Assembly: GCA_025056255.1 (NCBI GenBank) | Contig: JANWVT010000008.1 | Coordinates: forward strand, 62,001 to 126,000 | Direction: 5' to 3' | Length of the DNA: 64,000 nucleotides | Origin: Bernardetiaceae bacterium | Lineage (GTDB): Bacteria > Bacteroidota > Bacteroidia > Cytophagales > Thermoflexibacteraceae | Part shown: one piece after another, positions 1 through 64,000 of the stretch | Position numbering within the stretch: the first letter of the stretch is position 1 | Layout of the letters: each line of letters opens with the position of its first letter | Made by a program: the position numbers and the translations under genes | Notes under the pieces: model-generated | The model's input: the letters and a program-made list of their open reading frames with translations, nothing else | Database searches by the model: none | What the model was told of the DNA's origin: nothing

Positions 1-1
1 G

Positions 2-409
2 GAACGTCCGGCACGCTTGCAGGAGAAGGTATTTACTAAACTATTTGAAATAGCAGAAATAGCCCGCTACGAACCGCAAGAACGCAATATCTATCAAGCA
101 AGTTTAAAGATTCTCTGGGACTGGAATGCTACTATGGAAACCTATATCAAAGAAGGGTACGAGCAAGGAATGCAGGAAGGCATGGAAAAAGGTATCCAGC
201 AGGGTATTCAGCAGGGTATTCAGCAGGGTATTCAGCAGGGTATCCAGCAGGGTATCCAGCAGGGTATTCAGCAAGGTATTTTAGAAGAAAAGAAGCAGTT
301 GATAAAAAAATGTTTTCTTAAAGGGATGAGTGCCACCGATACAGCCGAACTTGTAGAAATGTCAATTGACGAAATAATCCAGATATTTGATGAGCTTCGT
401 CGCTTGTAG
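2..409 (+). CDS. Rpn/PD-(D/E)XK nuclease family transposase-like protein, C-terminal part (5' end outside window)
   Basis: The frame is open from the first bases of the window, so only the C-terminal 135 residues or so are present. The stretch with KLFEIAEIARY, then a Gln/Gly-rich EGYEQG..EGMEKG helix, is the typical tail of Bacteroidota Rpn-type recombination-promoting nucleases (PDDEXK_2 family); the catalytic nuclease domain lies upstream, outside the window. The middle carries seven GIQQ repeats encoded by a 12-bp tandem repeat (191-274), followed by a charged helix and a short helical C-terminus. The family is linked to RecA-independent DNA recombination and is often patchily distributed. 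Family assignment is from the tail only; whether the complete gene is intact cannot be judged here. Confidence 0.75.
   Translation, partial: ERPARLQEKVFTKLFEIAEIARYEPQERNIYQASLKILWDWNATMETYIKEGYEQGMQEGMEKGIQQGIQQGIQQGIQQGIQQGIQQGIQQGILEEKKQLIKKCFLKGMSATDTAELVEMSIDEIIQIFDELRRL
191..274 (+). repeat. 12-bp coding tandem repeat, 7 copies (GIQQ)
   Basis: Seven in-frame copies of a 12-bp unit, ggtatYcagcaR, encode GIQQ seven times. Copies differ only by synonymous changes (att/atc, cag/caa). Because the unit is a multiple of three, copy-number change would lengthen or shorten the protein without a frameshift. Confidence 0.95.
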
Positions 410-442
410 CTGTTGCCCAACTTCTCCACCAAATAAAAAACC

Positions 443-450
443 TATCTTTG
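443..450 (+). promoter_or_regulatory. Bacteroidota-type -7 element upstream of leuS
   Basis: TATCTTTG matches the Bacteroidota -7 consensus TAnnTTTG exactly and lies 31 bp before the leuS start codon. No TTG at the usual spacing is seen upstream (the nearest is 27 bp away), so only the -7 box is supported. Confidence 0.5.
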
Positions 451-481
451 CGCTTCAAAAATAGGTAAATACCTTCTTGCT

Positions 482-3292
482 ATGGCATTGGAATACAACC
501 ACCGAGAGATTGAAGCCAAATGGCAACGCTACTGGCGTGAAAATAATATCTACAAAACTTATAACGATACTACTCAACCTAAGTACTACGTGTTGGACAT
601 GTTTCCTTACCCATCCGGAGCGGGGCTACACGTAGGTCATCCGTTAGGCTATATCGCATCCGACATTGTGGCGCGTTTCAAACGCCTCAAAGGTTTCAAC
701 GTATTGCATCCAATGGGCTTTGACTCTTTCGGTCTGCCAGCCGAGCAATATGCCATCGATACTGGGCAACACCCTGCCGTTACAACAGCAAAAAACATTG
801 AGACTTTTAAAAAACAGCTCAACAAAATTGGTTTTTGCTACGACTGGGAGCGCGAAGTACAAACCTCCTCACCCGATTACTATCGCTGGACGCAGTGGAT
901 TTTTATGCAGATTTTTAATTCATGGTATGACTTTGCTGATCCTGCTAACAAAGGGCGAGGAAAAGCCAAGCCAATTAGCGAACTAATTGCTATTTTTGAA
1001 AAAGAAGGCAACTTGAACGTTCAGGCAGCTTGCGATGAAGATACGCCGACATTTACCGCCGCAGATTGGAACGCCATGAGCGAGCCACAACAACAAGAAA
1101 TACTTTTGAAATATCGCCTTACCTATCTTGCCGACGAATGGGTAAACTGGTGCCCTGCATTAGGCAGCGTGCTGTCTAACGATGAAGTGAAAGACGGTGT
1201 GAGCGAACGTGGCGGATATCCCGTAGAACGCAAAAAAATGCGCCAATGGATGATGCGTATCACTGCTTATGCCGAGCGGCTACTGCAAGATTTGGAAGAG
1301 GTGCAGTTTTCTGAATCACTTAAAGAAATGCAGCGCAACTGGATTGGCAAGTCCGTAGGCGCAGAAGTGAGTTTTGAACTGGAAGGGCATCAAGGGCAAT
1401 TCATCAAAGTTTACACTACCCGCTTAGATACTATCTATGGTGTAACTTTCATGGTGCTTGCCCCTGAGCATGAGTTGGTGGCAAAATTGGTAACGCCCGA
1501 CCGCTACGAAGAAGTAATGGCATATGTGGAAAAAGCCAAAAACCGTTCCGAACGCGAGCGCATGGCAGATACTAAAACCGTTTCGGGTGTATTCACGGGT
1601 AGCTATTGCATCAATCCATTCAACGGCGAAAAAGTGCCAATATGGCTGGCAGATTACGTGCTGGCAGGCTACGGCACAGGGGCGGTGATGGCTGTACCCA
1701 GCGGCGACCAGCGCGACTGGATATTTGCCAAACACTTTGGGCTGCCTATTGTGCAAATATTAGATGCACAACAAAACCTCGACAAACAAGCTGATGCCAC
1801 CAAAGAAGGACGCTACATTAACTCGGGCATGATTAATGGATTGACCTATGCTGAAGCCATGCCCAAATTATTAGCTTTTCTACAAGAAAAAGGCATCGGC
1901 AAAGCCAAAGTGAACTACAAGATGCGCGATGCAGTCTTCAGTCGTCAGCGCTATTGGGGCGAACCTGTGCCTGTTTATTTTGATGAAAACAATATCCCGC
2001 GCCTAATTGAAGAGAGCGAGCTGCCGCTGCTGTTGCCCGAAATTGACGAGTACAAACCAACCCCAACAGGTGAGCCGCCCTTGGGACGCGCCACCAATTG
2101 GAAATACCACAAAAATGGCAAAGAATACCGCTACGAACTCAGCACTATGCCCGGATGGGCAGGTAGCAGCTGGTATTTCTTGCGCTACATGGACGCCAAG
2201 AACGACCAAGCATTTGCCTCTCGCGAAGCCATTGACTATTGGAATCAAGTAGATTTGTATGTAGGCGGCACCGAGCATGCTGTTGGGCATTTGCTCTATT
2301 CTCGTTTCTGGCACAAATTCCTCTTTGACCGTGGCTATGTTGGCTACCATGAGCCATATAAAAAGTTGCTTAATCAGGGGAAAATTCAGGGGCGTTCCAG
2401 CATAGTTTACAAACTCAAAAATGAAAACAAGTTTGTTTCCAAAAGCTTGAAAGACCAATACGGCGAAGTGGTAGCCCTGCATGCGCCTATCAACATTGTG
2501 GAAAATGATGTGCTGGACATAGCAGCCTACAAACAGTTCCGCCCTGAATACGCTAATGCCGAATTTATCACCGAAGACGGTAAGTTTATCTGCGACGAGC
2601 TTGTAGAGAAAATGTCCAAATCCAAATACAACGTGGTAAACCCCGATGAGGTAGTAGAACGCTATGGAGCAGATACGCTGCGCCTCTACGAAATGTTCTT
2701 AGGACCGATTGAAGCCGATAAGCCTTGGAACACGCACGGTATTGAGGGGGTTTATAAGTTTTTGCGCAAACTCTGGCGCTTGTTCTTCGACGAAAAAGGC
2801 AATTTTATTGTTACTAATGACGAGCCAACAGTAGCAGAACTCAAAATATTGCACAAAACCATCAAAAAAGTTGAAGACGATATCGAAAACTTTTCTTTTA
2901 ACACAACGGTTAGCCAACTGATGATTTGTGTAAATGAACTGAGTAGCCTGAAATGCCACAAAGCAGCCATTCTAAACGACCTGTTGATCATTCTCTCGCC
3001 TTATGCGCCACACATTGCCGAAGAGTTGTGGGCAAAAATGGGGCACACATACAGCATTGTTACAGCGCAATATCCACAGTGGAATGCAGCTTATTTAGTA
3101 GAATCAGTAATTGAATATCCTATTTCCATCAATGGAAAAGTACGCGGTCAGTTGCAACTAGGGGCAAACCTCTCCCCACAAGAGATTGAACAACAAGTAC
3201 TCTGTTCCGAAATTGTCAAAAAATATACCGAAGGCAAGTCCCCTAAAAAGGTAATTGTAGTTCCTAAGAAAATTGTAAACGTTGTTTTGTAA
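482..3292 (+). CDS. leuS: leucine--tRNA ligase
   Basis: Class I aminoacyl-tRNA synthetase that charges tRNA-Leu in the cytoplasm. The HIGH-type motif is HVGH at residues 50-53 after PYPSGAG, and the KMSKS loop is at residues 710-714. The CP1 editing domain carries TTRLDT and GTGAVMAVP. At 936 residues it is longer than the enterobacterial enzyme (about 860); the extra length includes an insert just before KMSKS, as in other Bacteroidota LeuRS. The start ATG follows a good -7 promoter box. The MFS gene begins six bases after the stop, so leuS, the MFS gene and nadD probably form one transcript. Confidence 0.97.
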   Translation: MALEYNHREIEAKWQRYWRENNIYKTYNDTTQPKYYVLDMFPYPSGAGLHVGHPLGYIASDIVARFKRLKGFNVLHPMGFDSFGLPAEQYAIDTGQHPAVTTAKNIETFKKQLNKIGFCYDWEREVQTSSPDYYRWTQWIFMQIFNSWYDFADPANKGRGKAKPISELIAIFEKEGNLNVQAACDEDTPTFTAADWNAMSEPQQQEILLKYRLTYLADEWVNWCPALGSVLSNDEVKDGVSERGGYPVERKKMRQWMMRITAYAERLLQDLEEVQFSESLKEMQRNWIGKSVGAEVSFELEGHQGQFIKVYTTRLDTIYGVTFMVLAPEHELVAKLVTPDRYEEVMAYVEKAKNRSERERMADTKTVSGVFTGSYCINPFNGEKVPIWLADYVLAGYGTGAVMAVPSGDQRDWIFAKHFGLPIVQILDAQQNLDKQADATKEGRYINSGMINGLTYAEAMPKLLAFLQEKGIGKAKVNYKMRDAVFSRQRYWGEPVPVYFDENNIPRLIEESELPLLLPEIDEYKPTPTGEPPLGRATNWKYHKNGKEYRYELSTMPGWAGSSWYFLRYMDAKNDQAFASREAIDYWNQVDLYVGGTEHAVGHLLYSRFWHKFLFDRGYVGYHEPYKKLLNQGKIQGRSSIVYKLKNENKFVSKSLKDQYGEVVALHAPINIVENDVLDIAAYKQFRPEYANAEFITEDGKFICDELVEKMSKSKYNVVNPDEVVERYGADTLRLYEMFLGPIEADKPWNTHGIEGVYKFLRKLWRLFFDEKGNFIVTNDEPTVAELKILHKTIKKVEDDIENFSFNTTVSQLMICVNELSSLKCHKAAILNDLLIILSPYAPHIAEELWAKMGHTYSIVTAQYPQWNAAYLVESVIEYPISINGKVRGQLQLGANLSPQEIEQQVLCSEIVKKYTEGKSPKKVIVVPKKIVNVVL

Positions 3293-3298
3293 AAGCCG

Positions 3299-4489
3299 AT
3301 GCCCAATGCACCCCGAACGACCGTATTCCTGCTGGCAGCGGTCAACTTTACCCACATCATGGACTTCATGATTATGATGCCGCTTGGCGACATATTGATG
3401 CGCAGTTTTCACATAGAGCCACAGCAATTTTCCATTATGGTGTCCGCATATACGCTTTCAGCAGGGATTTCAGGATTTTTGGGTGCATTTATTATTGACC
3501 GATTCGACCGCAAAAACTTTCTAATTGCCCTATACGGAGGCTTTTTAGTAGGAACGATTGCCTGTGGCTTAGTAGATAGTTACATCCCTATGGTAATTGC
3601 ACGAGCAGTAACAGGCATATTCGGCGGAGTGATTGGGTCATTGGTGATGGCAATCGTAAGCGACTTGTATCCTTGGGAACAGCGCGGCAGAGCCATGGCT
3701 CTGCTTTCTGCTTCTTTTTCGGTGGCTTCGGTAGTGGGAGTTCCTTTCGGGTTATGGATGGCTGACAAGATGGGCTGGCCTGCTCCTTTTCTTTTCTTAG
3801 GGGCTTTGGGTTCGGCGCTGGCAGCTATTTTGTGGAATGTGCTGCCTGCTATGCGGGCACATTTAGCTGTGCAGAAACCTGTTGTAAACCCATTACGCCT
3901 TTTGCAGACCATTGCCCAAGACCGCAACCAACGCTTGGGGTTAGCCATGACCTTCTCACTTATTCTCAGCCAAATGATTATGATTCCCTTCATTGCCCCT
4001 TACATGATTCGCAATGTGGGGCTTAGCCAATCGCAAATCCCTTTGATTTACCTATTCGGAGGAATTGCCACTATTTTTTCTGCACAAATTGTAGGTAGGC
4101 TAACCGACAAAATTGGGGTGAAGAAAGTGTTTGCTGTTGGTATGCTGCTTTCTTTTATTCCTATTGTAGCTATTACCAACTTGCCTCCGGTGCCCGTATA
4201 TGTTGCCCTAATTGCTACTACTTGCTTTTTTATTTTTATTAATAGCCGCATGGTTCCAGCACAAACTATGATTTCGGGAGTGGTAGGAAAAGAAAGACGC
4301 GGCAGTTTTATGAGCATCAATGCCAGTGTAATGCAAATGGGCTCGGCAGTAGGGGCATTTTTAGCAGGGTTGTTAGTACACGAAGGAACTACAACTCGCT
4401 TAGAAGGTTTTTACTGGGTAGGCATAGTGTCGGTTGCGGTTAGCCTTATTTGCCTACTTATTGCGCCGCGGTTAAAATTTGTTGGGTAG
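3299..4489 (+). CDS. MFS transporter
   Basis: A 396-residue integral membrane protein with about twelve hydrophobic segments, as expected for the major facilitator superfamily. The cytoplasmic loop between helices 2 and 3 carries DRFDRKN, a motif A variant, and a helix 5 region GVPFGLWMADKMGW resembles the drug/arabinose-efflux type (AraJ/DHA1-like). Substrate cannot be read from the sequence. It lies 6 bp after leuS and 6 bp before nadD, which suggests co-transcription rather than a shared function. Confidence 0.88.
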   Translation: MPNAPRTTVFLLAAVNFTHIMDFMIMMPLGDILMRSFHIEPQQFSIMVSAYTLSAGISGFLGAFIIDRFDRKNFLIALYGGFLVGTIACGLVDSYIPMVIARAVTGIFGGVIGSLVMAIVSDLYPWEQRGRAMALLSASFSVASVVGVPFGLWMADKMGWPAPFLFLGALGSALAAILWNVLPAMRAHLAVQKPVVNPLRLLQTIAQDRNQRLGLAMTFSLILSQMIMIPFIAPYMIRNVGLSQSQIPLIYLFGGIATIFSAQIVGRLTDKIGVKKVFAVGMLLSFIPIVAITNLPPVPVYVALIATTCFFIFINSRMVPAQTMISGVVGKERRGSFMSINASVMQMGSAVGAFLAGLLVHEGTTTRLEGFYWVGIVSVAVSLICLLIAPRLKFVG

Positions 4490-4495
4490 ATAGTT

Positions 4496-5068
4496 ATGAA
4501 AATCGGTTTGTTTTTTGGCTCTTTTAACCCTATTCACATCGGACATCTCATTATAGCAAATACCATAGCCGAAAGTTCTGATTTTTCGCAAGTGTGGTTT
4601 GTTGTTTCGCCGCACAACCCCTTCAAGCAAAGCAGCACACTGCTTCACGAGCAAGACCGCATGGAAATGGTGCGCATTGCCATTGCCGACAACTACAAGC
4701 TAAATGCTACCGATATTGAATTCCGAATGCCACGACCCAGTTATACGATTGATACACTAACCTACCTGAGTGAGAAATACCCCCACCATGAGTTCCGCGT
4801 TATTATTGGGCAGGATAACTTAGATAACTTTACTAAGTGGAAAAACTATCGAAAAATTCTGGAATATTACGGACTGATTGTATATCCGCGTTATGGTGCC
4901 AGTTTCTCTCCACTTATGGAGCATCCTAACGTAACAATAGTAGAAGCACCTATGATTGATATTTCTGCTACTTTTATCCGCGACTGCATCAAAAAAGGAC
5001 GCAGCATTCAGTACTTGGTACATCAAGACGTATTGCATTACATCAAAGGCAAAAAATTATATCTGTAA
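4496..5068 (+). CDS. nadD: nicotinate-nucleotide adenylyltransferase
   Basis: Transfers AMP from ATP to nicotinate mononucleotide to give deamido-NAD, a late step of NAD synthesis. The nucleotidyltransferase signature GSFNPIHIGHL is at residues 8-18, containing the HIGH-like HIGH at 14-17, and the second ATP-binding motif ISATFIR is near residue 156. At 190 residues the length is normal for bacterial NadD. It is the last gene of the probable leuS-MFS-nadD unit. Confidence 0.95.
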   Translation: MKIGLFFGSFNPIHIGHLIIANTIAESSDFSQVWFVVSPHNPFKQSSTLLHEQDRMEMVRIAIADNYKLNATDIEFRMPRPSYTIDTLTYLSEKYPHHEFRVIIGQDNLDNFTKWKNYRKILEYYGLIVYPRYGASFSPLMEHPNVTIVEAPMIDISATFIRDCIKKGRSIQYLVHQDVLHYIKGKKLYL

Positions 5069-5112
5069 TCATTTGGCAAATAGGTTCTATTCCACAGAAA
5101 AAGCGCTTAAAT

Positions 5113-5131
5113 TTGGATGTATTGCATCCAA
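5113..5131. other. Short perfect inverted repeat after nadD
   Basis: TTGGATG and CATCCAA flank a 5-base loop in the short spacer after nadD. No T-tract follows, so it is not a standard intrinsic terminator. It overlaps an alternative upstream ATG (5117) of the next gene, one reason to prefer the ATG at 5138. Confidence 0.4.
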
Positions 5132-5137
5132 TCGTAC

Positions 5138-7207
5138 ATGAGAAAGCCTTATTTTTTGCCAATAATGCTGCTTGCTTGTTTGCTACACCTATTGGTAAAA
5201 GGCAAGTCTCGCACTTGGGTACTGGAAGTGGGAGCCTCACAAGTTGATTTAGTACCCTATGCACTGGTTTTAAAAGATAGCTCTGGCAAATTAACCTGGC
5301 AGCAGGTGAAAGCAATGGACTTTGGTCTTCCTGACGAAAGAGGCTTATATTTTCCACATCATAACAATTGCATATATTGGATAAAGCTAACCATTCACAA
5401 CCCGTATCAGGTACCTGTCAACCGTTTTTTGCAGATTCACAATCCAACGATTAATCGAATTGGCTGGTATGTAGTACAAAAAGACAAGCTCTTAGAAGAG
5501 CGCCAAACAGGCGACGCCTTGCCTTTTTATACTCGCCCTGTTCAAAATAATTATTTCATTTTCCCAATTACGCTGCCAGCCAATAGCACAACAGAGTTTT
5601 TTCTGCGGATTGATACGGAAAGTGATGCAGTTAATCTGCCTTTGGTTTTATGGGAGGCGCGTTCGCTTTTGGAAAGCATTCAGCAAGAGCGCTGGATATT
5701 TGGGCTATTCTATGGCATCTTGCTGTTTACCATTGTTTTCCATCTGTTTTTGTTTTACAAACTCAACGACACAACCATTCTTTACTACATTGGCTACGTG
5801 CTGGGCTTAGGCGGATTTATGTTGTGTATGGACGGGCTGGCAGCGCAATATCTGCTTCCCAATCTTCCAGCATTAGCAAACAGTTTGCTGCCGTTTAGTG
5901 CATCGTTTGGCGGGGTTTGTTTAATGATATTTTCACGTAAGTATTTAGGTAGAGAAAACCTCCCTGTTTGGTCGCGTTGGTCGCTGTTGGCAGTTGGGTT
6001 GTTATGTGCGTTGCTGATGCCTTTTTGCTTTGGCTCTAACGAAGTGATTACCTATGCTATTATTGCCGCCTCTGTTATTATTCCCATATGTAGCATAGTT
6101 GCAGTAGTAGCAGGGATAGTAGCCTACCGTACAGACCCCTTGCGGGCAAAATATTTTACTACGGCATTTATTTTTCTGATGGGTGGTGTGGTGCTTATTG
6201 CAATAAAAGGTTTCGGATTAGCCTTAGGACAATGGAATGAACATGGGCTAAAATTAGGCGTTGCTACTGAAGTAGTCATTTTTGCCTTTGCTATTACGGT
6301 GCGCTTCAAGCAAATGGAAGAGCGTACGCAAGCCTTGGCGCTTAGCCATCTGCAGAACCTGAATCGGATGAAAGATGACTACAACCGGAGCTTGCAGGAA
6401 GAGGTAGCGCGTCGCACAGCCGAACTGAGCACTGCTAATCAAAAACTTACTGACAGTATCCGCTATGCCAAGCGATTGCAGCAGGCAGTATTACACAGTC
6501 AAGCAGACCTTCTCCAAATATTCCCCAATAGTGCTGTTTTAGACCTGCCCCGCGATATTGTCAGCGGCGATTTCTTTTGGGTAGAAAACATGGGCAGCAA
6601 GAAAATATTGTCGGTAGTAGATTGTACCGGGCACGGCGCCCACGGCGCATTTATGTCTATTCTGGGTTGCCGATTATTTAATGAAATAGCCGAACAAGTT
6701 GTCACAGAATGCCCTGCTGAGTGGCTTATGCACTTAGACCGCCGCTTTCGCCGCATTTTGCTGGGCGATCAAGACGAAGAACTACATGCTGCCAGTATGG
6801 ATGTTGCGCTACTGGCTTACGACGAGGCTGCATGCGTAGTAGAATATGCAGGGGCACGTCGTCCACTCTATCTGTTTCGCAACGGCATATTGCAAGTGTA
6901 TAAAGGAAGTCCGTTTGCCATAGGCGGTACCCTGTCGAACAAACATAGTTCGCCCTTGTTTCAAAAGCAGCGGATAGAAGTACAACCCGGCGACATACTA
7001 TATCTGTTCAGCGATGGATATGCAGACCAGTTTGGCGGGCAACCAGAGCGCAAACTAACCTTAGAGCGTTTCAGGCAAATACTAACAACGATTCACCGCG
7101 TCGATATCCGTCAGCAAGCAGAGCTATTGAAATACAACTTGACCGAATGGCAACAGACCTTGCCACAAACAGATGATATTTTGGTTATTGCCTTGGCAAT
7201 TTCTTAG
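5138..7207 (+). CDS. 7TM-DISM sensor with SpoIIE-type serine phosphatase domain
   Basis: A membrane signalling protein of 689 residues. It begins with a signal peptide, followed by a periplasmic 7TMR-DISMED2-like domain (about 30-165), seven transmembrane helices (about 185-390), a coiled-coil linker (about 400-450) and a PP2C/SpoIIE phosphatase domain with SGDFFW, DCTGHG and LFSDGYADQFGG metal-binding motifs. Such proteins typically dephosphorylate anti-sigma-factor antagonists or STAS proteins in response to an outside signal. An in-frame ATG at 5117 would add seven residues; 5138 gives a cleaner signal peptide (MRKPYFLPIMLL). The signal and partner are unknown. The stop overlaps the convergent DUF6150 gene by four bases. 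Confidence 0.9.
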   Translation: MRKPYFLPIMLLACLLHLLVKGKSRTWVLEVGASQVDLVPYALVLKDSSGKLTWQQVKAMDFGLPDERGLYFPHHNNCIYWIKLTIHNPYQVPVNRFLQIHNPTINRIGWYVVQKDKLLEERQTGDALPFYTRPVQNNYFIFPITLPANSTTEFFLRIDTESDAVNLPLVLWEARSLLESIQQERWIFGLFYGILLFTIVFHLFLFYKLNDTTILYYIGYVLGLGGFMLCMDGLAAQYLLPNLPALANSLLPFSASFGGVCLMIFSRKYLGRENLPVWSRWSLLAVGLLCALLMPFCFGSNEVITYAIIAASVIIPICSIVAVVAGIVAYRTDPLRAKYFTTAFIFLMGGVVLIAIKGFGLALGQWNEHGLKLGVATEVVIFAFAITVRFKQMEERTQALALSHLQNLNRMKDDYNRSLQEEVARRTAELSTANQKLTDSIRYAKRLQQAVLHSQADLLQIFPNSAVLDLPRDIVSGDFFWVENMGSKKILSVVDCTGHGAHGAFMSILGCRLFNEIAEQVVTECPAEWLMHLDRRFRRILLGDQDEELHAASMDVALLAYDEAACVVEYAGARRPLYLFRNGILQVYKGSPFAIGGTLSNKHSSPLFQKQRIEVQPGDILYLFSDGYADQFGGQPERKLTLERFRQILTTIHRVDIRQQAELLKYNLTEWQQTLPQTDDILVIALAIS

Positions 7208-7545
7208 CGCTTGTTGCAGCCTGCATATAACTCGCGGTCAGTGAAGTAAACTACGAAGTCTGCTACGTTGCGGTCTTGCACGTAGGCAATACTGTAGTGC
7301 GCAAACCCGCGCTTATCAGTAAAATACCAAAACCCGGGTTTATCGGCAAAGAGCGGATTGGTCTCCCGAAAAACGATTACGTGAGCATTAAACTCGTTTT
7401 CTTTTTCTACAAATACGCGAAACGTTGCCAAATAGGGGTCTTTTTCTACATAAATTTGACCGAAAACATCACAAGGTGTTGGGCGAGGTGTTGTAAGCCC
7501 TACTAACCATAACCACAGAATAAATAGGAGGTTCATCTGCTTCAA
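7204..7545 (-). CDS. DUF6150 family secreted protein
   Basis: A 113-residue protein with an N-terminal signal peptide (hydrophobic LLFILWLWLVGL). The body has the repeating pattern VFGQIYVEKDPYLATFRVFV, NPLFADKPGFWYF, DKRGFAHYSIAY and ADFVVYFTD that I recognise as DUF6150. It is a small, presumably periplasmic or surface beta-rich protein with two cysteines, one in PCDVFG and one at the end in AGCNKR, that could form a disulfide. Function unknown. It converges on the sensor phosphatase and overlaps its stop codon. Confidence 0.7.
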   Translation of the reverse strand: MKQMNLLFILWLWLVGLTTPRPTPCDVFGQIYVEKDPYLATFRVFVEKENEFNAHVIVFRETNPLFADKPGFWYFTDKRGFAHYSIAYVQDRNVADFVVYFTDRELYAGCNKR

Positions 7546-7973
7546 TTTTTTATTTCTCTCTCGTGGCGTAACACTATGTCAACGTCAATTGAGTACAACT
7601 TTTTGTCATATTTACTAACAAAAGTTGTGTAAATTTATAGCAATTTAACCGATTTTGTACGCATCATCATCCAACAGATTTAAAAATCTGCTGGGCTTAC
7701 TTACAAGCAAGTATATTGTTAAAACGGGCAGATTAGGCAAATGTTTAAATCTGCGTAGATATTGTAAACACCTAAATAAAAGCGCATTGTTTCATCTGCT
7801 TGGTAAGCAGTATTTTGCAAATAGAAAATACAAAAATGGAAAATTAGCTGCAATAGTATATTTCTGTTGTTTATGGTGCACATACAACAATTAGTTGTTT
7901 GTAATATGCACACAATGGCAATAGCACTACGGCAGTTTGCCAGTTGCACCTAATCACGTTGTTTAGCGTCAAA
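7546..7973. other. 428-bp spacer without a convincing gene
   Basis: An A+T-rich spacer between two minus-strand genes. Small open frames exist but have no family resemblance or coding character. Two inverted repeats are visible: 7671-7694 (CCAACAGATT against AATCTGCTGG, one mismatch) and 7728-7754 (GCAGATT against AATCTGC with a 13-base loop). They share the core CAGATT/AATCTG and could compete with each other for pairing. Neither has a T-tract. Confidence 0.5.
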
Positions 7974-8888
7974 TTATTTTTGTTCAAATAAGCCCTGCGC
8001 CCTGTTAGGATAGTCAGTAATAATACCATCCACACCCATTTTGGCGAGTTTTTGCATGGTATCAAAATCATTTACTGTCCAAGGAATAATTTTGATGCCT
8101 TCCCGCTGACCGTATTCAATAAGAGAAGAAGTTACGAGCAAATGGTAAGGGCTATACACATCTGGTTTGAAACCAAGTTCTTTGATAGCGTTTTCGTAGA
8201 AAGGATTTTTGGCAACTAACAATGCAACAGTAATGTTGCTGTCCATTTTGTGCAGCGCTTGTAAAGTGCGCACGTCAAACGACTGAATACAAGTGCGCTC
8301 CGCAATGCCTTTTTCCTTAACTACTTGGTATACCAAGCTCATAAACTCCTGCGGCTCAGGATGATAGATATTGTCTGTTGTGGGTTCCAGTTTAGTTTCG
8401 ATGTTGTAGCGAGGTGGTTGTAACCCTTTTTCGCGTGCATATTTTTCGGTAGCATCTATCAAATCGGCAAGCAGGGGTTTGAAGGCTGTCATTTTCTGTT
8501 GCTCTGGAAAATCCGGATTGCCCATACTGCCACAGTCGCAGCGGGCAATGCTATCGTAGTTCATTTGATACAAGTTGTAGCTTCTTCCTTCTGCTTCTGT
8601 AATAGGCTTTCCTTCTGGATTCTTGCAGATTTTGTAGTTTAAAAATGGTTCATGCGAAACTACTACTTTTTTGTCTTTACTAATTACCACATCTAACTCC
8701 AAAGTATTGACGCCGCAATCCAATGCTTTGAGCATAGAAGGAATGGTATTTTCTGGCACAAGTCCACGCGCGCCGCGATGTCCTTGTAAGTCAAATTGCT
8801 CACGAGGCTTTTGCATATCAGGTGACTGGCATTGGGTAAACAAAGGCAGCACTGTTACAACCAATAAGCTAAGCATTAAACGTTTCAT
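7974..8888 (-). CDS. glycerophosphodiester phosphodiesterase, lipoprotein
   Basis: Hydrolyses glycerophosphodiesters to glycerol 3-phosphate and an alcohol. A lipoprotein signal peptide ends at Cys20 (LFTQC), placing the enzyme on a periplasmic membrane face. Catalytic-site motifs of the GDPD TIM barrel are present: HRGARG with His37, PENT with Glu46, ELDV with Glu64 and Asp66, and His79 in VSHEP. The C-terminal part has IPWTVND and DGIITDYP. At 304 residues the length is normal. It stands alone, with a spacer on each side. Confidence 0.93.
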   Translation of the reverse strand: MKRLMLSLLVVTVLPLFTQCQSPDMQKPREQFDLQGHRGARGLVPENTIPSMLKALDCGVNTLELDVVISKDKKVVVSHEPFLNYKICKNPEGKPITEAEGRSYNLYQMNYDSIARCDCGSMGNPDFPEQQKMTAFKPLLADLIDATEKYAREKGLQPPRYNIETKLEPTTDNIYHPEPQEFMSLVYQVVKEKGIAERTCIQSFDVRTLQALHKMDSNITVALLVAKNPFYENAIKELGFKPDVYSPYHLLVTSSLIEYGQREGIKIIPWTVNDFDTMQKLAKMGVDGIITDYPNRAQGLFEQK

Positions 8889-9055
8889 AGTTTGTTATTT
8901 TTCTAAACGGGGTAAAGATACCCGCTGTATGCTTATCAGTGTAGTGCAAGCAACAGATTTAGCATCAAATTAATGTAGCGCCAACCATCAAGATTTATAA
9001 TAAGGAGTTTTGTTTAAAAAAATTAGGCAAAATCTTAAACAATTTACAAGCACAA

Positions 9056-9873
9056 ATGATTTATATGAGTGAAAAAACTATTTCAATAAACTATAAAAAT
9101 TTTGTTGCTATGTTTTACTCACCAGTACTACTCGATGCTACTCTCCGTGCTGGAGACTACATCGGTTTCACGTTTTTTACAGGCTACATGTCTATGTTAG
9201 CAGCCTCTATTTTCTTCTCATTGTAGAAAGAGGAACAGTTTCTGAAAAGTGGAAAACCTCTTTGTTGGTTTCTGCTTTAATTACTTTCATTGCAGCGGTT
9301 CACTATTTTTACATGCGCGGCGTATGGCTAGAAACGCAGACTTCACCTACTCAATTCCGTTACATCGACTGGACGCTGACCGTACCGTTGATGTGCATTG
9401 AGTACTATCTGATTCTGAAACCTGCTGGTGCAAAGTCTGGCATGCTGGTGCGTCTGATTGCTGGTTCTTTGCTGATGCTAGTAGCTGGCTACATTGGCGA
9501 GGCGATATATGTAGAGCAAAACGTACTTTGGGGTATTATTTCCACAGTGGGTTGGGCAGTAATTATTTACGAAATTTATGCTGGTGAGGCAGCCAAAGTA
9601 GCAGCAGCAAGCAATAATCCTGTGGTACAACGTGGCTACAACGTACTGCGTTGGTTTACATTGGTAGGTTGGGCGATCTATCCAATTGGCTACATGATGC
9701 TGCCCGGAAACTTGCTACATGGTTTAGTAGAGGGTTATGACCCCACTAAGTCATCCCCTGTAGATTTAGCTTACAACATTGCTGATGCTGTGAACAAGAT
9801 AGGTTTTGGCTTGGTGATTTATACCATTGCTAAAGGTGCCACAGCAGAAGAAAGAGCTTATGCACGCGCGTAA
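9056..9873 (+). pseudogene. proteorhodopsin-type retinal proton pump, split by a one-base frameshift
   Basis: Light-driven proton pump family (microbial rhodopsin). Frame one runs from ATG 9056 (or 9065) through helix A to a stop at 9224-9226; homology continues in another frame from 9223 (VERGTVSEKW) through helices B-G to 9873. Restoring one base near 9221-9223 gives about 272 residues, a normal length. Key residues survive: His in AVHYFYMRG (H75-like), RYIDWTLTVP with the proton acceptor Asp and Thr, Glu five residues after TVPLM (donor), and the retinal Lys in ADAVNKIGFG. Met at the position equivalent to 105 predicts green absorption. No retinal-synthesis gene is in the window. It may be a true lesion or a sequencing error; the uninterrupted downstream frame suggests a recent event or an error. 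Confidence 0.85.
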
Positions 9874-9920
9874 ATTTTCCAAAGAGGCGCAATTTATTTT
9901 AGCAAGTAGTTTAGTTGAGC

Positions 9921-9954
9921 AATAAGCAATCATGGTTAGCCATGGTTGCTTATT
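9921..9954. terminator. Strong hairpin between the rhodopsin gene and the phosphodiester glycosidase gene
   Basis: AATAAGCAATCATGG, a TTAG loop and CCATGGTTGCTTATT form a 15-bp stem with one mismatch, followed on the plus strand by a T-rich stretch. It sits between convergent genes and overlaps the stop codon of the minus-strand gene, so it may work in both directions. Confidence 0.75.
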
Positions 9955-11020
9955 TTCTTATGACAGCTAATATGGAAGCTACTTTTCGCTCGCCATTTTT
10001 ATCTGAGGGGCGATTGATGACCTTGCCTTTTACCACCATAGTGCTAGACCCCCCGCCGTCTAAGTTAATGGCATAGTTTGCCTTTAATCCTAAAAAAATG
10101 GCTGCCAGTTCGGAAAAAGTTACTCCCTCGCTGTAACCACTCTGCCTGCCATCTACAACAAGTAACAGCAGCCTACCTTTACGGTCTAAACCAACTGCTG
10201 TACGAGGGTGAGTGCCTGCAATTTGCGTAAACCATTCTTCTTTATCGGTGATAAAAACAGTTCCTTTCCATATTAACATAGGTCCTCCGCCCATAATTTC
10301 CGATGCTTGCCACTGATAGGGGGTGGTAGGAAAAAATAAAGTAGGCGGATTTTGTTGTAGCGGTTGGGTAGTAAACGGATTAGGCTTGTCGTATGCCCAA
10401 GTAGTACCGGCACTATCGGTAAAAGTCCATGCAAAACGGACTCGCCTACCTGTAAAGCCTACTGCACTGCGCGTGGGGTACAAGGCGCAGCTATTGCCTG
10501 CGCTATCTTTGCGAAAAACAGGCAACAGATGTGGGCTAATCAACTTACCTTGGTGTACCAGTAAACTTACCGAACTGCGACCTTGTTGGGCTGTATCGGG
10601 GCGAAAGGTGAAGTAGCCGCCATTGATTGCCACTAAGCTTTGGTGCAAGTGCGACAGCTCAGAAGTAAGTAGCAATCCTCTGCCTTCTTGGGCGGGAACA
10701 GATGCTATCTGCAAGCGTTTACTTTTCAACTTTATCACAGCCAAGTAGGCAGCTATTTTTTTGCCACTGGGCAAAGTGCCTTCAAACTTGCGGATGCAAA
10801 TGGCTCTTCCTACTTGCAATGAACGATTGAGGCTATCTATGTTTTGCCATGCCAGCCGGTACTGTGCAAGGCTCGGATAGTGAAATGTGCTAACAAGCAT
10901 TAGCCCAGCACTTACAGCTGTTCTATGTTCAATCCCAATGGTTTTAAATGTTGATAGGAACTTTTTTAAGAATAGCATCAATAACATCGCGGCTGGTAAC
11001 GCCTTCTGCCTCAGCTTCAT
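9950..11020 (-). CDS. phosphodiester glycosidase family protein (NAGPA domain)
   Basis: The C-terminal domain matches the NAGPA/DUF2233 fold: AINGGYF near the domain start, EIMGGGPMLI, HPRTAVGLDRKGRLLLLVVDGR and the hallmark NLDGGGSSTM. Characterised relatives cleave GlcNAc-1-phosphodiesters; the bacterial substrate is probably a cell-envelope glycan. The start is uncertain. The ATG at 11020 overlaps the moxR 3' end by 77 bp; an ATG at 10900 (MLVSTFHYPSLAQ) removes the overlap but shortens the signal peptide. The mature protein probably begins after SLAQ, suggesting export. It is the last gene of the ctlX-moxR cluster. Confidence 0.82.
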   Translation of the reverse strand: MKLRQKALPAAMLLMLFLKKFLSTFKTIGIEHRTAVSAGLMLVSTFHYPSLAQYRLAWQNIDSLNRSLQVGRAICIRKFEGTLPSGKKIAAYLAVIKLKSKRLQIASVPAQEGRGLLLTSELSHLHQSLVAINGGYFTFRPDTAQQGRSSVSLLVHQGKLISPHLLPVFRKDSAGNSCALYPTRSAVGFTGRRVRFAWTFTDSAGTTWAYDKPNPFTTQPLQQNPPTLFFPTTPYQWQASEIMGGGPMLIWKGTVFITDKEEWFTQIAGTHPRTAVGLDRKGRLLLLVVDGRQSGYSEGVTFSELAAIFLGLKANYAINLDGGGSSTMVVKGKVINRPSDKNGERKVASILAVIRK

Positions 11021-11912
11021 AGTTTAAAATGATGCGATGATTGAGCACATCGAAGGCAACTTCTTTGATATCTTCCGGTAATACAAAATCGCGCTCTTCG
11101 AAAAAAGCAATGGCTTTTGCTGCACGATTTAGGTTGATACTAGCACGCGGCGAAACACCGTATTGGATGTAGTTGGCTATGTCGCCTAAGTTGTACTCTT
11201 TGGGTTTGCGCGTAGCAAAAACCAGTTCAATGATGTATTTTTCTAACGATTCGGAAATAGTTACGCGATTAATAGCGTCGCGAATTTGAAAAATCTCTGC
11301 TTTGCTTAGCACCGGATGAACAGTAGGTTGAAAAGACATATTGCTCATGCGGCGCATTACTTCTAATTCCGATTCTTTGTCTAAATAGTTTACAAAAATT
11401 TTGAGCATGAAGCGGTCTAATTGCGCTTCTGGTAGTGGGTAAGTCCCCTCTTGTTCTACTGGGTTTTGGGTGGCAAGTACTAAAAAAGGTTTGTCGAGTG
11501 TGTAGGTGGTTTCGCCAATCGTAACTTGTTTTTCTTGCATGGCTTCTAACAAGGCAGCTTGCACTTTGGCTGGGGAGCGGTTTACTTCGTCGGCTAAAAT
11601 CATATTGGCGAAAATAGGTCCTTTTTTTACTTCAAACTCACCTGTTCGCTGGTTGTAAATCATTGTGCCAATCAGGTCGGAAGGCAACAGGTCGGGGGTG
11701 AATTGGATGCGTTGAAAATCGAGGTGAAGGACTTGTGCCAACGTATTCACTGTGAGCGTTTTAGCCAGTCCGGGAACTCCTTCAAGCAAGATATGTCCGT
11801 TTGTAAAAAGTCCTATCAACAGGCGGTTAATCATGTAGCGTTGTCCCACGACAACTTTATTCATTTCCTGATATACCTGTTTGATTTTAGACTGCATTTC
11901 GGCGTTGGTCAT
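10944..11912 (-). CDS. MoxR family AAA+ ATPase
   Basis: A 322-residue AAA+ ATPase of the MoxR/RavA branch, usually a chaperone that matures or inserts metal cofactors with von Willebrand A-domain partners. The Walker A motif GVPGLAKT is at residues 45-52, Walker B is ILADEVNR near residue 110, sensor 1 is ATQNP, and the family motifs GTYPLPEAQLDRF and GVSPRAS are present. Unlike typical loci, no DUF58 or VWA gene follows within the window; the downstream gene is a phosphodiester glycosidase. It lies 26 bp after ctlX on the same strand. Confidence 0.93.
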   Translation of the reverse strand: MTNAEMQSKIKQVYQEMNKVVVGQRYMINRLLIGLFTNGHILLEGVPGLAKTLTVNTLAQVLHLDFQRIQFTPDLLPSDLIGTMIYNQRTGEFEVKKGPIFANMILADEVNRSPAKVQAALLEAMQEKQVTIGETTYTLDKPFLVLATQNPVEQEGTYPLPEAQLDRFMLKIFVNYLDKESELEVMRRMSNMSFQPTVHPVLSKAEIFQIRDAINRVTISESLEKYIIELVFATRKPKEYNLGDIANYIQYGVSPRASINLNRAAKAIAFFEERDFVLPEDIKEVAFDVLNHRIILNYEAEAEGVTSRDVIDAILKKVPINI

Positions 11913-11938
11913 TAGCGGCTTAGGTTAAGATGAACGTT

Positions 11939-12880
11939 TTAATTAACAGACTGCAAATTAGCTTTTTTTGGCAAATGTACGGCTGCCATCATGCAGCGAG
12001 CGCTGCCGCCTCCGTTGGCTTCTATGGTGTAAAGAGGGGCAAAAATAGGACGTGCATACCGACCAATACGCTCCAACTGATGAGTGGTAAGCGAGCGATA
12101 GGCTTGGTCGGACATTACGAGCAATTTTTCGCCTTTGTTATTGTGCACTTCTAGCATGTTGCCTGCAAACTGGTTCATTTGCGAAAAGCTGATTTCAATA
12201 ATTTCCTTGCCCGAGTTGGTAATAGCTCGGATAACCTTTTCACGCTCTTCTTGAGGGATAGCCTCTATGCAAATAATAACGTAGTGCGTAGCTACGCACA
12301 TCATCACATTGGTGTGGTAAATGTCTTTTCCATTCTCATCTTTGGCATGAAAAGAAACAACGTGAAAACCCATTTTTTTTGCAAAGTCAGCTAATACATC
12401 TGCATCGGTGCGGGGAGAAAAGCAGGCATAGCAAATTTTGTGGTCGTAGTCTAAAATCATGCTACCTGTTCCTTCTAAAAATTTATCGTCGGCTTCGTAA
12501 TGTGAAAGGTCTATTTCTTGCCGAATGTCAAAATCGTCGCGTAACAATCCTAAAATACTTCGACGGCGCTCCCAGCGGCGGTTTTCTGCTTGCATAGGAT
12601 AAAACACAACTGTTCCATCTTCGTGGAAACTTATCCAATTATTGGGAAATATGGCATCGGGCTTTACGGGTTCGGGAGTATCGTATACCACTATCACATT
12701 TACGCCGTTTTGTTTAAGCATATCTACCATGCCGTCAAACTCTTGCAAAGCTAACAAGTGCACACTTTCAGATAGTTTTGTGGCTGCTCGAGGATTCTGA
12801 AACGCATTGGTGCTTGCTGTTTGCGGATTAAAACCAAAATGGGCAGGGCGCACCATCATCACTGTATCAGTAGTTTGCAT
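11939..12880 (-). CDS. ctlX: citrulline utilization hydrolase CtlX-type (arginine deiminase-like fold)
   Basis: A 313-residue enzyme of the amidinotransferase/guanidine-modifying superfamily, matching the CtlX group. Motifs visible are VRPAHFGFNPQTA at the N-terminus, DAIFPNNWIS (substrate-binding acid), EGTGSMILDY, YHTNVMM with the catalytic His, and GGGSARCMM with the nucleophilic Cys near the C-terminus. Homologues are associated with citrulline metabolism by genome context and annotation. It is divergent from the ABC ATPase gene at 12940 and is the first gene of the minus-strand cluster. Confidence 0.88.
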   Translation of the reverse strand: MQTTDTVMMVRPAHFGFNPQTASTNAFQNPRAATKLSESVHLLALQEFDGMVDMLKQNGVNVIVVYDTPEPVKPDAIFPNNWISFHEDGTVVFYPMQAENRRWERRRSILGLLRDDFDIRQEIDLSHYEADDKFLEGTGSMILDYDHKICYACFSPRTDADVLADFAKKMGFHVVSFHAKDENGKDIYHTNVMMCVATHYVIICIEAIPQEEREKVIRAITNSGKEIIEISFSQMNQFAGNMLEVHNNKGEKLLVMSDQAYRSLTTHQLERIGRYARPIFAPLYTIEANGGGSARCMMAAVHLPKKANLQSVN

Positions 12881-12939
12881 TTCGCTTTTTCAATTAATGC
12901 AGCTAAGTTAGTATTTCTAATACCAATTTATCAAGCTGC

Positions 12940-13629
12940 ATGCTGGCATTGCATCGTATCTGTTACCGATATGGAAGCGTTGAAGCGCTGAAAAATATTA
13001 GTATGGAGATTCCTGCTGGAACAGTTCATGGCTTAGTAGGCATGAATGGAGCAGGAAAAACCACCCTTTTACAACTTATTGCTGGACTGCTTAAAGTACA
13101 AACGGGCAGCATTTGTTACAATGAAAAAATCATTGCACCAAGCGATGTTGCCTTTTTGCCGACACATAATTATATGTATCATTACATTACAGGAGCTGAG
13201 TATTTGGCTTTGTTCGGTGCACAGAATCCACAAGCAGACTTTGACTCTCTGAACCGCATTTTCAAGCTGCCGCTGAAGCGTTTGGTAGATGAATACTCAA
13301 CGGGGATGCGAAAAAAATTGGCTTTTATGGGGCTCATGGCTCTCAAACGTCCGGTATTTGTATTGGATGAGCCTTTTAATGGGGTAGATTTGGAGGGAAC
13401 CATGGCTTTTCAACAAGCTATTGGGTTGCTTGCCGAGCAGGGCAAAACGGTAGTGATTACGTCACACATTTTGGAAAGCCTAACCGAAATTTGCCACTGC
13501 ATACACTACTTGCATCAAGGAGTTTTAGAAGGCAGCTATTGCCGCAATGCTTTTTCAGACTTGCAAAATCAGCTTCGAGCCCGTTTTGCACAAGACCATC
13601 AGCGCTACTGGGAACAATTTTTTAGCTAG
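12940..13629 (+). CDS. ABC transporter ATP-binding protein
   Basis: A 229-residue ABC ATPase. Walker A is GMNGAGKTT (residues 34-42), the signature is the degenerate YSTGMRKKL near 120, Walker B is VFVLDEPFNG near 140, and the switch His is in VITSHILES. The sequence resembles the exporter class of CcmA/YadG type. No permease gene adjoins it in the window: the downstream gene is on the opposite strand and overlaps its end by eight bases. Substrate unknown; its partner must be encoded elsewhere. Confidence 0.9.
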   Translation: MLALHRICYRYGSVEALKNISMEIPAGTVHGLVGMNGAGKTTLLQLIAGLLKVQTGSICYNEKIIAPSDVAFLPTHNYMYHYITGAEYLALFGAQNPQADFDSLNRIFKLPLKRLVDEYSTGMRKKLAFMGLMALKRPVFVLDEPFNGVDLEGTMAFQQAIGLLAEQGKTVVITSHILESLTEICHCIHYLHQGVLEGSYCRNAFSDLQNQLRARFAQDHQRYWEQFFS

Positions 13630-14395
13630 TTTCCCATTGGCTCCACTGAGTTCTTGCTTGGATAAGTTCTTTGCCTGAGTCGGCTAGCTGTAAACTATGG
13701 CGAAACTGCAGGCAACTACCGTCGGTTTTCTCTTCCACAGCCTTGCCTATTATTTGTGCGCCCAGTGTGCTTTCCATTCTAAAAATGATGTCGACTGATT
13801 CTAACTGATACATGGCAAGAAAGTTAGCAGGCAGCGTTTCTGCTATCCATTGAAAATAGTACATGTTGTTGGTGTGGCGGTTGCTGTCTATATGGTGCCA
13901 ACTTACCTGAAAATGAGCCGTGTGGGTGGCATTTTCTACACTGCCAATTTTGCCAGAGGCACGTGGCAAGGGCTGCTCTTCTGAAACAGGGAAAGTACGG
14001 ATAAAGGCTGGAACGGCAATCATCTGCCTTTTTGCCAAATCCACGACCATCCAAGAGGAAGTGGCTTGTGCCAGTAGCTTGTTGCCGGTTGCGTCTAATA
14101 TGCGGTAGTCGCGGTAGCAATAATATTTGTCCATTCCTGAGGGAAAAGTTTGCACTTGCACTGTCTCACGCAATTTTGCCCACCCAAAGCAAGTCATTTG
14201 TAAGCGTACTAACACCCACGACAAGCCCTGTGCTTGCAAAACCTGAGAAGAAAAACCAAGATTGTGTGCATTCCAGTTGGCAGCTTCTTGTAAGAAATTA
14301 ACCATTGCTGGTAGGGTAAGACGATTGAGCATGTCGGTTTCGTTGGCACGAACAACAAACTTTTCAACATGTAAAGAGGCAGTGCGGTGAACCAT
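13622..14395 (-). CDS. acyl-ACP thioesterase
   Basis: Releases fatty acids from acyl carrier protein. The protein has two hot-dog domains as in plant FatA/FatB: the first contains AANWNAHNLGFS and WVLVRLQM, the second carries the catalytic DSNRHTNNMYYFQW (Asp-x-Asn-x-His-x-Asn) followed by a conserved Glu-Ser (MEST). The ATG at 14395 gives 257 residues and a start MVHRTASLHVEKF; an ATG at 14443 would add sixteen residues without homology. It converges on the ABC ATPase gene, overlapping eight bases. Confidence 0.85.
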   Translation of the reverse strand: MVHRTASLHVEKFVVRANETDMLNRLTLPAMVNFLQEAANWNAHNLGFSSQVLQAQGLSWVLVRLQMTCFGWAKLRETVQVQTFPSGMDKYYCYRDYRILDATGNKLLAQATSSWMVVDLAKRQMIAVPAFIRTFPVSEEQPLPRASGKIGSVENATHTAHFQVSWHHIDSNRHTNNMYYFQWIAETLPANFLAMYQLESVDIIFRMESTLGAQIIGKAVEEKTDGSCLQFRHSLQLADSGKELIQARTQWSQWETS

Positions 14396-14826
14396 AAGCA
14401 AAAAAATGCTTGCCAAATTACTGCATTCTACATAGCCTTGCAATTGGGTAAACCTATATGACCATATTGAGCAAAGGGGTTGTATAGTACAAGATGCGGC
14501 TCTGGGTGGTCGTTTGTGAAGACACGAATAACGGTGTTGAGGTAGGATTGCCTAATGGGACAGGATGAATAATTAAGCGGTTGTGAAGCAGGTTTTCATG
14601 CTGTTCGTATGTGCTTACACACGATTTAGGTGGTTGTTGGTGAAAATGCGCACAACAGCAACGTGTAACGGCAGTATAAGTAGCATTTTTCAACACTTAG
14701 TTGCATCGGCAAATGAGGTGTCTGCCAAGTTGAATACCACTATTGCTTGTTTAATCCTGTTAGCTGCTTGCCAAGGCATTGCTGAACGAAAACAACATGA
14801 GCCATTTGCTTTTGGCAAATGCTATT
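14396..14826. other. 431-bp spacer containing degenerate intergenic repeat
   Basis: No convincing gene is present. At about 14636-14664 the text GGTGAAAATGCGCACAACAG recurs in degenerate form, on the opposite strand, near 46237-46267 and 52850-52878. A perfect 7-bp inverted repeat (CATTTGC, 5-base loop, GCAAATG) at 14803-14821 follows the stop codon of the kinase gene and could act in its termination, though it lacks a T-tract. Confidence 0.45.
14636..14664 (+). repeat. Copy 1 of degenerate dispersed intergenic repeat
   Basis: GGTGAAAATGCGCACAACAG aligns with the reverse complements of the copies at 46237-46267 and 52850-52878. The shared core is roughly GGYGRCAAAATGACGCRCAA followed by CAGYAGCA. 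Confidence 0.55.
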
Positions 14827-15690
14827 TTAACAAGTGCCGTGATACAATACCAACCCTGCTACTGGCTCTTCTAAAATGTGTTGTATGTGCAGTCCTTTAT
14901 CAGCAGCAGCACGTCTGAGCACGTTCGCATAATAAAAAGCCACCGAGCCTGTAAAATGCAGAGGCAGTTTTTTAGCATCAGGAAATTTGAGTACGCGCTT
15001 GTCTAAAAACGCACAAAAACTGTTGTATACCATTCTGTACACAAAAGGATGCGACAAATGGTCGAATAAAAACTTGGAAAATGAAGCCATGTACCGAGCG
15101 GGCATGGGCTTCTTATAGGCATTTTCCAGTACTTCCTCGCGCGTAATAGCGTAGCGCTTAGCAAAGAAGTCGTGCAAATCTTTGGGCAAATCTCCGTTGA
15201 GATAATCTGTAATCAGCTGTTTTCCTAAATGCCCACCACTGCCTTCATCACCTAGCCAAAATCCTAAGTTGACTGCATATTGCTCGATCTGTTCTCCGTT
15301 AAACAGTGCCGCATGAGAACCTGTTCCTAAAATACAAGCAATACCCGGCTGCTTTCCACACAAGGCACGGGCAGCCCCTAACATGTCGGTATCTACGTGC
15401 ACTGCAGCAGCAGGAAACACTTTTTGCAATACCTTTGCTACCAGTTGGCGGTTTTCTTCTGCTCCGCAGCCTGTTCCATAAAAGAAAACCTGCCTCACTT
15501 GTTCGGCAACTTGTAGAGCACCCGCTGCTTGCAGTTGTGGCAACAGTACATCGGTGAGCTCACTGGCTATGGCTTGGGGGCTGCTAAAATATGGATTGAT
15601 GCCCGCTGTACGCGCTTGAAGTGCATGTTGCTGCGGCAGTATTAGTCTCCAAGCAGTTTTGGTAGCTCCGCTATCAGCTATTAATATCAT
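14827..15690 (-). CDS. BadF/BadG-type ATPase, N-acetylglucosamine kinase-like
   Basis: A 287-residue member of the ASKHA fold. The N-terminal phosphate-binding loop is ADSGATKTAW (residues 5-14), the second phosphate loop is ILGTGSHAALF, and GDEGSGGHLGK is the adenosine-side signature typical of the eukaryotic-type N-acetylglucosamine kinase group. In Bacteroidota such proteins probably phosphorylate amino sugars for peptidoglycan recycling. It is monocistronic here; the next gene upstream is divergent. Substrate is inferred from family only. Confidence 0.85.
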   Translation of the reverse strand: MILIADSGATKTAWRLILPQQHALQARTAGINPYFSSPQAIASELTDVLLPQLQAAGALQVAEQVRQVFFYGTGCGAEENRQLVAKVLQKVFPAAAVHVDTDMLGAARALCGKQPGIACILGTGSHAALFNGEQIEQYAVNLGFWLGDEGSGGHLGKQLITDYLNGDLPKDLHDFFAKRYAITREEVLENAYKKPMPARYMASFSKFLFDHLSHPFVYRMVYNSFCAFLDKRVLKFPDAKKLPLHFTGSVAFYYANVLRRAAADKGLHIQHILEEPVAGLVLYHGTC

Positions 15691-15806
15691 TTCGATACCC
15701 GCTTTATATTAAATTTTCAATCGAAATGCTTAAATTAGTTAGTTAGTACAAGTCTGCTGTTAATTTTGTGTTAAATTAAATAAAGTCTCCATCAGACTGC
15801 TAACCT

Positions 15807-17129
15807 ATGATGCAACCTCTGTTTTCATTGATTGCACCCAAAGGCAAAAAACAAAAAAATACCACTTCGCCTATGCCACCGGCAGAACAGACCATTAGCA
15901 CAAGACAGCTCTTCCTTAACCATTTGGCTCAAACAACCGACTTTCCTCTGCTCTTGGAGATAAAAGAAGCGGAAGGAATCTTTCTGATAGACCAACAAAA
16001 CCGGCGCTATTTCGACTTAATCTCGGGCATTGGTGTAAGCAATATTGGTCATCGGCATCCGGCGGTTATAAAAGCCATTAAAAAGCAACTGCGCAAGTAC
16101 TTACACCTGATGGTATATGGTGAGTATGTACAAGCTCCACAGGTAATGCTTGCCAAGCGCTTATTACTTACTTTGCCACCCTCATTAGACAATTTCTATT
16201 TTGTCAACTCTGGCAGTGAAGCTATTGAGGGAGCAATGAAACTTGCCAAACGCTACACAGGACGCACTGAATTTATCAGTTGCTTCAATGCCTACCACGG
16301 CTCTACGCAGGGTTCGCTAAGCATTAGCGGTAGTGAGAAGTTCAAAACAGCTTATCGTCCGTTGCTACCCGACGTGCGACATATCCGCTTCAATGAACCA
16401 GAAGATTTGGCTTTCATTAGCGAAAAAACTGCAGCTGTTGTAATAGAGACCATACAAGGCGAGGCAGGTGTACGCATTCCCGATAAAGCTTACATGCAAG
16501 CATTGCGCAAGCGCTGTACCGAAACGGGTGCATTGTTGGTATTAGATGAAATACAATCTGGCTTTGGCAGAACCGGCAAGTTCTGGGCATTTGAGCATTT
16601 TGACATTGTTCCTGATATTTTGGTGAGTGCCAAGGGAATGGGTGGCGGCATGCCCATTGGAGCGTTCATTGCTCCTAAGCACATTATGAGTGTGCTGAAA
16701 AGCAATCCTATTTTAGGACATATTACTACTTTCGGTGGGCATCCGGTCTCTTGTGCAGCTGCCTATGCTACTGCAGGAGTAATTTTACGCAATAAACTAC
16801 ACGAAAAAGCTCAACAAAAAGCCGAACTGTTCAAAAAACTGCTGATTCATCCACGCATCAAAAGTATTCGCAGTGCTGGCTTGATGATGGCAGTAGAATT
16901 TGAATCATTCCAAATACTCAAAGCAGTTATTGATAAGGCTATCTCTTATGGCGTAATTACTGACTGGTTCTTGTATTGTGATAATGCCATGCGCATTGCA
17001 CCTCCTTTAACCATCACCAAAGACGAGATTCGCGAGGTTTGCGGGATTATTTTGAAAGCCATCAACAAAGCCACTAGTGCTAATCCGGATGTATTACTTC
17101 GCGAAGACATAGAACCTATGCGTCCATAA
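15807..17129 (+). CDS. class III PLP-dependent aminotransferase (acetylornithine/ornithine type)
   Basis: A 440-residue fold-type I aminotransferase. Visible motifs are the GIGVSNIGHRHP region, NSGSEAIEGAMKLAKRYTGR (cofactor phosphate site), VVIETIQGEAG, LLVLDEIQSGFGRTGKFW, and the Schiff-base lysine Lys276 in SAKGMGGG. The ArgD/ornithine aminotransferase group is the best fit, but other omega-aminotransferases share these motifs. It has an unusually basic N-terminal extension (APKGKKQKN). A possible -7 box TAATTTTG lies at 15771-15778 without a clear -33 element. Confidence 0.88.
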   Translation: MMQPLFSLIAPKGKKQKNTTSPMPPAEQTISTRQLFLNHLAQTTDFPLLLEIKEAEGIFLIDQQNRRYFDLISGIGVSNIGHRHPAVIKAIKKQLRKYLHLMVYGEYVQAPQVMLAKRLLLTLPPSLDNFYFVNSGSEAIEGAMKLAKRYTGRTEFISCFNAYHGSTQGSLSISGSEKFKTAYRPLLPDVRHIRFNEPEDLAFISEKTAAVVIETIQGEAGVRIPDKAYMQALRKRCTETGALLVLDEIQSGFGRTGKFWAFEHFDIVPDILVSAKGMGGGMPIGAFIAPKHIMSVLKSNPILGHITTFGGHPVSCAAAYATAGVILRNKLHEKAQQKAELFKKLLIHPRIKSIRSAGLMMAVEFESFQILKAVIDKAISYGVITDWFLYCDNAMRIAPPLTITKDEIREVCGIILKAINKATSANPDVLLREDIEPMRP

Positions 17130-17228
17130 AAAATTCATACAAAGCAGCGAATATTCAACGCGAATTAACGCTCGTTTCATGCTCTATTTACCTGTGTGGC
17201 AGAATTTTGCGGTGAAATAACTGCATAC

Positions 17229-18074
17229 ATGAAAATAAAAGCCCGCAAACGCTACCCGGAAATTGTCGTTATCTCCGATGTTCATTTGGGTACTTACGGA
17301 TGCCATGCCAAGGAATTAAACGCCTACTTAAAGAGTATTCGTCCCAAAATTTTGGTTTTAAATGGTGATATTATCGACATATGGCGTTTTAGCAAGTGGT
17401 ATTTTCCTAAGTCGCATTTACAGGTTTTGCGACGCATTTTGCGCATGATGGAGCGCGGTACTAAGGTTTATTATTTGACAGGCAACCACGATGAGCTATT
17501 GCGCCGTTTCCCACGCATTAGCACCAACAAATTTACCTTAGCCAATCGCTTGGTACTGCCTTGTGGTGATAAAAAAGCATGGATTTTTCATGGCGATGTA
17601 TTTGATGTGTCTATCCAACATGCTAAGTGGCTGGCTAAGTTGGGCTCGGTAGGCTACGACCTGCTCATCATTCTCAATCGCGTTGTTAATTTTTGCGCTG
17701 AAATTATGGGCTATGAAAAGTTCTCATTTTCCAAAAAAGTAAAAGACAAAGTCAAAAAAGCAGTTGAATATATTGGCAACTTTGAGTCGGTAGCTGCTGA
17801 GTTGGCAATAGAAAAAGGATACGACTATTTTATCTGTGGGCATATTCATCAGCCCGCTAACAAGCGCATTGTAACAGCAAACGGACAAGTGCAATACCTC
17901 AACAGCGGCGACTGGGTAGAAAATTTGACAGCATTAGAGTTTGAAAATAACCAATGGCGAATTTACTATCATAAAACTGACGAGCATACAGCAAAACAAC
18001 CCATTCAGCAAGGAGATGCCCCCCCGGTGCGCGAGTCTATGGTACAGCATGCCTACCAGCCCGAAATTGCATGA
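17229..18074 (+). CDS. UDP-2,3-diacylglucosamine diphosphatase-like metallophosphoesterase
   Basis: A 281-residue calcineurin-like phosphoesterase. All metal-binding motifs are visible in order: SDVHLG with Asp17 and His19, NGDIID, GNHDE, HGDVFD and CGHIHQPA. The IDIWRFSKWYFP segment after the second motif resembles the LpxH/LpxI-replacing YbbF-type enzymes of Bacteroidota that act in lipid A synthesis. Start chosen at ATG 17229; a GTG at 17196 would add eleven poorly conserved residues. Its stop overlaps the glycosyltransferase start (ATGA), so the two are translationally coupled and probably act on the same envelope glycolipid. Confidence 0.85.
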   Translation: MKIKARKRYPEIVVISDVHLGTYGCHAKELNAYLKSIRPKILVLNGDIIDIWRFSKWYFPKSHLQVLRRILRMMERGTKVYYLTGNHDELLRRFPRISTNKFTLANRLVLPCGDKKAWIFHGDVFDVSIQHAKWLAKLGSVGYDLLIILNRVVNFCAEIMGYEKFSFSKKVKDKVKKAVEYIGNFESVAAELAIEKGYDYFICGHIHQPANKRIVTANGQVQYLNSGDWVENLTALEFENNQWRIYYHKTDEHTAKQPIQQGDAPPVRESMVQHAYQPEIA

Positions 18075-19120
18075 AAGTATTATACGCTATACAAGGAACA
18101 GGTAACGGACATATTGCCCGCGCACGTGAAATAGTTCCGCTGCTTAGCCGCATGTGCGAGTTAGATTTGTTTATTAGCGGAAGTAATTCACAGGTACAGC
18201 TGCCTCACGAAGTAAAATTTCGCAGCAAGGGGCTAAGTATTTTTTACAACAAGTCGGGGGGAGTAAGTTTGTGCAAAACCCTTACTCACATACGCTTCCG
18301 AGAACTGATAAGAGAAATTCGAGAGTTGCCTGTTGAAAAATATGATCTTGTTATCAACGACTTTGAGTTTATTTCTGCTTATGCTGCTTTGCTCAAAGGC
18401 GTTCCTTGTGTAGGCTTTGGGCACCAAGCTGCTTTTCATTCACCAGCTACTCCTCGCCCACGTCGCAGAGAATTGCTTGGCGAGCTGATTTTAAAACACT
18501 ATGCCCCAGCAAATAGCATCTTGGGCTTGCACTTCGACCGATACGATTCCTACATCTACACGCCTGTTATCCGCAGCGAAATACGTTCCTTAGAACCTAA
18601 GACAAGTCAACACATTACCGTATATTTACCGCACTACGACGATAAATTGCTGATAGGAATACTTACTGAACTAAAAGACTACTATTGGCATTTGTTTACT
18701 AAAAATGTTAAGAATATTTACACGCATAAAAATATTACCTTGCTGCCGATAGACAGTAAAAATTTTACACAAAGTCTTGCTAGCTGCAATGGCTTGTTAA
18801 CAGGTGCCGGATTTGAAGCTCCCTCAGAAGCCATGTTTTTGGGCAAGAAAGTATTTGCCTTGCCTATTAAAGGACAATATGAACAAAAGTGCAATGCAAA
18901 GGCACTGAAAATGATGGGAGTAACGGTTGTCAAGAAAGTTAGCCGCCGTTTTGTGCATAAATTGCGTACTTGGGTAGAAACCGCCCAACCCGTAGCGGTC
19001 AATTATCCTAACATAACAGAGCAGTTATTAGAAACTATCTTAACCCAACCCCAACAAGTGCACACAATAGTTCCTCAAACTACATTGGTTCCTTTTTTCA
19101 TGCGCTATATGAAAGTATAA
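18071..19120 (+). CDS. glycosyltransferase, GT-B fold (Glyco_trans_1_3-like)
   Basis: A 349-residue protein of the GT-B fold resembling MJ1255-type and MurG-like transferases. The N-terminal YAIQGTGNGHIARA is the characteristic glycine-rich loop, GVPCVGFGHQAAFHSP marks the acceptor domain, and the C-terminal domain has GLLTGAGFEAPSEAMFLGK and KGQYEQKCNA, the usual nucleotide-sugar site. The exact sugar and acceptor are unknown. Its ATG overlaps the preceding phosphoesterase by four bases. The pairing of an LpxH-like hydrolase and a GT-B enzyme suggests a glycolipid function. Confidence 0.85.
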   Translation: MKVLYAIQGTGNGHIARAREIVPLLSRMCELDLFISGSNSQVQLPHEVKFRSKGLSIFYNKSGGVSLCKTLTHIRFRELIREIRELPVEKYDLVINDFEFISAYAALLKGVPCVGFGHQAAFHSPATPRPRRRELLGELILKHYAPANSILGLHFDRYDSYIYTPVIRSEIRSLEPKTSQHITVYLPHYDDKLLIGILTELKDYYWHLFTKNVKNIYTHKNITLLPIDSKNFTQSLASCNGLLTGAGFEAPSEAMFLGKKVFALPIKGQYEQKCNAKALKMMGVTVVKKVSRRFVHKLRTWVETAQPVAVNYPNITEQLLETILTQPQQVHTIVPQTTLVPFFMRYMKV

Positions 19121-19262
19121 GTGCTTGTTGAGGTTTTTGGTAAGGTCAATTTTGCTCAATACATGTTCATACAGACAAACTCGCCATTGTTGATGTCCTC
19201 ATAAGCAACTCCGTTAAAAGTAAAGATGACACTACAATGTAGCAAGATTGTTTTTCAGCCTG

Positions 19263-19285
19263 CAATCTTGGTCATCCTGCCTAAG
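19263..19285 (+). repeat. AATCTTG..CATCCTG motif, copy 1
   Basis: CAATCTTGGTCATCCTGCCT resembles the elements at 32498-32518 (opposite orientation) and 34377-34399, giving the consensus AATCTTGYCAYCCTGYCTAAG. Confidence 0.6.
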
Positions 19286-19292
19286 TAGTGAT

Positions 19293-19333
19293 TTTAGGTT
19301 TTATCTATCCTGTTGGCTGCTGTAAAACCTAAA
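19293..19333. repeat. Perfect 11-bp inverted repeat
   Basis: TTTAGGTTTTA (19293-19303) and TAAAACCTAAA (19323-19333) are exact inverted copies around a 19-base loop. It may be a terminator for the glycosyltransferase transcript or part of a mobile repeat; there is no T-tract. Confidence 0.7.
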
Positions 19334-19440
19334 CATGCCCTAATAATTTTGAACATAATTACTACTACCTAAGCAACGAGTTGTACCCTTCGGGGTTTCA
19401 TTGATATTAATCTGATGCAATTAATCATTTGAAAAATTGT

Positions 19441-19503
19441 TGCCGTTGCACGTTGCCGTTGCACGTTGCCGTTGCACGTTGCCGTTGCACGTCGCTGTTG
19501 CAC
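19441..19503. repeat. 13-bp tandem repeat, nearly five copies
   Basis: Four exact copies of TGCCGTTGCACGT (19441-19492) are followed by a diverged partial fifth (CGCTGTTGCAC). The unit is not a multiple of three and no gene covers it. Confidence 0.95.
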
Positions 19504-19658
19504 TTGCCTATTTGGGCTTGACTCATGAGCAGCCCAATAGCAAAATGATTTTCTTTGAAAAGTGAAAAATAAAATCCTACTTCTTTGGCTTATCTCTGCT
19601 TTTTGTGTTGTTACTCAACATTGGTTGACTATCACACCAAAATTTTAGATAGTTCACT

Positions 19659-22600
19659 TTACTCTACAATTTGCACGCGAATGCCTGCCGAGTGGCTCGT
19701 GAATTCGGGGGCGTACATACATTGGATAGTGGCTACGCCGTTGGAAAAATCGCCTGCCTGTGTAGCGCGCAAGGCATACTCAAACACGTGCGTTCCCTGT
19801 GGCAGCCAGCCGAAGAAGAAGTGGGTGGCAGCATCGCGGGTGCTTTCGTAGTAGCCCAGCCCACCTTGCCAGCGGTAGCCGCTGAGGGTGTTCAAAGGCT
19901 CAAAACCGGCGGCGCGCATGTCTTTCAGGTGGACGTATTCCATGGCGCGGTCAACTTGCAGCTCAATGCGCACTTTTACCTTATCGCCGATTTTTACGGG
20001 CGTTTGTCCGGTAATTGGCTCTAAAACAAGCCCTTTGTCGGTTACGCGCTCAATATAGAGTTGTTTGCGCAATTTCAGCGGTGTTTCGGCAGGGGTGATT
20101 TTGTCTAAATCTTCAAAATACTGCCAGTACAAACCGCCCCAAGCGATGCCTTTACCGGGTTTGCTGATGGTTACTTTGCCCATCTCGGGTTTGATTTCGC
20201 CGCGATTCCATTTCACCTGAAAATAGCCCGTTCCTGCTTCTACTTTTACGCCGTCTATTTTGGAAGGGTCAATTTTTTGCGTGCCTACGCGGATGTCTGC
20301 CATGGCGGTTTCAGCCAGCCAGTTATCGCCTTGCAGCAAGAGCGCGTAAACGGCTTCGGCTGTGGCTTTGGTCGTTTTCCAATCTTGTGTTTGTTTTTGT
20401 TTCAAAAGCCACACTTTCAGGTCGTTAACGGCTTGGGCATCTTGTGCTACTTCGCCAAATACTTCAATCATGAGTGCTTGCGTTTCAATGGGCAGTTCGT
20501 ACCACCAATAGCTGCGGTTGGCTTTCCAATACATGCCCATTTCTTCGCTGACAATGGCGCGTTCTCTGAGCGACTGCGCAATGGTTTGAGCGGTTTTGGT
20601 TCTTCCTGTGCGATGCAGGGCAAGGGCTGTCATGCCTTGCGTGTAGAGTCCTGTTTTGGTCCAATATTGCTCTGCCTGATTGGTGAAGTACTGAATGGCG
20701 ATTTTGAAGTTGGGCAGCGGCTCAATATCACCAAAGAAACTGCGCATGTAGAGGTAGTGGTAGTGCTCGTAGCCAATGTGCGGGTCGCTCATCTTGATTT
20801 TGCCCTCTTTTTCCAACTTTTTGAGTTGCTGATAATCCTCAAAAATCTTTTGGTCAAGGAAATTGACTGCCCGTTGCAGCATTGCCCAAGTTCTGTTGGC
20901 ATCAATAGCCGGGTTGTAGGCAGGTTTGGCATTTACCGAAGCATCGGGGCGGACGGTGAGCACACCCAAGCGGTTCAGATGACCCAAACCCGCGGCAATG
21001 TGCTGCGTAACCCATCGGCTTTCGGGCATTCCTTCAAACCACGGGAAGCCGCCGTTCGGGTATTGCATTTTTTCCAACTTGGTAAGTGCTGCTTCCAGTT
21101 CGCGGCTCATGCGCATCAGGTCAAAAAGGACGGCAACGGTGCGCTTGCGGTCGGCTTCGTTGAGTGCCTGACGCACCCACGGGGTTTCCTGCAAGAGCAG
21201 GTATTTCAACTCCTCATTTTTCTGCAAGTTGGAAGCCAGTGCAGAGCCGCCGTTTTGTTGCTGCCACGTGTCAAATACTGCCTTGATTTGCGGGCTGCTG
21301 TTTACCACGTGTGTGGCAATGCTGTTGGCATAGAAGCGGCTGAACGTTTGTTCGGCACACTCGTGTGGGTATTCCATCAGGTAGGGCAGTGCTTGCAAGG
21401 CATACCATGCCGGATTGTTGGTAAATTCCAGCGTCAGGCTTTGGTGGCGAAGGCTTTGGCTGCGGCTATCAGTCAATTTTTTCAGCTCAAAAGTCTTGGT
21501 TTGTCCCCCGCGAACGGGCAGCGGCAGCGTTTCGGTGAGCAACATGCGGTCGGTCAGCACGGGCAGGGTCATCTCTTCGCCGTCGCTGAAATTGCCCGCC
21601 TGCGCTGTGATGCGGTAGGTGATTGCCTGCACCGTTCCGTCGGGAATTTGAATTGTCCAACTGACAGCGGTGCTCTGACCTTTGGCAACGGTGAAAGGCT
21701 TTTTGGAACGGGCTTCGGCAATGGCTTGCGGCGACATGGCTTCTACCATGCGCGGGTACATCTGCACATCAATCGGCTGCATCGTAATCGCGTCAAAAAA
21801 GCGGATTTGTGCTTCGCCTGTCAATTCCTTGTCGCTCAAATTGGTAATTTTGGCGGCAAACACCATTTCGTCGCGCTCGCGGAAGAAGCGCGGCGGATTG
21901 GGCACAACCATCAGGTCTTTTTGCGCCACCAATTCATTTTCCACAAAGCCGTAGCGCATGTCTTTTTTGTGGGCAAAACCCAGCATTTTCCAGCGCGTGA
22001 GCGATTCAGGCAGCGTAAAGCGGATAATCAAATTGCCTTCTGCATCGGTTTGCAGGTGCGGATAGAAAAATGCTGTTTCGTTGAAATTGGTGCGCACTTT
22101 GGGCTGCTCAACGGATTTCTTTTCGGGCTTCTTGTCTTCTGTACTTCCTGTTGCAACCGTTTCTGCTACCATGTTTTCCTCTGGTGCGTCGTCTGCCATT
22201 TCTTCCATAGGGGATACCATAGAAATCTCATAATCAGATTGTTCTGCTCGTACCGCCCGTTTGGAATACAAGATGCGGCTGCGCTGATAATAGCCTCCCA
22301 TGCCGCCAATACCTGTGGCAAGCATTTGCAGTGCATCGTAGTAGCGGTATTGTAAATTGCCCGTGTAAGGGTTGCTGCCCGTTTGGTTAAACGACTGACT
22401 GCCAAAGGTCTGCCCGCGCCAATTGTAAGCAATGCCGAAAGTTGGTGGTGCGGGGAAGTCAAAACTGTGCGCGCCGAAGGCATCCAAAGAGGCATCGTAG
22501 AGTGTGGCGACCATTTCGGCAATGGCACGGTCTGCTGTGCCATCCTTATTGCTGATTTTCAGCCGCCATTCTTCTTTTTCGCCGGGCAGCAATTTGTTGC

Positions 22601-25600
22601 GGAAGGTTTCAAAGCGGATGTTAAGCTGCTTGTTTGTGTGCGGCACTTGTACCAATCGGCTCACCTGATAGAACCGCCCGTTGCGAATCATCACAGCGCG
22701 CATGGCAACGTTGCCGCGGTGTCGTTCTTCCACGGCAAAGGTTTGAATTTGCGCCTGATTGCTGATTTTCAATGCGTTGGAAGAGGCAAGTTCGTTCATT
22801 GCCTCGGTTTCGTAGCGGATATACGCACCTGAAAAGCTGCTGCCGATTTGCCAGCGTGCCGCGTCGGAAGGTTCTACCGCGCCGCTGCTGCCTTTTGCCG
22901 AAGGCAGTGCTGCCTCCCACAAAGCAACGGGATAGGGCAGTTGTCCGCTTTTTTCGGCATATACCGTGAAGTAGCGTCGGCTGCTTACCTCGCTTCCAAA
23001 GGGGTCTTTTGCACTGATTTCCAACAGATAAGCCCCAATTCCTGCCAAAGGCAGGCTGATTTCGGGTTGTTTCTCGGTGTCAAAATGGAATGTGCCAATG
23101 GTTTTTTCGGCTTCCCAGTTGGGCATCAAATGTTCGGCGGCGTAGGGGTCGTTGGGGAATTGTTTGTAAAATTCCTCTCTACTCATGGCAAACAAATCGG
23201 GCTGCTCCCACAAACGCTCGCGGAAAATGCGGTTGGGGGCTTTTAGTTTGATGAGTTTGGCAGTGCCCTGTGTGGCTACGTTCTGTTGCTCGGCATTTAG
23301 CGCACTGATTTTCACCTTTTCGCTGCCTTTTTCAAGTGCGATTTTTTCGCTGATGTCGGCATTCAGGCTGATGGCATTGTAGCCGATGAAAATATTTTTA
23401 GTGGTGCTTTGGGTTTCGCCGTTGATGTCGGTAACGTCCACGCTGATTTCAAAATCAAACAGCGGTTGCAGGTTGCGGGCGGTGGCGTTGTCGGGCAGGG
23501 CAGGGAATTTGATGCTGAATTTGCCCGCCGCATCGGTTTGCAGCGTGCCTTTGGCAATTTCTGTCGGGGTTTCGTCCTGCTGATACCAATACCACCACCA
23601 AGGGCGGAAGCGGTTGTAAGGCTTGCGCACTACGCGATAGTTCACCTTTGCTCTGTCCACGGCAGCACCCGAATAGGCTTGGGCAAATCCTGTGGCTTCC
23701 ACTTCATCGCCCAAGCGGACGGCTTTGGCAACAGCATCCATTTTCACTTCAAACTTGGGGCGTTTGTAGTCCTCTACGCGGAAATAGTAGGCATTGCCAA
23801 GCGCGACCAAGCGCATTTCTCCATTCAGTCCGCCTGTGGGGGCTACAAAACTGCCGCTACCGCTGCCAAATTCGTTGATAGCGACCTCTTGCTGTGCCAC
23901 TTGCTGCCCGTTGGCGTCAAAAAGCGCAACTGTTATTTTATCTGCATTGCTTAGCGGTCGCCGCTCACCGTTTTGCTTTTGCGTGAGGATGACTTTGTAG
24001 TAAATCGTCTGCCCGGGTCGGTAGATATTGCGGTCGGTGAAAAAGTGCGCATGGGTTTGCAGTTTTTCCTCAGGGCTGCCTCCGTAAGTGTTGAACACAA
24101 TCGTACCTTCTGTGGCATTGCTCAGGCGGTCTTTACCGTTGGGGTGGATAAATGTAACGGAAAAATTGGCGTAGCCTTGCTGCATATTGGCAGGTTTGGT
24201 TTCAGGGCGTTCTGCTATGCGCACCATGCCCTCCGCATCGGTGGTCAGGGTTTGGTAAGGGCTTCGCTCGTAGCGGCTGTTGCGGTAGTTGTACTGCCGC
24301 AAAGCAACTTCTACTTTGGCTCTGGCAATAGGCGCACCTGTGTTGCGGTCGGCAAGGAAATACTCCATCAATCCGTTGTGGCGGCGCTCCATAAATGCCA
24401 TATCGCTGATAGTCAGCACGCCGTAGGCTACTTTTTCACCTTTTTCGCTGTTTGCAAACCGTTGGTTATCGGCAACAATGAGCAAATATTTGCCCCAGTT
24501 AAGCGCGGGGGCGGCTATTTCGGTAGCGTGGCTTTGCATATCGCCGCCGTCGGAAGGCAGGGCGACGTTCCAAGTGATGCCTTGCGCTGCAAACAGCTTC
24601 CGCAAGGCAACATCGCGGGTGTTCCAATTTTTAATTTGTTGTATGTCCTCATCGGTCAGCGGAACGGCTTTGCACCACACTTGCGGCAGGTTTTGATGCG
24701 TCAGCAAAAGTCGGAAGGGTTGCTGCGCGGCATTTACTGCTTCGGCTTTGACGGAAAAACTGCTCATTTTCAGCCGCTGAATCAGTTGTTGGCAGTTGTT
24801 TGCTCCTTGGGTTTTGGGGTATTTTTGAACGGCTGCTTCGGCAATTTCCAGCGATTTTTTTAGCATGAAGCGGTTGGGGTCGTCGGGCATCAGGCGGTTA
24901 AACTTTTGCCCCCGTTCTCGATACAAAACCGCCTGCTCATAGGCAAAATCGGCGGCAACGGGCGTGCCGGCATAGGTTTTTTCCGCTGCTGCAAGAGCTT
25001 GTTCGTACACGTTGTCCTTGTCGGCAAAGGTCGCCTGCCTGTGCATGAGGTCAAGGCGTTTGAGGTCTAAATCTGCCAGTGCGTCGGTGTTGCCCGCCAG
25101 CCGATGGAAGGCTGCCAACTGTTGCAAAATGCGCACGGCTGCCAATTGGGTGTTGGCACTGTCTGGGGTGTTAAATGTCAGCTTCTCAAAGTCGGGCAGG
25201 GGGGCAAAAAACTCCGCCGAATTGATTTCAAAAGGTCGGGCTACTTTTTCATAGATACTTTCCGAATTAATGAGGTAGTCCACGGCGGCATGTGCCAAAA
25301 AGTCGTAGAGCGTAGGGCGATAACGACGATTGCGGCTGCCTTCCAATTCGTTTTTATTGGGATTGATTCTTGCGCTGAACAGTTCGCGCCACTCTTCTAT
25401 GCGGATTTTTTGCAGCGCGGGCGCATCTTCCAACGATGCTAAGTAGAGTCGGTGAATTTCTGAAAGCAGTTTCCGTTTGCTCCACGTTTCGGGGTTGTCC
25501 GAACGGTCTTCATCGGCAGTGGCAGTGCGGTCTTCCATGCGCCATGAGTTATTGCTCAAATAGTCAGCATAGCTTTTTGCCAAAAAATAGCGCAATACTT

Positions 25601-25955
25601 GTTTAGCAGGTGCGGGTTGCCGTTCTGTCTCCTCTTGCAGGGCTTTGAAAAGGTTTTGCTCCTCTTCTTCGGTAGTGCTGCGCAGGTTGATTTGCTGCAC
25701 AAAGGCTTTGATTTGCTGGGGATAGTTTTTTTCGGCAGCAGCGCGTTTGTAAATTTCCGTTACCTTTACAAGTGCCTGTTTTTCAAGGCTTTTCTGTAAA
25801 AGTGAATCCACCGATTTCCACATGCGGCGGTAGTAGAGCGAATCGGGCGGCATGTTTGTAACAAGTTGAGGGTCAGAAGTTTGTTGATAAGTTTGCGGTG
25901 AAGCCAGCCCCAGCCAAAGGGACATGATGCTCCAAAAAAACGGCAAAAAGTGCAT
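19659..25955 (-). CDS. alpha-2-macroglobulin family protein
   Basis: A 2,098-residue secreted or membrane-attached protease-trapping protein. A signal peptide (FFWSIMSLWLGLASP) opens it, then a helical region, MG domains with the bait-like middle (IYRPGQTIYYKVILTQ marks the MG2/MG3 area; TAFFYPHLQTDAEGN..RFTLPESLTRWKML the A2M signature), and a terpenoid-cyclase-like toroid domain. The thioester motif CxEQ is present as CAEQ with Cys1533, so covalent capture is possible. Length is normal for Bacteroidota A2M. The coding DNA is clearly richer in G+C than genes outside 19.6-27.2 kb, and the opposite strand therefore shows long spurious open frames. The usual partner PBP1C is not beside it. Confidence 0.93.
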   Translation of the reverse strand: MHFLPFFWSIMSLWLGLASPQTYQQTSDPQLVTNMPPDSLYYRRMWKSVDSLLQKSLEKQALVKVTEIYKRAAAEKNYPQQIKAFVQQINLRSTTEEEEQNLFKALQEETERQPAPAKQVLRYFLAKSYADYLSNNSWRMEDRTATADEDRSDNPETWSKRKLLSEIHRLYLASLEDAPALQKIRIEEWRELFSARINPNKNELEGSRNRRYRPTLYDFLAHAAVDYLINSESIYEKVARPFEINSAEFFAPLPDFEKLTFNTPDSANTQLAAVRILQQLAAFHRLAGNTDALADLDLKRLDLMHRQATFADKDNVYEQALAAAEKTYAGTPVAADFAYEQAVLYRERGQKFNRLMPDDPNRFMLKKSLEIAEAAVQKYPKTQGANNCQQLIQRLKMSSFSVKAEAVNAAQQPFRLLLTHQNLPQVWCKAVPLTDEDIQQIKNWNTRDVALRKLFAAQGITWNVALPSDGGDMQSHATEIAAPALNWGKYLLIVADNQRFANSEKGEKVAYGVLTISDMAFMERRHNGLMEYFLADRNTGAPIARAKVEVALRQYNYRNSRYERSPYQTLTTDAEGMVRIAERPETKPANMQQGYANFSVTFIHPNGKDRLSNATEGTIVFNTYGGSPEEKLQTHAHFFTDRNIYRPGQTIYYKVILTQKQNGERRPLSNADKITVALFDANGQQVAQQEVAINEFGSGSGSFVAPTGGLNGEMRLVALGNAYYFRVEDYKRPKFEVKMDAVAKAVRLGDEVEATGFAQAYSGAAVDRAKVNYRVVRKPYNRFRPWWWYWYQQDETPTEIAKGTLQTDAAGKFSIKFPALPDNATARNLQPLFDFEISVDVTDINGETQSTTKNIFIGYNAISLNADISEKIALEKGSEKVKISALNAEQQNVATQGTAKLIKLKAPNRIFRERLWEQPDLFAMSREEFYKQFPNDPYAAEHLMPNWEAEKTIGTFHFDTEKQPEISLPLAGIGAYLLEISAKDPFGSEVSSRRYFTVYAEKSGQLPYPVALWEAALPSAKGSSGAVEPSDAARWQIGSSFSGAYIRYETEAMNELASSNALKISNQAQIQTFAVEERHRGNVAMRAVMIRNGRFYQVSRLVQVPHTNKQLNIRFETFRNKLLPGEKEEWRLKISNKDGTADRAIAEMVATLYDASLDAFGAHSFDFPAPPTFGIAYNWRGQTFGSQSFNQTGSNPYTGNLQYRYYDALQMLATGIGGMGGYYQRSRILYSKRAVRAEQSDYEISMVSPMEEMADDAPEENMVAETVATGSTEDKKPEKKSVEQPKVRTNFNETAFFYPHLQTDAEGNLIIRFTLPESLTRWKMLGFAHKKDMRYGFVENELVAQKDLMVVPNPPRFFRERDEMVFAAKITNLSDKELTGEAQIRFFDAITMQPIDVQMYPRMVEAMSPQAIAEARSKKPFTVAKGQSTAVSWTIQIPDGTVQAITYRITAQAGNFSDGEEMTLPVLTDRMLLTETLPLPVRGGQTKTFELKKLTDSRSQSLRHQSLTLEFTNNPAWYALQALPYLMEYPHECAEQTFSRFYANSIATHVVNSSPQIKAVFDTWQQQNGGSALASNLQKNEELKYLLLQETPWVRQALNEADRKRTVAVLFDLMRMSRELEAALTKLEKMQYPNGGFPWFEGMPESRWVTQHIAAGLGHLNRLGVLTVRPDASVNAKPAYNPAIDANRTWAMLQRAVNFLDQKIFEDYQQLKKLEKEGKIKMSDPHIGYEHYHYLYMRSFFGDIEPLPNFKIAIQYFTNQAEQYWTKTGLYTQGMTALALHRTGRTKTAQTIAQSLRERAIVSEEMGMYWKANRSYWWYELPIETQALMIEVFGEVAQDAQAVNDLKVWLLKQKQTQDWKTTKATAEAVYALLLQGDNWLAETAMADIRVGTQKIDPSKIDGVKVEAGTGYFQVKWNRGEIKPEMGKVTISKPGKGIAWGGLYWQYFEDLDKITPAETPLKLRKQLYIERVTDKGLVLEPITGQTPVKIGDKVKVRIELQVDRAMEYVHLKDMRAAGFEPLNTLSGYRWQGGLGYYESTRDAATHFFFGWLPQGTHVFEYALRATQAGDFSNGVATIQCMYAPEFTSHSAGIRVQIVE

Positions 25956-26007
25956 GATGCTATTGTTTGTAAGTTAAATTACGAAAAATCCGTTATTGAG
26001 GTATTGT

Positions 26008-26035
26008 GTAGAGACAAGACGTGTCCTGTCTCTAC
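26008..26035. repeat. Palindromic repeat GTAGAGACA ... TGTCTCTAC
   Basis: A perfect 9-bp inverted repeat with a 10-base loop that itself contains GAC/GTC, lying between the divergent A2M and Rieske genes. It resembles the GTAGAGAC-ended palindromic interspersed repeats seen in many bacterial genomes. A regulatory role cannot be excluded because it sits in the divergent promoter region. Confidence 0.75.
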
Positions 26036-26093
26036 GTGTATTTATTTATCTTTAATTCCCGAATCATACCAAAAGTTACCGGCGAAGCAAAAA

Positions 26094-27182
26094 ATGAAAA
26101 TTTTTAACATCTCTTCGGATATTTGCAAGGCACATACCCTCCCTACGCAGTTTTACACCGAACCGTTGTACTTTGAGGCAGCGAAAGAAAAAATATTTGC
26201 CCGCTCGTGGCAGTGGCTCGGCGACGATGCTGCCGTGCAACTGCCGCAGTACGTACAGCCGCTTACGCTGTTAGAGGGCTATTTGAACGAACCGCTACTG
26301 CTTGCTTCCGACGAACAGGGCGAAATTCGCTGTTTGAGCAATGTTTGCACGCATCGGGGGAAGGTGTTGGTACAGCAACCGGGCAAATGCCGCAAAATTA
26401 TCTGCGGATATCACGGGCGGCGGTTTGCCCTCAACGGGCAGTTTGAGCACATGCCCGAATTTAAAGACGTTTGCAACTTCCCTTCGGAAGCCGATAACCT
26501 CGCGCAGGTACCGCTGCAAAAATGGCATCGGTTTTTGTTTGCCTCCCTCCATCCGCAGTGGGACTTAGCCCCCGTGCTTGCTGAAATAGACAGGCGCATT
26601 GGTTTTCTGGACTTTGAGCGTTTCCGCTACGACCCGCTGACCTCTCGCGACTATCTCGTGCGGGCACACTGGGCATTGTATTGCGAAAACTATTTGGAAG
26701 GATTTCACATTCCTTTTGTGCATCCCGATTTGAACGCCCTACTGGATTTTGCCACGTACAACACTGAAATTCATGGATTTATGAATTTGCAGGTAGGCTA
26801 TGCCAGCAAAGGTTCGGACTGTTTTGCGCTGCCCAAAGGACACCCTGACGAAGGCAAGGAAATAGCCGCTTATTACTTCTGGATTTTCCCGAATTTGATG
26901 CTGAATTTCTACCCTTGGGGACTGTCGGTAAATGTGGTTAAGCCCCTGCAACCCGACTTGTGCAAAGTGAGTTTCATTACCTATGTGTACGACCCTCAGC
27001 GATTTAGTCAGCAAACAGCCGCCCAGACTGACAAGGTAGAGCGCGAAGATGAGGCAGTAGTAGAAAGTGTGCAGTTGGGGGTTCGCTCACGCTTCTACAA
27101 GTCGGGGCGCTACTCGCCGCGCTATGAGACGGGTGTACATCATTTTCATCAATTGATAGCCAATTGTATGAATACTCAATAA
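26094..27182 (+). CDS. Rieske non-heme iron oxygenase, alpha subunit
   Basis: Ring-hydroxylating or N-demethylating oxygenase family. The Rieske 2Fe-2S ligands are Cys85, His87, Cys104 and His107 (CTHRGK and CGYHGRR). The catalytic domain has ENYLEGFHIPFVHP, giving the iron ligands His205 and His210. At 362 residues it belongs to the choline-monooxygenase/CntA-like group rather than the larger dioxygenases. No ferredoxin, reductase or beta-subunit gene is adjacent, so its electron donor must be encoded elsewhere. The substrate is unknown. The ATG at 26094 (MKIFNISSD) fits the family start; the frame is open further upstream but runs through the palindrome. Confidence 0.88.
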   Translation: MKIFNISSDICKAHTLPTQFYTEPLYFEAAKEKIFARSWQWLGDDAAVQLPQYVQPLTLLEGYLNEPLLLASDEQGEIRCLSNVCTHRGKVLVQQPGKCRKIICGYHGRRFALNGQFEHMPEFKDVCNFPSEADNLAQVPLQKWHRFLFASLHPQWDLAPVLAEIDRRIGFLDFERFRYDPLTSRDYLVRAHWALYCENYLEGFHIPFVHPDLNALLDFATYNTEIHGFMNLQVGYASKGSDCFALPKGHPDEGKEIAAYYFWIFPNLMLNFYPWGLSVNVVKPLQPDLCKVSFITYVYDPQRFSQQTAAQTDKVEREDEAVVESVQLGVRSRFYKSGRYSPRYETGVHHFHQLIANCMNTQ

Positions 27183-27276
27183 TTCTCAGCATTTTTCGTT
27201 AAAATTGTATAACATTTAGCATAATACATATATGCGGGGTGTATTGCCATGGGTACGAAATACAATAAAACCTGTC

Positions 27277-29448
27277 ATGAGGGCTATTTTTTACTGGGTA
27301 GCCATTGTAGTATCGTGTTCAGCATATGCCCAAAAGGTAGAGTACAAGGTAGAGCTAATAGACGAGCAGGGTGCTCCTGTCAATCAGAAAGGTACCGTTG
27401 TTTTTAACAAGAAAGAAGTGGCATATGTGCGCAATGGCAGAGGGCTATTGCTGCTGCCCCGCAATGCACAATGGATTTTTGATGTAAAAACTCATTTGCA
27501 ACCAGACGATGACCTGATGTATCAGGCAATTTACAAGGGTTGGACTATCAACAAAGAAGCAGGTAAGGTGACAGTAAGGCTGCAAAAAGTGAGAACGGTT
27601 ACACTTGTTATCACATATCCTGACGGGCAGCCTTGTACCAATGCAACCATTGTTTTCCAGTGTTATAACAATAACGATACACTCCAAATCAAAGATGTTG
27701 CCAATGGACTGGTAAAATTTACGCTTCCATATCAGGTAAATTTGAGCTCAGATAAAGCCTGTAACTTCATTATTGACGGATTGCCAGCCAATGTAACTGC
27801 GGACAAAAATGGCATTGTTCGCATAACAGCTTCTCGCCCAAAATCTGCCGGCTCTAATCAACTCGCGGCAGACCAGCGCCTTACCGATGAAACGCGCTTG
27901 ATACTGTTCAACGATATTTCCAAAAAGCCCTTTGCTAATCAAAAGTTTGTTATTGGCGGACAAACCGTTACTACCGACGCACAGGGTTTAGTATCTTTAA
28001 AAATGTTGAACGACTTAGATATTCAAGGGTATAATATAGAAAACCAACAGGTTGACGATAAAAGTAATATAGTGAAGGTTTTTTTGCGCAGTGTGTTTAA
28101 GCCAGCAACAATAGAGTCGGAGTCGGCAACATTAGAAGCCCAGCTGGAGGCGCTCATCCACATGTTGGGTGACCGCAACAATATTATGGAGCAAGCCATC
28201 GAGCGGATTAAGCTTCGTATCAATGCAGACCGCAGCTTTACCAAAGAACAGCGCGAGCGACTGACGCGCCAAATCCACATTCTCAAAAATATTACCGACC
28301 AGAATGATGAAGCATATAAAAAAGCGCATCAAGAAATCAAAAACATTCTTCGACAAATTAATACTCGCTCTCCTGTTGATACTACCATAGAAAAAGAACT
28401 TTTATTGACTACTCAAAAACTAAGGCAAGCAGAGCAAGACAAAGTACGCATCCAGCAAGAACAAAAGCTGGCAGAGGAAAAATCGCGCATGCAGTTGCAA
28501 GCAGCACTAAGCGTAGCTGGATTTTTGTTCTTTTTAGTATTGGTATTTCTTGTGGTTAATAAAAGTATCAACCGGCAGAAGCGAGAGCTTGCTTTCCGCA
28601 TGGAAGAAATCAACCGTCAGAATGACAAGATTCGTTCTCAAAATGAATTGTTGCTGATGCAGCAGGAAGAAATTGCGCGCAAAAATATGCGTTTGGAAGA
28701 ACTGAACAATGAAAAAAATAGCTTGATGGATATTGTAGCGCACGATTTAAAATCGCCGCTCAGCAAAGTGGTAAACATTGCTCAGTTGCTGCCTGTTGTA
28801 GGCGAGCTCAACGAAGAGCAGCGCAACTATGTTAATATTATTCGCAAATCGGCTTTAGAAGGTACGCGCTTCATAGAGGATTTGCTCAACATCAATGCTA
28901 TTGAGCAAGGACAACTACTTGCAATTACACCTGAAAAAATCAGTCTTCCGGTTTTTTTGCCCGAACTGCTCAGAAACTTTCGCAATCAGGCAGATGCTAA
29001 GTCTATTCGCTTGCACTTTCAAAATAAAGCTGATGATGCTGTTATCAGCACCGACCGCGAATATTTGAAGCGCATTATGGAAAACTTGATATCTAATGCT
29101 ATTAAATTTTCGCCGTCGGGCGGCAATGTTTATGTAAAAGTGAAAGATGCAGATATGCATTTGCACATTTCGGTGCAAGACGAAGGACCGGGTATTAGTC
29201 AAGAAGACCAAAAGTACATGTTTAAAAAATTTCAACGGCTTTCAGCACGTCCTACGGGCAGGGAGGGTTCAACGGGCTTGGGGCTTGCTATCGTTAAGCT
29301 ATTAACCGAGCGACTGGGCGGTCAAATTGTGGTAAATAGCACAGAAAGCAGCAAGGGGGCAGAGTTTATAGTAATGTTGCCCAAAGCACCCTCTTTTTAC
29401 TTACAGGATAATGAAACAGAACAGCCGATTGGGGCTTATGTAAATTGA
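27277..29448 (+). CDS. sensor histidine kinase
   Basis: A 723-residue membrane kinase. A signal peptide (MRAIFYWVAIVVSCSAYAQ) is followed by a long periplasmic region with Ig- or carboxypeptidase-regulatory-like beta domains (PDGQPCTNATIVF and similar) and a helical stretch, one transmembrane helix at about residues 409-429, a coiled coil, then HisKA with the phospho-acceptor His489 in VAHDLKSPLS, and HATPase with ENLISNAIKF, DEGPGIS and GLGLAIVKLL. No receiver domain or adjacent response regulator is present. ATG 27277 is preferred over ATG 27232 because it gives a clean signal peptide. Overlaps the convergent DUF4178 gene by 13 bp. Confidence 0.92.
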   Translation: MRAIFYWVAIVVSCSAYAQKVEYKVELIDEQGAPVNQKGTVVFNKKEVAYVRNGRGLLLLPRNAQWIFDVKTHLQPDDDLMYQAIYKGWTINKEAGKVTVRLQKVRTVTLVITYPDGQPCTNATIVFQCYNNNDTLQIKDVANGLVKFTLPYQVNLSSDKACNFIIDGLPANVTADKNGIVRITASRPKSAGSNQLAADQRLTDETRLILFNDISKKPFANQKFVIGGQTVTTDAQGLVSLKMLNDLDIQGYNIENQQVDDKSNIVKVFLRSVFKPATIESESATLEAQLEALIHMLGDRNNIMEQAIERIKLRINADRSFTKEQRERLTRQIHILKNITDQNDEAYKKAHQEIKNILRQINTRSPVDTTIEKELLLTTQKLRQAEQDKVRIQQEQKLAEEKSRMQLQAALSVAGFLFFLVLVFLVVNKSINRQKRELAFRMEEINRQNDKIRSQNELLLMQQEEIARKNMRLEELNNEKNSLMDIVAHDLKSPLSKVVNIAQLLPVVGELNEEQRNYVNIIRKSALEGTRFIEDLLNINAIEQGQLLAITPEKISLPVFLPELLRNFRNQADAKSIRLHFQNKADDAVISTDREYLKRIMENLISNAIKFSPSGGNVYVKVKDADMHLHISVQDEGPGISQEDQKYMFKKFQRLSARPTGREGSTGLGLAIVKLLTERLGGQIVVNSTESSKGAEFIVMLPKAPSFYLQDNETEQPIGAYVN

Positions 29449-30071
29449 ATATCTCTGATAGCCAGCGGCAGCCCCCAACTCACTGACGTTCCTTCAACAG
29501 TGTAGTCAATGCTTACCAAAGCACCGCTGCAAATGCCATCAATATAATCGGCTTGCTCGCCCGGTACTACTAAAAAAGGAAGTTCTCCTTCGCCTCCTTG
29601 AATAGTAGCTTTGTGCTTCTCTACCACAAAAATGTTGTTTTTATGGAACCTGCTCTCGTCTGGTAGCTGCAGTGAGAGGGTAATGGTTTGTCCTACTCTT
29701 ACAGAGGAGAAATGTGGCATTTCCCCTTGCGCGGGTATTTTTCTGAAAAGCGTAACTTCGCCTTCATCTTCTTGTAGCCATGCCTCCTCTTCGTAGTTGA
29801 GCAGTACTAACCATTCGTCCCAAAAACCTTCGTAATATGAAAAACGCAACCTGCCCACTATTTCAAATGGCAGGCTCTTTTTAATGGTGCCGCGTTGGTG
29901 CAGTGCAAACAGCGAACCATAGTCGGCAAGCAATACTTTGGCTGAGCCATAGGCTTCTAATCCATGGGGGCTAACAAAACTGGTTTGACCGCAATAGCTA
30001 CATACAACCGACTTGGCAGCCCGATAACTGAGCGCGAGTGGCGCACCACAAGAAGGACAATTTATGTGCAT
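29436..30071 (-). CDS. DUF4178 domain protein with N-terminal zinc ribbon
   Basis: A 211-residue protein. The start holds a zinc ribbon with two CxxC knuckles (CPSC at residues 5-8, CSYC near 24-27), followed by a DUF4178 domain with GRLRFSYYEGFWDEWLVLL and EAWLQEDEGE. Such proteins often sit with membrane or phage-shock-type genes, but none is adjacent here. The ATG at 30071 begins MHINCPSCG, directly at the ribbon; longer forms would begin inside the HAD gene. Function unknown. Confidence 0.8.
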   Translation of the reverse strand: MHINCPSCGAPLALSYRAAKSVVCSYCGQTSFVSPHGLEAYGSAKVLLADYGSLFALHQRGTIKKSLPFEIVGRLRFSYYEGFWDEWLVLLNYEEEAWLQEDEGEVTLFRKIPAQGEMPHFSSVRVGQTITLSLQLPDESRFHKNNIFVVEKHKATIQGGEGELPFLVVPGEQADYIDGICSGALVSIDYTVEGTSVSWGLPLAIRDIQFT

Positions 30072-30084
30072 AGTAGGTAGGCGT

Positions 30085-30705
30085 TTAGTTAAAAATACGA
30101 ACAATATCGGTATTGCCAGTAAGATGAATTGCTTGAAGCCCTGCTTTTTTAGCTCCCTCAACGTGCTGAATAGAATCGTCTATGAATAGTGTTTCTTTTG
30201 CTTCCAAGCCATGTGTTTCTAAAATGTAGTGAAATACCTCCGGGTGAGGTTTACACATTCCTAATAGGTGGGAGTAATAATCTTGCTCAAAAAAATGACT
30301 TAAAGAGGCAATACCGTGTTGTGTTTGAATGATTTTTTCAAAAGCAGCTTTGTGAATAGCATTGGTATTGCTAAGTAAAAAAATTCGTTTTTGACTTTTG
30401 AGCTGTTCAAGTAATTGCAAGCGTTCAATGGGCAAATCTAACAGCATGGCATTCCAACAATGGTCTATTTCGGCGTCGCTTAGTGGGGCTTGTAATTCTT
30501 GCCGAAGAATTTGGCGGAACTCGTCAGGAGTAATTTTGCCAGTTTCAAAGTCTGTAAAAAAGGCTTTTTGTTTATTTTGGCTATACCATTGTGTAAAATC
30601 TTTACCGGTAAGTGTTGAAAAAGCCCGAATAGTGCGGGCAATGTCCAAATTCAGAAGAACACCTCCTAAGTCAAAAATAATATTAGGAAACGCTTTGGGC
30701 TGCAT
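30085..30705 (-). CDS. HAD-superfamily phosphatase, YihX-like
   Basis: A 206-residue haloacid-dehalogenase-fold hydrolase. Motif I is IIFDLGGVLLNLD with nucleophile Asp12; motif II is LLSNTNAIH; the conserved Lys is in GMCKPHPEVF; motif IV is FIDDS. The layout, including SNTN and GMCKP, matches the YihX group of sugar-phosphate phosphatases (alpha-D-glucose-1-phosphatase in E. coli). The second position after Asp12 is Gly instead of Asp, as in that group. The ATG at 30705 is chosen over a TTG at 30732. The zinc-ribbon gene begins 13 bp after its stop, so the two are probably co-transcribed. Confidence 0.87.
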   Translation of the reverse strand: MQPKAFPNIIFDLGGVLLNLDIARTIRAFSTLTGKDFTQWYSQNKQKAFFTDFETGKITPDEFRQILRQELQAPLSDAEIDHCWNAMLLDLPIERLQLLEQLKSQKRIFLLSNTNAIHKAAFEKIIQTQHGIASLSHFFEQDYYSHLLGMCKPHPEVFHYILETHGLEAKETLFIDDSIQHVEGAKKAGLQAIHLTGNTDIVRIFN

Positions 30706-30817
30706 CTTTTCTTTTTTCGCCAAATTTGCCAAAAGTTTAGCTGTGTTTTACCATCTTGGCATCATTTTTTGAGCACCAAGCACACAAAGCACACAATGAA
30801 GTAAACAGCCAAACACT

Positions 30818-31879
30818 ATGAAACATCTATGCAGGCAAATAATAACAGGTGGGTGCTTGTTGATTTTAGGAGCTTGTGCTGCTTTGCCCGACCTCTCAGG
30901 ATATGCACAACAAACACGAGACCTCACTACTGCTATCAATAAAGCATACACACAAACCGAAACTGATGTTACTCGGCGATACATTAAAACCAATCGCAAG
31001 TTTATTATTGACACGTTGCGAAATGCGTGGGAACCCACCCGACAGGCACTAACTGCCTTAGCAGCTTATGCAGATGCTTTGGCGAAATGCACTGCCGCTC
31101 AGAACGACCCTCGGGCACTGCATCAACTTGGCGCGCAACTGAACCGATTAGCTGCTACTGCCCGAAACTTTGCCCCTATTCAAGGGCGGGCTGCAAGCGA
31201 AATTGCCAATGCTGCTATTTTTCTTATCAAACAAGCGCAGTTAGCTGCCACTCGCCGCAAATTAGGTTTACTTCTTACAGATGCTGATGTGGTAATTCAG
31301 CGCATATCTGTTTTGTTGCAAGAAAATTTAACCGACTTGCACCGCATTCACCGCATTGTATTAGAGGATGACTTGGACGACCTATCGGTTAAATATGCTA
31401 AAATTGCTTTGCAATATGAGGAAAGGCTCAAAATCAACGAGTCGTTGATGCCTGAGATGCTCGCTATTGCCGAGTATAAACAGGCTAAACTACAAGCTCG
31501 CAAAGCTTCTTTACTGCAACAAATCAGCATCGACCGCAACCCTATGCAAGCTGCCTCCGAAGAAGAATTGGTCAAAAGGCGTGAAGCAGATATATTACAA
31601 GTGTACAATGCCAATCAGGAGTTTTTAAAAAATAATGAGTCGGTTTACAAGGAATATGTGCAAAGCCTAACTGCCATGAATGAAAAAATGGTACAAGCCA
31701 GTATATTGCACCGCAATACAATAGCTGCTTTGCAAGCATGGGCAAGTGTTCATGCCTCGTTGAAGCAAATAGATACTGTGGGCAAGGCATTTAGTTTTGC
31801 CGAGTTTGTAACAGCAGTGCAAAATATGCAACAGGTTTATACTGCCTACGACAAACCTTTTAACCCTCCAAGAAGATGA
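30818..31879 (+). CDS. unrecognised helical lipoprotein
   Basis: A 353-residue protein I do not recognise. It starts with a lipoprotein signal peptide and lipobox LGAC (Cys20), so the mature protein is anchored at a membrane facing the periplasm or the surface. The rest is almost entirely alpha-helical with heptad-like segments (about 35-110, 150-260, 275-345) rich in Ala, Leu, Gln and Glu, and with few aromatic residues. No enzymatic motif is visible. Its stop overlaps the start of the next gene in ATGA, so the two products are very likely made together and may interact. The long helices recall helical-bundle pore formers or adaptor proteins, but no sequence signature supports either. Confidence 0.75.
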   Translation: MKHLCRQIITGGCLLILGACAALPDLSGYAQQTRDLTTAINKAYTQTETDVTRRYIKTNRKFIIDTLRNAWEPTRQALTALAAYADALAKCTAAQNDPRALHQLGAQLNRLAATARNFAPIQGRAASEIANAAIFLIKQAQLAATRRKLGLLLTDADVVIQRISVLLQENLTDLHRIHRIVLEDDLDDLSVKYAKIALQYEERLKINESLMPEMLAIAEYKQAKLQARKASLLQQISIDRNPMQAASEEELVKRREADILQVYNANQEFLKNNESVYKEYVQSLTAMNEKMVQASILHRNTIAALQAWASVHASLKQIDTVGKAFSFAEFVTAVQNMQQVYTAYDKPFNPPRR

Positions 31880-32409
31880 GCAGAGCAACTTGGGTAGCTA
31901 AGCTGTTAGCCCTTACCGAAAAAGCCGAAAAGGCTGTGAGCAGTAAAGACTTGGAAGCACAAATGAAAGTGCGCCAAGAACTGAGAGACTTGATGCAAAA
32001 TCCAGAAGTTCCCTCTGAGGTGCTGCAAGTGGCCAAAACCTTTAAGGAAGACTTGTCGGCTGCTATTATTGATGGTTCTATCAAAAACATACAAGCGCGA
32101 AGTGAAGAGTTGCGCCGTTTGAGCAGCACTTTAAGCGAAATTACCGCCGATGTACAGCATATTCGCCAGTTTGCCGTAACAGCTGCTGCCCGTATTGCCG
32201 ATGGCGTGCAACAAGCTATGTTAGCATGGCAAGAATTCCAAAAGATAGAAAACCAACTGAAAGCTCAACTCAACACTCCCGAGGAGGTTGAAACATTGGA
32301 AAAACTACAAGCTGTTTTTCACTCGCTGCGAAAAACTCAGGAACTGGTGCAAAACTTCAAAAAAGAAGTACTCGACAAAGGCAAAACAGATGCACCCAGC
32401 AAATCTTAG
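31876..32409 (+). CDS. unrecognised helical protein paired with the upstream lipoprotein
   Basis: A 177-residue protein without a signal peptide or membrane segment, predicted by eye to be fully helical with coiled-coil character (long runs of Glu, Gln, Leu and Lys; few aromatic residues). It starts within the stop codon of the upstream lipoprotein gene (four-base overlap), a sign of translational coupling. The lack of an export signal would put it in the cytoplasm, opposite the lipoprotein, unless exported by another route. No family recognised. Confidence 0.72.
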   Translation: MSRATWVAKLLALTEKAEKAVSSKDLEAQMKVRQELRDLMQNPEVPSEVLQVAKTFKEDLSAAIIDGSIKNIQARSEELRRLSSTLSEITADVQHIRQFAVTAAARIADGVQQAMLAWQEFQKIENQLKAQLNTPEEVETLEKLQAVFHSLRKTQELVQNFKKEVLDKGKTDAPSKS

Positions 32410-32771
32410 CACCTAATTATTTATTCACTCGCATAACTTAATGCGCATTTTACGCTGAGTAACTGTGGCTCCATGTTCAGAAAAACTTAAATCAATCCTT
32501 AGACAGGATGGCAAGATTAACAGGATTTTAGTATTGAAATAGCTGACAAACAAACTCAGCTATGGAAGTTTGGATTGAGGATTTCGAATTTCGGAATTTT
32601 CTTCTTGCTACACTCCAAAATCTTCTCCTCGTTGCGCGTGTCCACATGCGCGACAAATTTGGATTAGGTTGCTTGGGAAGAGATGAACAATAGCGAGTTT
32701 GCCTTAACTTGGCAAAATAAACCGTACCAAAACCTAAACAACTATTCAAACCGCCTGACTATTTTCAAGAC
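32410..32771. other. 362-bp spacer with AATCTTG..CATCCTG-type repeat
   Basis: No gene is supported. The text CTTAGACAGGATGGCAAGATT at about 32498-32518, followed by aacaggattt, is one of three copies of a degenerate motif in this window (the others at 19263-19285 and 34377-34399, in the opposite orientation). Confidence 0.5.
32498..32518 (-). repeat. AATCTTG..CATCCTG motif, copy 2
   Basis: CTTAGACAGGATGGCAAGAT on the plus strand is the reverse complement of the consensus; it continues into aacaggattt. Confidence 0.6.
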
Positions 32772-34160
32772 ATGAAAAAGACAGTAGTGCTAAACGTAGT
32801 AGGGCTTTGTAGCTCACTCATAGGAGAACATACGCCCTTTCTGAAACAGTGGATAGCACACGGACGCGCTATTGCCATAGAAAATATGCTACCTGCAGTT
32901 ACTTGCCCAGTACAAGCTACTTACCTAACTGGAAAACACGTGAGCCAACATGGTATTGTGGCAAATGGCTGGTACGACCGCACCGACTGCGAAGTCAAAT
33001 TTTGGAAACAGTCTAACAAATTGGTACAAGCCCCTAAAATATGGGAACAAGCGCGCCAGAAAGATCCTCACTTTACGGTTTGCAATTTGTTTTGGTGGTA
33101 CAACATGTACAGTTCGGTCAATTACAGCGTTACGCCACGCCCACAATACTGGGCAGACGGTACTAAAGTGCCAGACTGCTACTCTCAACCAGCCGATTTA
33201 CGAGACAAACTGCAACAACAACTGGGCACTTTTCCTTTATTCGACTTTTGGGGACCACGAACTTCTATCCGTTCTTCTCAATGGATTGCTCAGGCTGCCA
33301 AGCTAATAGAAGAATGGTATCAGCCTACTCTCACCCTCATTTACCTCCCGCATTTGGACTATAACCTGCAACGCTATGGCACACAGCACCCTATCATTGC
33401 CAAAGATTTGGCAGCCATTGACGCGGTATGTGCAGATTTAATACAGTTTTATGAAAGCCGCGATGCTGCGGTGTTGTTGCTTTCCGAATATGGGATTACC
33501 GATGTGAATCATCCGATTCATTTGAATCGGTTGTTTAGACAACAAGGATGGTTGCAAGTGCGCCGCGAGCATCATCAAACCGAATTGCTCGATGCCGGTG
33601 CAAGCAAGGTGTTTGCCGTTGCCGACCATCAGGTGGCTCATATCTACATGAATGAGCCCTCACTGTTGCCACAAGTAAAACAACTGCTGGAAAAGACCCC
33701 GGGCGTGGAGTGGGTATTAGACCAAGCTGGCAAAGTGCAGCATCATCTTCAACACGAACGTGCAGGAGACTTAGTTGCTGTTGCTGACGCCCATAGCTGG
33801 TTTACTTACTACTATTGGTTAGATGACCGCCACGCGCCCGATTTTGCTCGCCTTGTAGATATTCACAAAAAACCCGGCTACGACCCCGTAGAAATGTTTA
33901 CAGACCCTACCAAGCCATTAATGCCGCTGCGAATTGCTTGGAAACTAATCCAAAAAAAACTTGGGTTTCGGGTGCTGATGGATGTAATTCCTCTGGACGC
34001 CACCCTTATTCGTGGCTCACACGGGCGCATTACCGAACAAGTAGCCCACAAACCCATATTAGCCACTCGCCACGTCGAGTGTTTACCTGAGCTACCTATT
34101 TGCCAACCTACCGAAGTCTATCAGCTAATGTGGAAGCTGTTAAATAGGGAGGATAGTTGA
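32772..34160 (+). CDS. alkaline-phosphatase-fold phosphodiesterase/nucleotide pyrophosphatase
   Basis: A 462-residue member of the type I phosphodiesterase/nucleotide pyrophosphatase family. Visible motifs are NMLPAVTCPVQATYLTGKHVSQHG with the Thr43-region nucleophile (VTCP), LIYLPHLDYNLQRYG with the Asp/His metal site, LSEYGITDVNH and the C-terminal GSHGR. There is no signal peptide, so it is probably cytoplasmic. Substrate unknown; family members act on nucleotide sugars, phospholipid head groups and phosphonates. Monocistronic, followed by a strong terminator at 34487-34517. Confidence 0.85.
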   Translation: MKKTVVLNVVGLCSSLIGEHTPFLKQWIAHGRAIAIENMLPAVTCPVQATYLTGKHVSQHGIVANGWYDRTDCEVKFWKQSNKLVQAPKIWEQARQKDPHFTVCNLFWWYNMYSSVNYSVTPRPQYWADGTKVPDCYSQPADLRDKLQQQLGTFPLFDFWGPRTSIRSSQWIAQAAKLIEEWYQPTLTLIYLPHLDYNLQRYGTQHPIIAKDLAAIDAVCADLIQFYESRDAAVLLLSEYGITDVNHPIHLNRLFRQQGWLQVRREHHQTELLDAGASKVFAVADHQVAHIYMNEPSLLPQVKQLLEKTPGVEWVLDQAGKVQHHLQHERAGDLVAVADAHSWFTYYYWLDDRHAPDFARLVDIHKKPGYDPVEMFTDPTKPLMPLRIAWKLIQKKLGFRVLMDVIPLDATLIRGSHGRITEQVAHKPILATRHVECLPELPICQPTEVYQLMWKLLNREDS

Positions 34161-34376
34161 TAGCGCCGCAAAAAAAGTTGCCAATTCTAATGCTTAAAAA
34201 GTCAACAAGCTGTTGAAACTCATTCATCGGTTGACTGTGGGCAATCTTTATGCTTTCAGTTCAAACCAACTCAATACGTGCAAAACTATGCTAACGCAAG
34301 TTATGCGATTCAACATCTGAAAAATTTCATTTCTACATGGCTTGTGGTAGGTTGCTGTTGGTTTGTTTCGATTATC

Positions 34377-34399
34377 AAATCTTGTCACCCTGTCTCAAC
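34377..34399 (+). repeat. AATCTTG..CATCCTG motif, copy 3
   Basis: AAATCTTGTCACCCTGTCTC matches the consensus with two or three changes. Confidence 0.55.
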
Positions 34400-34486
34400 C
34401 TCCTTTTGCATACAACAACGCAGAGCCATTTACAACTGTTCATTTAGCTTGTAAACCTTACCTTGTGCTGTGGGCTTGCGTGTGAG

Positions 34487-34517
34487 AAAACCCGATAGCT
34501 GTTGTCTATCGGGTTTT
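34487..34517. terminator. Bidirectional intrinsic terminator
   Basis: AAAACCCGATAG, a 7-base loop and CTATCGGGTTTT form a perfect 12-bp stem with A-tract and T-tract ends, between the converging phosphodiesterase and deaD genes. Confidence 0.92.
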
Positions 34518-34542
34518 GTGTGGCAATTTGCTATGGCTTGTG

Positions 34543-36231
34543 TTAGTCTGCAATTTCCATTTTTGGGGTTTTGCCCTTGATTTTGCGCTTACCCATTACG
34601 CGCATCACCATTTGCACATCTTGTTCACGAATCTCCACAAAAGAGAATTTGTCAAACACTTCTATGCTGCCAATATTTTTGCCACTAATGCCCGTTTCAT
34701 TGGCTATGGCACCTAAAATATCTCCCTTACTAATTTTTTCGTTCCGACCTAAGCTGAGAAACAACCGCACCATTTTTTCCTTATTGGTACGTGAGTGGGT
34801 AGGGGCTTGACTTTCATAACGACGAGAAGAACTACGGCTATCGCGGCGGGTATTGTCGCTGTAGCGCTCTCCCTTGTTAGCATTGGCAAACAGTTGCGAA
34901 GCTCGGTCTGGAATCATTTCCAATTCACCAAACGGACGATTGATTTCACCAGCAGCTAATTTAGCAAGAGCTACTGCCAAATCTTCTGCCCGATAGCCTT
35001 CGTTTATCAGTTGTTGAATGAGTGCCTTAAAGTTCCCTGTATCGTCTTGCTGGACAGCCGTTCTCACTTTGTCGGCGAAACGCTGATGGCGCAACTGAAT
35101 AAGTTGTTGTGGCGTAGGAATTTCGCCTTTCTCGATGTGCGATTTAGTAAAGCGCTCAATTTCACGAAGTTTTGCTGTTTCGCGAGGCGTAACAAAGCTG
35201 AAAGAAATACCGGTTTTGCCTGCTCTACCTGTACGTCCGATGCGGTGTACGTATTGTTCGATGTCATTTGGGAGGTCGTAGTTAAAAACGGCGTCTACAT
35301 CGCTTACATCAATGCCGCGAGCCGCTACATCGGTAGCTACTAACAAGTGTGTGATACCGTTGCGGAAGCGAGACATTACACTGTTGCGTTGGCTTTGTCC
35401 CATATCACCGTGCAATCCTTCGGCTTGGATACCTTTTGCATGAAGGTCGGCTACTAGTTCGTCTACCATTCGTTTAGTATTGCAAAACGCCATTGCCAAC
35501 TTGATGTCATATTTTTCAAGCAGGCGCGACATTAGCTCTACTTTCTGGTTGGGTTTAACTGTAAAGTAGTACTGAGTAACAGAGGAGGCAGTAAGGGTAG
35601 TGCGCTCTATTTTTACTTCTAAGGGTTTTCTTAAAAATTTTTTGGCTAGTTCTGCAATAGGCTTGGGCATGGTGGCAGAAAACAACATGGTTTGTCGGTT
35701 GTTTGGCAGGGTGCCCAAAATTTTCTCCATATCTTCCAGAAAACCCATGTTAAGCATTTCATCGGCTTCATCTAGCACAGCAATGCGTACCTCATGAGTT
35801 TTCAGGGTACCTTTTTCCAAATGGTCTATGATGCGTCCGGGAGTGCCAATTACTACTTGCGCGCCTCGTTTGAGCTCGCGCAGTTGGCGCTCGTAGCTGT
35901 CGCCACCATAAATAGCCACAATGTTGAGGCTGGGTTCGTACTTAGCGATTTTTTTGATTTCTTCGGCAATTTGTGATGCTAACTCGCGAGTAGGGCAGAG
36001 CACTAGGGCTTGTGTATTAGTATTGTGAGCATCAACAACTTCTACAATGGGAATACCAAAAGCGGCTGTTTTGCCTGTGCCAGTTTGCGCTTGTCCGAGT
36101 ATATCGTGTCCTTGTAAAGCTGCCGGAATGGCTTGTGCTTGAATAGGGGTGGCAAATACAAAGCCCATATCGGCAATGGCTTGCAGCGTTCCACTGGAAA
36201 GTGGAAGCGAATCGAATGTTACTTGTTCCAT
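34543..36231 (-). CDS. deaD: DEAD-box RNA helicase with DbpA-type RNA-binding domain
   Basis: A 562-residue ATP-dependent RNA helicase that helps ribosome assembly and cold growth. The Q motif region (FDSLPLSSGTL..ATPIQAQAIP) is followed by motif I AQTGTGKT, PTRELA, GTPGR, DEAD in VLDEADEM, SAT, and HRIGRTGRAG. A Ser/Arg-rich linker (about 455-480) leads to a C-terminal DbpA/CsdA RNA-binding domain with RLFLSLGRNEKISKGDILGAI. The long 5' leader and an exact -7 box (36404-36411) suggest post-transcriptional control as for other cold-shock helicases. Confidence 0.95.
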   Translation of the reverse strand: MEQVTFDSLPLSSGTLQAIADMGFVFATPIQAQAIPAALQGHDILGQAQTGTGKTAAFGIPIVEVVDAHNTNTQALVLCPTRELASQIAEEIKKIAKYEPSLNIVAIYGGDSYERQLRELKRGAQVVIGTPGRIIDHLEKGTLKTHEVRIAVLDEADEMLNMGFLEDMEKILGTLPNNRQTMLFSATMPKPIAELAKKFLRKPLEVKIERTTLTASSVTQYYFTVKPNQKVELMSRLLEKYDIKLAMAFCNTKRMVDELVADLHAKGIQAEGLHGDMGQSQRNSVMSRFRNGITHLLVATDVAARGIDVSDVDAVFNYDLPNDIEQYVHRIGRTGRAGKTGISFSFVTPRETAKLREIERFTKSHIEKGEIPTPQQLIQLRHQRFADKVRTAVQQDDTGNFKALIQQLINEGYRAEDLAVALAKLAAGEINRPFGELEMIPDRASQLFANANKGERYSDNTRRDSRSSSRRYESQAPTHSRTNKEKMVRLFLSLGRNEKISKGDILGAIANETGISGKNIGSIEVFDKFSFVEIREQDVQMVMRVMGKRKIKGKTPKMEIAD

Positions 36232-36403
36232 GAATGGTTAGAATGTCCAAATAAATGCAAACAAAACCCTACCTTCGTGATAATACTATTGGCTTTGCCG
36301 ACACACGAGTATGTTAATTAGGGATGTTTGTGGAAAATGGCTGAACCATTGCACACAAGCAAAGCGCGAAACATTATCAAATAAAGGAACGATTTTGACA
36401 GCG

Positions 36404-36411
36404 CAAAGATA
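36404..36411 (-). promoter_or_regulatory. -7 element of the deaD promoter
   Basis: On the minus strand the sequence reads TATCTTTG, an exact match to TAnnTTTG, implying a leader of roughly 165 bases before the deaD start at 36231. No TTG is seen at the usual -33 distance. The element abuts the terminator at 36436-36458. Confidence 0.55.
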
Positions 36412-36435
36412 GATGTTTTTTTGATAATAAAAAAA

Positions 36436-36458
36436 CTACCCGCAAATAGGGCGGGTAG
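36436..36458 (-). terminator. Intrinsic terminator of the small lipoprotein gene
   Basis: On the minus strand CTACCCGC, a 7-base loop and GCGGGTAG form an 8-bp perfect stem followed by a run of T residues (36428-36435 read as A on the plus strand). It lies just past the stop codon of the 67-residue lipoprotein. Confidence 0.88.
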
Positions 36459-36491
36459 GGGTGGTTTTAATAGGTTTGGTTTTGAGGAAAA

Positions 36492-36695
36492 TTACTTTTT
36501 CTCTGCAGGAGCAGCAGCAGGAGCAGCAGAGTCAGCTTTTGCAGTAGAGTCAGGAGTTGCAGGAGCAGGAGTTTCTACTGCGGGAGCTTGTACTGCGGTA
36601 GTGTCAGTTGTTGTTTCCTCGGTTTTAGCACCGCCACCGCAAGCCGCAAACAAACCGAATACAGATACCAAAATCAATAATTTCAGCGCTTTCAT
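36492..36695 (-). CDS. small Ala/Pro/Thr-rich lipoprotein
   Basis: A 67-residue protein with a lipoprotein signal peptide and lipobox FAAC (Cys19). The mature part is low-complexity: GGG, then a Thr/Glu stretch, then alternating Ala, Pro, Val, Thr and Asp/Lys with no predicted fold, ending AEKK. Such short disordered lipoproteins are common in Bacteroidota but uncharacterised. The gene has its own strong terminator and is flanked by the metG and deaD genes, both on the same strand. Confidence 0.8.
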   Translation of the reverse strand: MKALKLLILVSVFGLFAACGGGAKTEETTTDTTAVQAPAVETPAPATPDSTAKADSAAPAAAPAEKK

Positions 36696-36815
36696 TGTAG
36701 TTCTTCTTTTTTAGGTTTTTGAAAAATTTCAATTCTGACCTTTAATACTGCAAGTGGGTAAAAAGTAACCCTTAATTCTTAAAAAGTTTTAAATTTTTTT
36801 CTGATGTGCCAATGT

Positions 36816-38849
36816 TTAGCTCACTTGCGAACCGCTCATTACCAAATCTTCTGGGCTGACTAATACTAACCTGCCGTCGCGGTCTTGAGCGGTCAATATC
36901 ATGCCTTGGCTAACAATGCCGCGCATCTCTCGCGGAGCAAGATTAGCAACAAGCAATACCTGTTTGCCAACTAAGGAGGCAGGTTCGAAATATTCAGCAA
37001 TCCCACTTACTACTGTGCGCTGGTCGATGCCTGTGTCCAAGGTAAGTTGTAAGAGTTTTTTGGCTTTGGGTACTTTTTGACAAGCCACTACGGTAGCTAT
37101 CCTGATGTCGAGTTTGGCGAAGTCTTCGTATGTAATTGGTTCTTTAAATGGCGCGACAGCAGTGTGCATGAGTTTATTTTTTTCTAACTTTTGAATTTGC
37201 TGTTCTATTGCTGCATCTTCAATTTTTTGAAAAAGTAACTGAGGAGCCGATAGTTGGTGCCCGCCATTTAAGGCTATAGGGGCATCCCAATAGCAGTCAT
37301 TGGGTGAAATATTGAGCATTTGGAATAATTTCACAGCTGTATTGGGTAAATAAGGCTGCATGTAAACTGCCAAGTGAGCTGCTAATAATACACAGTTGTT
37401 CAGGATATCTGCTACTTGCTCTGGTGCGCTATCTATTTTTTTCCAAGGTTCGCCTTCGGTAAGGTACTTGTTGCCGTCGCGTACTAAATCCATCAAAATG
37501 TTGAGCCCTTGTTTAAATTTATACGACTCTAAGCTTTCTTGTAGCATTTGGAAGGTGTGCTCAACAGCTTGTTGTAAAGATTGGTCAGAGAAGTGGATAG
37601 TTCCGCTGCCGGGCAATTTGCCTTCAAAATATTTGTGAACTAATACCCAAACGCGGTTAATAAAATTGCCCAGTATGGCTACTAATTCGTTGTTAACGCG
37701 AGCTTGAAAATCTCGCCAAGTAAATTCGCTGTCGCCGGTCTCGGGGCTAATGGCAGTAAGCACATAGCGAAGTTCGTCGGTGCGTTGGGGAAAGTCGTTC
37801 ATGTATTCTTCCAGCCATACCGCCCAATTGCGCGAGGTACTGATTTTGTCACCCTCTAAGTTTAAAAATTCATTAGCGGGCACGTCGGTGGGCAAAATGA
37901 ATTCGCCGTGTGCTTTTAGTAGAATTGGGAAAATGATGCAGTGGAAAACGATATTGTCTTTGCCAATAAAATGTACCAGTTTGGTATCTGTTCTTTTCCA
38001 GTAGTCTTCCCAGTTTTTGCCGTTATTTTTTGCCCATTCTTTGGTGGCAGAAATATATCCAATTGGGGCATCTAACCACACATAAAGTACTTTTCCTTGG
38101 GCTTCGGGCAAGGGCACGGGTACGCCCCAGTCTAAGTCGCGGGTCATGGAGCGTGGCTGTAGCCCTTGCTCTATCCACGATTTGCACTGCCCATACACGT
38201 TGGGCTTCCATTGGTGCTGTTTTTCATGTACAATCCACTCGCGTAGCCATGGCTCAAACTGCTGCATAGGCAGGTACCAATGCTTGGTAGTGCGCAGTAC
38301 AGGCTTAGTACCAGAGAGCGTAGAAACAGGGTTAATTAACTCCAACGGGCTGAGGCTGCTACCACATTTTTCGCATTGGTCGCCGTAGGCTTTGGGATTG
38401 CTGCATTTAGGGCAGGTGCCTACAATGTAGCGGTCGGCTAAAAATTGTTGTGCTTGCTCGTCGTAGTATTGTTCGCTTTCTTGTACTTCGAAGAGTCCTT
38501 GCTGATGAAGTTTGAGAAAAAAGTTTTGAGAAGTTTCTGTGTGTATGGGTTCGGAAGTGCGGTGATAGATATCAAAGCTGATTCCAAAGCGTTCAAAGGC
38601 ATTTTTGTTTATAGTGTGGTACTTGTCAATAATTTGACGCGGTGTAATGCCTTCTTTTTTAGCGCGCATGGTAATGGCTGCTCCATACTCGTCGCTGCCA
38701 CATACAAATACTACCTCTCGGCGCTTCAAGCGCAGATAGCGTACGTAAGTATCTGCTGGCAAATAAGCACCTGCAATATGACCAATGTGCAAAGGTCCGT
38801 TTGCATAGGGCAGAGCAGCCGTAACAGTATATCGTTTAAACTCGGTCAT
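36816..38849 (-). CDS. metG: methionine--tRNA ligase
   Basis: A 677-residue class I synthetase for tRNA-Met. The HIGH motif is PLHIGHIAG near residues 19-27; the zinc knuckle uses CPKC and CEKCG; the KMSKS equivalent is KISTS at residues 335-339. The anticodon-binding domain is followed by a C-terminal OB-fold tRNA-binding domain (about residues 570-677) with DIRIATVV, GIAEYFEP and NLAPREMRGI, as in E. coli MetG. The MerR gene ends 31 bp upstream on the same strand. Confidence 0.96.
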   Translation of the reverse strand: MTEFKRYTVTAALPYANGPLHIGHIAGAYLPADTYVRYLRLKRREVVFVCGSDEYGAAITMRAKKEGITPRQIIDKYHTINKNAFERFGISFDIYHRTSEPIHTETSQNFFLKLHQQGLFEVQESEQYYDEQAQQFLADRYIVGTCPKCSNPKAYGDQCEKCGSSLSPLELINPVSTLSGTKPVLRTTKHWYLPMQQFEPWLREWIVHEKQHQWKPNVYGQCKSWIEQGLQPRSMTRDLDWGVPVPLPEAQGKVLYVWLDAPIGYISATKEWAKNNGKNWEDYWKRTDTKLVHFIGKDNIVFHCIIFPILLKAHGEFILPTDVPANEFLNLEGDKISTSRNWAVWLEEYMNDFPQRTDELRYVLTAISPETGDSEFTWRDFQARVNNELVAILGNFINRVWVLVHKYFEGKLPGSGTIHFSDQSLQQAVEHTFQMLQESLESYKFKQGLNILMDLVRDGNKYLTEGEPWKKIDSAPEQVADILNNCVLLAAHLAVYMQPYLPNTAVKLFQMLNISPNDCYWDAPIALNGGHQLSAPQLLFQKIEDAAIEQQIQKLEKNKLMHTAVAPFKEPITYEDFAKLDIRIATVVACQKVPKAKKLLQLTLDTGIDQRTVVSGIAEYFEPASLVGKQVLLVANLAPREMRGIVSQGMILTAQDRDGRLVLVSPEDLVMSGSQVS

Positions 38850-38880
38850 GTTGGAAACATCAAAGTATCTGCAAAAGAAC

Positions 38881-39234
38881 TTAATTGAGTCGTTCTTTCA
38901 AAGCTGCTAAAAAATTGCGCACTTCTTGCAATTCGCGTATCAATTCGGCAATTTGAGTAGGGGAGACCAGTGGCGCAATTGGTTTGTTGTTTTGCAAAGC
39001 CTCTTTGGCACCTTGCAACGTATAGCCCTGTATTTTTACTAAGTGGTAGATTTTTTGAATATTTTCAATTTCTGCCTTTGTATATTGGCGGACGCCATTA
39101 CGCGTTTTCCGAGGGCGGATGCTTTCAAATTGTGTTTCCCAAAAGCGGATTTTGGAGGGAGCAATACCAAACATCTGTGCTACTTCACCAATGCTATAGT
39201 ACCGCTTTTCTATTTCATCAGATTTGTTCTTCAT
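38881..39234 (-). CDS. MerR family transcriptional regulator
   Basis: A 117-residue regulator with an N-terminal winged-helix DNA-binding domain: RYYSIGEVAQMFGIAPSKIRFWE is the helix-turn-helix and ARNGVRQY-type wing appears as KTRNGVRQYTKAEIENI. The C-terminus is a coiled coil that mediates dimerisation, with no cysteines for metal sensing. This form (short, no effector domain) is widespread in Bacteroidota. The ATG at 39234 is preferred over a TTG at 39255. It sits immediately upstream of metG and is divergent from the TPR gene. Confidence 0.87.
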   Translation of the reverse strand: MKNKSDEIEKRYYSIGEVAQMFGIAPSKIRFWETQFESIRPRKTRNGVRQYTKAEIENIQKIYHLVKIQGYTLQGAKEALQNNKPIAPLVSPTQIAELIRELQEVRNFLAALKERLN

Positions 39235-39271
39235 GGGAAAGCACAGTTTTTGCAAACTGTTATAGGTAATT

Positions 39272-40753
39272 ATGAGGATAAAGGTACAGTTTTTTGCGCG
39301 AAGTATTCAAGTAATGCTTTCCTTTTTTTGCCTATTGGCATCATTATCAGCTATTTCCCGCCTTTTTGCTCTACCTGTTCAGCCATATTTCAGATTTGAA
39401 ACAACCGAGCAACAGGCTTACTGGCAACTGCTTAATATGCGCTTTGCCAATGCACGGGTGGCTATACAACAAATTCCCGAACAGAACCTCATTCGAATTT
39501 ATCTGGAAAATTGGGCAGATGTACTGGAAATGATAGGCAATCAGGATGAGGGATTGTACCTTTCTAAGCTATCTCTTCGCGAAGAAAGGCTAAGGCGCCT
39601 TCAACAAGGCAATCCTCAGTCGCCCTATCACCTTTTTTTGCAAGCTGAGGTTCGGCTGCAGTGGGCATTAGCGCAAGTAGTTTTTGATGAACCTTTGGCA
39701 GCGGCATGGAATATACGAAAAGCTTTTCACTTATTACAAGCCAACAGCCAGCTCTATCCTGAGTTTGAGGGCAACCATAAGTCGTTGGGCATTCTCCAAG
39801 TGTTGTTTGGGGCAGTACCTGCACAATATGAATGGCTATTGTCGCTTTGGGGACTTTCAGGTAGTACAGCAAAAGGATTTGCAATGCTGACCAACGTAGC
39901 AACGGGTAACTCTGTGTATGCGCCCGAAGCTCAGCTATGGCTGGTGTTGTTAAAAAGTCAGTTGGAAAGTACCCCTATACTGCAAGTCAGCAATAGCCCG
40001 CATCAGCCGGGAAAGTGGTTACTGGCAACTGCTTACAGAAAAATTGGCAATAGCAGCATGGCTTTGCGCTTATTGCAAGATTTACCCACAGATGCACCTT
40101 CATTGCTCTGTTGGGAAAAAGCAACAGCATTATTGAATAGCGGTCATTATCGGGAGGCGCTCCAATGGCTCGAGTTGTTTGAAAACAAACACAAGGGCGC
40201 AGATTTGCTAAAAGATGCACAGCTGAAACGATTTTGGTGTTATTGGCTACAAAACTGCAACGAAGAAGCTATGGTTGCTCTGCAAAAAGTAACACGAGCA
40301 GGGCGTACCCGAACAGAGGCAGACAAGCACGCCGCTTACTGGGCAGCCCTCCGCCCTTTGCCCGACCGAAGATTGCTCCAAGCACGTCTACTAACCGACG
40401 GGGGCTACGTTGAAAGTGCAGGGGAAGTATTGCAAGCAATTAATCCTCAAACCCTTTCGCTACCCGATTTGTGTGAATATTACTATCGCTTGGCTCGCAA
40501 TGCACATCGGGCTGGCAATTGGTCGCAAGCAATTGCCTATTACGAAACATGCCTTGTTAAAGCCAGAGGGGCAGCTTTTTATTTTCTTCCCAGTGCTGCT
40601 TTGCAGGCAGGTATCATCAGTAAGCACTATCAAAAAGACCTCTCCAAAGCACGTTACTATTTGCATCGTGCATTAGAATATCGGCAGCATCCTTACAAAA
40701 AGAGCATTGACCGAAAAGCCAAAGAAATACTAACGACACTGTCCAAACAGTAA
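39272..40753 (+). CDS. TPR-containing exported protein, Iml2/TTC39-like
   Basis: A 493-residue protein with an N-terminal hydrophobic segment (VMLSFFCLLASLSAISRLFAL) that is a signal peptide or anchor. The rest is helical repeats: tetratricopeptide-like pairs such as NARVAIQQIPEQNLIRIYL, HYREALQWLELFE and NWSQAIAYYETCL. The segment with GNHKSLGILQVLFGAVPAQY and LSGSTAKGFAML recalls the Iml2/TTC39 (DUF3808) family. TPR proteins bind peptides or assemble complexes; the partner is unknown. Confidence 0.75.
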   Translation: MRIKVQFFARSIQVMLSFFCLLASLSAISRLFALPVQPYFRFETTEQQAYWQLLNMRFANARVAIQQIPEQNLIRIYLENWADVLEMIGNQDEGLYLSKLSLREERLRRLQQGNPQSPYHLFLQAEVRLQWALAQVVFDEPLAAAWNIRKAFHLLQANSQLYPEFEGNHKSLGILQVLFGAVPAQYEWLLSLWGLSGSTAKGFAMLTNVATGNSVYAPEAQLWLVLLKSQLESTPILQVSNSPHQPGKWLLATAYRKIGNSSMALRLLQDLPTDAPSLLCWEKATALLNSGHYREALQWLELFENKHKGADLLKDAQLKRFWCYWLQNCNEEAMVALQKVTRAGRTRTEADKHAAYWAALRPLPDRRLLQARLLTDGGYVESAGEVLQAINPQTLSLPDLCEYYYRLARNAHRAGNWSQAIAYYETCLVKARGAAFYFLPSAALQAGIISKHYQKDLSKARYYLHRALEYRQHPYKKSIDRKAKEILTTLSKQ

Positions 40754-40839
40754 AAGTTACATACACTCATCCTGCTGCGCATGTAGCATATTGACAAAGA
40801 AAATGACGCGCATCTGCAAGGCTAAATGACCACATCAGA

Positions 40840-40871
40840 TTGCTTACTTATTGGGTTTACAACTAACTTTG
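40840..40871 (+). promoter_or_regulatory. Bacteroidota promoter (TTG-N21-TAACTTTG)
   Basis: A TTG at 40840-40842 and TAACTTTG at 40864-40871 are separated by 21 bases, matching the Bacteroidota -33/-7 arrangement. It lies just before the start codon of the lipoprotein at 40885. This is the best two-part promoter match in the window. Confidence 0.7.
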
Positions 40872-40884
40872 CGAAAAAAAAGCC

Positions 40885-41535
40885 ATGAAAAACCTTTTCT
40901 TAGTACCAGCCATACTTGTACTTTTTCACTTAGCTGCTTGTAATTCCCAAGAAAAACAATTGGAAATAGACCGCCAAGTGCGCAAAAAATTAGCCATTTT
41001 GGGCGGTAGCGTTGTGAAAGAGCTGAAACTCAATCCAGAAAATCAAAAAAATCTATATTTTGCCGAAGCAATCATGGAAAATGGACTGCCTATTCAGGCA
41101 ATGGTAATGATTAAAAATGACTCGGTAGCAGTTAAAGAAACGCTCAACTCTTCCTTGTTGCGTCGTTTGACCAAAGAATTGCGAGACACTTGCGTAAGTG
41201 TTTCTCTTAAACCTTTTGATAAAAGCCAAGTAGAGAACGAATTTCAAGGAGAAGCCATTTTCAAAAGTGGCGGGAAAATCCAACTTTTTGCTCATGAAAA
41301 GTTAGGTTGGCGACCAGCCCACGACCTTGAAACACTCCGCTTTCTGACCAAGCGTCAGATGGAGCGCGACCTATACAGCTTTGCTGACACTATCCAAACA
41401 TTTAGCCTCGACAAAACTGCCGCAGACACAGTATATACTGGCAAATTGGAAACCCGAAAAGGCGATAAGAAAGAGTTTTTCGTAACTTGGAGCCAAACTG
41501 GTTTCCGATGGGAGCTAAACAAAACCCAACAATAA
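40885..41535 (+). CDS. putative lipoprotein of unknown function
   Basis: A 216-residue protein with lipobox LAAC (Cys19), so it is membrane-anchored after export. The mature part is a mixed alpha/beta domain with no motif I recognise; it has a Cys-containing LRDTCVSVSLKPFD segment and KGDKKEFFVTW near the end. Its 3' end overlaps the start of xerC by 28 bp, so the two are probably co-transcribed although unrelated in function. Confidence 0.75.
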   Translation: MKNLFLVPAILVLFHLAACNSQEKQLEIDRQVRKKLAILGGSVVKELKLNPENQKNLYFAEAIMENGLPIQAMVMIKNDSVAVKETLNSSLLRRLTKELRDTCVSVSLKPFDKSQVENEFQGEAIFKSGGKIQLFAHEKLGWRPAHDLETLRFLTKRQMERDLYSFADTIQTFSLDKTAADTVYTGKLETRKGDKKEFFVTWSQTGFRWELNKTQQ

Positions 41536-42428
41536 TCAACCGCTTCATTGATTTTATTGCCTTACAAAGGCGCTATAGCCAACATACGCAAAAGGCGTAT
41601 CTGGCTGACTTGCAGCAATTTGAGCAATTTTTAGCCTTGCTCTCAGAAGGCGAGAAGTCCATTATCACCCAAGCCGACTATCACGACGTGCGGGCTTGGG
41701 TGATTTCCTTATTGGACGATGAAAAAATAACTGCTCGTAGCATCAACCGCAAACTCTCTGCATTGCGTAGCTTTTATCGTTTTGCCATACAAGAGCAACT
41801 GATAGCAAGCTCGCCGCTGCGCCACCTAAAAGCGCTAAAAGCCGACAAACCCATTACTCCTTTCTTGCCGCTTACCGATGCAAAACAGCTCTGGGAAACA
41901 TTTTTAGAAACACCTGCCTGCGACTTTACAACTTCCCGCGAGCAAGCCATCATAGCACTGCTCTATACCACCGGCATTCGCGTATCGGAACTTATTAACT
42001 TGAAAATCAGCGATTTGAGTTTTGAAAATCAGCAGCTAAAAGTATGGGGCAAAGGCAACAAACAACGAATTGTACCGATAATCTCCCAAATATTTGCTTT
42101 ATTGAAAAATTATCTCGAAATTAAATCACAGATATTCGGTGAAAGTTTTCACAGCCCTCTTATTTGCACCGACAAGGGCGAAAAAGCCTATCCGATGCTA
42201 ATTTACAGGACGGTGAGAAAGTACTTGGATATGATAACGACTATTGAGCGCCGCAGTCCACACGTGTTACGACACAGTTACGCTACGCATCTGATGGATG
42301 GTGGTGCAGATTTAAACGCCGTGAAAGAGCTACTGGGGCATAGCAGCCTTGCTGCAACGCAAGTCTATACCCATACAAGCATCGAAAAGCTTCGAAAGGT
42401 TTTTCAAGACGCTCATCCTCGTTCGTAA
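41508..42428 (+). CDS. xerC: tyrosine recombinase XerC-type
   Basis: A 306-residue site-specific recombinase that resolves chromosome dimers at dif. The N-terminal SAM-like core-binding domain (about 10-95) precedes the catalytic domain with all the active residues: Arg158 (GIRVSEL), Lys182 (WGKGNKQR), His252 and Arg255 (HVLRHSYATH), His278 (LGHSSL) and nucleophile Tyr287 (TQVYTH). The ATG at 41508 overlaps the upstream lipoprotein gene; a TTG at 41487 is the alternative. The context (priA, hpf) favours the housekeeping recombinase over a mobile-element integrase. Confidence 0.93.
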   Translation: MGAKQNPTIINRFIDFIALQRRYSQHTQKAYLADLQQFEQFLALLSEGEKSIITQADYHDVRAWVISLLDDEKITARSINRKLSALRSFYRFAIQEQLIASSPLRHLKALKADKPITPFLPLTDAKQLWETFLETPACDFTTSREQAIIALLYTTGIRVSELINLKISDLSFENQQLKVWGKGNKQRIVPIISQIFALLKNYLEIKSQIFGESFHSPLICTDKGEKAYPMLIYRTVRKYLDMITTIERRSPHVLRHSYATHLMDGGADLNAVKELLGHSSLAATQVYTHTSIEKLRKVFQDAHPRS

Positions 42429-42460
42429 CATTTCCTTAACATTGAGCGTATCAGAGATAT

Positions 42461-42488
42461 AACCCTGTTTATTGCTCGGGTTTTTTTT
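42461..42488 (+). terminator. Probable intrinsic terminator after xerC
   Basis: AACCC, a 12-base loop and GGGTT lead directly into eight T residues. The stem is short, but position and T-tract are typical. Confidence 0.65.
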
Positions 42489-42521
42489 CATTTTTATTGT
42501 TCACTTAAATGTTTGTGTGTT

Positions 42522-42827
42522 ATGAAACTGCAAATCCATTCCATTCACTTCGATGCCGACGTTAAGTTGCTGAATTTCATTCAGAAAAAAGCCAACAAGT
42601 TAGATACCTTCTTTGAACGCATCATCGGCGGAGAGGTATATCTACGTTTGGAAAAGGGCGAGCACAGCCGGGAGAACAAAGTAGTAGAAATCAAGCTATT
42701 TATTCCCGGAGGTAGCCTGTTTGTTAAAGAGCAAAACATTTCTTTCGAAGCCGCAATGGATGAAGCAGTAGAGTCCATGAAAGCACAGTTGAAAAAATAC
42801 AAGGAGAAACTGACAGCAAAGTCATAA
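42522..42827 (+). CDS. hpf: ribosome hibernation-promoting factor, short form
   Basis: A 101-residue HPF/YfiA-family protein that binds the 30S subunit and inactivates ribosomes under stress. The beta-alpha-beta-beta-beta-alpha pattern is visible: KLQIHSIHFDAD, a first helix (KLLNFIQKKANKLDTFF), ENKVVEIKLFIPGGSLF and the C-terminal helix FEAAMDEAVESMKAQLKKYKEKL. It lacks the long C-terminal dimerisation domain, so it is the short form. ATG 42522 begins MKLQIHS; an upstream in-frame start at 42513 is less likely. Bounded by terminators on both sides. Confidence 0.92.
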   Translation: MKLQIHSIHFDADVKLLNFIQKKANKLDTFFERIIGGEVYLRLEKGEHSRENKVVEIKLFIPGGSLFVKEQNISFEAAMDEAVESMKAQLKKYKEKLTAKS

Positions 42828-42836
42828 TTTCGTGTT

Positions 42837-42868
42837 GGGATTAAGAGCAACGAAACGCTCTTAATCCC
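42837..42868 (+). terminator. Intrinsic terminator after hpf
   Basis: GGGATTAAGAGC, an 8-base loop and GCTCTTAATCCC form a perfect 12-bp stem followed by TTGCTTGCTC. It lies in the 58-bp gap between hpf and priA. Confidence 0.85.
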
Positions 42869-42885
42869 TTGCTTGCTCAACGATA

Positions 42886-45375
42886 ATGCGCCAGACACTT
42901 TTTGCCGATATTCTCCTGCCCCTACCTCTTAAAGACACTTATACCTATCGCGTACCGCTCGCACTAAATGAGCAAATAGCCGAAGGGATGCGGGCGGTAG
43001 TTCAGTTTGGGAAAAAGCGCATTTTGACCGGCGTAGTTGTTCGCCTACATCAAACCCCACCCGGAGAGTACGCTACCAAAACGATTTTAGAATTAATAGA
43101 CAACCACCCCGTTGTTTTACCTCAGCAGCTGTCATTTTGGAAATGGATGGCTGAATACTACCTCTGCAAATGGGGCGAAGTAATGAATGTTGCTATACCC
43201 TCTGGATTGAAACTCAGCAGCGAGTCGCGCATTCAACTGCATCCTGCTTTTCAGCTGTCGGCAGCTTATAGCGAGGCGTTTAGCGAAAAAGAGTTGCTTT
43301 TGCTCCAAGCTTTGCAGCAAAACGAATCGTTGAGCTATGACGAGGCTGCCAAAATAGTAGGCAACAAGCCGCTGTACAGCTTGCTGAAAGCACTGCTACA
43401 AAAAGAATGTATCCTCATTTTTGAGCAGCTAAAAGAAAAATACAAGCCTAAAATTGTTAAGAAAGTTCGCTTACATGCCCAATGGCAGCAACAAGGCGAA
43501 TTTGCTTTGGTAGAATTGCTGCAACAACTTACCAAAAAGCCAGCCCAAGAGGCTGTTTTGCTTCGCTACTTATCGTTAGTGCCATGGCAGGCAAGCCCAG
43601 AACGGCAGCTCAATGGTGTTCTTAAAAGTGAACTACTCGTTACCGGACTGTCGGAAAGTGCTTATAAAACTCTTGTCAAAAAGCAGGTTTTAGAAGAGTT
43701 TGAAGTGTGCATTTCTAGGCTAGACGACATGAGCACTGTAAAGGCAGGTTTGCCACAACTCACTGATTACCAAAAGGAAGCACTGGCAAAAATCAATCTG
43801 CAGTGGCAAGACAAACAAACTGTGCTGTTGCATGGCGTTACAGGTTCGGGGAAGACCGAGTTATACATCCACCTTATTGAACAAGTGTTGCAATCGGGCA
43901 GTCAGGTGTTGTTGTTATTACCTGAAATTGCACTCACCACGCAAATAGTGGCAAGGCTGCGGCAGGTTTTTGGCAATCGGTTGGGAGTTTACCATTCGCG
44001 TTTTTCCGATAATGAACGGGTAGAAGTATGGTATGGCGTGTTGCAAGGTCGGTTTGATGCCATAGTAGGAGTGAGGTCGTCGGTTTTCTTGCCTTTTAGC
44101 CGCTTAGGGTTGATTATTGTGGACGAGGAGCACGACCCTTCTTATAAGCAGCACGACCCTGCTCCGCGTTATCATGCCCGCGACTCAGCTCTAATGCTCG
44201 CACATATGCAGCAAGCAAAAGTGCTGCTTGCCTCAGCAACCCCCTCTCTGGAAAGTTACTATCATGCAGTAGAAAAAAAATATGGCTATGTACAATTATT
44301 GCAGCGTTTCAACAATGCACCTCTGCCTACTGTTCAATTTGTGAATATCAAACACGAAAGCAAAGCTAAACGCATGATAGGCGAATTTGCCCCTAATACC
44401 CTTCATGCTATACGTACTGCTTTGGAGGCTAAACAGCAAATTATTCTATTTCAAAATCGACGTGGCTATGCGCCACAGTTGAGCTGCTCCACTTGCCAGT
44501 GGGTACCCTATTGCCAGCATTGTGCTGTTAGCCTAACGTTTCACCTGCACAGCCATGAGTTGCGTTGTCACTATTGTGGCTATCGCGAAAATCCTCCTAC
44601 TACTTGCCGGCAATGTGGCTCAAAAGACATCAAAACAGTAGGTTTTGGCACAGAAAAAATAGAGGATACTGTTCAATCACTTTTTCCCGAGGCAGTAGTG
44701 CAACGCATGGATTTGGACACTACGCGCGGCAAGCATAGTTTACAACACATTATTGATAGTTTTGCTGCCCGCAAAATTGATATTCTGGTAGGTACACAAA
44801 TGGTTACCAAAGGGCTAGATTTTGACCATGTTTCACTGGTAGTGGCATTCGACATAGACCGAGCCTTGCACTATCCCGATTTTAGAGCACACGAACGGGT
44901 GTTCCAAATACTTACACAAGTGGCAGGCAGGGCGGGTAGAAAAACAGCCAAGGGAACGGTTATCATTCAAACTACTAATCCGCATCATCCTGTATTGGAA
45001 CACGTAGCAGCACATCGGTTTGAAGAGTTTTATCAAGAAGAGCTATTGCAGCGCAAAATTTACCATTATCCGCCTTTTATTCGTTTGGTAGAAATTGTTG
45101 TAAAAGGCGAGGTAGAGGCAGAAGTAGAACAGGCTGCTGAACATGTAGCAACTGAACTGCGCAAAGAAATCAAAGCATGCCATATACTAGGTCCGCAAGC
45201 CCCTCCAATCGCCCGTATACGCAATCAGTATTTGCGATGCATATGGGTTAAACTCGAGCGGCAGGGTATTTCGCTTTCAGCCACCAAACAGCTGATTGTA
45301 GCAATAACTGACCGAATAGCTACCAATAGAGCCTTCAAAGAGTTGCATGCAGTGATTAATGTCGATCCTGTTTAA
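42886..45375 (+). CDS. priA: primosomal protein N' (replication restart helicase)
   Basis: An 829-residue DNA helicase that recognises stalled forks and reloads the replisome. The N-terminal PriA DNA-binding domain contains the PLKDTYTYRVP start; Walker A is GVTGSGKTE with Lys323; Walker B is VDEEHDPSYKQHDP with Asp413; helicase motifs SATPSLES, QNRRGYAP and LVGTQMVTKG follow. The zinc-binding cysteines (CSTC, YCQHC, CHYCG, CRQCG) lie at about residues 534-580. The length is somewhat longer than the E. coli protein (732), mainly in the N-terminal half. Confidence 0.96.
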   Translation: MRQTLFADILLPLPLKDTYTYRVPLALNEQIAEGMRAVVQFGKKRILTGVVVRLHQTPPGEYATKTILELIDNHPVVLPQQLSFWKWMAEYYLCKWGEVMNVAIPSGLKLSSESRIQLHPAFQLSAAYSEAFSEKELLLLQALQQNESLSYDEAAKIVGNKPLYSLLKALLQKECILIFEQLKEKYKPKIVKKVRLHAQWQQQGEFALVELLQQLTKKPAQEAVLLRYLSLVPWQASPERQLNGVLKSELLVTGLSESAYKTLVKKQVLEEFEVCISRLDDMSTVKAGLPQLTDYQKEALAKINLQWQDKQTVLLHGVTGSGKTELYIHLIEQVLQSGSQVLLLLPEIALTTQIVARLRQVFGNRLGVYHSRFSDNERVEVWYGVLQGRFDAIVGVRSSVFLPFSRLGLIIVDEEHDPSYKQHDPAPRYHARDSALMLAHMQQAKVLLASATPSLESYYHAVEKKYGYVQLLQRFNNAPLPTVQFVNIKHESKAKRMIGEFAPNTLHAIRTALEAKQQIILFQNRRGYAPQLSCSTCQWVPYCQHCAVSLTFHLHSHELRCHYCGYRENPPTTCRQCGSKDIKTVGFGTEKIEDTVQSLFPEAVVQRMDLDTTRGKHSLQHIIDSFAARKIDILVGTQMVTKGLDFDHVSLVVAFDIDRALHYPDFRAHERVFQILTQVAGRAGRKTAKGTVIIQTTNPHHPVLEHVAAHRFEEFYQEELLQRKIYHYPPFIRLVEIVVKGEVEAEVEQAAEHVATELRKEIKACHILGPQAPPIARIRNQYLRCIWVKLERQGISLSATKQLIVAITDRIATNRAFKELHAVINVDPV

Positions 45376-45491
45376 ATAGGGTGCTTAGGTTGCTTTGCAT
45401 TTAGACTTAGAATGGCTCCAAATTAAATAAAGTAGAAACATTTTTGAGCGAAAAAGCATTATATTAACGTAATCATTAATCAAGCAAATTC

Positions 45492-46049
45492 ATGAAAACT
45501 ACCATAACCACTAAAACTTCGCTTACGCCTGAGGTTGAAAGCAAACTCAACAAGCAAGTGCGCATGGAAGGGCTTTCTGCTTTCTACTACCTTTCCATGG
45601 CTTCATGGTGCGAAAACAGGGGCTATATGAATGCAGCGGCATTTTTATACGACCATTTTGAAGAAGAAAAAATGCACATGCTCAAGTTGATACGCTATAT
45701 CAACGAGGCAGGCGGGCATGCTTTAGCTCCTGAAATCACTAACTTGCGCTATGAGTACAACAGCTTCCGAGAAGTGTTTGACCACATCTTAGAACACGAA
45801 ATAGCTGTTAGCCGCGCTATTAATAATTTGGCTGATTTTTGCTTCCAAGAAAAAGACTTTGCCACCTTCCAATTCTTGCAGTGGTATATCAACGAGCAGC
45901 GCGAAGAAGAAGCTGTCGCTCGAAGGCTGGTAGAACTGTTCGATATTATCGGCGAAGAAGGTCAAGGTATTTGGATGATTGACCAAGAAATTGGCAAAAT
46001 ATTGGAACAAATTAAAGCTGAGCGCGCCGCCGAAGGAGAAGAAGCATAA
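45492..46049 (+). CDS. ftn: non-heme ferritin
   Basis: A 185-residue iron-storage ferritin forming a 24-subunit shell. The four-helix bundle shows ferroxidase ligands: Glu in QVRMEGLSAFYYLSM, Glu and His in HFEEEKMHML, Glu in ILEHEIAVS and Glu in NEQREEEAV. There is no heme-binding Met, so this is ferritin A type rather than bacterioferritin. The C-terminus AERAAEGEEA is acidic. A strong terminator follows at 46121. Confidence 0.96.
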   Translation: MKTTITTKTSLTPEVESKLNKQVRMEGLSAFYYLSMASWCENRGYMNAAAFLYDHFEEEKMHMLKLIRYINEAGGHALAPEITNLRYEYNSFREVFDHILEHEIAVSRAINNLADFCFQEKDFATFQFLQWYINEQREEEAVARRLVELFDIIGEEGQGIWMIDQEIGKILEQIKAERAAEGEEA

Positions 46050-46120
46050 CATCAATTGATAGTATCTTGTCTTACTTGCTCACTTGCGAACAAATGAGCG
46101 GTTATGCATGTAGCATAAGT

Positions 46121-46155
46121 AAGCCCGACAAGTGCTTGCAACTTGTTGGGCTTTT
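46121..46155 (+). terminator. Intrinsic terminator after ferritin
   Basis: AGCCCGACAAGT and ACTTGTTGGGCT pair over 12 bp (one G-U) around a short loop and are followed by TTTTT. Confidence 0.9.
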
Positions 46156-46236
46156 TACTTGCATGAAATCCATTCTCGTTAGTTGAGCAAATGCAATTGC
46201 ACATTTGCCAAAGTTTGATTTCCATGCTGCTTGTTT

Positions 46237-46267
46237 GCTTGCTACTGTTGTGCGTCATTTTGTCGCC
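46237..46267 (-). repeat. Copy 2 of degenerate dispersed intergenic repeat
   Basis: The reverse complement contains GGCGACAAAATGACGCACAA then CAGTAGCAAG. Same core as the copies at 14636 and 52850. Confidence 0.6.
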
Positions 46268-46412
46268 GTTGCTATTACTGGTGTCTTTACGAACCTTTTA
46301 GCTTGTTGTGCATAGGAAAATGCGAAACGGCATAGTGTTTTTCAGTGCAAAAAATAAAGAGAGAGCTTTGGGTTTAGCTATCTGTTGAGTTGAGGGATAC
46401 AACAGCCAAAAA

Positions 46413-46446
46413 AATCCCGACTGCCTTTGGAAGGGTTGTCGGGATT
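46413..46446 (-). terminator. Intrinsic terminator of the SusC/SusD operon
   Basis: On the minus strand AATCCCGAC and GTCGGGATT form a perfect 9-bp stem with CC/GG continuing inside; a T-tract follows on the minus strand (A-run at 46408-46414 on the plus strand). It lies downstream of susD. Confidence 0.88.
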
Positions 46447-46475
46447 CCTATTTTGTTTGCTAATGTGTTATTAAC

Positions 46476-47765
46476 TCAGCGAAGAGCAAACTCAAAACTG
46501 AGCGGCCAGCGGCGATAGGTATTAGGGCGCTCTGCATTAACTTGACTCCAGCGCCGCCCCCTACCCACATACTCATAGCGAGCGATACGAGATAGTGGGA
46601 ACTCGCTTGGGTTATCGGCAATGGCTCTTGCTTGAGCTTCGGGAACGCCCCAGCTGCGCACTACGTTGAACACGGTAGTGGCGCGGTCTGCCTGACCTAA
46701 TTCTGCCAGCATCAATGCTACTTCCTGCCAACTAATCAAAGGATACAACACTACTGGCGTAATAGCGCCCGGTCCGGGTGGCACGGGAAAGAAGTAATTG
46801 ATGCGGGTTTCTATTGCCACCGATGGGTCAAACCAGTTGACAGGGGCACCTCGGCGGTTTACATCGCCCGGAATGCGATTGGCAATAAAGCTGTCGCTGT
46901 AGTCGTTTACGCGGAAGGAGATATAGTTGACCGCCGGCGGATACAATCCCGGTCCGGTAAGTGCATTGATAACCCGATAGCCTGCTTGTGTAGCTGCATC
47001 GGCAGCCGTATAGCCATTTTGCAGAAAGGCTGCTGCTTGGTTGCGTGTGCCGGTGTCGAAATGTAACATACCAATCAGCGAGTCGCAGAGTTTCTCTCCT
47101 GAGCGGTTAGTGTTTACTAACAGACCGGTAGTGATAGGCGAGCCAGCTATCACCGCATCTGGGGCGGTATTGGCGCTATAAGCCTGAAACTGTTGCTTAG
47201 CCGCTTGCAGGGCAGCAATAGCGCGGTTTTTGGCTTCTTCTGGAGAAAGCAGCGTGCCAGTGCCGGGCTCAGGAGTTTGCTCGTAAAACTTGGCAAAATC
47301 CAAATACATCAGCCCTTCAATCACTTTTGCATTCGCTATTAGCAGGGCTTTGGCTTTGGCGTCTTGCTGTGGATTGCTGCTAAATGTATTTCGTTCAATG
47401 GCAGCCAATGCTTCTATTACTAATGCATGAGCCGTATAGGCGCGGCGTGCATTGGTAGTATTTTGCGAGTTATCAGTAGCTACTACTCCTTCAGACTCTA
47501 TCCGGTTGGCAAAAATGAATTGACCGGCGGCTCCTGTGGCGCGAAGTTCTTCTCTGCCAATGAGGCTGGCTGACCAGCAAATTTGTTGATGTGCTTCAAA
47601 GCCATTTTTGAGTGCATTAGCAACCAGTGCCACAGTACCAGAAGGGTTGGTGGCGTTGGAGGGTGTGATGGCTACAGGGTTGTCTATCACTTTTAGTCTG
47701 TTGCAGCTTGCTAAGCATATGAGCGCTCCCCCTGTCAATATGGCTATGCGATGGATAGTTTTCAT
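46476..47765 (-). CDS. SusD/RagB family outer-membrane lipoprotein (short form)
   Basis: A 429-residue lipoprotein with lipobox LASC (Cys21), the surface lid that hands nutrients to the SusC pore. The helical part (TNARRAYTAHALVIEALAAIERN, AKVIEGLMYLDFAKFYEQ) matches the TPR-like SusD core, and the end WSQVNAERPNTYRRWPLSF resembles the C-terminus of other SusD proteins, which frequently end with LWPIP-like motifs. It is shorter than the usual 500-600 residues. It follows SusC by 14 bp. No glycoside hydrolase or protease adjoins, so the imported substrate is unknown. Confidence 0.82.
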   Translation of the reverse strand: MKTIHRIAILTGGALICLASCNRLKVIDNPVAITPSNATNPSGTVALVANALKNGFEAHQQICWSASLIGREELRATGAAGQFIFANRIESEGVVATDNSQNTTNARRAYTAHALVIEALAAIERNTFSSNPQQDAKAKALLIANAKVIEGLMYLDFAKFYEQTPEPGTGTLLSPEEAKNRAIAALQAAKQQFQAYSANTAPDAVIAGSPITTGLLVNTNRSGEKLCDSLIGMLHFDTGTRNQAAAFLQNGYTAADAATQAGYRVINALTGPGLYPPAVNYISFRVNDYSDSFIANRIPGDVNRRGAPVNWFDPSVAIETRINYFFPVPPGPGAITPVVLYPLISWQEVALMLAELGQADRATTVFNVVRSWGVPEAQARAIADNPSEFPLSRIARYEYVGRGRRWSQVNAERPNTYRRWPLSFEFALR

Positions 47766-47779
47766 GGCTGTTTAAAGTG

Positions 47780-50700
47780 TTAAAATCCGACATTAAGAGA
47801 AAAAGTATAGCTGCGAGGGATACCTGCTTCCCAGAAATCGACGCCGCGCACCCAAGCGTTTTGCTGACCGGCGCCGGAGGTTTCGGACTCGATGTCGTAG
47901 CCTCCCTTATATTTGCTAAATGTAAGCAAGTTAGAGCCTGTTAAGGAAAGGGTTAGCTTTTTGACAAATTTGCCGGGTAGTTTGCTCAGCATGGCTCTGG
48001 GCATGTTGTAACCAACGGTTAAAAAGCGCAACTTGGTAAAACTTGCATCTTGTACCCAGCGGCTGAAATCATCTAAGATGCCACCGTTAGCGGCTGGCGC
48101 TGTCAGTTGAGCAGCTGGGCGGTCCCAGAACTCGTTGTGCATGCGTGTGCCGGGAGCAGCCAAGTCGCGGGCAGTACCGTTGAATCGTTTCAAACCACTT
48201 TTTCCGCCAAACAGTACACGGGCAAAAAGTCCTTTGTAGTCTACTTGGGTATTGATGTTAAAGTCAAACTTTGCAAAGGGCGAGCCTAAGTAGATCTCTT
48301 GTCCGGTGAAAGCAGGTGTCCAAAAACCACTGAGTGGATAACCTTCGCGAATGCGGGCTACGCTGAGCAAACCACCTAATACTTGTGGTACTTGTCCGGG
48401 CTGAGCCGAAATGTTCAAGCTGGTAACTTTGTTTTCCAGCGTGGTGCCCGTAAAGCCAATATTCCAAACCAAGTCTTTGGTTCTCATAATATCGCCGTTA
48501 AGAGAGAACTCAAAGCCGCGATTGTACATCTCTCCTACGTTAACAAGATTATCTGTAAAGCCGCGGTTGGTAGCGGGGTTTACGCCAGAGTTGAGCAACA
48601 AGTCGCGGAATTGTTTATTGTAGAAAGTAATTTCAAAGTTCAATCGTCCTTTAAGCAGCGAACCGTCTATGCCTATTTCAGTTTCAATTTGGGTTTCAGG
48701 TTTTAAATCTCTGTTACCTGGGGTAAGGAAGTTGATAGTAGAAGCGCCGTTGTATCCTCCCGGGTCTAAGCCAAATGTTGGGTTAATGAAGAAGGGAGGA
48801 GGTTGGGTACCAGAAGAACCCACAGCAGCACGCGCCCGAATGTTGTCTTTGATGTTATAGCTAACCGAAGCACGTGGATAGAAGAAAAACTGTTCGCGGA
48901 AAGCAGTACCGCGGTCAAAGCGTCCGCCCAAGTTGACAAACAATTTTTCTTTGAACCCAATAGTTTCGTTGAAATAAATGCCCAATGTATTAACTGGGGT
49001 GCGCAACTCGAAGTTGGAGCCTGCATTGAAGGTTTGATAGCCACCTAAAAACTGCTCGTCGATAGTAGGTACGCGGTTCTGAAAACGTGCATATAGGTAA
49101 GTGCGTAGGTTTTCGTCGTACTGCAAACCAGCAGCAGACTTAACGTATAAGTCTTTGCTGATTTCCCAGGCATGATTAATGCCCAAGGTAAAGGTACTCT
49201 GACGCAGTACTTCTTTGTCAATATCCAAACGACCGGTAGGGAAAAGGCTCACTAAGCCAAAAGGATAAATCATTTTTCCGTCGATGGTACTGTTGTCTAT
49301 GCCTAAGTTAGCATCCACTACTAGGTTTTGCGTGATGTTGTACTTGGCATTAACACTACCGATGATGCGTTGGATGTCATTTTCGCGGCGCAGGGTAGTG
49401 TAGGCTTCTGGCGAAACGATGCCCAAATCTACGCGGGCTGCTTGTGCCGGATTGCGCACTTGCTCTAAGGTCATAAAAGGCATGGCGTTGGAGTTCCGTC
49501 CCCATGCGTTTACAATGAAGAAGCCCGGCGCGCCACCTGGCAACTGTTTGCGTTTGTCGGCAGAGTAGTCGGCATTCACCCGTACTTCAAATTTATTGGT
49601 AGGGCGCGAAGTAACACTTACGCGGAACCCATTGGCACTAAATTCGGTTCCCTTTTGGTGCCCAATATTGTTTTGTGTACTGGCAGAAGCATAATAGCTT
49701 AGTTTGTTGTCGCCCCCTGCCACGCGGAAGGTATGCCTGCTAAACGAGCCTTGCCGAAAAGCAGCGGTCATCCAGTCGTTGCCCAAGTTGCTTTGTTGAA
49801 CAAACTGGTCTATTTCAGCTGCTGTGTAGCGGCGGGCAATGGCTGCTCCGGTTTGGGCTTCGTTCACTAAGTTAGCCCAAGTGCGGATTTCTTCGGCTGT
49901 CCAATTTTTTTTATAGTTCAAAACCCCCCGATGCACTTCGGTAATGCCAGCGTCCATGCTGTATTCGAAAGTAGGCTGTCCGCCGCCGCCGCTTTTGGTT
50001 TTCACCACAATAACGCCCGAAGAGGCGCGTGAGCCATATAGCGAGGCAGCCGCTGCTCCTTTGAGTACTTCAATACTCTCGATGTCTTCGGGATTGAGTG
50101 CTGCCAGTGCGCGCGTACCGTTATTCATACCAAATGAAGCCGAACCAGTGCCATTCACAGCATTGGCACCAGTAGTAACGTTGCGGTTAGAGTTGTCTAA
50201 AAAAATACCGTCCACAATTACCAGTGGCTCAGAAGCACCAATAATAGAGTTGCCGCCTCGTATGCGAAAGCGGAATCCGCCGCCCGGTGTGCCATCAGTA
50301 GAGTAAGTTTCTACTCCGGCTAAGCGCCCTATCAGCGCATCTTCTACCGTAGGAATGGGCAGTTCCTCCAATGTGCGAGTGCTGATGTTAGCGCGCGAAG
50401 TTCCCAATTCTTTCTGCTTAGTTTGCACTGCCAAACCTGTTACTACAATATCTTCCAAATATAAGTCAGTACTTTCCAATGCAAAATCAAACGTCTTGGT
50501 TTCATTGGCAGCTACGTTTACAGCAACTTCCTTTTCTTTAAAGCCGACACTTCTGATAACCAAAGTTACGGACTTTCCAGCAGGCACACCGCTCAGCCGA
50601 TACTGACCCGCAATATCTGTGGCTGTTCCAATGGTAGTACCTTTCACTTGCACAGTAGCACCTACCAACGGCTCGTTGTCTGCCGCATTGGTAATTTTGC

Positions 50701-50791
50701 CGGTAATGGTTCCCGACTGTGCCCAAAGCCACTGTGGCAACGCCAGCAATAGCCATGCGAAGAGGTGACGCCGTAGTTTTTCCATGTTCAT
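47780..50791 (-). CDS. SusC/RagA family TonB-dependent outer-membrane receptor
   Basis: About 1,003 residues. The signal peptide (HLFAWLLLALPQWLWAQ) is followed by a CarboxypepD_reg-like domain (GTITGKITNAADNEPLVGATVQVKG), a plug domain with VEDALIGRLAGVET, SIIGASEPLVIVDG and IEVLKGAAAASLYGSRASSGVI, then the 22-strand barrel ending ...FSLNVGF, with the terminal aromatic residue needed for barrel assembly. Imports large substrates using TonB energy with the downstream SusD protein. ATG 50791 (MNMEKLRRH) or 50785 is the better start than 50824. The divergent CpcT-like gene starts 120 bp away. Confidence 0.95.
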   Translation of the reverse strand: MNMEKLRRHLFAWLLLALPQWLWAQSGTITGKITNAADNEPLVGATVQVKGTTIGTATDIAGQYRLSGVPAGKSVTLVIRSVGFKEKEVAVNVAANETKTFDFALESTDLYLEDIVVTGLAVQTKQKELGTSRANISTRTLEELPIPTVEDALIGRLAGVETYSTDGTPGGGFRFRIRGGNSIIGASEPLVIVDGIFLDNSNRNVTTGANAVNGTGSASFGMNNGTRALAALNPEDIESIEVLKGAAAASLYGSRASSGVIVVKTKSGGGGQPTFEYSMDAGITEVHRGVLNYKKNWTAEEIRTWANLVNEAQTGAAIARRYTAAEIDQFVQQSNLGNDWMTAAFRQGSFSRHTFRVAGGDNKLSYYASASTQNNIGHQKGTEFSANGFRVSVTSRPTNKFEVRVNADYSADKRKQLPGGAPGFFIVNAWGRNSNAMPFMTLEQVRNPAQAARVDLGIVSPEAYTTLRRENDIQRIIGSVNAKYNITQNLVVDANLGIDNSTIDGKMIYPFGLVSLFPTGRLDIDKEVLRQSTFTLGINHAWEISKDLYVKSAAGLQYDENLRTYLYARFQNRVPTIDEQFLGGYQTFNAGSNFELRTPVNTLGIYFNETIGFKEKLFVNLGGRFDRGTAFREQFFFYPRASVSYNIKDNIRARAAVGSSGTQPPPFFINPTFGLDPGGYNGASTINFLTPGNRDLKPETQIETEIGIDGSLLKGRLNFEITFYNKQFRDLLLNSGVNPATNRGFTDNLVNVGEMYNRGFEFSLNGDIMRTKDLVWNIGFTGTTLENKVTSLNISAQPGQVPQVLGGLLSVARIREGYPLSGFWTPAFTGQEIYLGSPFAKFDFNINTQVDYKGLFARVLFGGKSGLKRFNGTARDLAAPGTRMHNEFWDRPAAQLTAPAANGGILDDFSRWVQDASFTKLRFLTVGYNMPRAMLSKLPGKFVKKLTLSLTGSNLLTFSKYKGGYDIESETSGAGQQNAWVRGVDFWEAGIPRSYTFSLNVGF

Positions 50792-50881
50792 ACAATTGAT
50801 GGGTTGAAGATTTGCAGATGTCATGCTTAAAATTAATTAACCTCATTAACAATTTCATCTTTTTGAAGCAGTAAATTTTCA

Positions 50882-50889
50882 TAAATTTG
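50882..50889 (+). promoter_or_regulatory. -7 element upstream of the CpcT-like gene
   Basis: TAAATTTG matches TAnnTTTG, 21 bp before the start codon at 50911. A TTG at 50863-50865 gives a 16-base spacing, slightly short of typical. Confidence 0.45.
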
Positions 50890-50910
50890 TTTACACTTAT
50901 CTGCCGAAGT

Positions 50911-51900
50911 ATGAAAATGAGAACGCTGATAATAGTAACAGCTGTCCTTGTGCCTGTTTTTCAAGCCTTTGCCCAAAAACACAAGCCAAAATATTCACTC
51001 CAACAAGACTTGGACACCATGATGGTATGGTTCACAGGCGAGTTTGACAACTTCTTGCAAGTGTGGATGGAAAAACGCGACTCAGCAAAGCCTGAGCTGA
51101 TTCACGAACACATCCATTCTATTTTTGCACCTGTGCAAGTGCCGGCATTTGGTAAGCACGTGTTCTATGTGAAGCAATACATGGATGGCAACCCTAAGAA
51201 AATTTACCGCCAGCGCTTGTATAGTTTTGGCATTGATGCAGCCGAACAAGCCATCCGATTAGATATTTACAGTTTCCCAGTGGATAGCCTTTACTACGAC
51301 GCACACTTACAGCCCGAGAAATTATACCGTTTAATTCCACAAGAACTCACTACTACGCCCGGTTGCGGTGTTTTCTGGAAACGCTACGGCGACCATTTTA
51401 TCGGCTACATGAAGCCTAAGGCGTGCAGTGTGGTATCTAAACGAACTGGCAAGCGAATCTATATCACCGATAGTCTCAAACTCACCCGTCATGCAATCTG
51501 GATTCGCGACGAAGCCGAAGATGAAGACGGCAACTATGTGTTCGGACACAAGGGCAAAATTCCCCACAAACTCAAACGCGTTGCTTACTACTCCGCATGG
51601 ATGGTTGTGCAAAATCCTTTGCAACAAAATCAGTACTATACCATGCGCAACTTGCGCTTACACAATCAGGGCGACAAGGTACGTTTTGTTACTGAAAAAG
51701 GCGAGCCAACCAAATACTGGCTCGAACTTGCCGAAGTTGTGTATGGCAAAGACCTCAACGTGCTCAAATTAGCCATTTATGAAGAAGGCAAGTCCGAAGC
51801 TATTGCCTACACGTGGGGAACCCCTGATGCAAAGCGTTTAGGAATTAATATGCGCAGTTTACAAGCAGGTGTTACTTTGTTAGACTCAACTCAAAAATAG
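50911..51900 (+). CDS. CpcT/CpeT-like chromophore lyase family protein, exported
   Basis: A 329-residue protein with a signal peptide (MKMRTLIIVTAVLVPVFQAFAQ). The body matches the CpcT/CpeT fold: DLDTMMVWFTGEFDN, HSIFAPVQVPAFGKHVFYVKQYMDG, IYRQRLYSFGIDA, GCGVFWKRYGDHFIGYMKPKACSVV. In cyanobacteria this family attaches bilins to phycobiliproteins; in non-phototrophic Bacteroidota the members are exported and of unknown role, possibly binding another hydrophobic ligand. It is followed two bases later by the Tat-exported TIM-barrel gene, implying a joint function. Confidence 0.82.
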   Translation: MKMRTLIIVTAVLVPVFQAFAQKHKPKYSLQQDLDTMMVWFTGEFDNFLQVWMEKRDSAKPELIHEHIHSIFAPVQVPAFGKHVFYVKQYMDGNPKKIYRQRLYSFGIDAAEQAIRLDIYSFPVDSLYYDAHLQPEKLYRLIPQELTTTPGCGVFWKRYGDHFIGYMKPKACSVVSKRTGKRIYITDSLKLTRHAIWIRDEAEDEDGNYVFGHKGKIPHKLKRVAYYSAWMVVQNPLQQNQYYTMRNLRLHNQGDKVRFVTEKGEPTKYWLELAEVVYGKDLNVLKLAIYEEGKSEAIAYTWGTPDAKRLGINMRSLQAGVTLLDSTQK

Positions 51901-51902
51901 AT

Positions 51903-52790
51903 ATGACACGCAGAAGAAAAGCGATTCAACTCATGGCAGCAGGAGCTGCAGCTATGTTCTCTGCTGATGCAATTGCACAGCACATCAATGAAAATGGGGC
52001 AATACTCAATAAACAACTGGGAGGAAATATTCGTCATTCGGTTTCGCGTTGGTGTTACAGCAATTTTTCCTTAGAAGAACTTTGTATAGCAGCCAAACGA
52101 TTGGGTATTGAATCGGTAGAATTGCTCAATGTAGAAGAACTGCCAGTTGTGAAAAGGCATGACTTAACTTGCGGCATGGTTTCTGCCATACGTGGTGGCT
52201 TCGGTATTACCAGAGGCTGGAACAAAATAGAAAACCACGAAGGACTTATAAAGCTATATGCTGACTTGCTGATTCCTGAAACTGCAAAAGCCGGCATGAC
52301 TAACCTCATCTGCTTTTCGGGAAATCGTGAAGGAATGAGCGACGAGCAGGGTCTCAAAAATTGTGCTATAGGGCTGCAAAAAATTATTCCATTGGCAGAA
52401 AAGCACAAAGTAACCTTAGTGATGGAACTGCTCAACAGCAAAGTTGACCACAAAGACTACATGTGCGACCGCACCGCTTGGGGGGTAGAGTTGTGTAAAA
52501 TGGTTGGCTCAGAAAACTTTAAGCTCCTGTACGATATCTATCACATGCAAATTATGGAAGGCGATATTATTCGCACCATTCGCGAAAATTACATGTACTT
52601 TGCTCACTATCATACCGGAGGCGTGCCTGGTCGCAACGAGATAGACCATACACAAGAACTCAACTATCCTGCTATTATGCGTGCCATTGTGGAAACTGGC
52701 TACAAAGGATTAGTAGGGCAAGAGTTTATCCCTAAAAATCCAGACAAGTTGCTCTCTTTGGAACAAGCGATTAAAATCTGTACGGTGTAA
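51903..52790 (+). CDS. Tat-exported xylose isomerase-like TIM-barrel protein (hydroxypyruvate isomerase family)
   Basis: A 295-residue sugar-phosphate isomerase/AP-endonuclease-2 fold protein. A twin-arginine signal (TRRRKAIQLMAAGAAAMFSADAIA) sends it folded to the periplasm. Metal and substrate residues of the family are visible: Glu in VTLVMELLNSK, LLYDIYHMQIMEGD, HYHTGGVPGRNEID and GLVGQEFIP. The family includes hydroxypyruvate isomerase and periplasmic sugar epimerases; substrate cannot be set. It follows the CpcT-like gene by two bases. Confidence 0.85.
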   Translation: MTRRRKAIQLMAAGAAAMFSADAIAQHINENGAILNKQLGGNIRHSVSRWCYSNFSLEELCIAAKRLGIESVELLNVEELPVVKRHDLTCGMVSAIRGGFGITRGWNKIENHEGLIKLYADLLIPETAKAGMTNLICFSGNREGMSDEQGLKNCAIGLQKIIPLAEKHKVTLVMELLNSKVDHKDYMCDRTAWGVELCKMVGSENFKLLYDIYHMQIMEGDIIRTIRENYMYFAHYHTGGVPGRNEIDHTQELNYPAIMRAIVETGYKGLVGQEFIPKNPDKLLSLEQAIKICTV

Positions 52791-52849
52791 ACAACCAAGC
52801 AATTTCTAACTGAGTAATATAGCAACTTGGCATATTCTATGCCATTGCA

Positions 52850-52878
52850 TGCTGCTGTTGTTGGCGTCTTTTGCCGCC
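52850..52878 (-). repeat. Copy 3 of degenerate dispersed intergenic repeat
   Basis: The reverse complement contains GGCGGCAAAAGACGCCAACA then ACAGCAGCATG. It sits beside a 7-bp hairpin. Confidence 0.6.
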
Positions 52879-53247
52879 GTTATTTGCCTTTTCACGAACA
52901 AGTTGTGCTGTGTGCATGCCACAGAGGTTAGCTGCCAGCAAACCTATTGGCTTGTTGCTCCCATTGAGCATCCATAGCTTTGGAAATAGTTGTGGTAGCA
53001 ATAGGTTGTTTGTAGAAACACAAGCAACAGCAACAGAGATAGTACTTTTCCAACACTCAATCAATAGCTTCCATTCACTCGTTGCAATGCTTCCGCTTTG
53101 GTTTTATAATTTGATTTGCCTCAAACAAGAGGCACTTTTTTCAATTCAGAGCGGCTGTTGTGGTTGCTGTGTGCTTTTATTGATTTGAAGCATAAAATTG
53201 TAGTATTTCAACACACGATTTTTTTATCAAAAACGTATCTGATATAT

Positions 53248-53256
53248 AAGGAGGTG
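53248..53256 (+). promoter_or_regulatory. Shine-Dalgarno sequence AAGGAGGTG
   Basis: A perfect anti-16S match with seven bases between it and the ATG at 53264. Strong SD sequences are rare in Bacteroidota, and the other starts inspected here lack one. Confidence 0.75.
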
Positions 53257-53263
53257 TCTGTTT

Positions 53264-53692
53264 ATGGAACTGTACCAAAACACATATGTCAAAATTTTAC
53301 TTGATAATGTACATCGCATCATTGAAATGGCGTGGTCTGCTCAGGCACCTGAGATGGAAGACGAAGATTTTAAGCAGATTTTTTTGACCTATGCTGCATT
53401 AACCGAACAGTATAACCCTATGGCGTTGCTGGTGCACAACCAGTCGGTTCCCTATGTAGTGAGACCTCATTTACAAGAGTGGTTAGACCAAAATATTACG
53501 CCTCGTACCATACAAGCCGGGCTAAATTTTGTAGCTATTGTAGTAGTGGGCAATGATATTTTAGCAAAAGTAGCCTCAGAACTGCTGATGCAAGAGCCCA
53601 ATACTCGAAAGCTGCAAACGCGCTTTTTTGACGATGTAGCCGTAGCTCGCAAATGGCTGATTGTACAAACTGGCTTGCTGTTGAAAAAGTAA
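53264..53692 (+). CDS. STAS/SpoIIAA-like protein of unknown function
   Basis: A 142-residue soluble protein resembling a family of Cytophagales proteins with a SpoIIAA/STAS-like alpha/beta fold: DEDFKQIFLTYAALTEQYNPMALLVHNQS, VVRPHLQEWLDQNITPRTIQAG and RFFDDVAVARKWL at the end. STAS-like proteins often act in partner switching with kinases and PP2C phosphatases, such as the SpoIIE-type phosphatase at 5138; that link is inference only. It has an unusually strong Shine-Dalgarno. Confidence 0.65.
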   Translation: MELYQNTYVKILLDNVHRIIEMAWSAQAPEMEDEDFKQIFLTYAALTEQYNPMALLVHNQSVPYVVRPHLQEWLDQNITPRTIQAGLNFVAIVVVGNDILAKVASELLMQEPNTRKLQTRFFDDVAVARKWLIVQTGLLLKK

Positions 53693-53775
53693 GTAAGAAC
53701 TTTGGCGTTAGCAGGCTAAGTTTGCACTACCGTGCCAAAATAAAATATTCTTTCCTTTTGCCGACGCGATTGGGC

Positions 53776-54615
53776 TTATTTGAGCATGTTGAGTAGCAAA
53801 GTCAGTTTATTTTTTAATTGCCGTCTGTCTACAATAAAATCCAGAAAGCCATGTTCCAGTAAAAATTCTGCTGTTTGAAACCCTTTTGGCAAGTCTTTTC
53901 CGATGGTTTCGCGGATAACGCGCGGTCCGGCAAAGCCAATAAGCGCTCCCGGCTCAGCAATATTAAAGTCGCCTAACATGGCAAAAGAAGCTGAAACGCC
54001 TCCGGTAGTAGGGTCTGTCATGAGAGAGATGTAGGGGATGCGTGCTTCATTTAATAGGGCAAGTTTAGCAGCCGTTTTTGCCATTTGCATTAGCGAGAAG
54101 CCGGCTTCCATCATGCGTGCACCGCCCGAGCGGGAGATAATCAGCAGCGGATAGCGGAGTTCCAAAGCCGTGTCAATGGCACGAGCAATTTTCTCGCCTA
54201 CTACCGAACCCATTGAGCCGCCGATAAAATCGAAATCCATGCAAGCAATCACAATGTCTATGTTGTTCATTTTTCCATAGGCGGCACGGGCAGCGTCGTT
54301 GAGTCCTGTTTTGGCACGGCTTTCTTGCAAGCGCTCAAGATATGATTTAGTATCGACAAAATGGAGCGGGTCGCCGGCTAATAAATCGGGGGCAATTTCG
54401 GTGAACTCGTTCCGGTCAAATAAAATTTCAAAATATTCACGCGAGCCTATTTTCATGTGATAGCCGTCTTCGGGGCTCACATAACAGTTGTTTTTGAGCT
54501 CCTTCATGTGAATGATTTTGCCGGTTGGGGTTTTAAACCACAATCCGTTAGGAGCATCTTTTTTTTCTGCAGTGGGGGTAGTGATGTTTTTTTCGGAACG
54601 TCTAAACCAACTCAT
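53776..54615 (-). CDS. accD: acetyl-CoA carboxylase carboxyltransferase subunit beta, without zinc ribbon
   Basis: A 279-residue carboxyltransferase beta subunit. It transfers the carboxyl group from biotin to acetyl-CoA to make malonyl-CoA. The carboxylase domain is intact: [48 protein letters not shown] and [17 protein letters not shown]. The N-terminal zinc ribbon of the E. coli protein is replaced: the first CxxC position reads TPTG and the second SPED, leaving only one Cys nearby. The start MSWFRR (54615) is typical. A hairpin separates it from the upstream aldolase gene on the same strand. Confidence 0.93.
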
Positions 54616-54664
54616 CGCTCTTGCTTGCTCTATGGTTGTGTTGAGAAATAACATTAAAGGAAAC

Positions 54665-54695
54665 GCCTGTGAAAAGCAACTTCGCTTTCACAGGC
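54665..54695 (-). terminator. Hairpin between fba and accD
   Basis: GCCTGTGAAAAGC and GCTTTCACAGGC form a 12-bp stem with one bulged base and a 6-base loop. On the minus strand the tail is only moderately T-rich (GTTTCCTTT), so it may be a partial terminator inside the operon. Confidence 0.65.
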
Positions 54696-54706
54696 AATCA
54701 TCATTA

Positions 54707-55768
54707 TCAGGCAATAGTAATTTCGGGAGTCAAATATACGTCTTGTACGGTATGGAGCAGTTCTACACCTTCTGCAAAAGGTCTTTGGAAGGCTTTGCGT
54801 CCTAAAATTAAGCCCATACCACCAGCGCGTTTGTTAATGACGGCGGTGCGCACGGCTTCTGCTAAGTCGCTTTCTCCCGACGATTCTCCACCTGAGTTAA
54901 TCAAACCAGCCCGCCCCATGTAGCAGTTAGCTACTTGGTAGCGACACAAATCTATGGGGTGGTCAGTAGTCAGTTCACTATACATTTTAGGATGCGACTT
55001 TCCAAAGTTCAACGCTTTGAAGCCGCCATTGTTAACGGGCATTTTTTGTTTGATAAGGTCTGCCTGAATGGTTGCCCCTATGTGAGTAGCTTGCGAAGAA
55101 ATGTCAGTAGCGTTGTGGTAATCTACGCCGTCTTTTTTGAATGCGTTATTGCGGGTATAGCACCAAAGAATAGTAGCCATGCCGAGCTCATGTGCCATTT
55201 CAAATGCTTCTGCCACTTCTACCAGTTGCCGGTTAGACTCTTGCGAACCAAAATACACAGTAGCACCTACGGCTACTGCACCCAAATTCCATGCTTCCTT
55301 CACACTGCCAAACATGATCTGGTCAAACTTGTTAGGGTAGGTCAGTAGCTCATTGTGATTAATTTTTACAATAAAAGGAATTTTATGAGCGTATTTACGC
55401 GACATCATTCCCAATACACCAAAGGTGGTAGCTACGCCGCTGCAACCCGCCTCAATAGCTAAACGAATAATGTTTTCAGGGTCAAAATAAATTGGGTTGG
55501 GAGCAAAAGAGGCACCAGCTGAGTGTTCAATGCCTTGATCTACCGGAAAAATGGATAAATAACCAGTATGAGCCAGCCTACCTGTTCCAAAAAGTTGCCC
55601 TAAGCTGCGCAAAACCTGAGGTGAACGGTTAGACTGACCAAACACTTGGTCTACAAACTGAGGGTTGGGAAGATGCAAGTGCTCTTTACTGATGGTTTTA
55701 CTTTGGTGGTTGAGCAACGATTCTGCCTCTGCACCTAAAAGCGATACAAGTTTGTTGTAAGATGACAT
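54707..55768 (-). CDS. fbaB: fructose-bisphosphate aldolase class I, DhnA type
   Basis: A 353-residue archaeal-type (DhnA/FbaB) class I aldolase, using a Schiff-base lysine in [14 protein letters not shown] instead of zinc. Other matches are [29 protein letters not shown]-type text as [23 protein letters not shown], and [20 protein letters not shown] near the C-terminus. It cleaves fructose 1,6-bisphosphate in glycolysis and gluconeogenesis. ATG 55768 (MSSYNKL) is preferred to a longer start at 55816, and an exact -7 box lies 27 bp upstream. Confidence 0.92.
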
Positions 55769-55794
55769 AGTTGACAGTGCAATAATGAACTGCG

Positions 55795-55802
55795 CAAATT
55801 TA
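55795..55802 (-). promoter_or_regulatory. -7 element of the fba promoter
   Basis: On the minus strand the sequence is TAAATTTG (TAnnTTTG), 27 bp before the start codon at 55768. No matching TTG is seen at -33. Confidence 0.5.
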
Positions 55803-55842
55803 CAGCTATTTTGCACATATCATGAAAACCGACTCAAAGTAT

Positions 55843-57195
55843 TCAAATGAGCATTTTGCCAATAGCATAGATAGCGTTGGGGTTGACTTGCACAAAAAGC
55901 CATATGAGTTTGCGGTCGTCGAAAGCCCGATTGGCACCCATGTCGAGCACTACGTAGGCACGGTCAAAAACTTTGTTGAGTTGAAACAAAGCCTGTTTAA
56001 TCTCGCGATGATAGTAGCGCCGATGCGTTTCCATAAAAGGGCTGCCTATTACTTGGCTGGTTCGCGAGTAGCGGATGAGAGCAGGGTTTGCATGAATCAC
56101 CTCAAATGTTTTAGGGCGGATAATGGCAAAGAAATTGTCAGCATCGTCAAAAAAGGCTCTAATTTGCCAGTCGTTCTCTTTGTTGGTTGCTACCTCGCTA
56201 ATTGCCAGCCAAAAAGCAGCCTGTCCTTGTGGTTTGGGAGGCAGCGGCTTGTAGTAGCAAGCAACAGGCATCATTTTACCGTTCCGATGGCTTATCATAA
56301 CAAAATCTTTTACTATGCAATTGTTCAATAGCGCTTGCTCGGTTGCTTTGTAGCGCAGGGCTTGCGCCTGATTGAAAATCCAACCATTATTTTGGCGCGA
56401 AGCCATGTTAAATTGCTCCATGGTATAGCCTAAGGTAGCAGTAAAGGATGGTGATACCCATTCCATCAAGTAGTGCGTGCCTTGCATGAAGCCTTTGCAG
56501 ACCGCTGTGGTCATAAAAGCTTCTGAAATTTCGTAGCGGGTGAATACTTCCTCCAGCTCCAATTTTTTTTGCATGTAGGCAGTTACATCTTTTACAATCC
56601 CCATACCACCTATGATATGATGGTTGGAGTCGTGCAAAGGGCTAAGATGTATTTCGTGCCAGTAGCGCTCTCCATTGGGGTACACATACAGTTGAACTGG
56701 AAACGACAAATGCTCGCCGGCGAGTACGCGTTGTTTAATAGCTTCGTCTCGCTCATAGTTAATAGGGCAAGAGGCACTCTGAAAAATCTCTCTGGGGCGC
56801 TTGCCAATGCAAAACTCCGCCGACAAACCGCTGAGTTTTTCCATTTGGCGATTCCAAATAGTGTATTCTAAGCGATGATTAAAAGCAAAAATGCCAGCAT
56901 CGCTGTTGTCTATGATATAAGGACCGAGTAAATTTTTGAGGTGTTCATACTGGTTGAAGGAAGCAACAGCATGGGTGAAAGCAAAAGAGTCTACATTTTC
57001 TTGTCCAATTGTTGCTCTCATAAGCAATGCTTCGTTTTGTTGCAGGCGCAATGTTGCTAATGTTTTAATTTTTTGCTGTAAGCAAGTATTTCTATTACCT
57101 CTTTTACCTGCTAACACGTGTCGTACTTGTCTTTTGCTACATCCTGCAACATTTGCTATCATTTCAATGTCTGAAGCGGTCAGTTCTATTGCCAT
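55843..57195 (-). CDS. PAS-domain protein with N-terminal helix-turn-helix
   Basis: A 450-residue protein. Residues about 5-45 look like a small helix-turn-helix (ASDIEMIANVAGCSKRQVRHVLAGKRGNRNT). Three PAS domains follow at about 90-205 (LEYTIWNRQMEKLSG, YWHEIHLSPLHD..IGGMGIVKDVTAY), 225-340 (MEWVSPSFTATLGYTMEQF) and 345-445. No kinase, phosphatase, GGDEF or other output domain follows, so DNA binding by the N-terminus is the likely output. It is divergent from an XRE regulator 141 bp away. Confidence 0.82.
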   Translation of the reverse strand: MAIELTASDIEMIANVAGCSKRQVRHVLAGKRGNRNTCLQQKIKTLATLRLQQNEALLMRATIGQENVDSFAFTHAVASFNQYEHLKNLLGPYIIDNSDAGIFAFNHRLEYTIWNRQMEKLSGLSAEFCIGKRPREIFQSASCPINYERDEAIKQRVLAGEHLSFPVQLYVYPNGERYWHEIHLSPLHDSNHHIIGGMGIVKDVTAYMQKKLELEEVFTRYEISEAFMTTAVCKGFMQGTHYLMEWVSPSFTATLGYTMEQFNMASRQNNGWIFNQAQALRYKATEQALLNNCIVKDFVMISHRNGKMMPVACYYKPLPPKPQGQAAFWLAISEVATNKENDWQIRAFFDDADNFFAIIRPKTFEVIHANPALIRYSRTSQVIGSPFMETHRRYYHREIKQALFQLNKVFDRAYVVLDMGANRAFDDRKLIWLFVQVNPNAIYAIGKMLI

Positions 57196-57336
57196 AGGCG
57201 AGGTTATTGTTCTTTATTTGGGAACAAATAAAAAAAATATGTCGAATAAAAGAAAGTTTTTGCTTAAAATATTGTTCAAAATGTAAAATACATGCAACTT
57301 GGTGAAAAAGTAAAGATTCGCTAAAACTCAAAACCT

Positions 57337-57714
57337 ATGATTAATTTGGCAAATAATATCAAGTTTCTTCGCGACTTGAATAATTTGAGCCAGTATGGCT
57401 TTGCGAAGTTATTTAATCTGACAAGAGGTAAAGTAGCCTCATACGAAGTAGGTACCGAACCTTCTTTGAAAACGTTGGTAGCCATGGCAAGGCACTTTAA
57501 CCTCACTTTAGATGAGTTGATTACAGCCGACCTGAGTACGATGACTCCTCGCCCAAGTGAGGCACAACTGGCTCAGGAAAAACTGGCGGAAGAGGCAAAA
57601 TGGGAGCGTACCTTAGCAGAGCTGGAACTGTTACGCAAGGAGAATGCAGAACTCAAAAAAGACAAGGCGCATCTGCAAGCGTGGTTAGACCAAATTATGA
57701 AGCGTGGCTTATAG
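57337..57714 (+). CDS. XRE-family transcriptional regulator with C-terminal coiled coil
   Basis: A 125-residue regulator. The helix-turn-helix occupies residues 1-62 (NIKFLRDLNNLSQYGFAKLFNLTRGKVASYEVGT), with the family ending LTLDELITADL. The C-terminal half (about 70-125) is a charged coiled coil probably used for dimerisation. It is divergent from the PAS/HTH gene and overlaps the convergent helicase gene by six bases. The gene pair may form a regulatory unit. Confidence 0.88.
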   Translation: MINLANNIKFLRDLNNLSQYGFAKLFNLTRGKVASYEVGTEPSLKTLVAMARHFNLTLDELITADLSTMTPRPSEAQLAQEKLAEEAKWERTLAELELLRKENAELKKDKAHLQAWLDQIMKRGL

Positions 57715-59586
57715 CCATTCCCAAGCACTTCTGTAGTAATTTTTTCCCATTGCAAATTCTATTAGCGACCGATAGTAGGGGTGGCAACTAAGTGTTGCGC
57801 TGTCGCCTACTATCACCAGTCGCTTTTTTGCACGGGTCATTGCTACGTTGCTACGCCGCAAATCATTCAAAAAACCAATTTTGCCCTCCGGATTGGCACG
57901 CACCAAGCTAATATAAACTACTTCTCGCTCTTGTCCTTGGAAACTGTCTATAGTGTTTACCTCTACATGCGGAAGTGCAGCACATTTCTCGCGCAGCAAT
58001 TTCACTTGTGCCTGATACGGGCTAATGACCGACACCTCACAAGGTAGTACACCTTGTTCGCATGCAATAATTTTCACTAACAAGTCGGCTTCCAATTCGT
58101 TAAAGATGCTTCCGGTAGCTTCGTCAGTAGTTTCGTTGAAGCCACAGCCTGCCGTGTCGATAAATGTTAGCGGAGCTAACTGTTCATCTATCCACGTTTG
58201 TTCTACAGAGGGGGCGGCTTGTAGTTTGTTTTGATAAAACCAGTGCGAAGGAAACGCCATGATATCAGGGTGCATGCGGTATTGAACAGTAAGCATCACG
58301 CTCATGTGCGCTTGGTAAGCGCTGTTCATACAGCGCTCCATTAAACTGATGGATAGTCCTTTGCGAGCAGCTTCTTCCGATTTGACTACTGCAGGCAGTT
58401 GGCAATGGTCGCCTGCCATTATTACACGATTAGCTTTGCTAATAGCTATCCATGCTGCCGGCTCCAGCGCCTGAGCAGCTTCGTCAATAAACACAGTTTG
58501 AAAGTGATAGTTTTTCAGCAATATATGCGCTGCTCCCGTAAGCGTGCTGACTATCACTTGAGTTTTTGCCAACAGGTCGTTGATGATATATGCTTCGGTT
58601 TTATTTGCCAATTGCAAATAATCTTTTGCTTCTTGCCGCAGCAAACGGCGCTGCTCGCGTGCTTGTTGGTCGAAGTTGCGTTTGAATTTGTTTGCTTGTA
58701 AAAACAATTGTGCAGCTGTGCGTCGCCATTGAAGCATCTGTTTGTAGTCGGGGTGCTGTTCAATTTGGGCTTCTAAGGTGAGCGCTTGTAGTTCTTCACT
58801 TACTCTTGCTGGATTGCCTATCCGTACCACACGCAGAGCCCTCTTTGCCAGTTTTTCAACCAATAAGTCTGCTGCTGCATTACTGGGGGCAGTAACCAGT
58901 ACACGCTTTTCTCTTTCAACGGTTTGGCAGATAATTTCTATTAGGGTAGTAGTTTTGCCTGTTCCCGGCGGTCCGTGTACAATGGCAACATCTTTTGCCT
59001 TGTGTGCCAAAGCCACTGCTTGTTGTTGCTGTTGGTTAAGCGACTGAGGAAGGTGCACCAAAATATTGTCTGTTAATGCGGGCGCCCGATTGCCTGTTAG
59101 TATTTCTCGCAGCTCTGCTAAGCGATTGCCTTGCGCGTCGATAACCGCCTGCAGTGCTTTTATCATTTCTTGGTAGGTAGTGGCGTCGTACATCAGGGTT
59201 AGTCCGAGCGAGGCATCCTCTGCCCACTCAGGTAATTCTTCTTCTTCCAACACTACACTTAGCCTTTCGTTAGATACTTTGGTTACAACGCCACGAGTGT
59301 ATTTGGTCATTTTGCCATTTTCCCACGCTGCCAACACAACAGCTGAGTTGGGTTGAAATACCACTGGAGCATCCATAGCGCTCATGCGGGCTATTTCCAA
59401 GCGTAAGCGGTTGCCCGTAGTAGTATCACTGCTTACTATTTTCAGCGGATGCCAAGTATAGCCTGTCTTGCGTTGTTCACCGAGAGAAACCTCTGCTACA
59501 CGCTGGGTGAAAAGTTGCACTTCGGTTTGTTGTTCTAACTCAACAAGTGATAGCAGCCGTTGTAAGTGTGTCAATGATTCGGACAT
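57709..59586 (-). CDS. Upf1/IGHMBP2-like superfamily 1 helicase
   Basis: A 625-residue nucleic-acid helicase. The N-terminal region (about 1-185) is a beta-barrel-like domain similar to IGHMBP2; Walker A is VHGPPGTGKTTTL, motif Ia APSNAAADLLVEKL, Walker B VFIDEAAQALEPAAW with DEAA, motif III AGDHCQLPAV, motif IV QYRMHPDIMAFPS, motif V EVNTIDSFQGQEREVVYISLVR, and motif VI NVAMTRAKKRLVIVGD. It could act on RNA or DNA; family members include R-loop-resolving and ribosome-linked helicases. Encoded opposite an XRE regulator. Confidence 0.92.
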   Translation of the reverse strand: MSESLTHLQRLLSLVELEQQTEVQLFTQRVAEVSLGEQRKTGYTWHPLKIVSSDTTTGNRLRLEIARMSAMDAPVVFQPNSAVVLAAWENGKMTKYTRGVVTKVSNERLSVVLEEEELPEWAEDASLGLTLMYDATTYQEMIKALQAVIDAQGNRLAELREILTGNRAPALTDNILVHLPQSLNQQQQQAVALAHKAKDVAIVHGPPGTGKTTTLIEIICQTVEREKRVLVTAPSNAAADLLVEKLAKRALRVVRIGNPARVSEELQALTLEAQIEQHPDYKQMLQWRRTAAQLFLQANKFKRNFDQQAREQRRLLRQEAKDYLQLANKTEAYIINDLLAKTQVIVSTLTGAAHILLKNYHFQTVFIDEAAQALEPAAWIAISKANRVIMAGDHCQLPAVVKSEEAARKGLSISLMERCMNSAYQAHMSVMLTVQYRMHPDIMAFPSHWFYQNKLQAAPSVEQTWIDEQLAPLTFIDTAGCGFNETTDEATGSIFNELEADLLVKIIACEQGVLPCEVSVISPYQAQVKLLREKCAALPHVEVNTIDSFQGQEREVVYISLVRANPEGKIGFLNDLRRSNVAMTRAKKRLVIVGDSATLSCHPYYRSLIEFAMGKNYYRSAWEWL

Positions 59587-59684
59587 AGCAATAAAACGCT
59601 AAGTGGGGGTTAGGTTTGAGAGCAATAGGGAACAGTCCGAGCGTTATACAGCCGTTATCAATATTGCAATAGTTGTGTTGTAGT

Positions 59685-60818
59685 TTACCACACGAGTTTT
59701 TCCTGCTGATTTATTTTTTCAGCAATATTTAAGCCGTCTAACAGTTGGATGTAAAACTCAATTCCTTCGGCTATTTCATGTAGCCAAATGTACTCGTCGG
59801 CGCTATGGGAGCGAGCAGAGTCGCCCGGTCCTATTTTAATTGTTGTAAAGGGCATGAGGGCTTGGTCGGAAGTGGTAGGTGAGGCGTAAGTAGTTTTACC
59901 CAGTGCAATACCGCGCTTCACAATAGGATGTTCGGGAGAAATACCTGAGGCATTGAGCCGAAAAGAACGTTCTTTTACCTCACAAGCTACGTGTTGTCGG
60001 ATAATGTCTAACACTTCGGTGTTGCGATAAACGTCGGTAGTGCGAATATCTACGGTGAAGGTACACTTTTCAGGCACTACATTGTGCTGGCTACCTGCAT
60101 TGATAATAGTTACCGACATTTTCACTTCACCTAATAATGGAGATACTTTGGGAAAGCGGTAGGTTCTGAACCACTCAATATCTTTCAGTGCTTTGTAGAT
60201 AGCGTTTTCTCCTTCTTCGCGGGCGGCGTGTCCTGCTTTGCCTCGTACGGTGCAGTCAATCACCATTAAGCCTTTTTCGGCAATGGCTAATTGTGTAAGT
60301 GTGGGTTCGCCTACAATTCCTAAGTCAATTTTGCCTAGGTGCGGAAGCAACATTTCTATGCCTCCGCTGCCGCTAATTTCTTCTTCGGCAGTGGCTGCTA
60401 AAATCAGGTTAAAGGTTTGTTTTTCAGGAAATTGTTCAAACAGGTGGTTGTAGTAAATAAAAGTGGCAATTAAGGCGACTAGGCTACCACCTGCATCGTT
60501 GCTGCCCAAGCCGTAAAGTTTGCCTTCTTTGATAAGAGGTTGAAAAGGATTGATGGTATAGCCGGGATTGGGTTTAACAGTATCATGATGCGAGTTGAGC
60601 AAAATAACGGGTAGGTCGTTGCGCCAAACGGTAGATTTGCACCAAACGTTGTTAGCTAATCGCTGCACAGGAAGCCGATAGGCTGATAAAAAATCTGCAA
60701 TGATTTGGGCTGTGGCATCTTCTTCTTTGCTGAAAGAGGGTGTGGCAATTAGTTGTTGAAGCAGCTCGATGGCTTGCGCTGTGAGGGTAGCAATGGCAAC
60801 CGTTTTCTCTTTTAACAT
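59685..60818 (-). CDS. M20 family metallo-hydrolase, ArgE/DapE type
   Basis: A 377-residue co-catalytic zinc peptidase family protein, probably a deacylase in arginine or lysine synthesis. Metal ligands are visible: His in LLNSHHDTVKP, Asp in GLGSNDAGG, and the catalytic Glu pair in AATAEEEISGSGG, with GEPTLTQLAIAEKG and a C-terminal SARSHSADEYIW (His ligand). Bacteroidota use an N-succinyl or N-acetyl citrulline route, and homologues in this phylum are annotated as that deacylase. The ATG at 60818 is preferred to a TTG at 60824. Confidence 0.88.
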   Translation of the reverse strand: MLKEKTVAIATLTAQAIELLQQLIATPSFSKEEDATAQIIADFLSAYRLPVQRLANNVWCKSTVWRNDLPVILLNSHHDTVKPNPGYTINPFQPLIKEGKLYGLGSNDAGGSLVALIATFIYYNHLFEQFPEKQTFNLILAATAEEEISGSGGIEMLLPHLGKIDLGIVGEPTLTQLAIAEKGLMVIDCTVRGKAGHAAREEGENAIYKALKDIEWFRTYRFPKVSPLLGEVKMSVTIINAGSQHNVVPEKCTFTVDIRTTDVYRNTEVLDIIRQHVACEVKERSFRLNASGISPEHPIVKRGIALGKTTYASPTTSDQALMPFTTIKIGPGDSARSHSADEYIWLHEIAEGIEFYIQLLDGLNIAEKINQQEKLVW

Positions 60819-61039
60819 GTGCAAAGTTATGCAAAGTAACTGAGCAAATTAAGTAGTTGAGCAACTTAGTGTGTTCCATGCTGTTGCACTTGCCCTGACA
60901 AACAGGCTTTGCCACTTGTAAGGACACACATCTCGGTGTAAGGTTTAGCAATTAAAAAATTTGATGGGTTATGCCAACCTCCAAGGTTTTTTGTGGTAAC
61001 GCCGCTGTACTAAACAAACCCGATTTAACTTGCATGGGT

Positions 61040-61381
61040 TCAGTTCGTGTTTAGCGTGCGTGAAATGAAAGAGTTAAACACTGCCATGATAATGCTGAAT
61101 ACAATTGCCATCAACCAACCCGAAACAGCAAAGCTTTTCATGAGTGCATCGGCAAGCAATACAATAGCGCCATTTACTACCAGTGCAAACAATCCTAAGG
61201 TTAAGATAGTAACCGGCAGTGCTAGTAGATGCAGAATGGGAGCCAATAATGCATTCAAGATGCCCAACACAATAGCTACTACGAAACTCGCTTCCAAAGA
61301 GCTAACAGTAATGCCAGGCAACCACTGGGATAAGAAAAAGATAAAAACGCCATTTAATACAATTCGGATGAGGGTTTTCAT
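61040..61381 (-). CDS. phage holin family 4 (YvlD-like) membrane protein
   Basis: A 113-residue protein with three to four transmembrane helices, matching the PF04020 superfamily: the N-terminus IRIVLNGVFIFFLSQWLPGITV, LGILNALLAPILHLLALPVTILTLGLFALVVNGA and the last helix. The name is historical; it is a widespread chromosomal membrane protein of unknown role rather than a phage gene. It starts two bases after the OmpA-family gene stop, so the two are co-transcribed, but the TPR/PD40/OmpA protein does not require it. Confidence 0.82.
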   Translation of the reverse strand: MKTLIRIVLNGVFIFFLSQWLPGITVSSLEASFVVAIVLGILNALLAPILHLLALPVTILTLGLFALVVNGAIVLLADALMKSFAVSGWLMAIVFSIIMAVFNSFISRTLNTN

Positions 61382-61383
61382 AG

Positions 61384-63426
61384 CTACTGTTTGGCTATTT
61401 TGATGGTCGTTCGTCGGTTTGCCTGATGTTGCGCTTCGGTTTTAGCATTGGGTATTTTAGGCTCTGTTTCGCCGTAGCCTTTGGCAATAATGTTTTCGCG
61501 AGGAATGCCTTTGGAAACGATATAGTTGACGGCAGAAGCAGCACGGCGTTGCGATAGGCGCATGTTATAAGTGTCGCTGCCGCGTGAGTCGGTATGTGAG
61601 CCCAGCTCGAGCACTGTACTGGGGTATTGTTCAAAATAATCTTTGAGGAATTCTACAAACTCATCTAAAACGGCAGCTGCCTGTGGCGTAATGCGCGAGC
61701 TGTCATATTCGTATAAAATCTCGATTTCTGGCACATCGGAAGGTTTGAGCGGACGTTTAGGGTTTTTAGGAGTGCGCAGAACTGCCAAAATATCTTTGCG
61801 CAGGGTTAAGTCCACATCGAAATAGATTTTGTTGTGGCGCAAAGGCAGTGTTCGCGGGTCTACGCCTTTTCCTTGTGTATTAAGTTGTTCATTGTCAGCT
61901 AAATAGTCGGGCTTTTGTCCTGTTATTTGGTAGATGCGGTCTATTTCTATTGGTTTTTCAAAAGCATATTTTCCTTCGGCATTGGTGCGCATGCTGTCTA
62001 TCACATTGCCATTGCTATCTTTTAAGGTTACTACTGTTTCAGGGAGCACTTCTGGTTGTGCGTTGATGTCGGCTTTGCCATAGACTGTACCGCGTAGGTA
62101 GTAAGCTACTGTTTTGATATCTGCCGAGTCATTTTTAAACATGAAGATGTCATCATCACCTTTGGCGCCGTCGCCAATGCGGTTACTGGTGAAATAACCA
62201 CTGTTTTTAGAGCGGAATACAATGCCAAAATCGTCGTAGGCGCTGTTCATAGGCGTTCCTACATTTTTGATTTTAAGCTCTTTGATAGGTTTTTTCAGGC
62301 TGTCGTAGCCCACAATTACGGTATCTTGCACAAAAATGTCTAATCCACCTAATCCGGGATGCCCGTTGGAAGCGAAAAACAAGCGACCGTCGGGGGCAAC
62401 GTAGGGAAACATTTCGTCTCCGGGAGTATTGATGGTTCTGCCTAAATTGCGCGGGCGTGTCCAAGTGCCGTTGTCGTTCAGGCGGCTTACGTACAGGTCG
62501 ATGCCTCCTTGGCTGCCATCTTTGCGGTTAGATGCGAAGTACAGGGTTTTGCCATCGGGGCTAAGTGCTGGCGAAGAATCCCAAGTGAGTGAGTCGCTGA
62601 CGCGGTCTAAGAACTCGGGGGCTGTCCAGTTACCATCTACCAAACGGCTAATAAACAGATTCACTTCTCGGAAAGGCTCTTTCTTTTTGCCACTGTTGCC
62701 GCGCGCAAAAATCATAAACCGATTTTTGGGAGCAAATGTGATGCCTCCCTCATTGTGCCCGTCTAAGTTAAATTCAGGTGTTAGAAAGGGGCGTACCTCG
62801 CCGTCGCAGGTAAGGGTATCGGTGAAAACAAACTCATAAAAATCGCTAAAACCGCCGCCAGTTGTTTCAAAAACTTTTTCGCCACGCCGCGAACTGGCAA
62901 ATACTAAGTTGCCATTGTAAAATGTAGGGGCATATTCGGAAGCAGGAGTATTGATTTTTTCACAATTGGAAATGGTAGTATAGGTTTGCATTTCCTTAAT
63001 AGCTTGCACTTCGGCTAAATTTTGGGCTTCTAAGCGTGCTCGGCGAATGAGTTCTGGATTGCTTCCGCTTTTGCTGTATTTGTCTAACACCGTTGCTGCA
63101 TCGGCGTACATTTCATTGGCTTTCAGCGCCATGCCTAAGTGAAAGTCGATAGATTCATTGGTGAACCCTCCGTTGATAGCAGCTTGGTAATATGGCAGGG
63201 CTAATCGAGAGCGGTTGGACAGCCGATAACATTCTCCTATCAAAAAATTGATTTCAGCGGCATTGGCAGGTTTGCTTTCCAACACTTTTTTATACAGCTG
63301 TGCTGCGGTTTCATACTCAGCTCTTGCAAATTTGGTCTCAGCTTTTTTGAGGGTGGAAGTGCAAGATGCTGCAAGTAGCATGAGGCAGAGTGCCAATAAG
63401 TTTAAGTTTTTTTGTATCATGGTCAT
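61384..63426 (-). CDS. OmpA-family lipoprotein with TPR, PD40 and CRD domains (PorE-like)
   Basis: A 680-residue outer-membrane lipoprotein, Cys22 in LLAASC. Domain order: TPR-like helices (about 25-130; ARAEYETAAQLYKKVLES), a PD40/WD40-like beta-propeller (about 145-420; SPDGKTLYFASNRKDGSQGGIDLYVS, DGRLFFASNGHPGLGGLDIFV), a carboxypeptidase-regulatory-like domain (about 440-520; LRGTVYGK..ETVVTLKDSNG), and a C-terminal OmpA domain (LELGSHTDSRGSDTYNMRLSQRRA) that binds peptidoglycan. This order is the same as that of the type IX secretion protein PorE. The start at 63426 (or 63420) is preferred over a TTG at 63438. Confidence 0.92.
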   Translation of the reverse strand: MTMIQKNLNLLALCLMLLAASCTSTLKKAETKFARAEYETAAQLYKKVLESKPANAAEINFLIGECYRLSNRSRLALPYYQAAINGGFTNESIDFHLGMALKANEMYADAATVLDKYSKSGSNPELIRRARLEAQNLAEVQAIKEMQTYTTISNCEKINTPASEYAPTFYNGNLVFASSRRGEKVFETTGGGFSDFYEFVFTDTLTCDGEVRPFLTPEFNLDGHNEGGITFAPKNRFMIFARGNSGKKKEPFREVNLFISRLVDGNWTAPEFLDRVSDSLTWDSSPALSPDGKTLYFASNRKDGSQGGIDLYVSRLNDNGTWTRPRNLGRTINTPGDEMFPYVAPDGRLFFASNGHPGLGGLDIFVQDTVIVGYDSLKKPIKELKIKNVGTPMNSAYDDFGIVFRSKNSGYFTSNRIGDGAKGDDDIFMFKNDSADIKTVAYYLRGTVYGKADINAQPEVLPETVVTLKDSNGNVIDSMRTNAEGKYAFEKPIEIDRIYQITGQKPDYLADNEQLNTQGKGVDPRTLPLRHNKIYFDVDLTLRKDILAVLRTPKNPKRPLKPSDVPEIEILYEYDSSRITPQAAAVLDEFVEFLKDYFEQYPSTVLELGSHTDSRGSDTYNMRLSQRRAASAVNYIVSKGIPRENIIAKGYGETEPKIPNAKTEAQHQANRRTTIKIAKQ

Positions 63427-63476
63427 TTTAAGGTGCAATGATGAGACAATTGAATTGTTAATTTTACAGCTACTGG

Positions 63477-64000
63477 CTAACTACTCATCACTAGTGTAAC
63501 CATTTCTACCAACTTGTTGATAGTTTTTTCAACGCCTTCAAAAACTTGTCCCATGCTTTGGCTACCCAAGTAGCCTGGCGTTGTAATAATGTTGTTCAAG
63601 TCATCTTCTACAAAATCGTCGGGGTCCGATTCTACCAGTTGTATGCCATGAAGGGTTGCTTCATTTGCCCAAGCCGCCAGTTGAGTATCTGCTAAATAGT
63701 TTGCTTGCTTGCCCAAAGTAATCTTGATAGGGGTATCGATGTTTTGTAGGGCATTTGCTACCCATATGGCAGCGGTTGAAGTAGCAGCAATAGGTTTTCC
63801 AGATTGTGCTATTTGGCAAATAGCTGTTGCAATGTCGGCAGGTGGCAACTCTGTCAGCCGATGATAACTGCCCGGTATCACCAAGCCGTCAAAGGTACTG
63901 GCTTGAAAATCGCTCAATGCATGGATACGACCGCGGGCAATCCGAGCAGATTCCATGAGCATGTTGCGTGTTTGTGGTAGCAACTCTTTGGTAATAGGAT
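63477..64000 (-). CDS. ElbB-like isoprenoid-biosynthesis/DJ-1 superfamily protein, N-terminus outside window
   Basis: The C-terminal part (about 170 residues) of a DJ-1/PfpI-superfamily protein of the ElbB/ES1 type: the frame stays open to the window edge with KELLPQTRNMLMESARIARG, then FDGLVIPG, GKPIAATSTAAIWVANAL, LGKQANYLADTQLAAW and NNIITTPGYLGSQSMGQVFEGV. In E. coli ElbB the segment after GKPLGFM has a Cys that is the glyoxalase nucleophile; here the aligned position is Ser (ATSTAAIW). The N-terminal beta-alpha units lie beyond the window. Confidence 0.8.
   Translation of the reverse strand, partial: PITKELLPQTRNMLMESARIARGRIHALSDFQASTFDGLVIPGSYHRLTELPPADIATAICQIAQSGKPIAATSTAAIWVANALQNIDTPIKITLGKQANYLADTQLAAWANEATLHGIQLVESDPDDFVEDDLNNIITTPGYLGSQSMGQVFEGVEKTINKLVEMVTLVMSS

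Follow-up and report, generated by a model that had tools for sequence, protein, structure and literature searches.

The window, the whole 64,000-nucleotide stretch of DNA analysed here, carries on its plus strand one proteorhodopsin gene that is split over two reading frames, as seen from its open reading frames and their translations. At the junction the window holds two bases more than five relatives of the same family, in which the gene is intact; the genome has no second copy, and its branch shows no excess of amino-acid change. We consider it probable, at roughly 0.58, that this is a recent real mutation of the genome's sole proteorhodopsin gene through a two-base expansion of a TTC/TC repeat, probably by slippage. 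Replication slippage would have added the two bases at the end of helix A, translation from the ATG at 9110 would then stop after 38 residues, so that the seven-helix pump is not made, and the break would be so young that the remainder of the gene still looks strongly constrained by purifying selection. On this reading the break would lie in the organism rather than in the assembly and no functional protein would be expected. Overall, we see a small disabling lesion, whether a very young one or a slip of the assembly, and in both cases an ordinary event.

Structure of the split gene

The 5' part of the gene (9110 to 9226, plus strand) was delimited by translation and by alignment with the five relatives. 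It opens with the ATG at 9110, reaches the end of helix A at codon 36 and, after two more codons, closes with the TAG at 9224 to 9226. The 3' part (9220 to 9873, plus strand) lies in the other frame and comprises the A-B loop and helices B to G up to the stop at 9871 to 9873. No single open frame holds the seven helices, as the TAG follows helix A and the remainder is in another frame. The initial annotation had read both the change of frame and the TAG at 9224 correctly, as the translations confirm, and had placed the break in helix A/B; in the protein it falls at the end of helix A. The interval of that annotation opened at 9056, which is an ATG. The start codon kept in the five relatives is the ATG at 9110, and when the segment 9056 to 9109 is aligned to the DNA that precedes the gene in the two nearest sisters, gaps of 4 and 6 bases open up. 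Because this segment has indels that are not multiples of three the start at 9056 was rejected, and 9056 to 9109 does not behave as coding sequence. It belongs to a longer upstream region (8940 to 9109, plus strand) in which aligned blocks are common to the two nearest sisters. A promoter scan gave no assignable promoter for the gene (2.6 sigma-70-like sites were expected and one was seen, which lay on the other strand) and a terminator scan around it gave nothing useful.

The 3' part is not a chance open frame, since it matches PF01036 at 1.6e-35, with 123 bits where the cut-off is 24.6, and its best match among solved proteorhodopsins, 9jov, reaches 6.6e-57. The 38 residues of the 5' part by themselves matched no Pfam family. 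Alignment to green proteorhodopsin (2l6x, 8cnk) showed helix B to retain its H, helix C its D, T and E, and helix G its K, which, together with the relatives, bears out the initial annotation in finding the residues of a proton pump downstream and helix A upstream. We take the D and T to be the acceptor and the E the donor in helix C, and the K to be the retinal-binding residue. In the alignment to solved proteorhodopsins the window protein has M at the position usually discussed for colour tuning. The 3' part is 94% identical to those of the sisters G002 and G003 over 203 residues. When PF01036 was searched in the whole 3.39-Mb genome, the window gene was the one match and no second rhodopsin copy was found.

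A NAGPA-type phosphodiester glycosidase gene follows the rhodopsin gene on the opposite strand (both within window 9110 to 11020) and also adjoins the rhodopsin gene in G002. The gene on the other side of the rhodopsin gene in G002 matches the window about 30 kb away (38923 to 40747), so the neighbourhood is partly rearranged between the two genomes. Elsewhere in the window, a 7TMR-DISM membrane receptor with a SpoIIE-type phosphatase domain is encoded at 5117 to 7207.

The lesion and its distribution

The two extra bases were located by DNA alignment of the window with loci L003 to L007, and they lie inside a TTC/TC repeat at 9212 to 9219 (plus strand). The relatives compared were G003 and G002 (same genus, with the 94% identical 3' parts), G001 (same genus), and G008 and G011 (neighbouring genus). 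Which two bases are the added ones is ambiguous because the repeat permits several alignments. The initial annotation had described a single-base frameshift near 9221 to 9223, and the alignment with the five relatives rules out such a lesion; a reader who did not have the relatives could not tell one base from two because both are equal modulo 3.

Beyond these five relatives, none of which has the extra bases, the comparison covered 103 rhodopsin loci, which reduced to 93 distinct ones. One of the source searches contributed the best 80 of 238 matches; it used peptides of the 3' part, so a broken 5' part in another locus would have been retained. The gene is intact through the junction in 87 of the 93 distinct loci, in which helix A, a methionine ahead of it and the remainder share one frame down to a terminal stop. 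The other six are the window, two loci cut by contig ends (L012, L095) and three rhodopsins of other types (L021 to L023) with open frames of 289 to 312 codons. The junction is broken solely in the window among the 93. Its gene resembles a pseudogene made by a small insertion in that the frame is broken, by two extra bases relative to the five relatives and against the 87 intact loci. The 30 bases beside the lesion had no match in IMG/VR, and the titles and abstract openings found in literature searches on broken or split rhodopsins and on blh-less hosts hold no report of this broken gene.

Selection and age of the break

Over 208 codons of the 3' part, the window and G002 differ with a pN of 0.041 and a pS of 0.737, the latter near saturation of synonymous sites. 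With L005 as the outgroup, the window branch received 26 synonymous and 7 non-synonymous changes in the 3' part and the sister stem 34 and 8; in the 36 codons of the 5' part the corresponding counts were 2 and 0 on the window branch and 3 and 1 on the sister stem. The dN to L005 was 0.093 for the window and 0.102 for G002. No relaxation of selection after the break was seen on the window branch, which has no excess of amino-acid change, and this would fit a very young break as well as no break at all. As the changes are overwhelmingly synonymous, these counts support the view that the break, if real, would be very young, in agreement with the initial annotation, which had reasoned that intact selection on the remainder would mean a very recent loss. 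A rough Poisson bound, with an assumed branch dS of 1.0 to 1.5 and 0 to 8 baseline changes, puts the neutral share of the window branch at about 0.8 to 2.8% at most, a figure good to an order of magnitude only given the saturated synonymous sites.

Mutation or assembly error

A sequencing or assembly error, with the gene of the organism intact and an ordinary proteorhodopsin made, is quite possible, although we lean away from it. The remainder of the gene bears no sign of decay and the break is known from one assembly alone, both of which would suit an artefact. To gauge the assembly we looked at how often its frames break. When the ORFs of G002 of at least 100 aa were compared with 787 kb of the window's own genome, 202 were testable, their best segment being at least 50% identical with 75% covered, and three fell in two frames. 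These were the rhodopsin gene, a gene whose T run is longer by one T, and a case discarded as an ORF-calling artefact because the sister ORF runs antisense through the neighbouring gene. Of the 89 testable ORFs of G003 three were in two frames; one was the rhodopsin gene and the other two were dropped after inspection as artefacts of the same kind. In the reverse direction, none of 206 ORFs of the window's genome was in two frames on G002 and one of 86 was on G003. Comparisons of sister against sister gave 8/303 and 11/289 two-frame cases as raw, uninspected counts. Since true frame breaks affect just 2 of the 202 testable G002 proteins, the assembly is fairly clean, and this rarity counts against an error at the rhodopsin gene. 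Changes of two bases within a dinucleotide repeat point more typically to slippage than to base-calling error, and among sequencing errors two-base changes outside homopolymers are not the most frequent kind.

The gene with the extra T lies on contig C30 near 205803 (L253) and encodes a protein of about 185 aa, with one T more in its T run than in G002. This one-base frame break in the same assembly speaks for an artefact also at the rhodopsin gene, in that the assembly may hold some errors. Further points weigh against a recent mutation: the species is represented by one genome; a gene so well conserved, and perfect but for the break, is also what an artefact would leave; and the rough age bound leaves a small span of time in which to catch the break. 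The initial annotation had offered recent loss and sequencing error as its alternatives. It chose the right pair.

Alternatives with a functional protein

It is very unlikely that the gene encodes a naturally split rhodopsin, in which a helix A peptide from the ATG at 9110 and a chain of helices B to G from a TTG at 9262 to 9264 (plus strand), or from a rarer start, assemble into a pump; the chances are equally slight for a version of it in a lineage that gets its retinal through an unknown enzyme or takes it from neighbours. The break does come where helix A ends, between transmembrane helices, and the TTG, the earliest common start codon of the downstream frame, stands 35 bases past the stop. 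Since bacteriorhodopsin was reconstituted from two proteolytic fragments, according to the title of a 1981 work cited in PMC9995646, such a pump is not impossible, though nothing found here points to one. The TTG is a leucine codon that is also TTG in three of the five relatives (L004, L006, L007), and neither a new start nor any other adaptation is present. A chain begun there would start too late to include the loop and the first residues ahead of helix B, and no split occurs in any of the 87 intact loci.

Recoding, in which slippage by -1 during translation or transcription would join the frames and yield some full-length protein, is the least probable of the readings, because the TTTTTTA run at 9173 to 9179, although placed upstream of the lesion, does not have the phase of a canonical -1 site, a shift there would swap out the second half of helix A, and an evolved signal is not expected where the relatives need no shift. 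That run is the sole string of the X XXY YYZ kind in 9110 to 9264, so no slippery heptamer is in phase, and in that sense the initial annotation was right to report none.

Retinal supply

The initial annotation had suggested that retinal-synthesis genes (blh, crtY) would inform on the loss of phototrophy. The search was made and proved uninformative, as Blh was undetected in 7/7 rhodopsin-bearing genomes of the window's family and the window's own genome does encode a CrtY-type lycopene cyclase. The conclusion on Blh rests on a PF15461 search that included positive genomes. Matches above the cut-off were found in 5/5 rhodopsin-bearing genomes from other families of the order and in 0/11 genomes of the family, seven of them rhodopsin-bearing; weak matches below the cut-off occurred within the family in G005 and G006 (E of 0.013 and 0.014). 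A profile built from four Blh sequences of order members matched strongly in five genomes outside the family, four of which had supplied the alignment rows, leaving only G025 as independent. Of the seven rhodopsin-bearing genomes of the family, two gave nothing with it and five gave weak partial matches, none with an E better than 0.0016. These weak matches correspond to one ORF of 452 to 483 codons that is also found in G020 beside the true Blh, and in the window's own genome there was one further weak match (E of 0.37).

The seven rhodopsin-bearing family genomes that have no detectable Blh (G000 to G003, G008, G009 and G011; loci L002 to L007 and L012) include five with complete intact rhodopsins, one with a rhodopsin cut by a contig end and the window's own. 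One named relative that combines an intact gene with no detectable Blh is Thermoflexibacter ruber. The lack of a detectable Blh therefore says nothing about the lesion, because it is common to the intact relatives, and as a test of lost phototrophy Blh is not diagnostic. To speak of lost phototrophy at all presumes that the Blh-less sisters are phototrophic.

Besides the CrtY-type cyclase, the window's genome has a phytoene synthase homologue, and it gave no match to the PF18916 lycopene cyclase. On its contig C52 (L156:1333-3621) it also encodes a divergent protein of the RPE65/carotenoid-oxygenase kind, 763 aa or more in length as the edge of the locus bounds it, with relatives in G002, G008, G011, G006 and G025. 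No RPE65-type PF03055 protein was found in G001 and G003, and as both have intact rhodopsins this protein was dropped as the decider of the retinal question.

Comparison with known systems

If the break is real, the first step of rhodopsin loss would have been caught in a lineage that otherwise conserves rhodopsin strongly, and the strain would be a natural knockout for comparison with the sister species. A by-product of the analysis is a family in which rhodopsin occurs with no detectable Blh. With Blh undetected in all seven of the rhodopsin-bearing family genomes searched, counts of retinal genes need not reveal the use of rhodopsin.

This condition has parallels. PMC7734400 describes Aurantimicrobium minutum as making retinal by an unknown route without blh and names Bacteroidetes among the phyla with such members, and PMC5459899 adds rhodopsin-bearing bacteria without blh from hot-spring mats. 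As in the relatives studied here, an intact rhodopsin is accompanied there by no detectable Blh; in those organisms, however, the rhodopsins are unbroken, whereas the window copy is broken. The loss of proteorhodopsin in Bacteroidetes is itself already known, since in PMC5932025 it was inferred for Flavobacteriia from missing genes, with blh gone too. There, likewise, one Bacteroidetes lineage is without proteorhodopsin while its relatives keep it, but the window gene is still present with a small lesion, and Blh is undetected in its intact relatives as well. Compared with proteorhodopsin proper (PF01036; the green 2l6x and 8cnk, and 9jov), the window gene is alike in the sequence of helices B to G and in its D-T-E residues, lysine and histidine, and it differs in that helix A is severed by the frame break, so that as assembled it encodes no whole pump.
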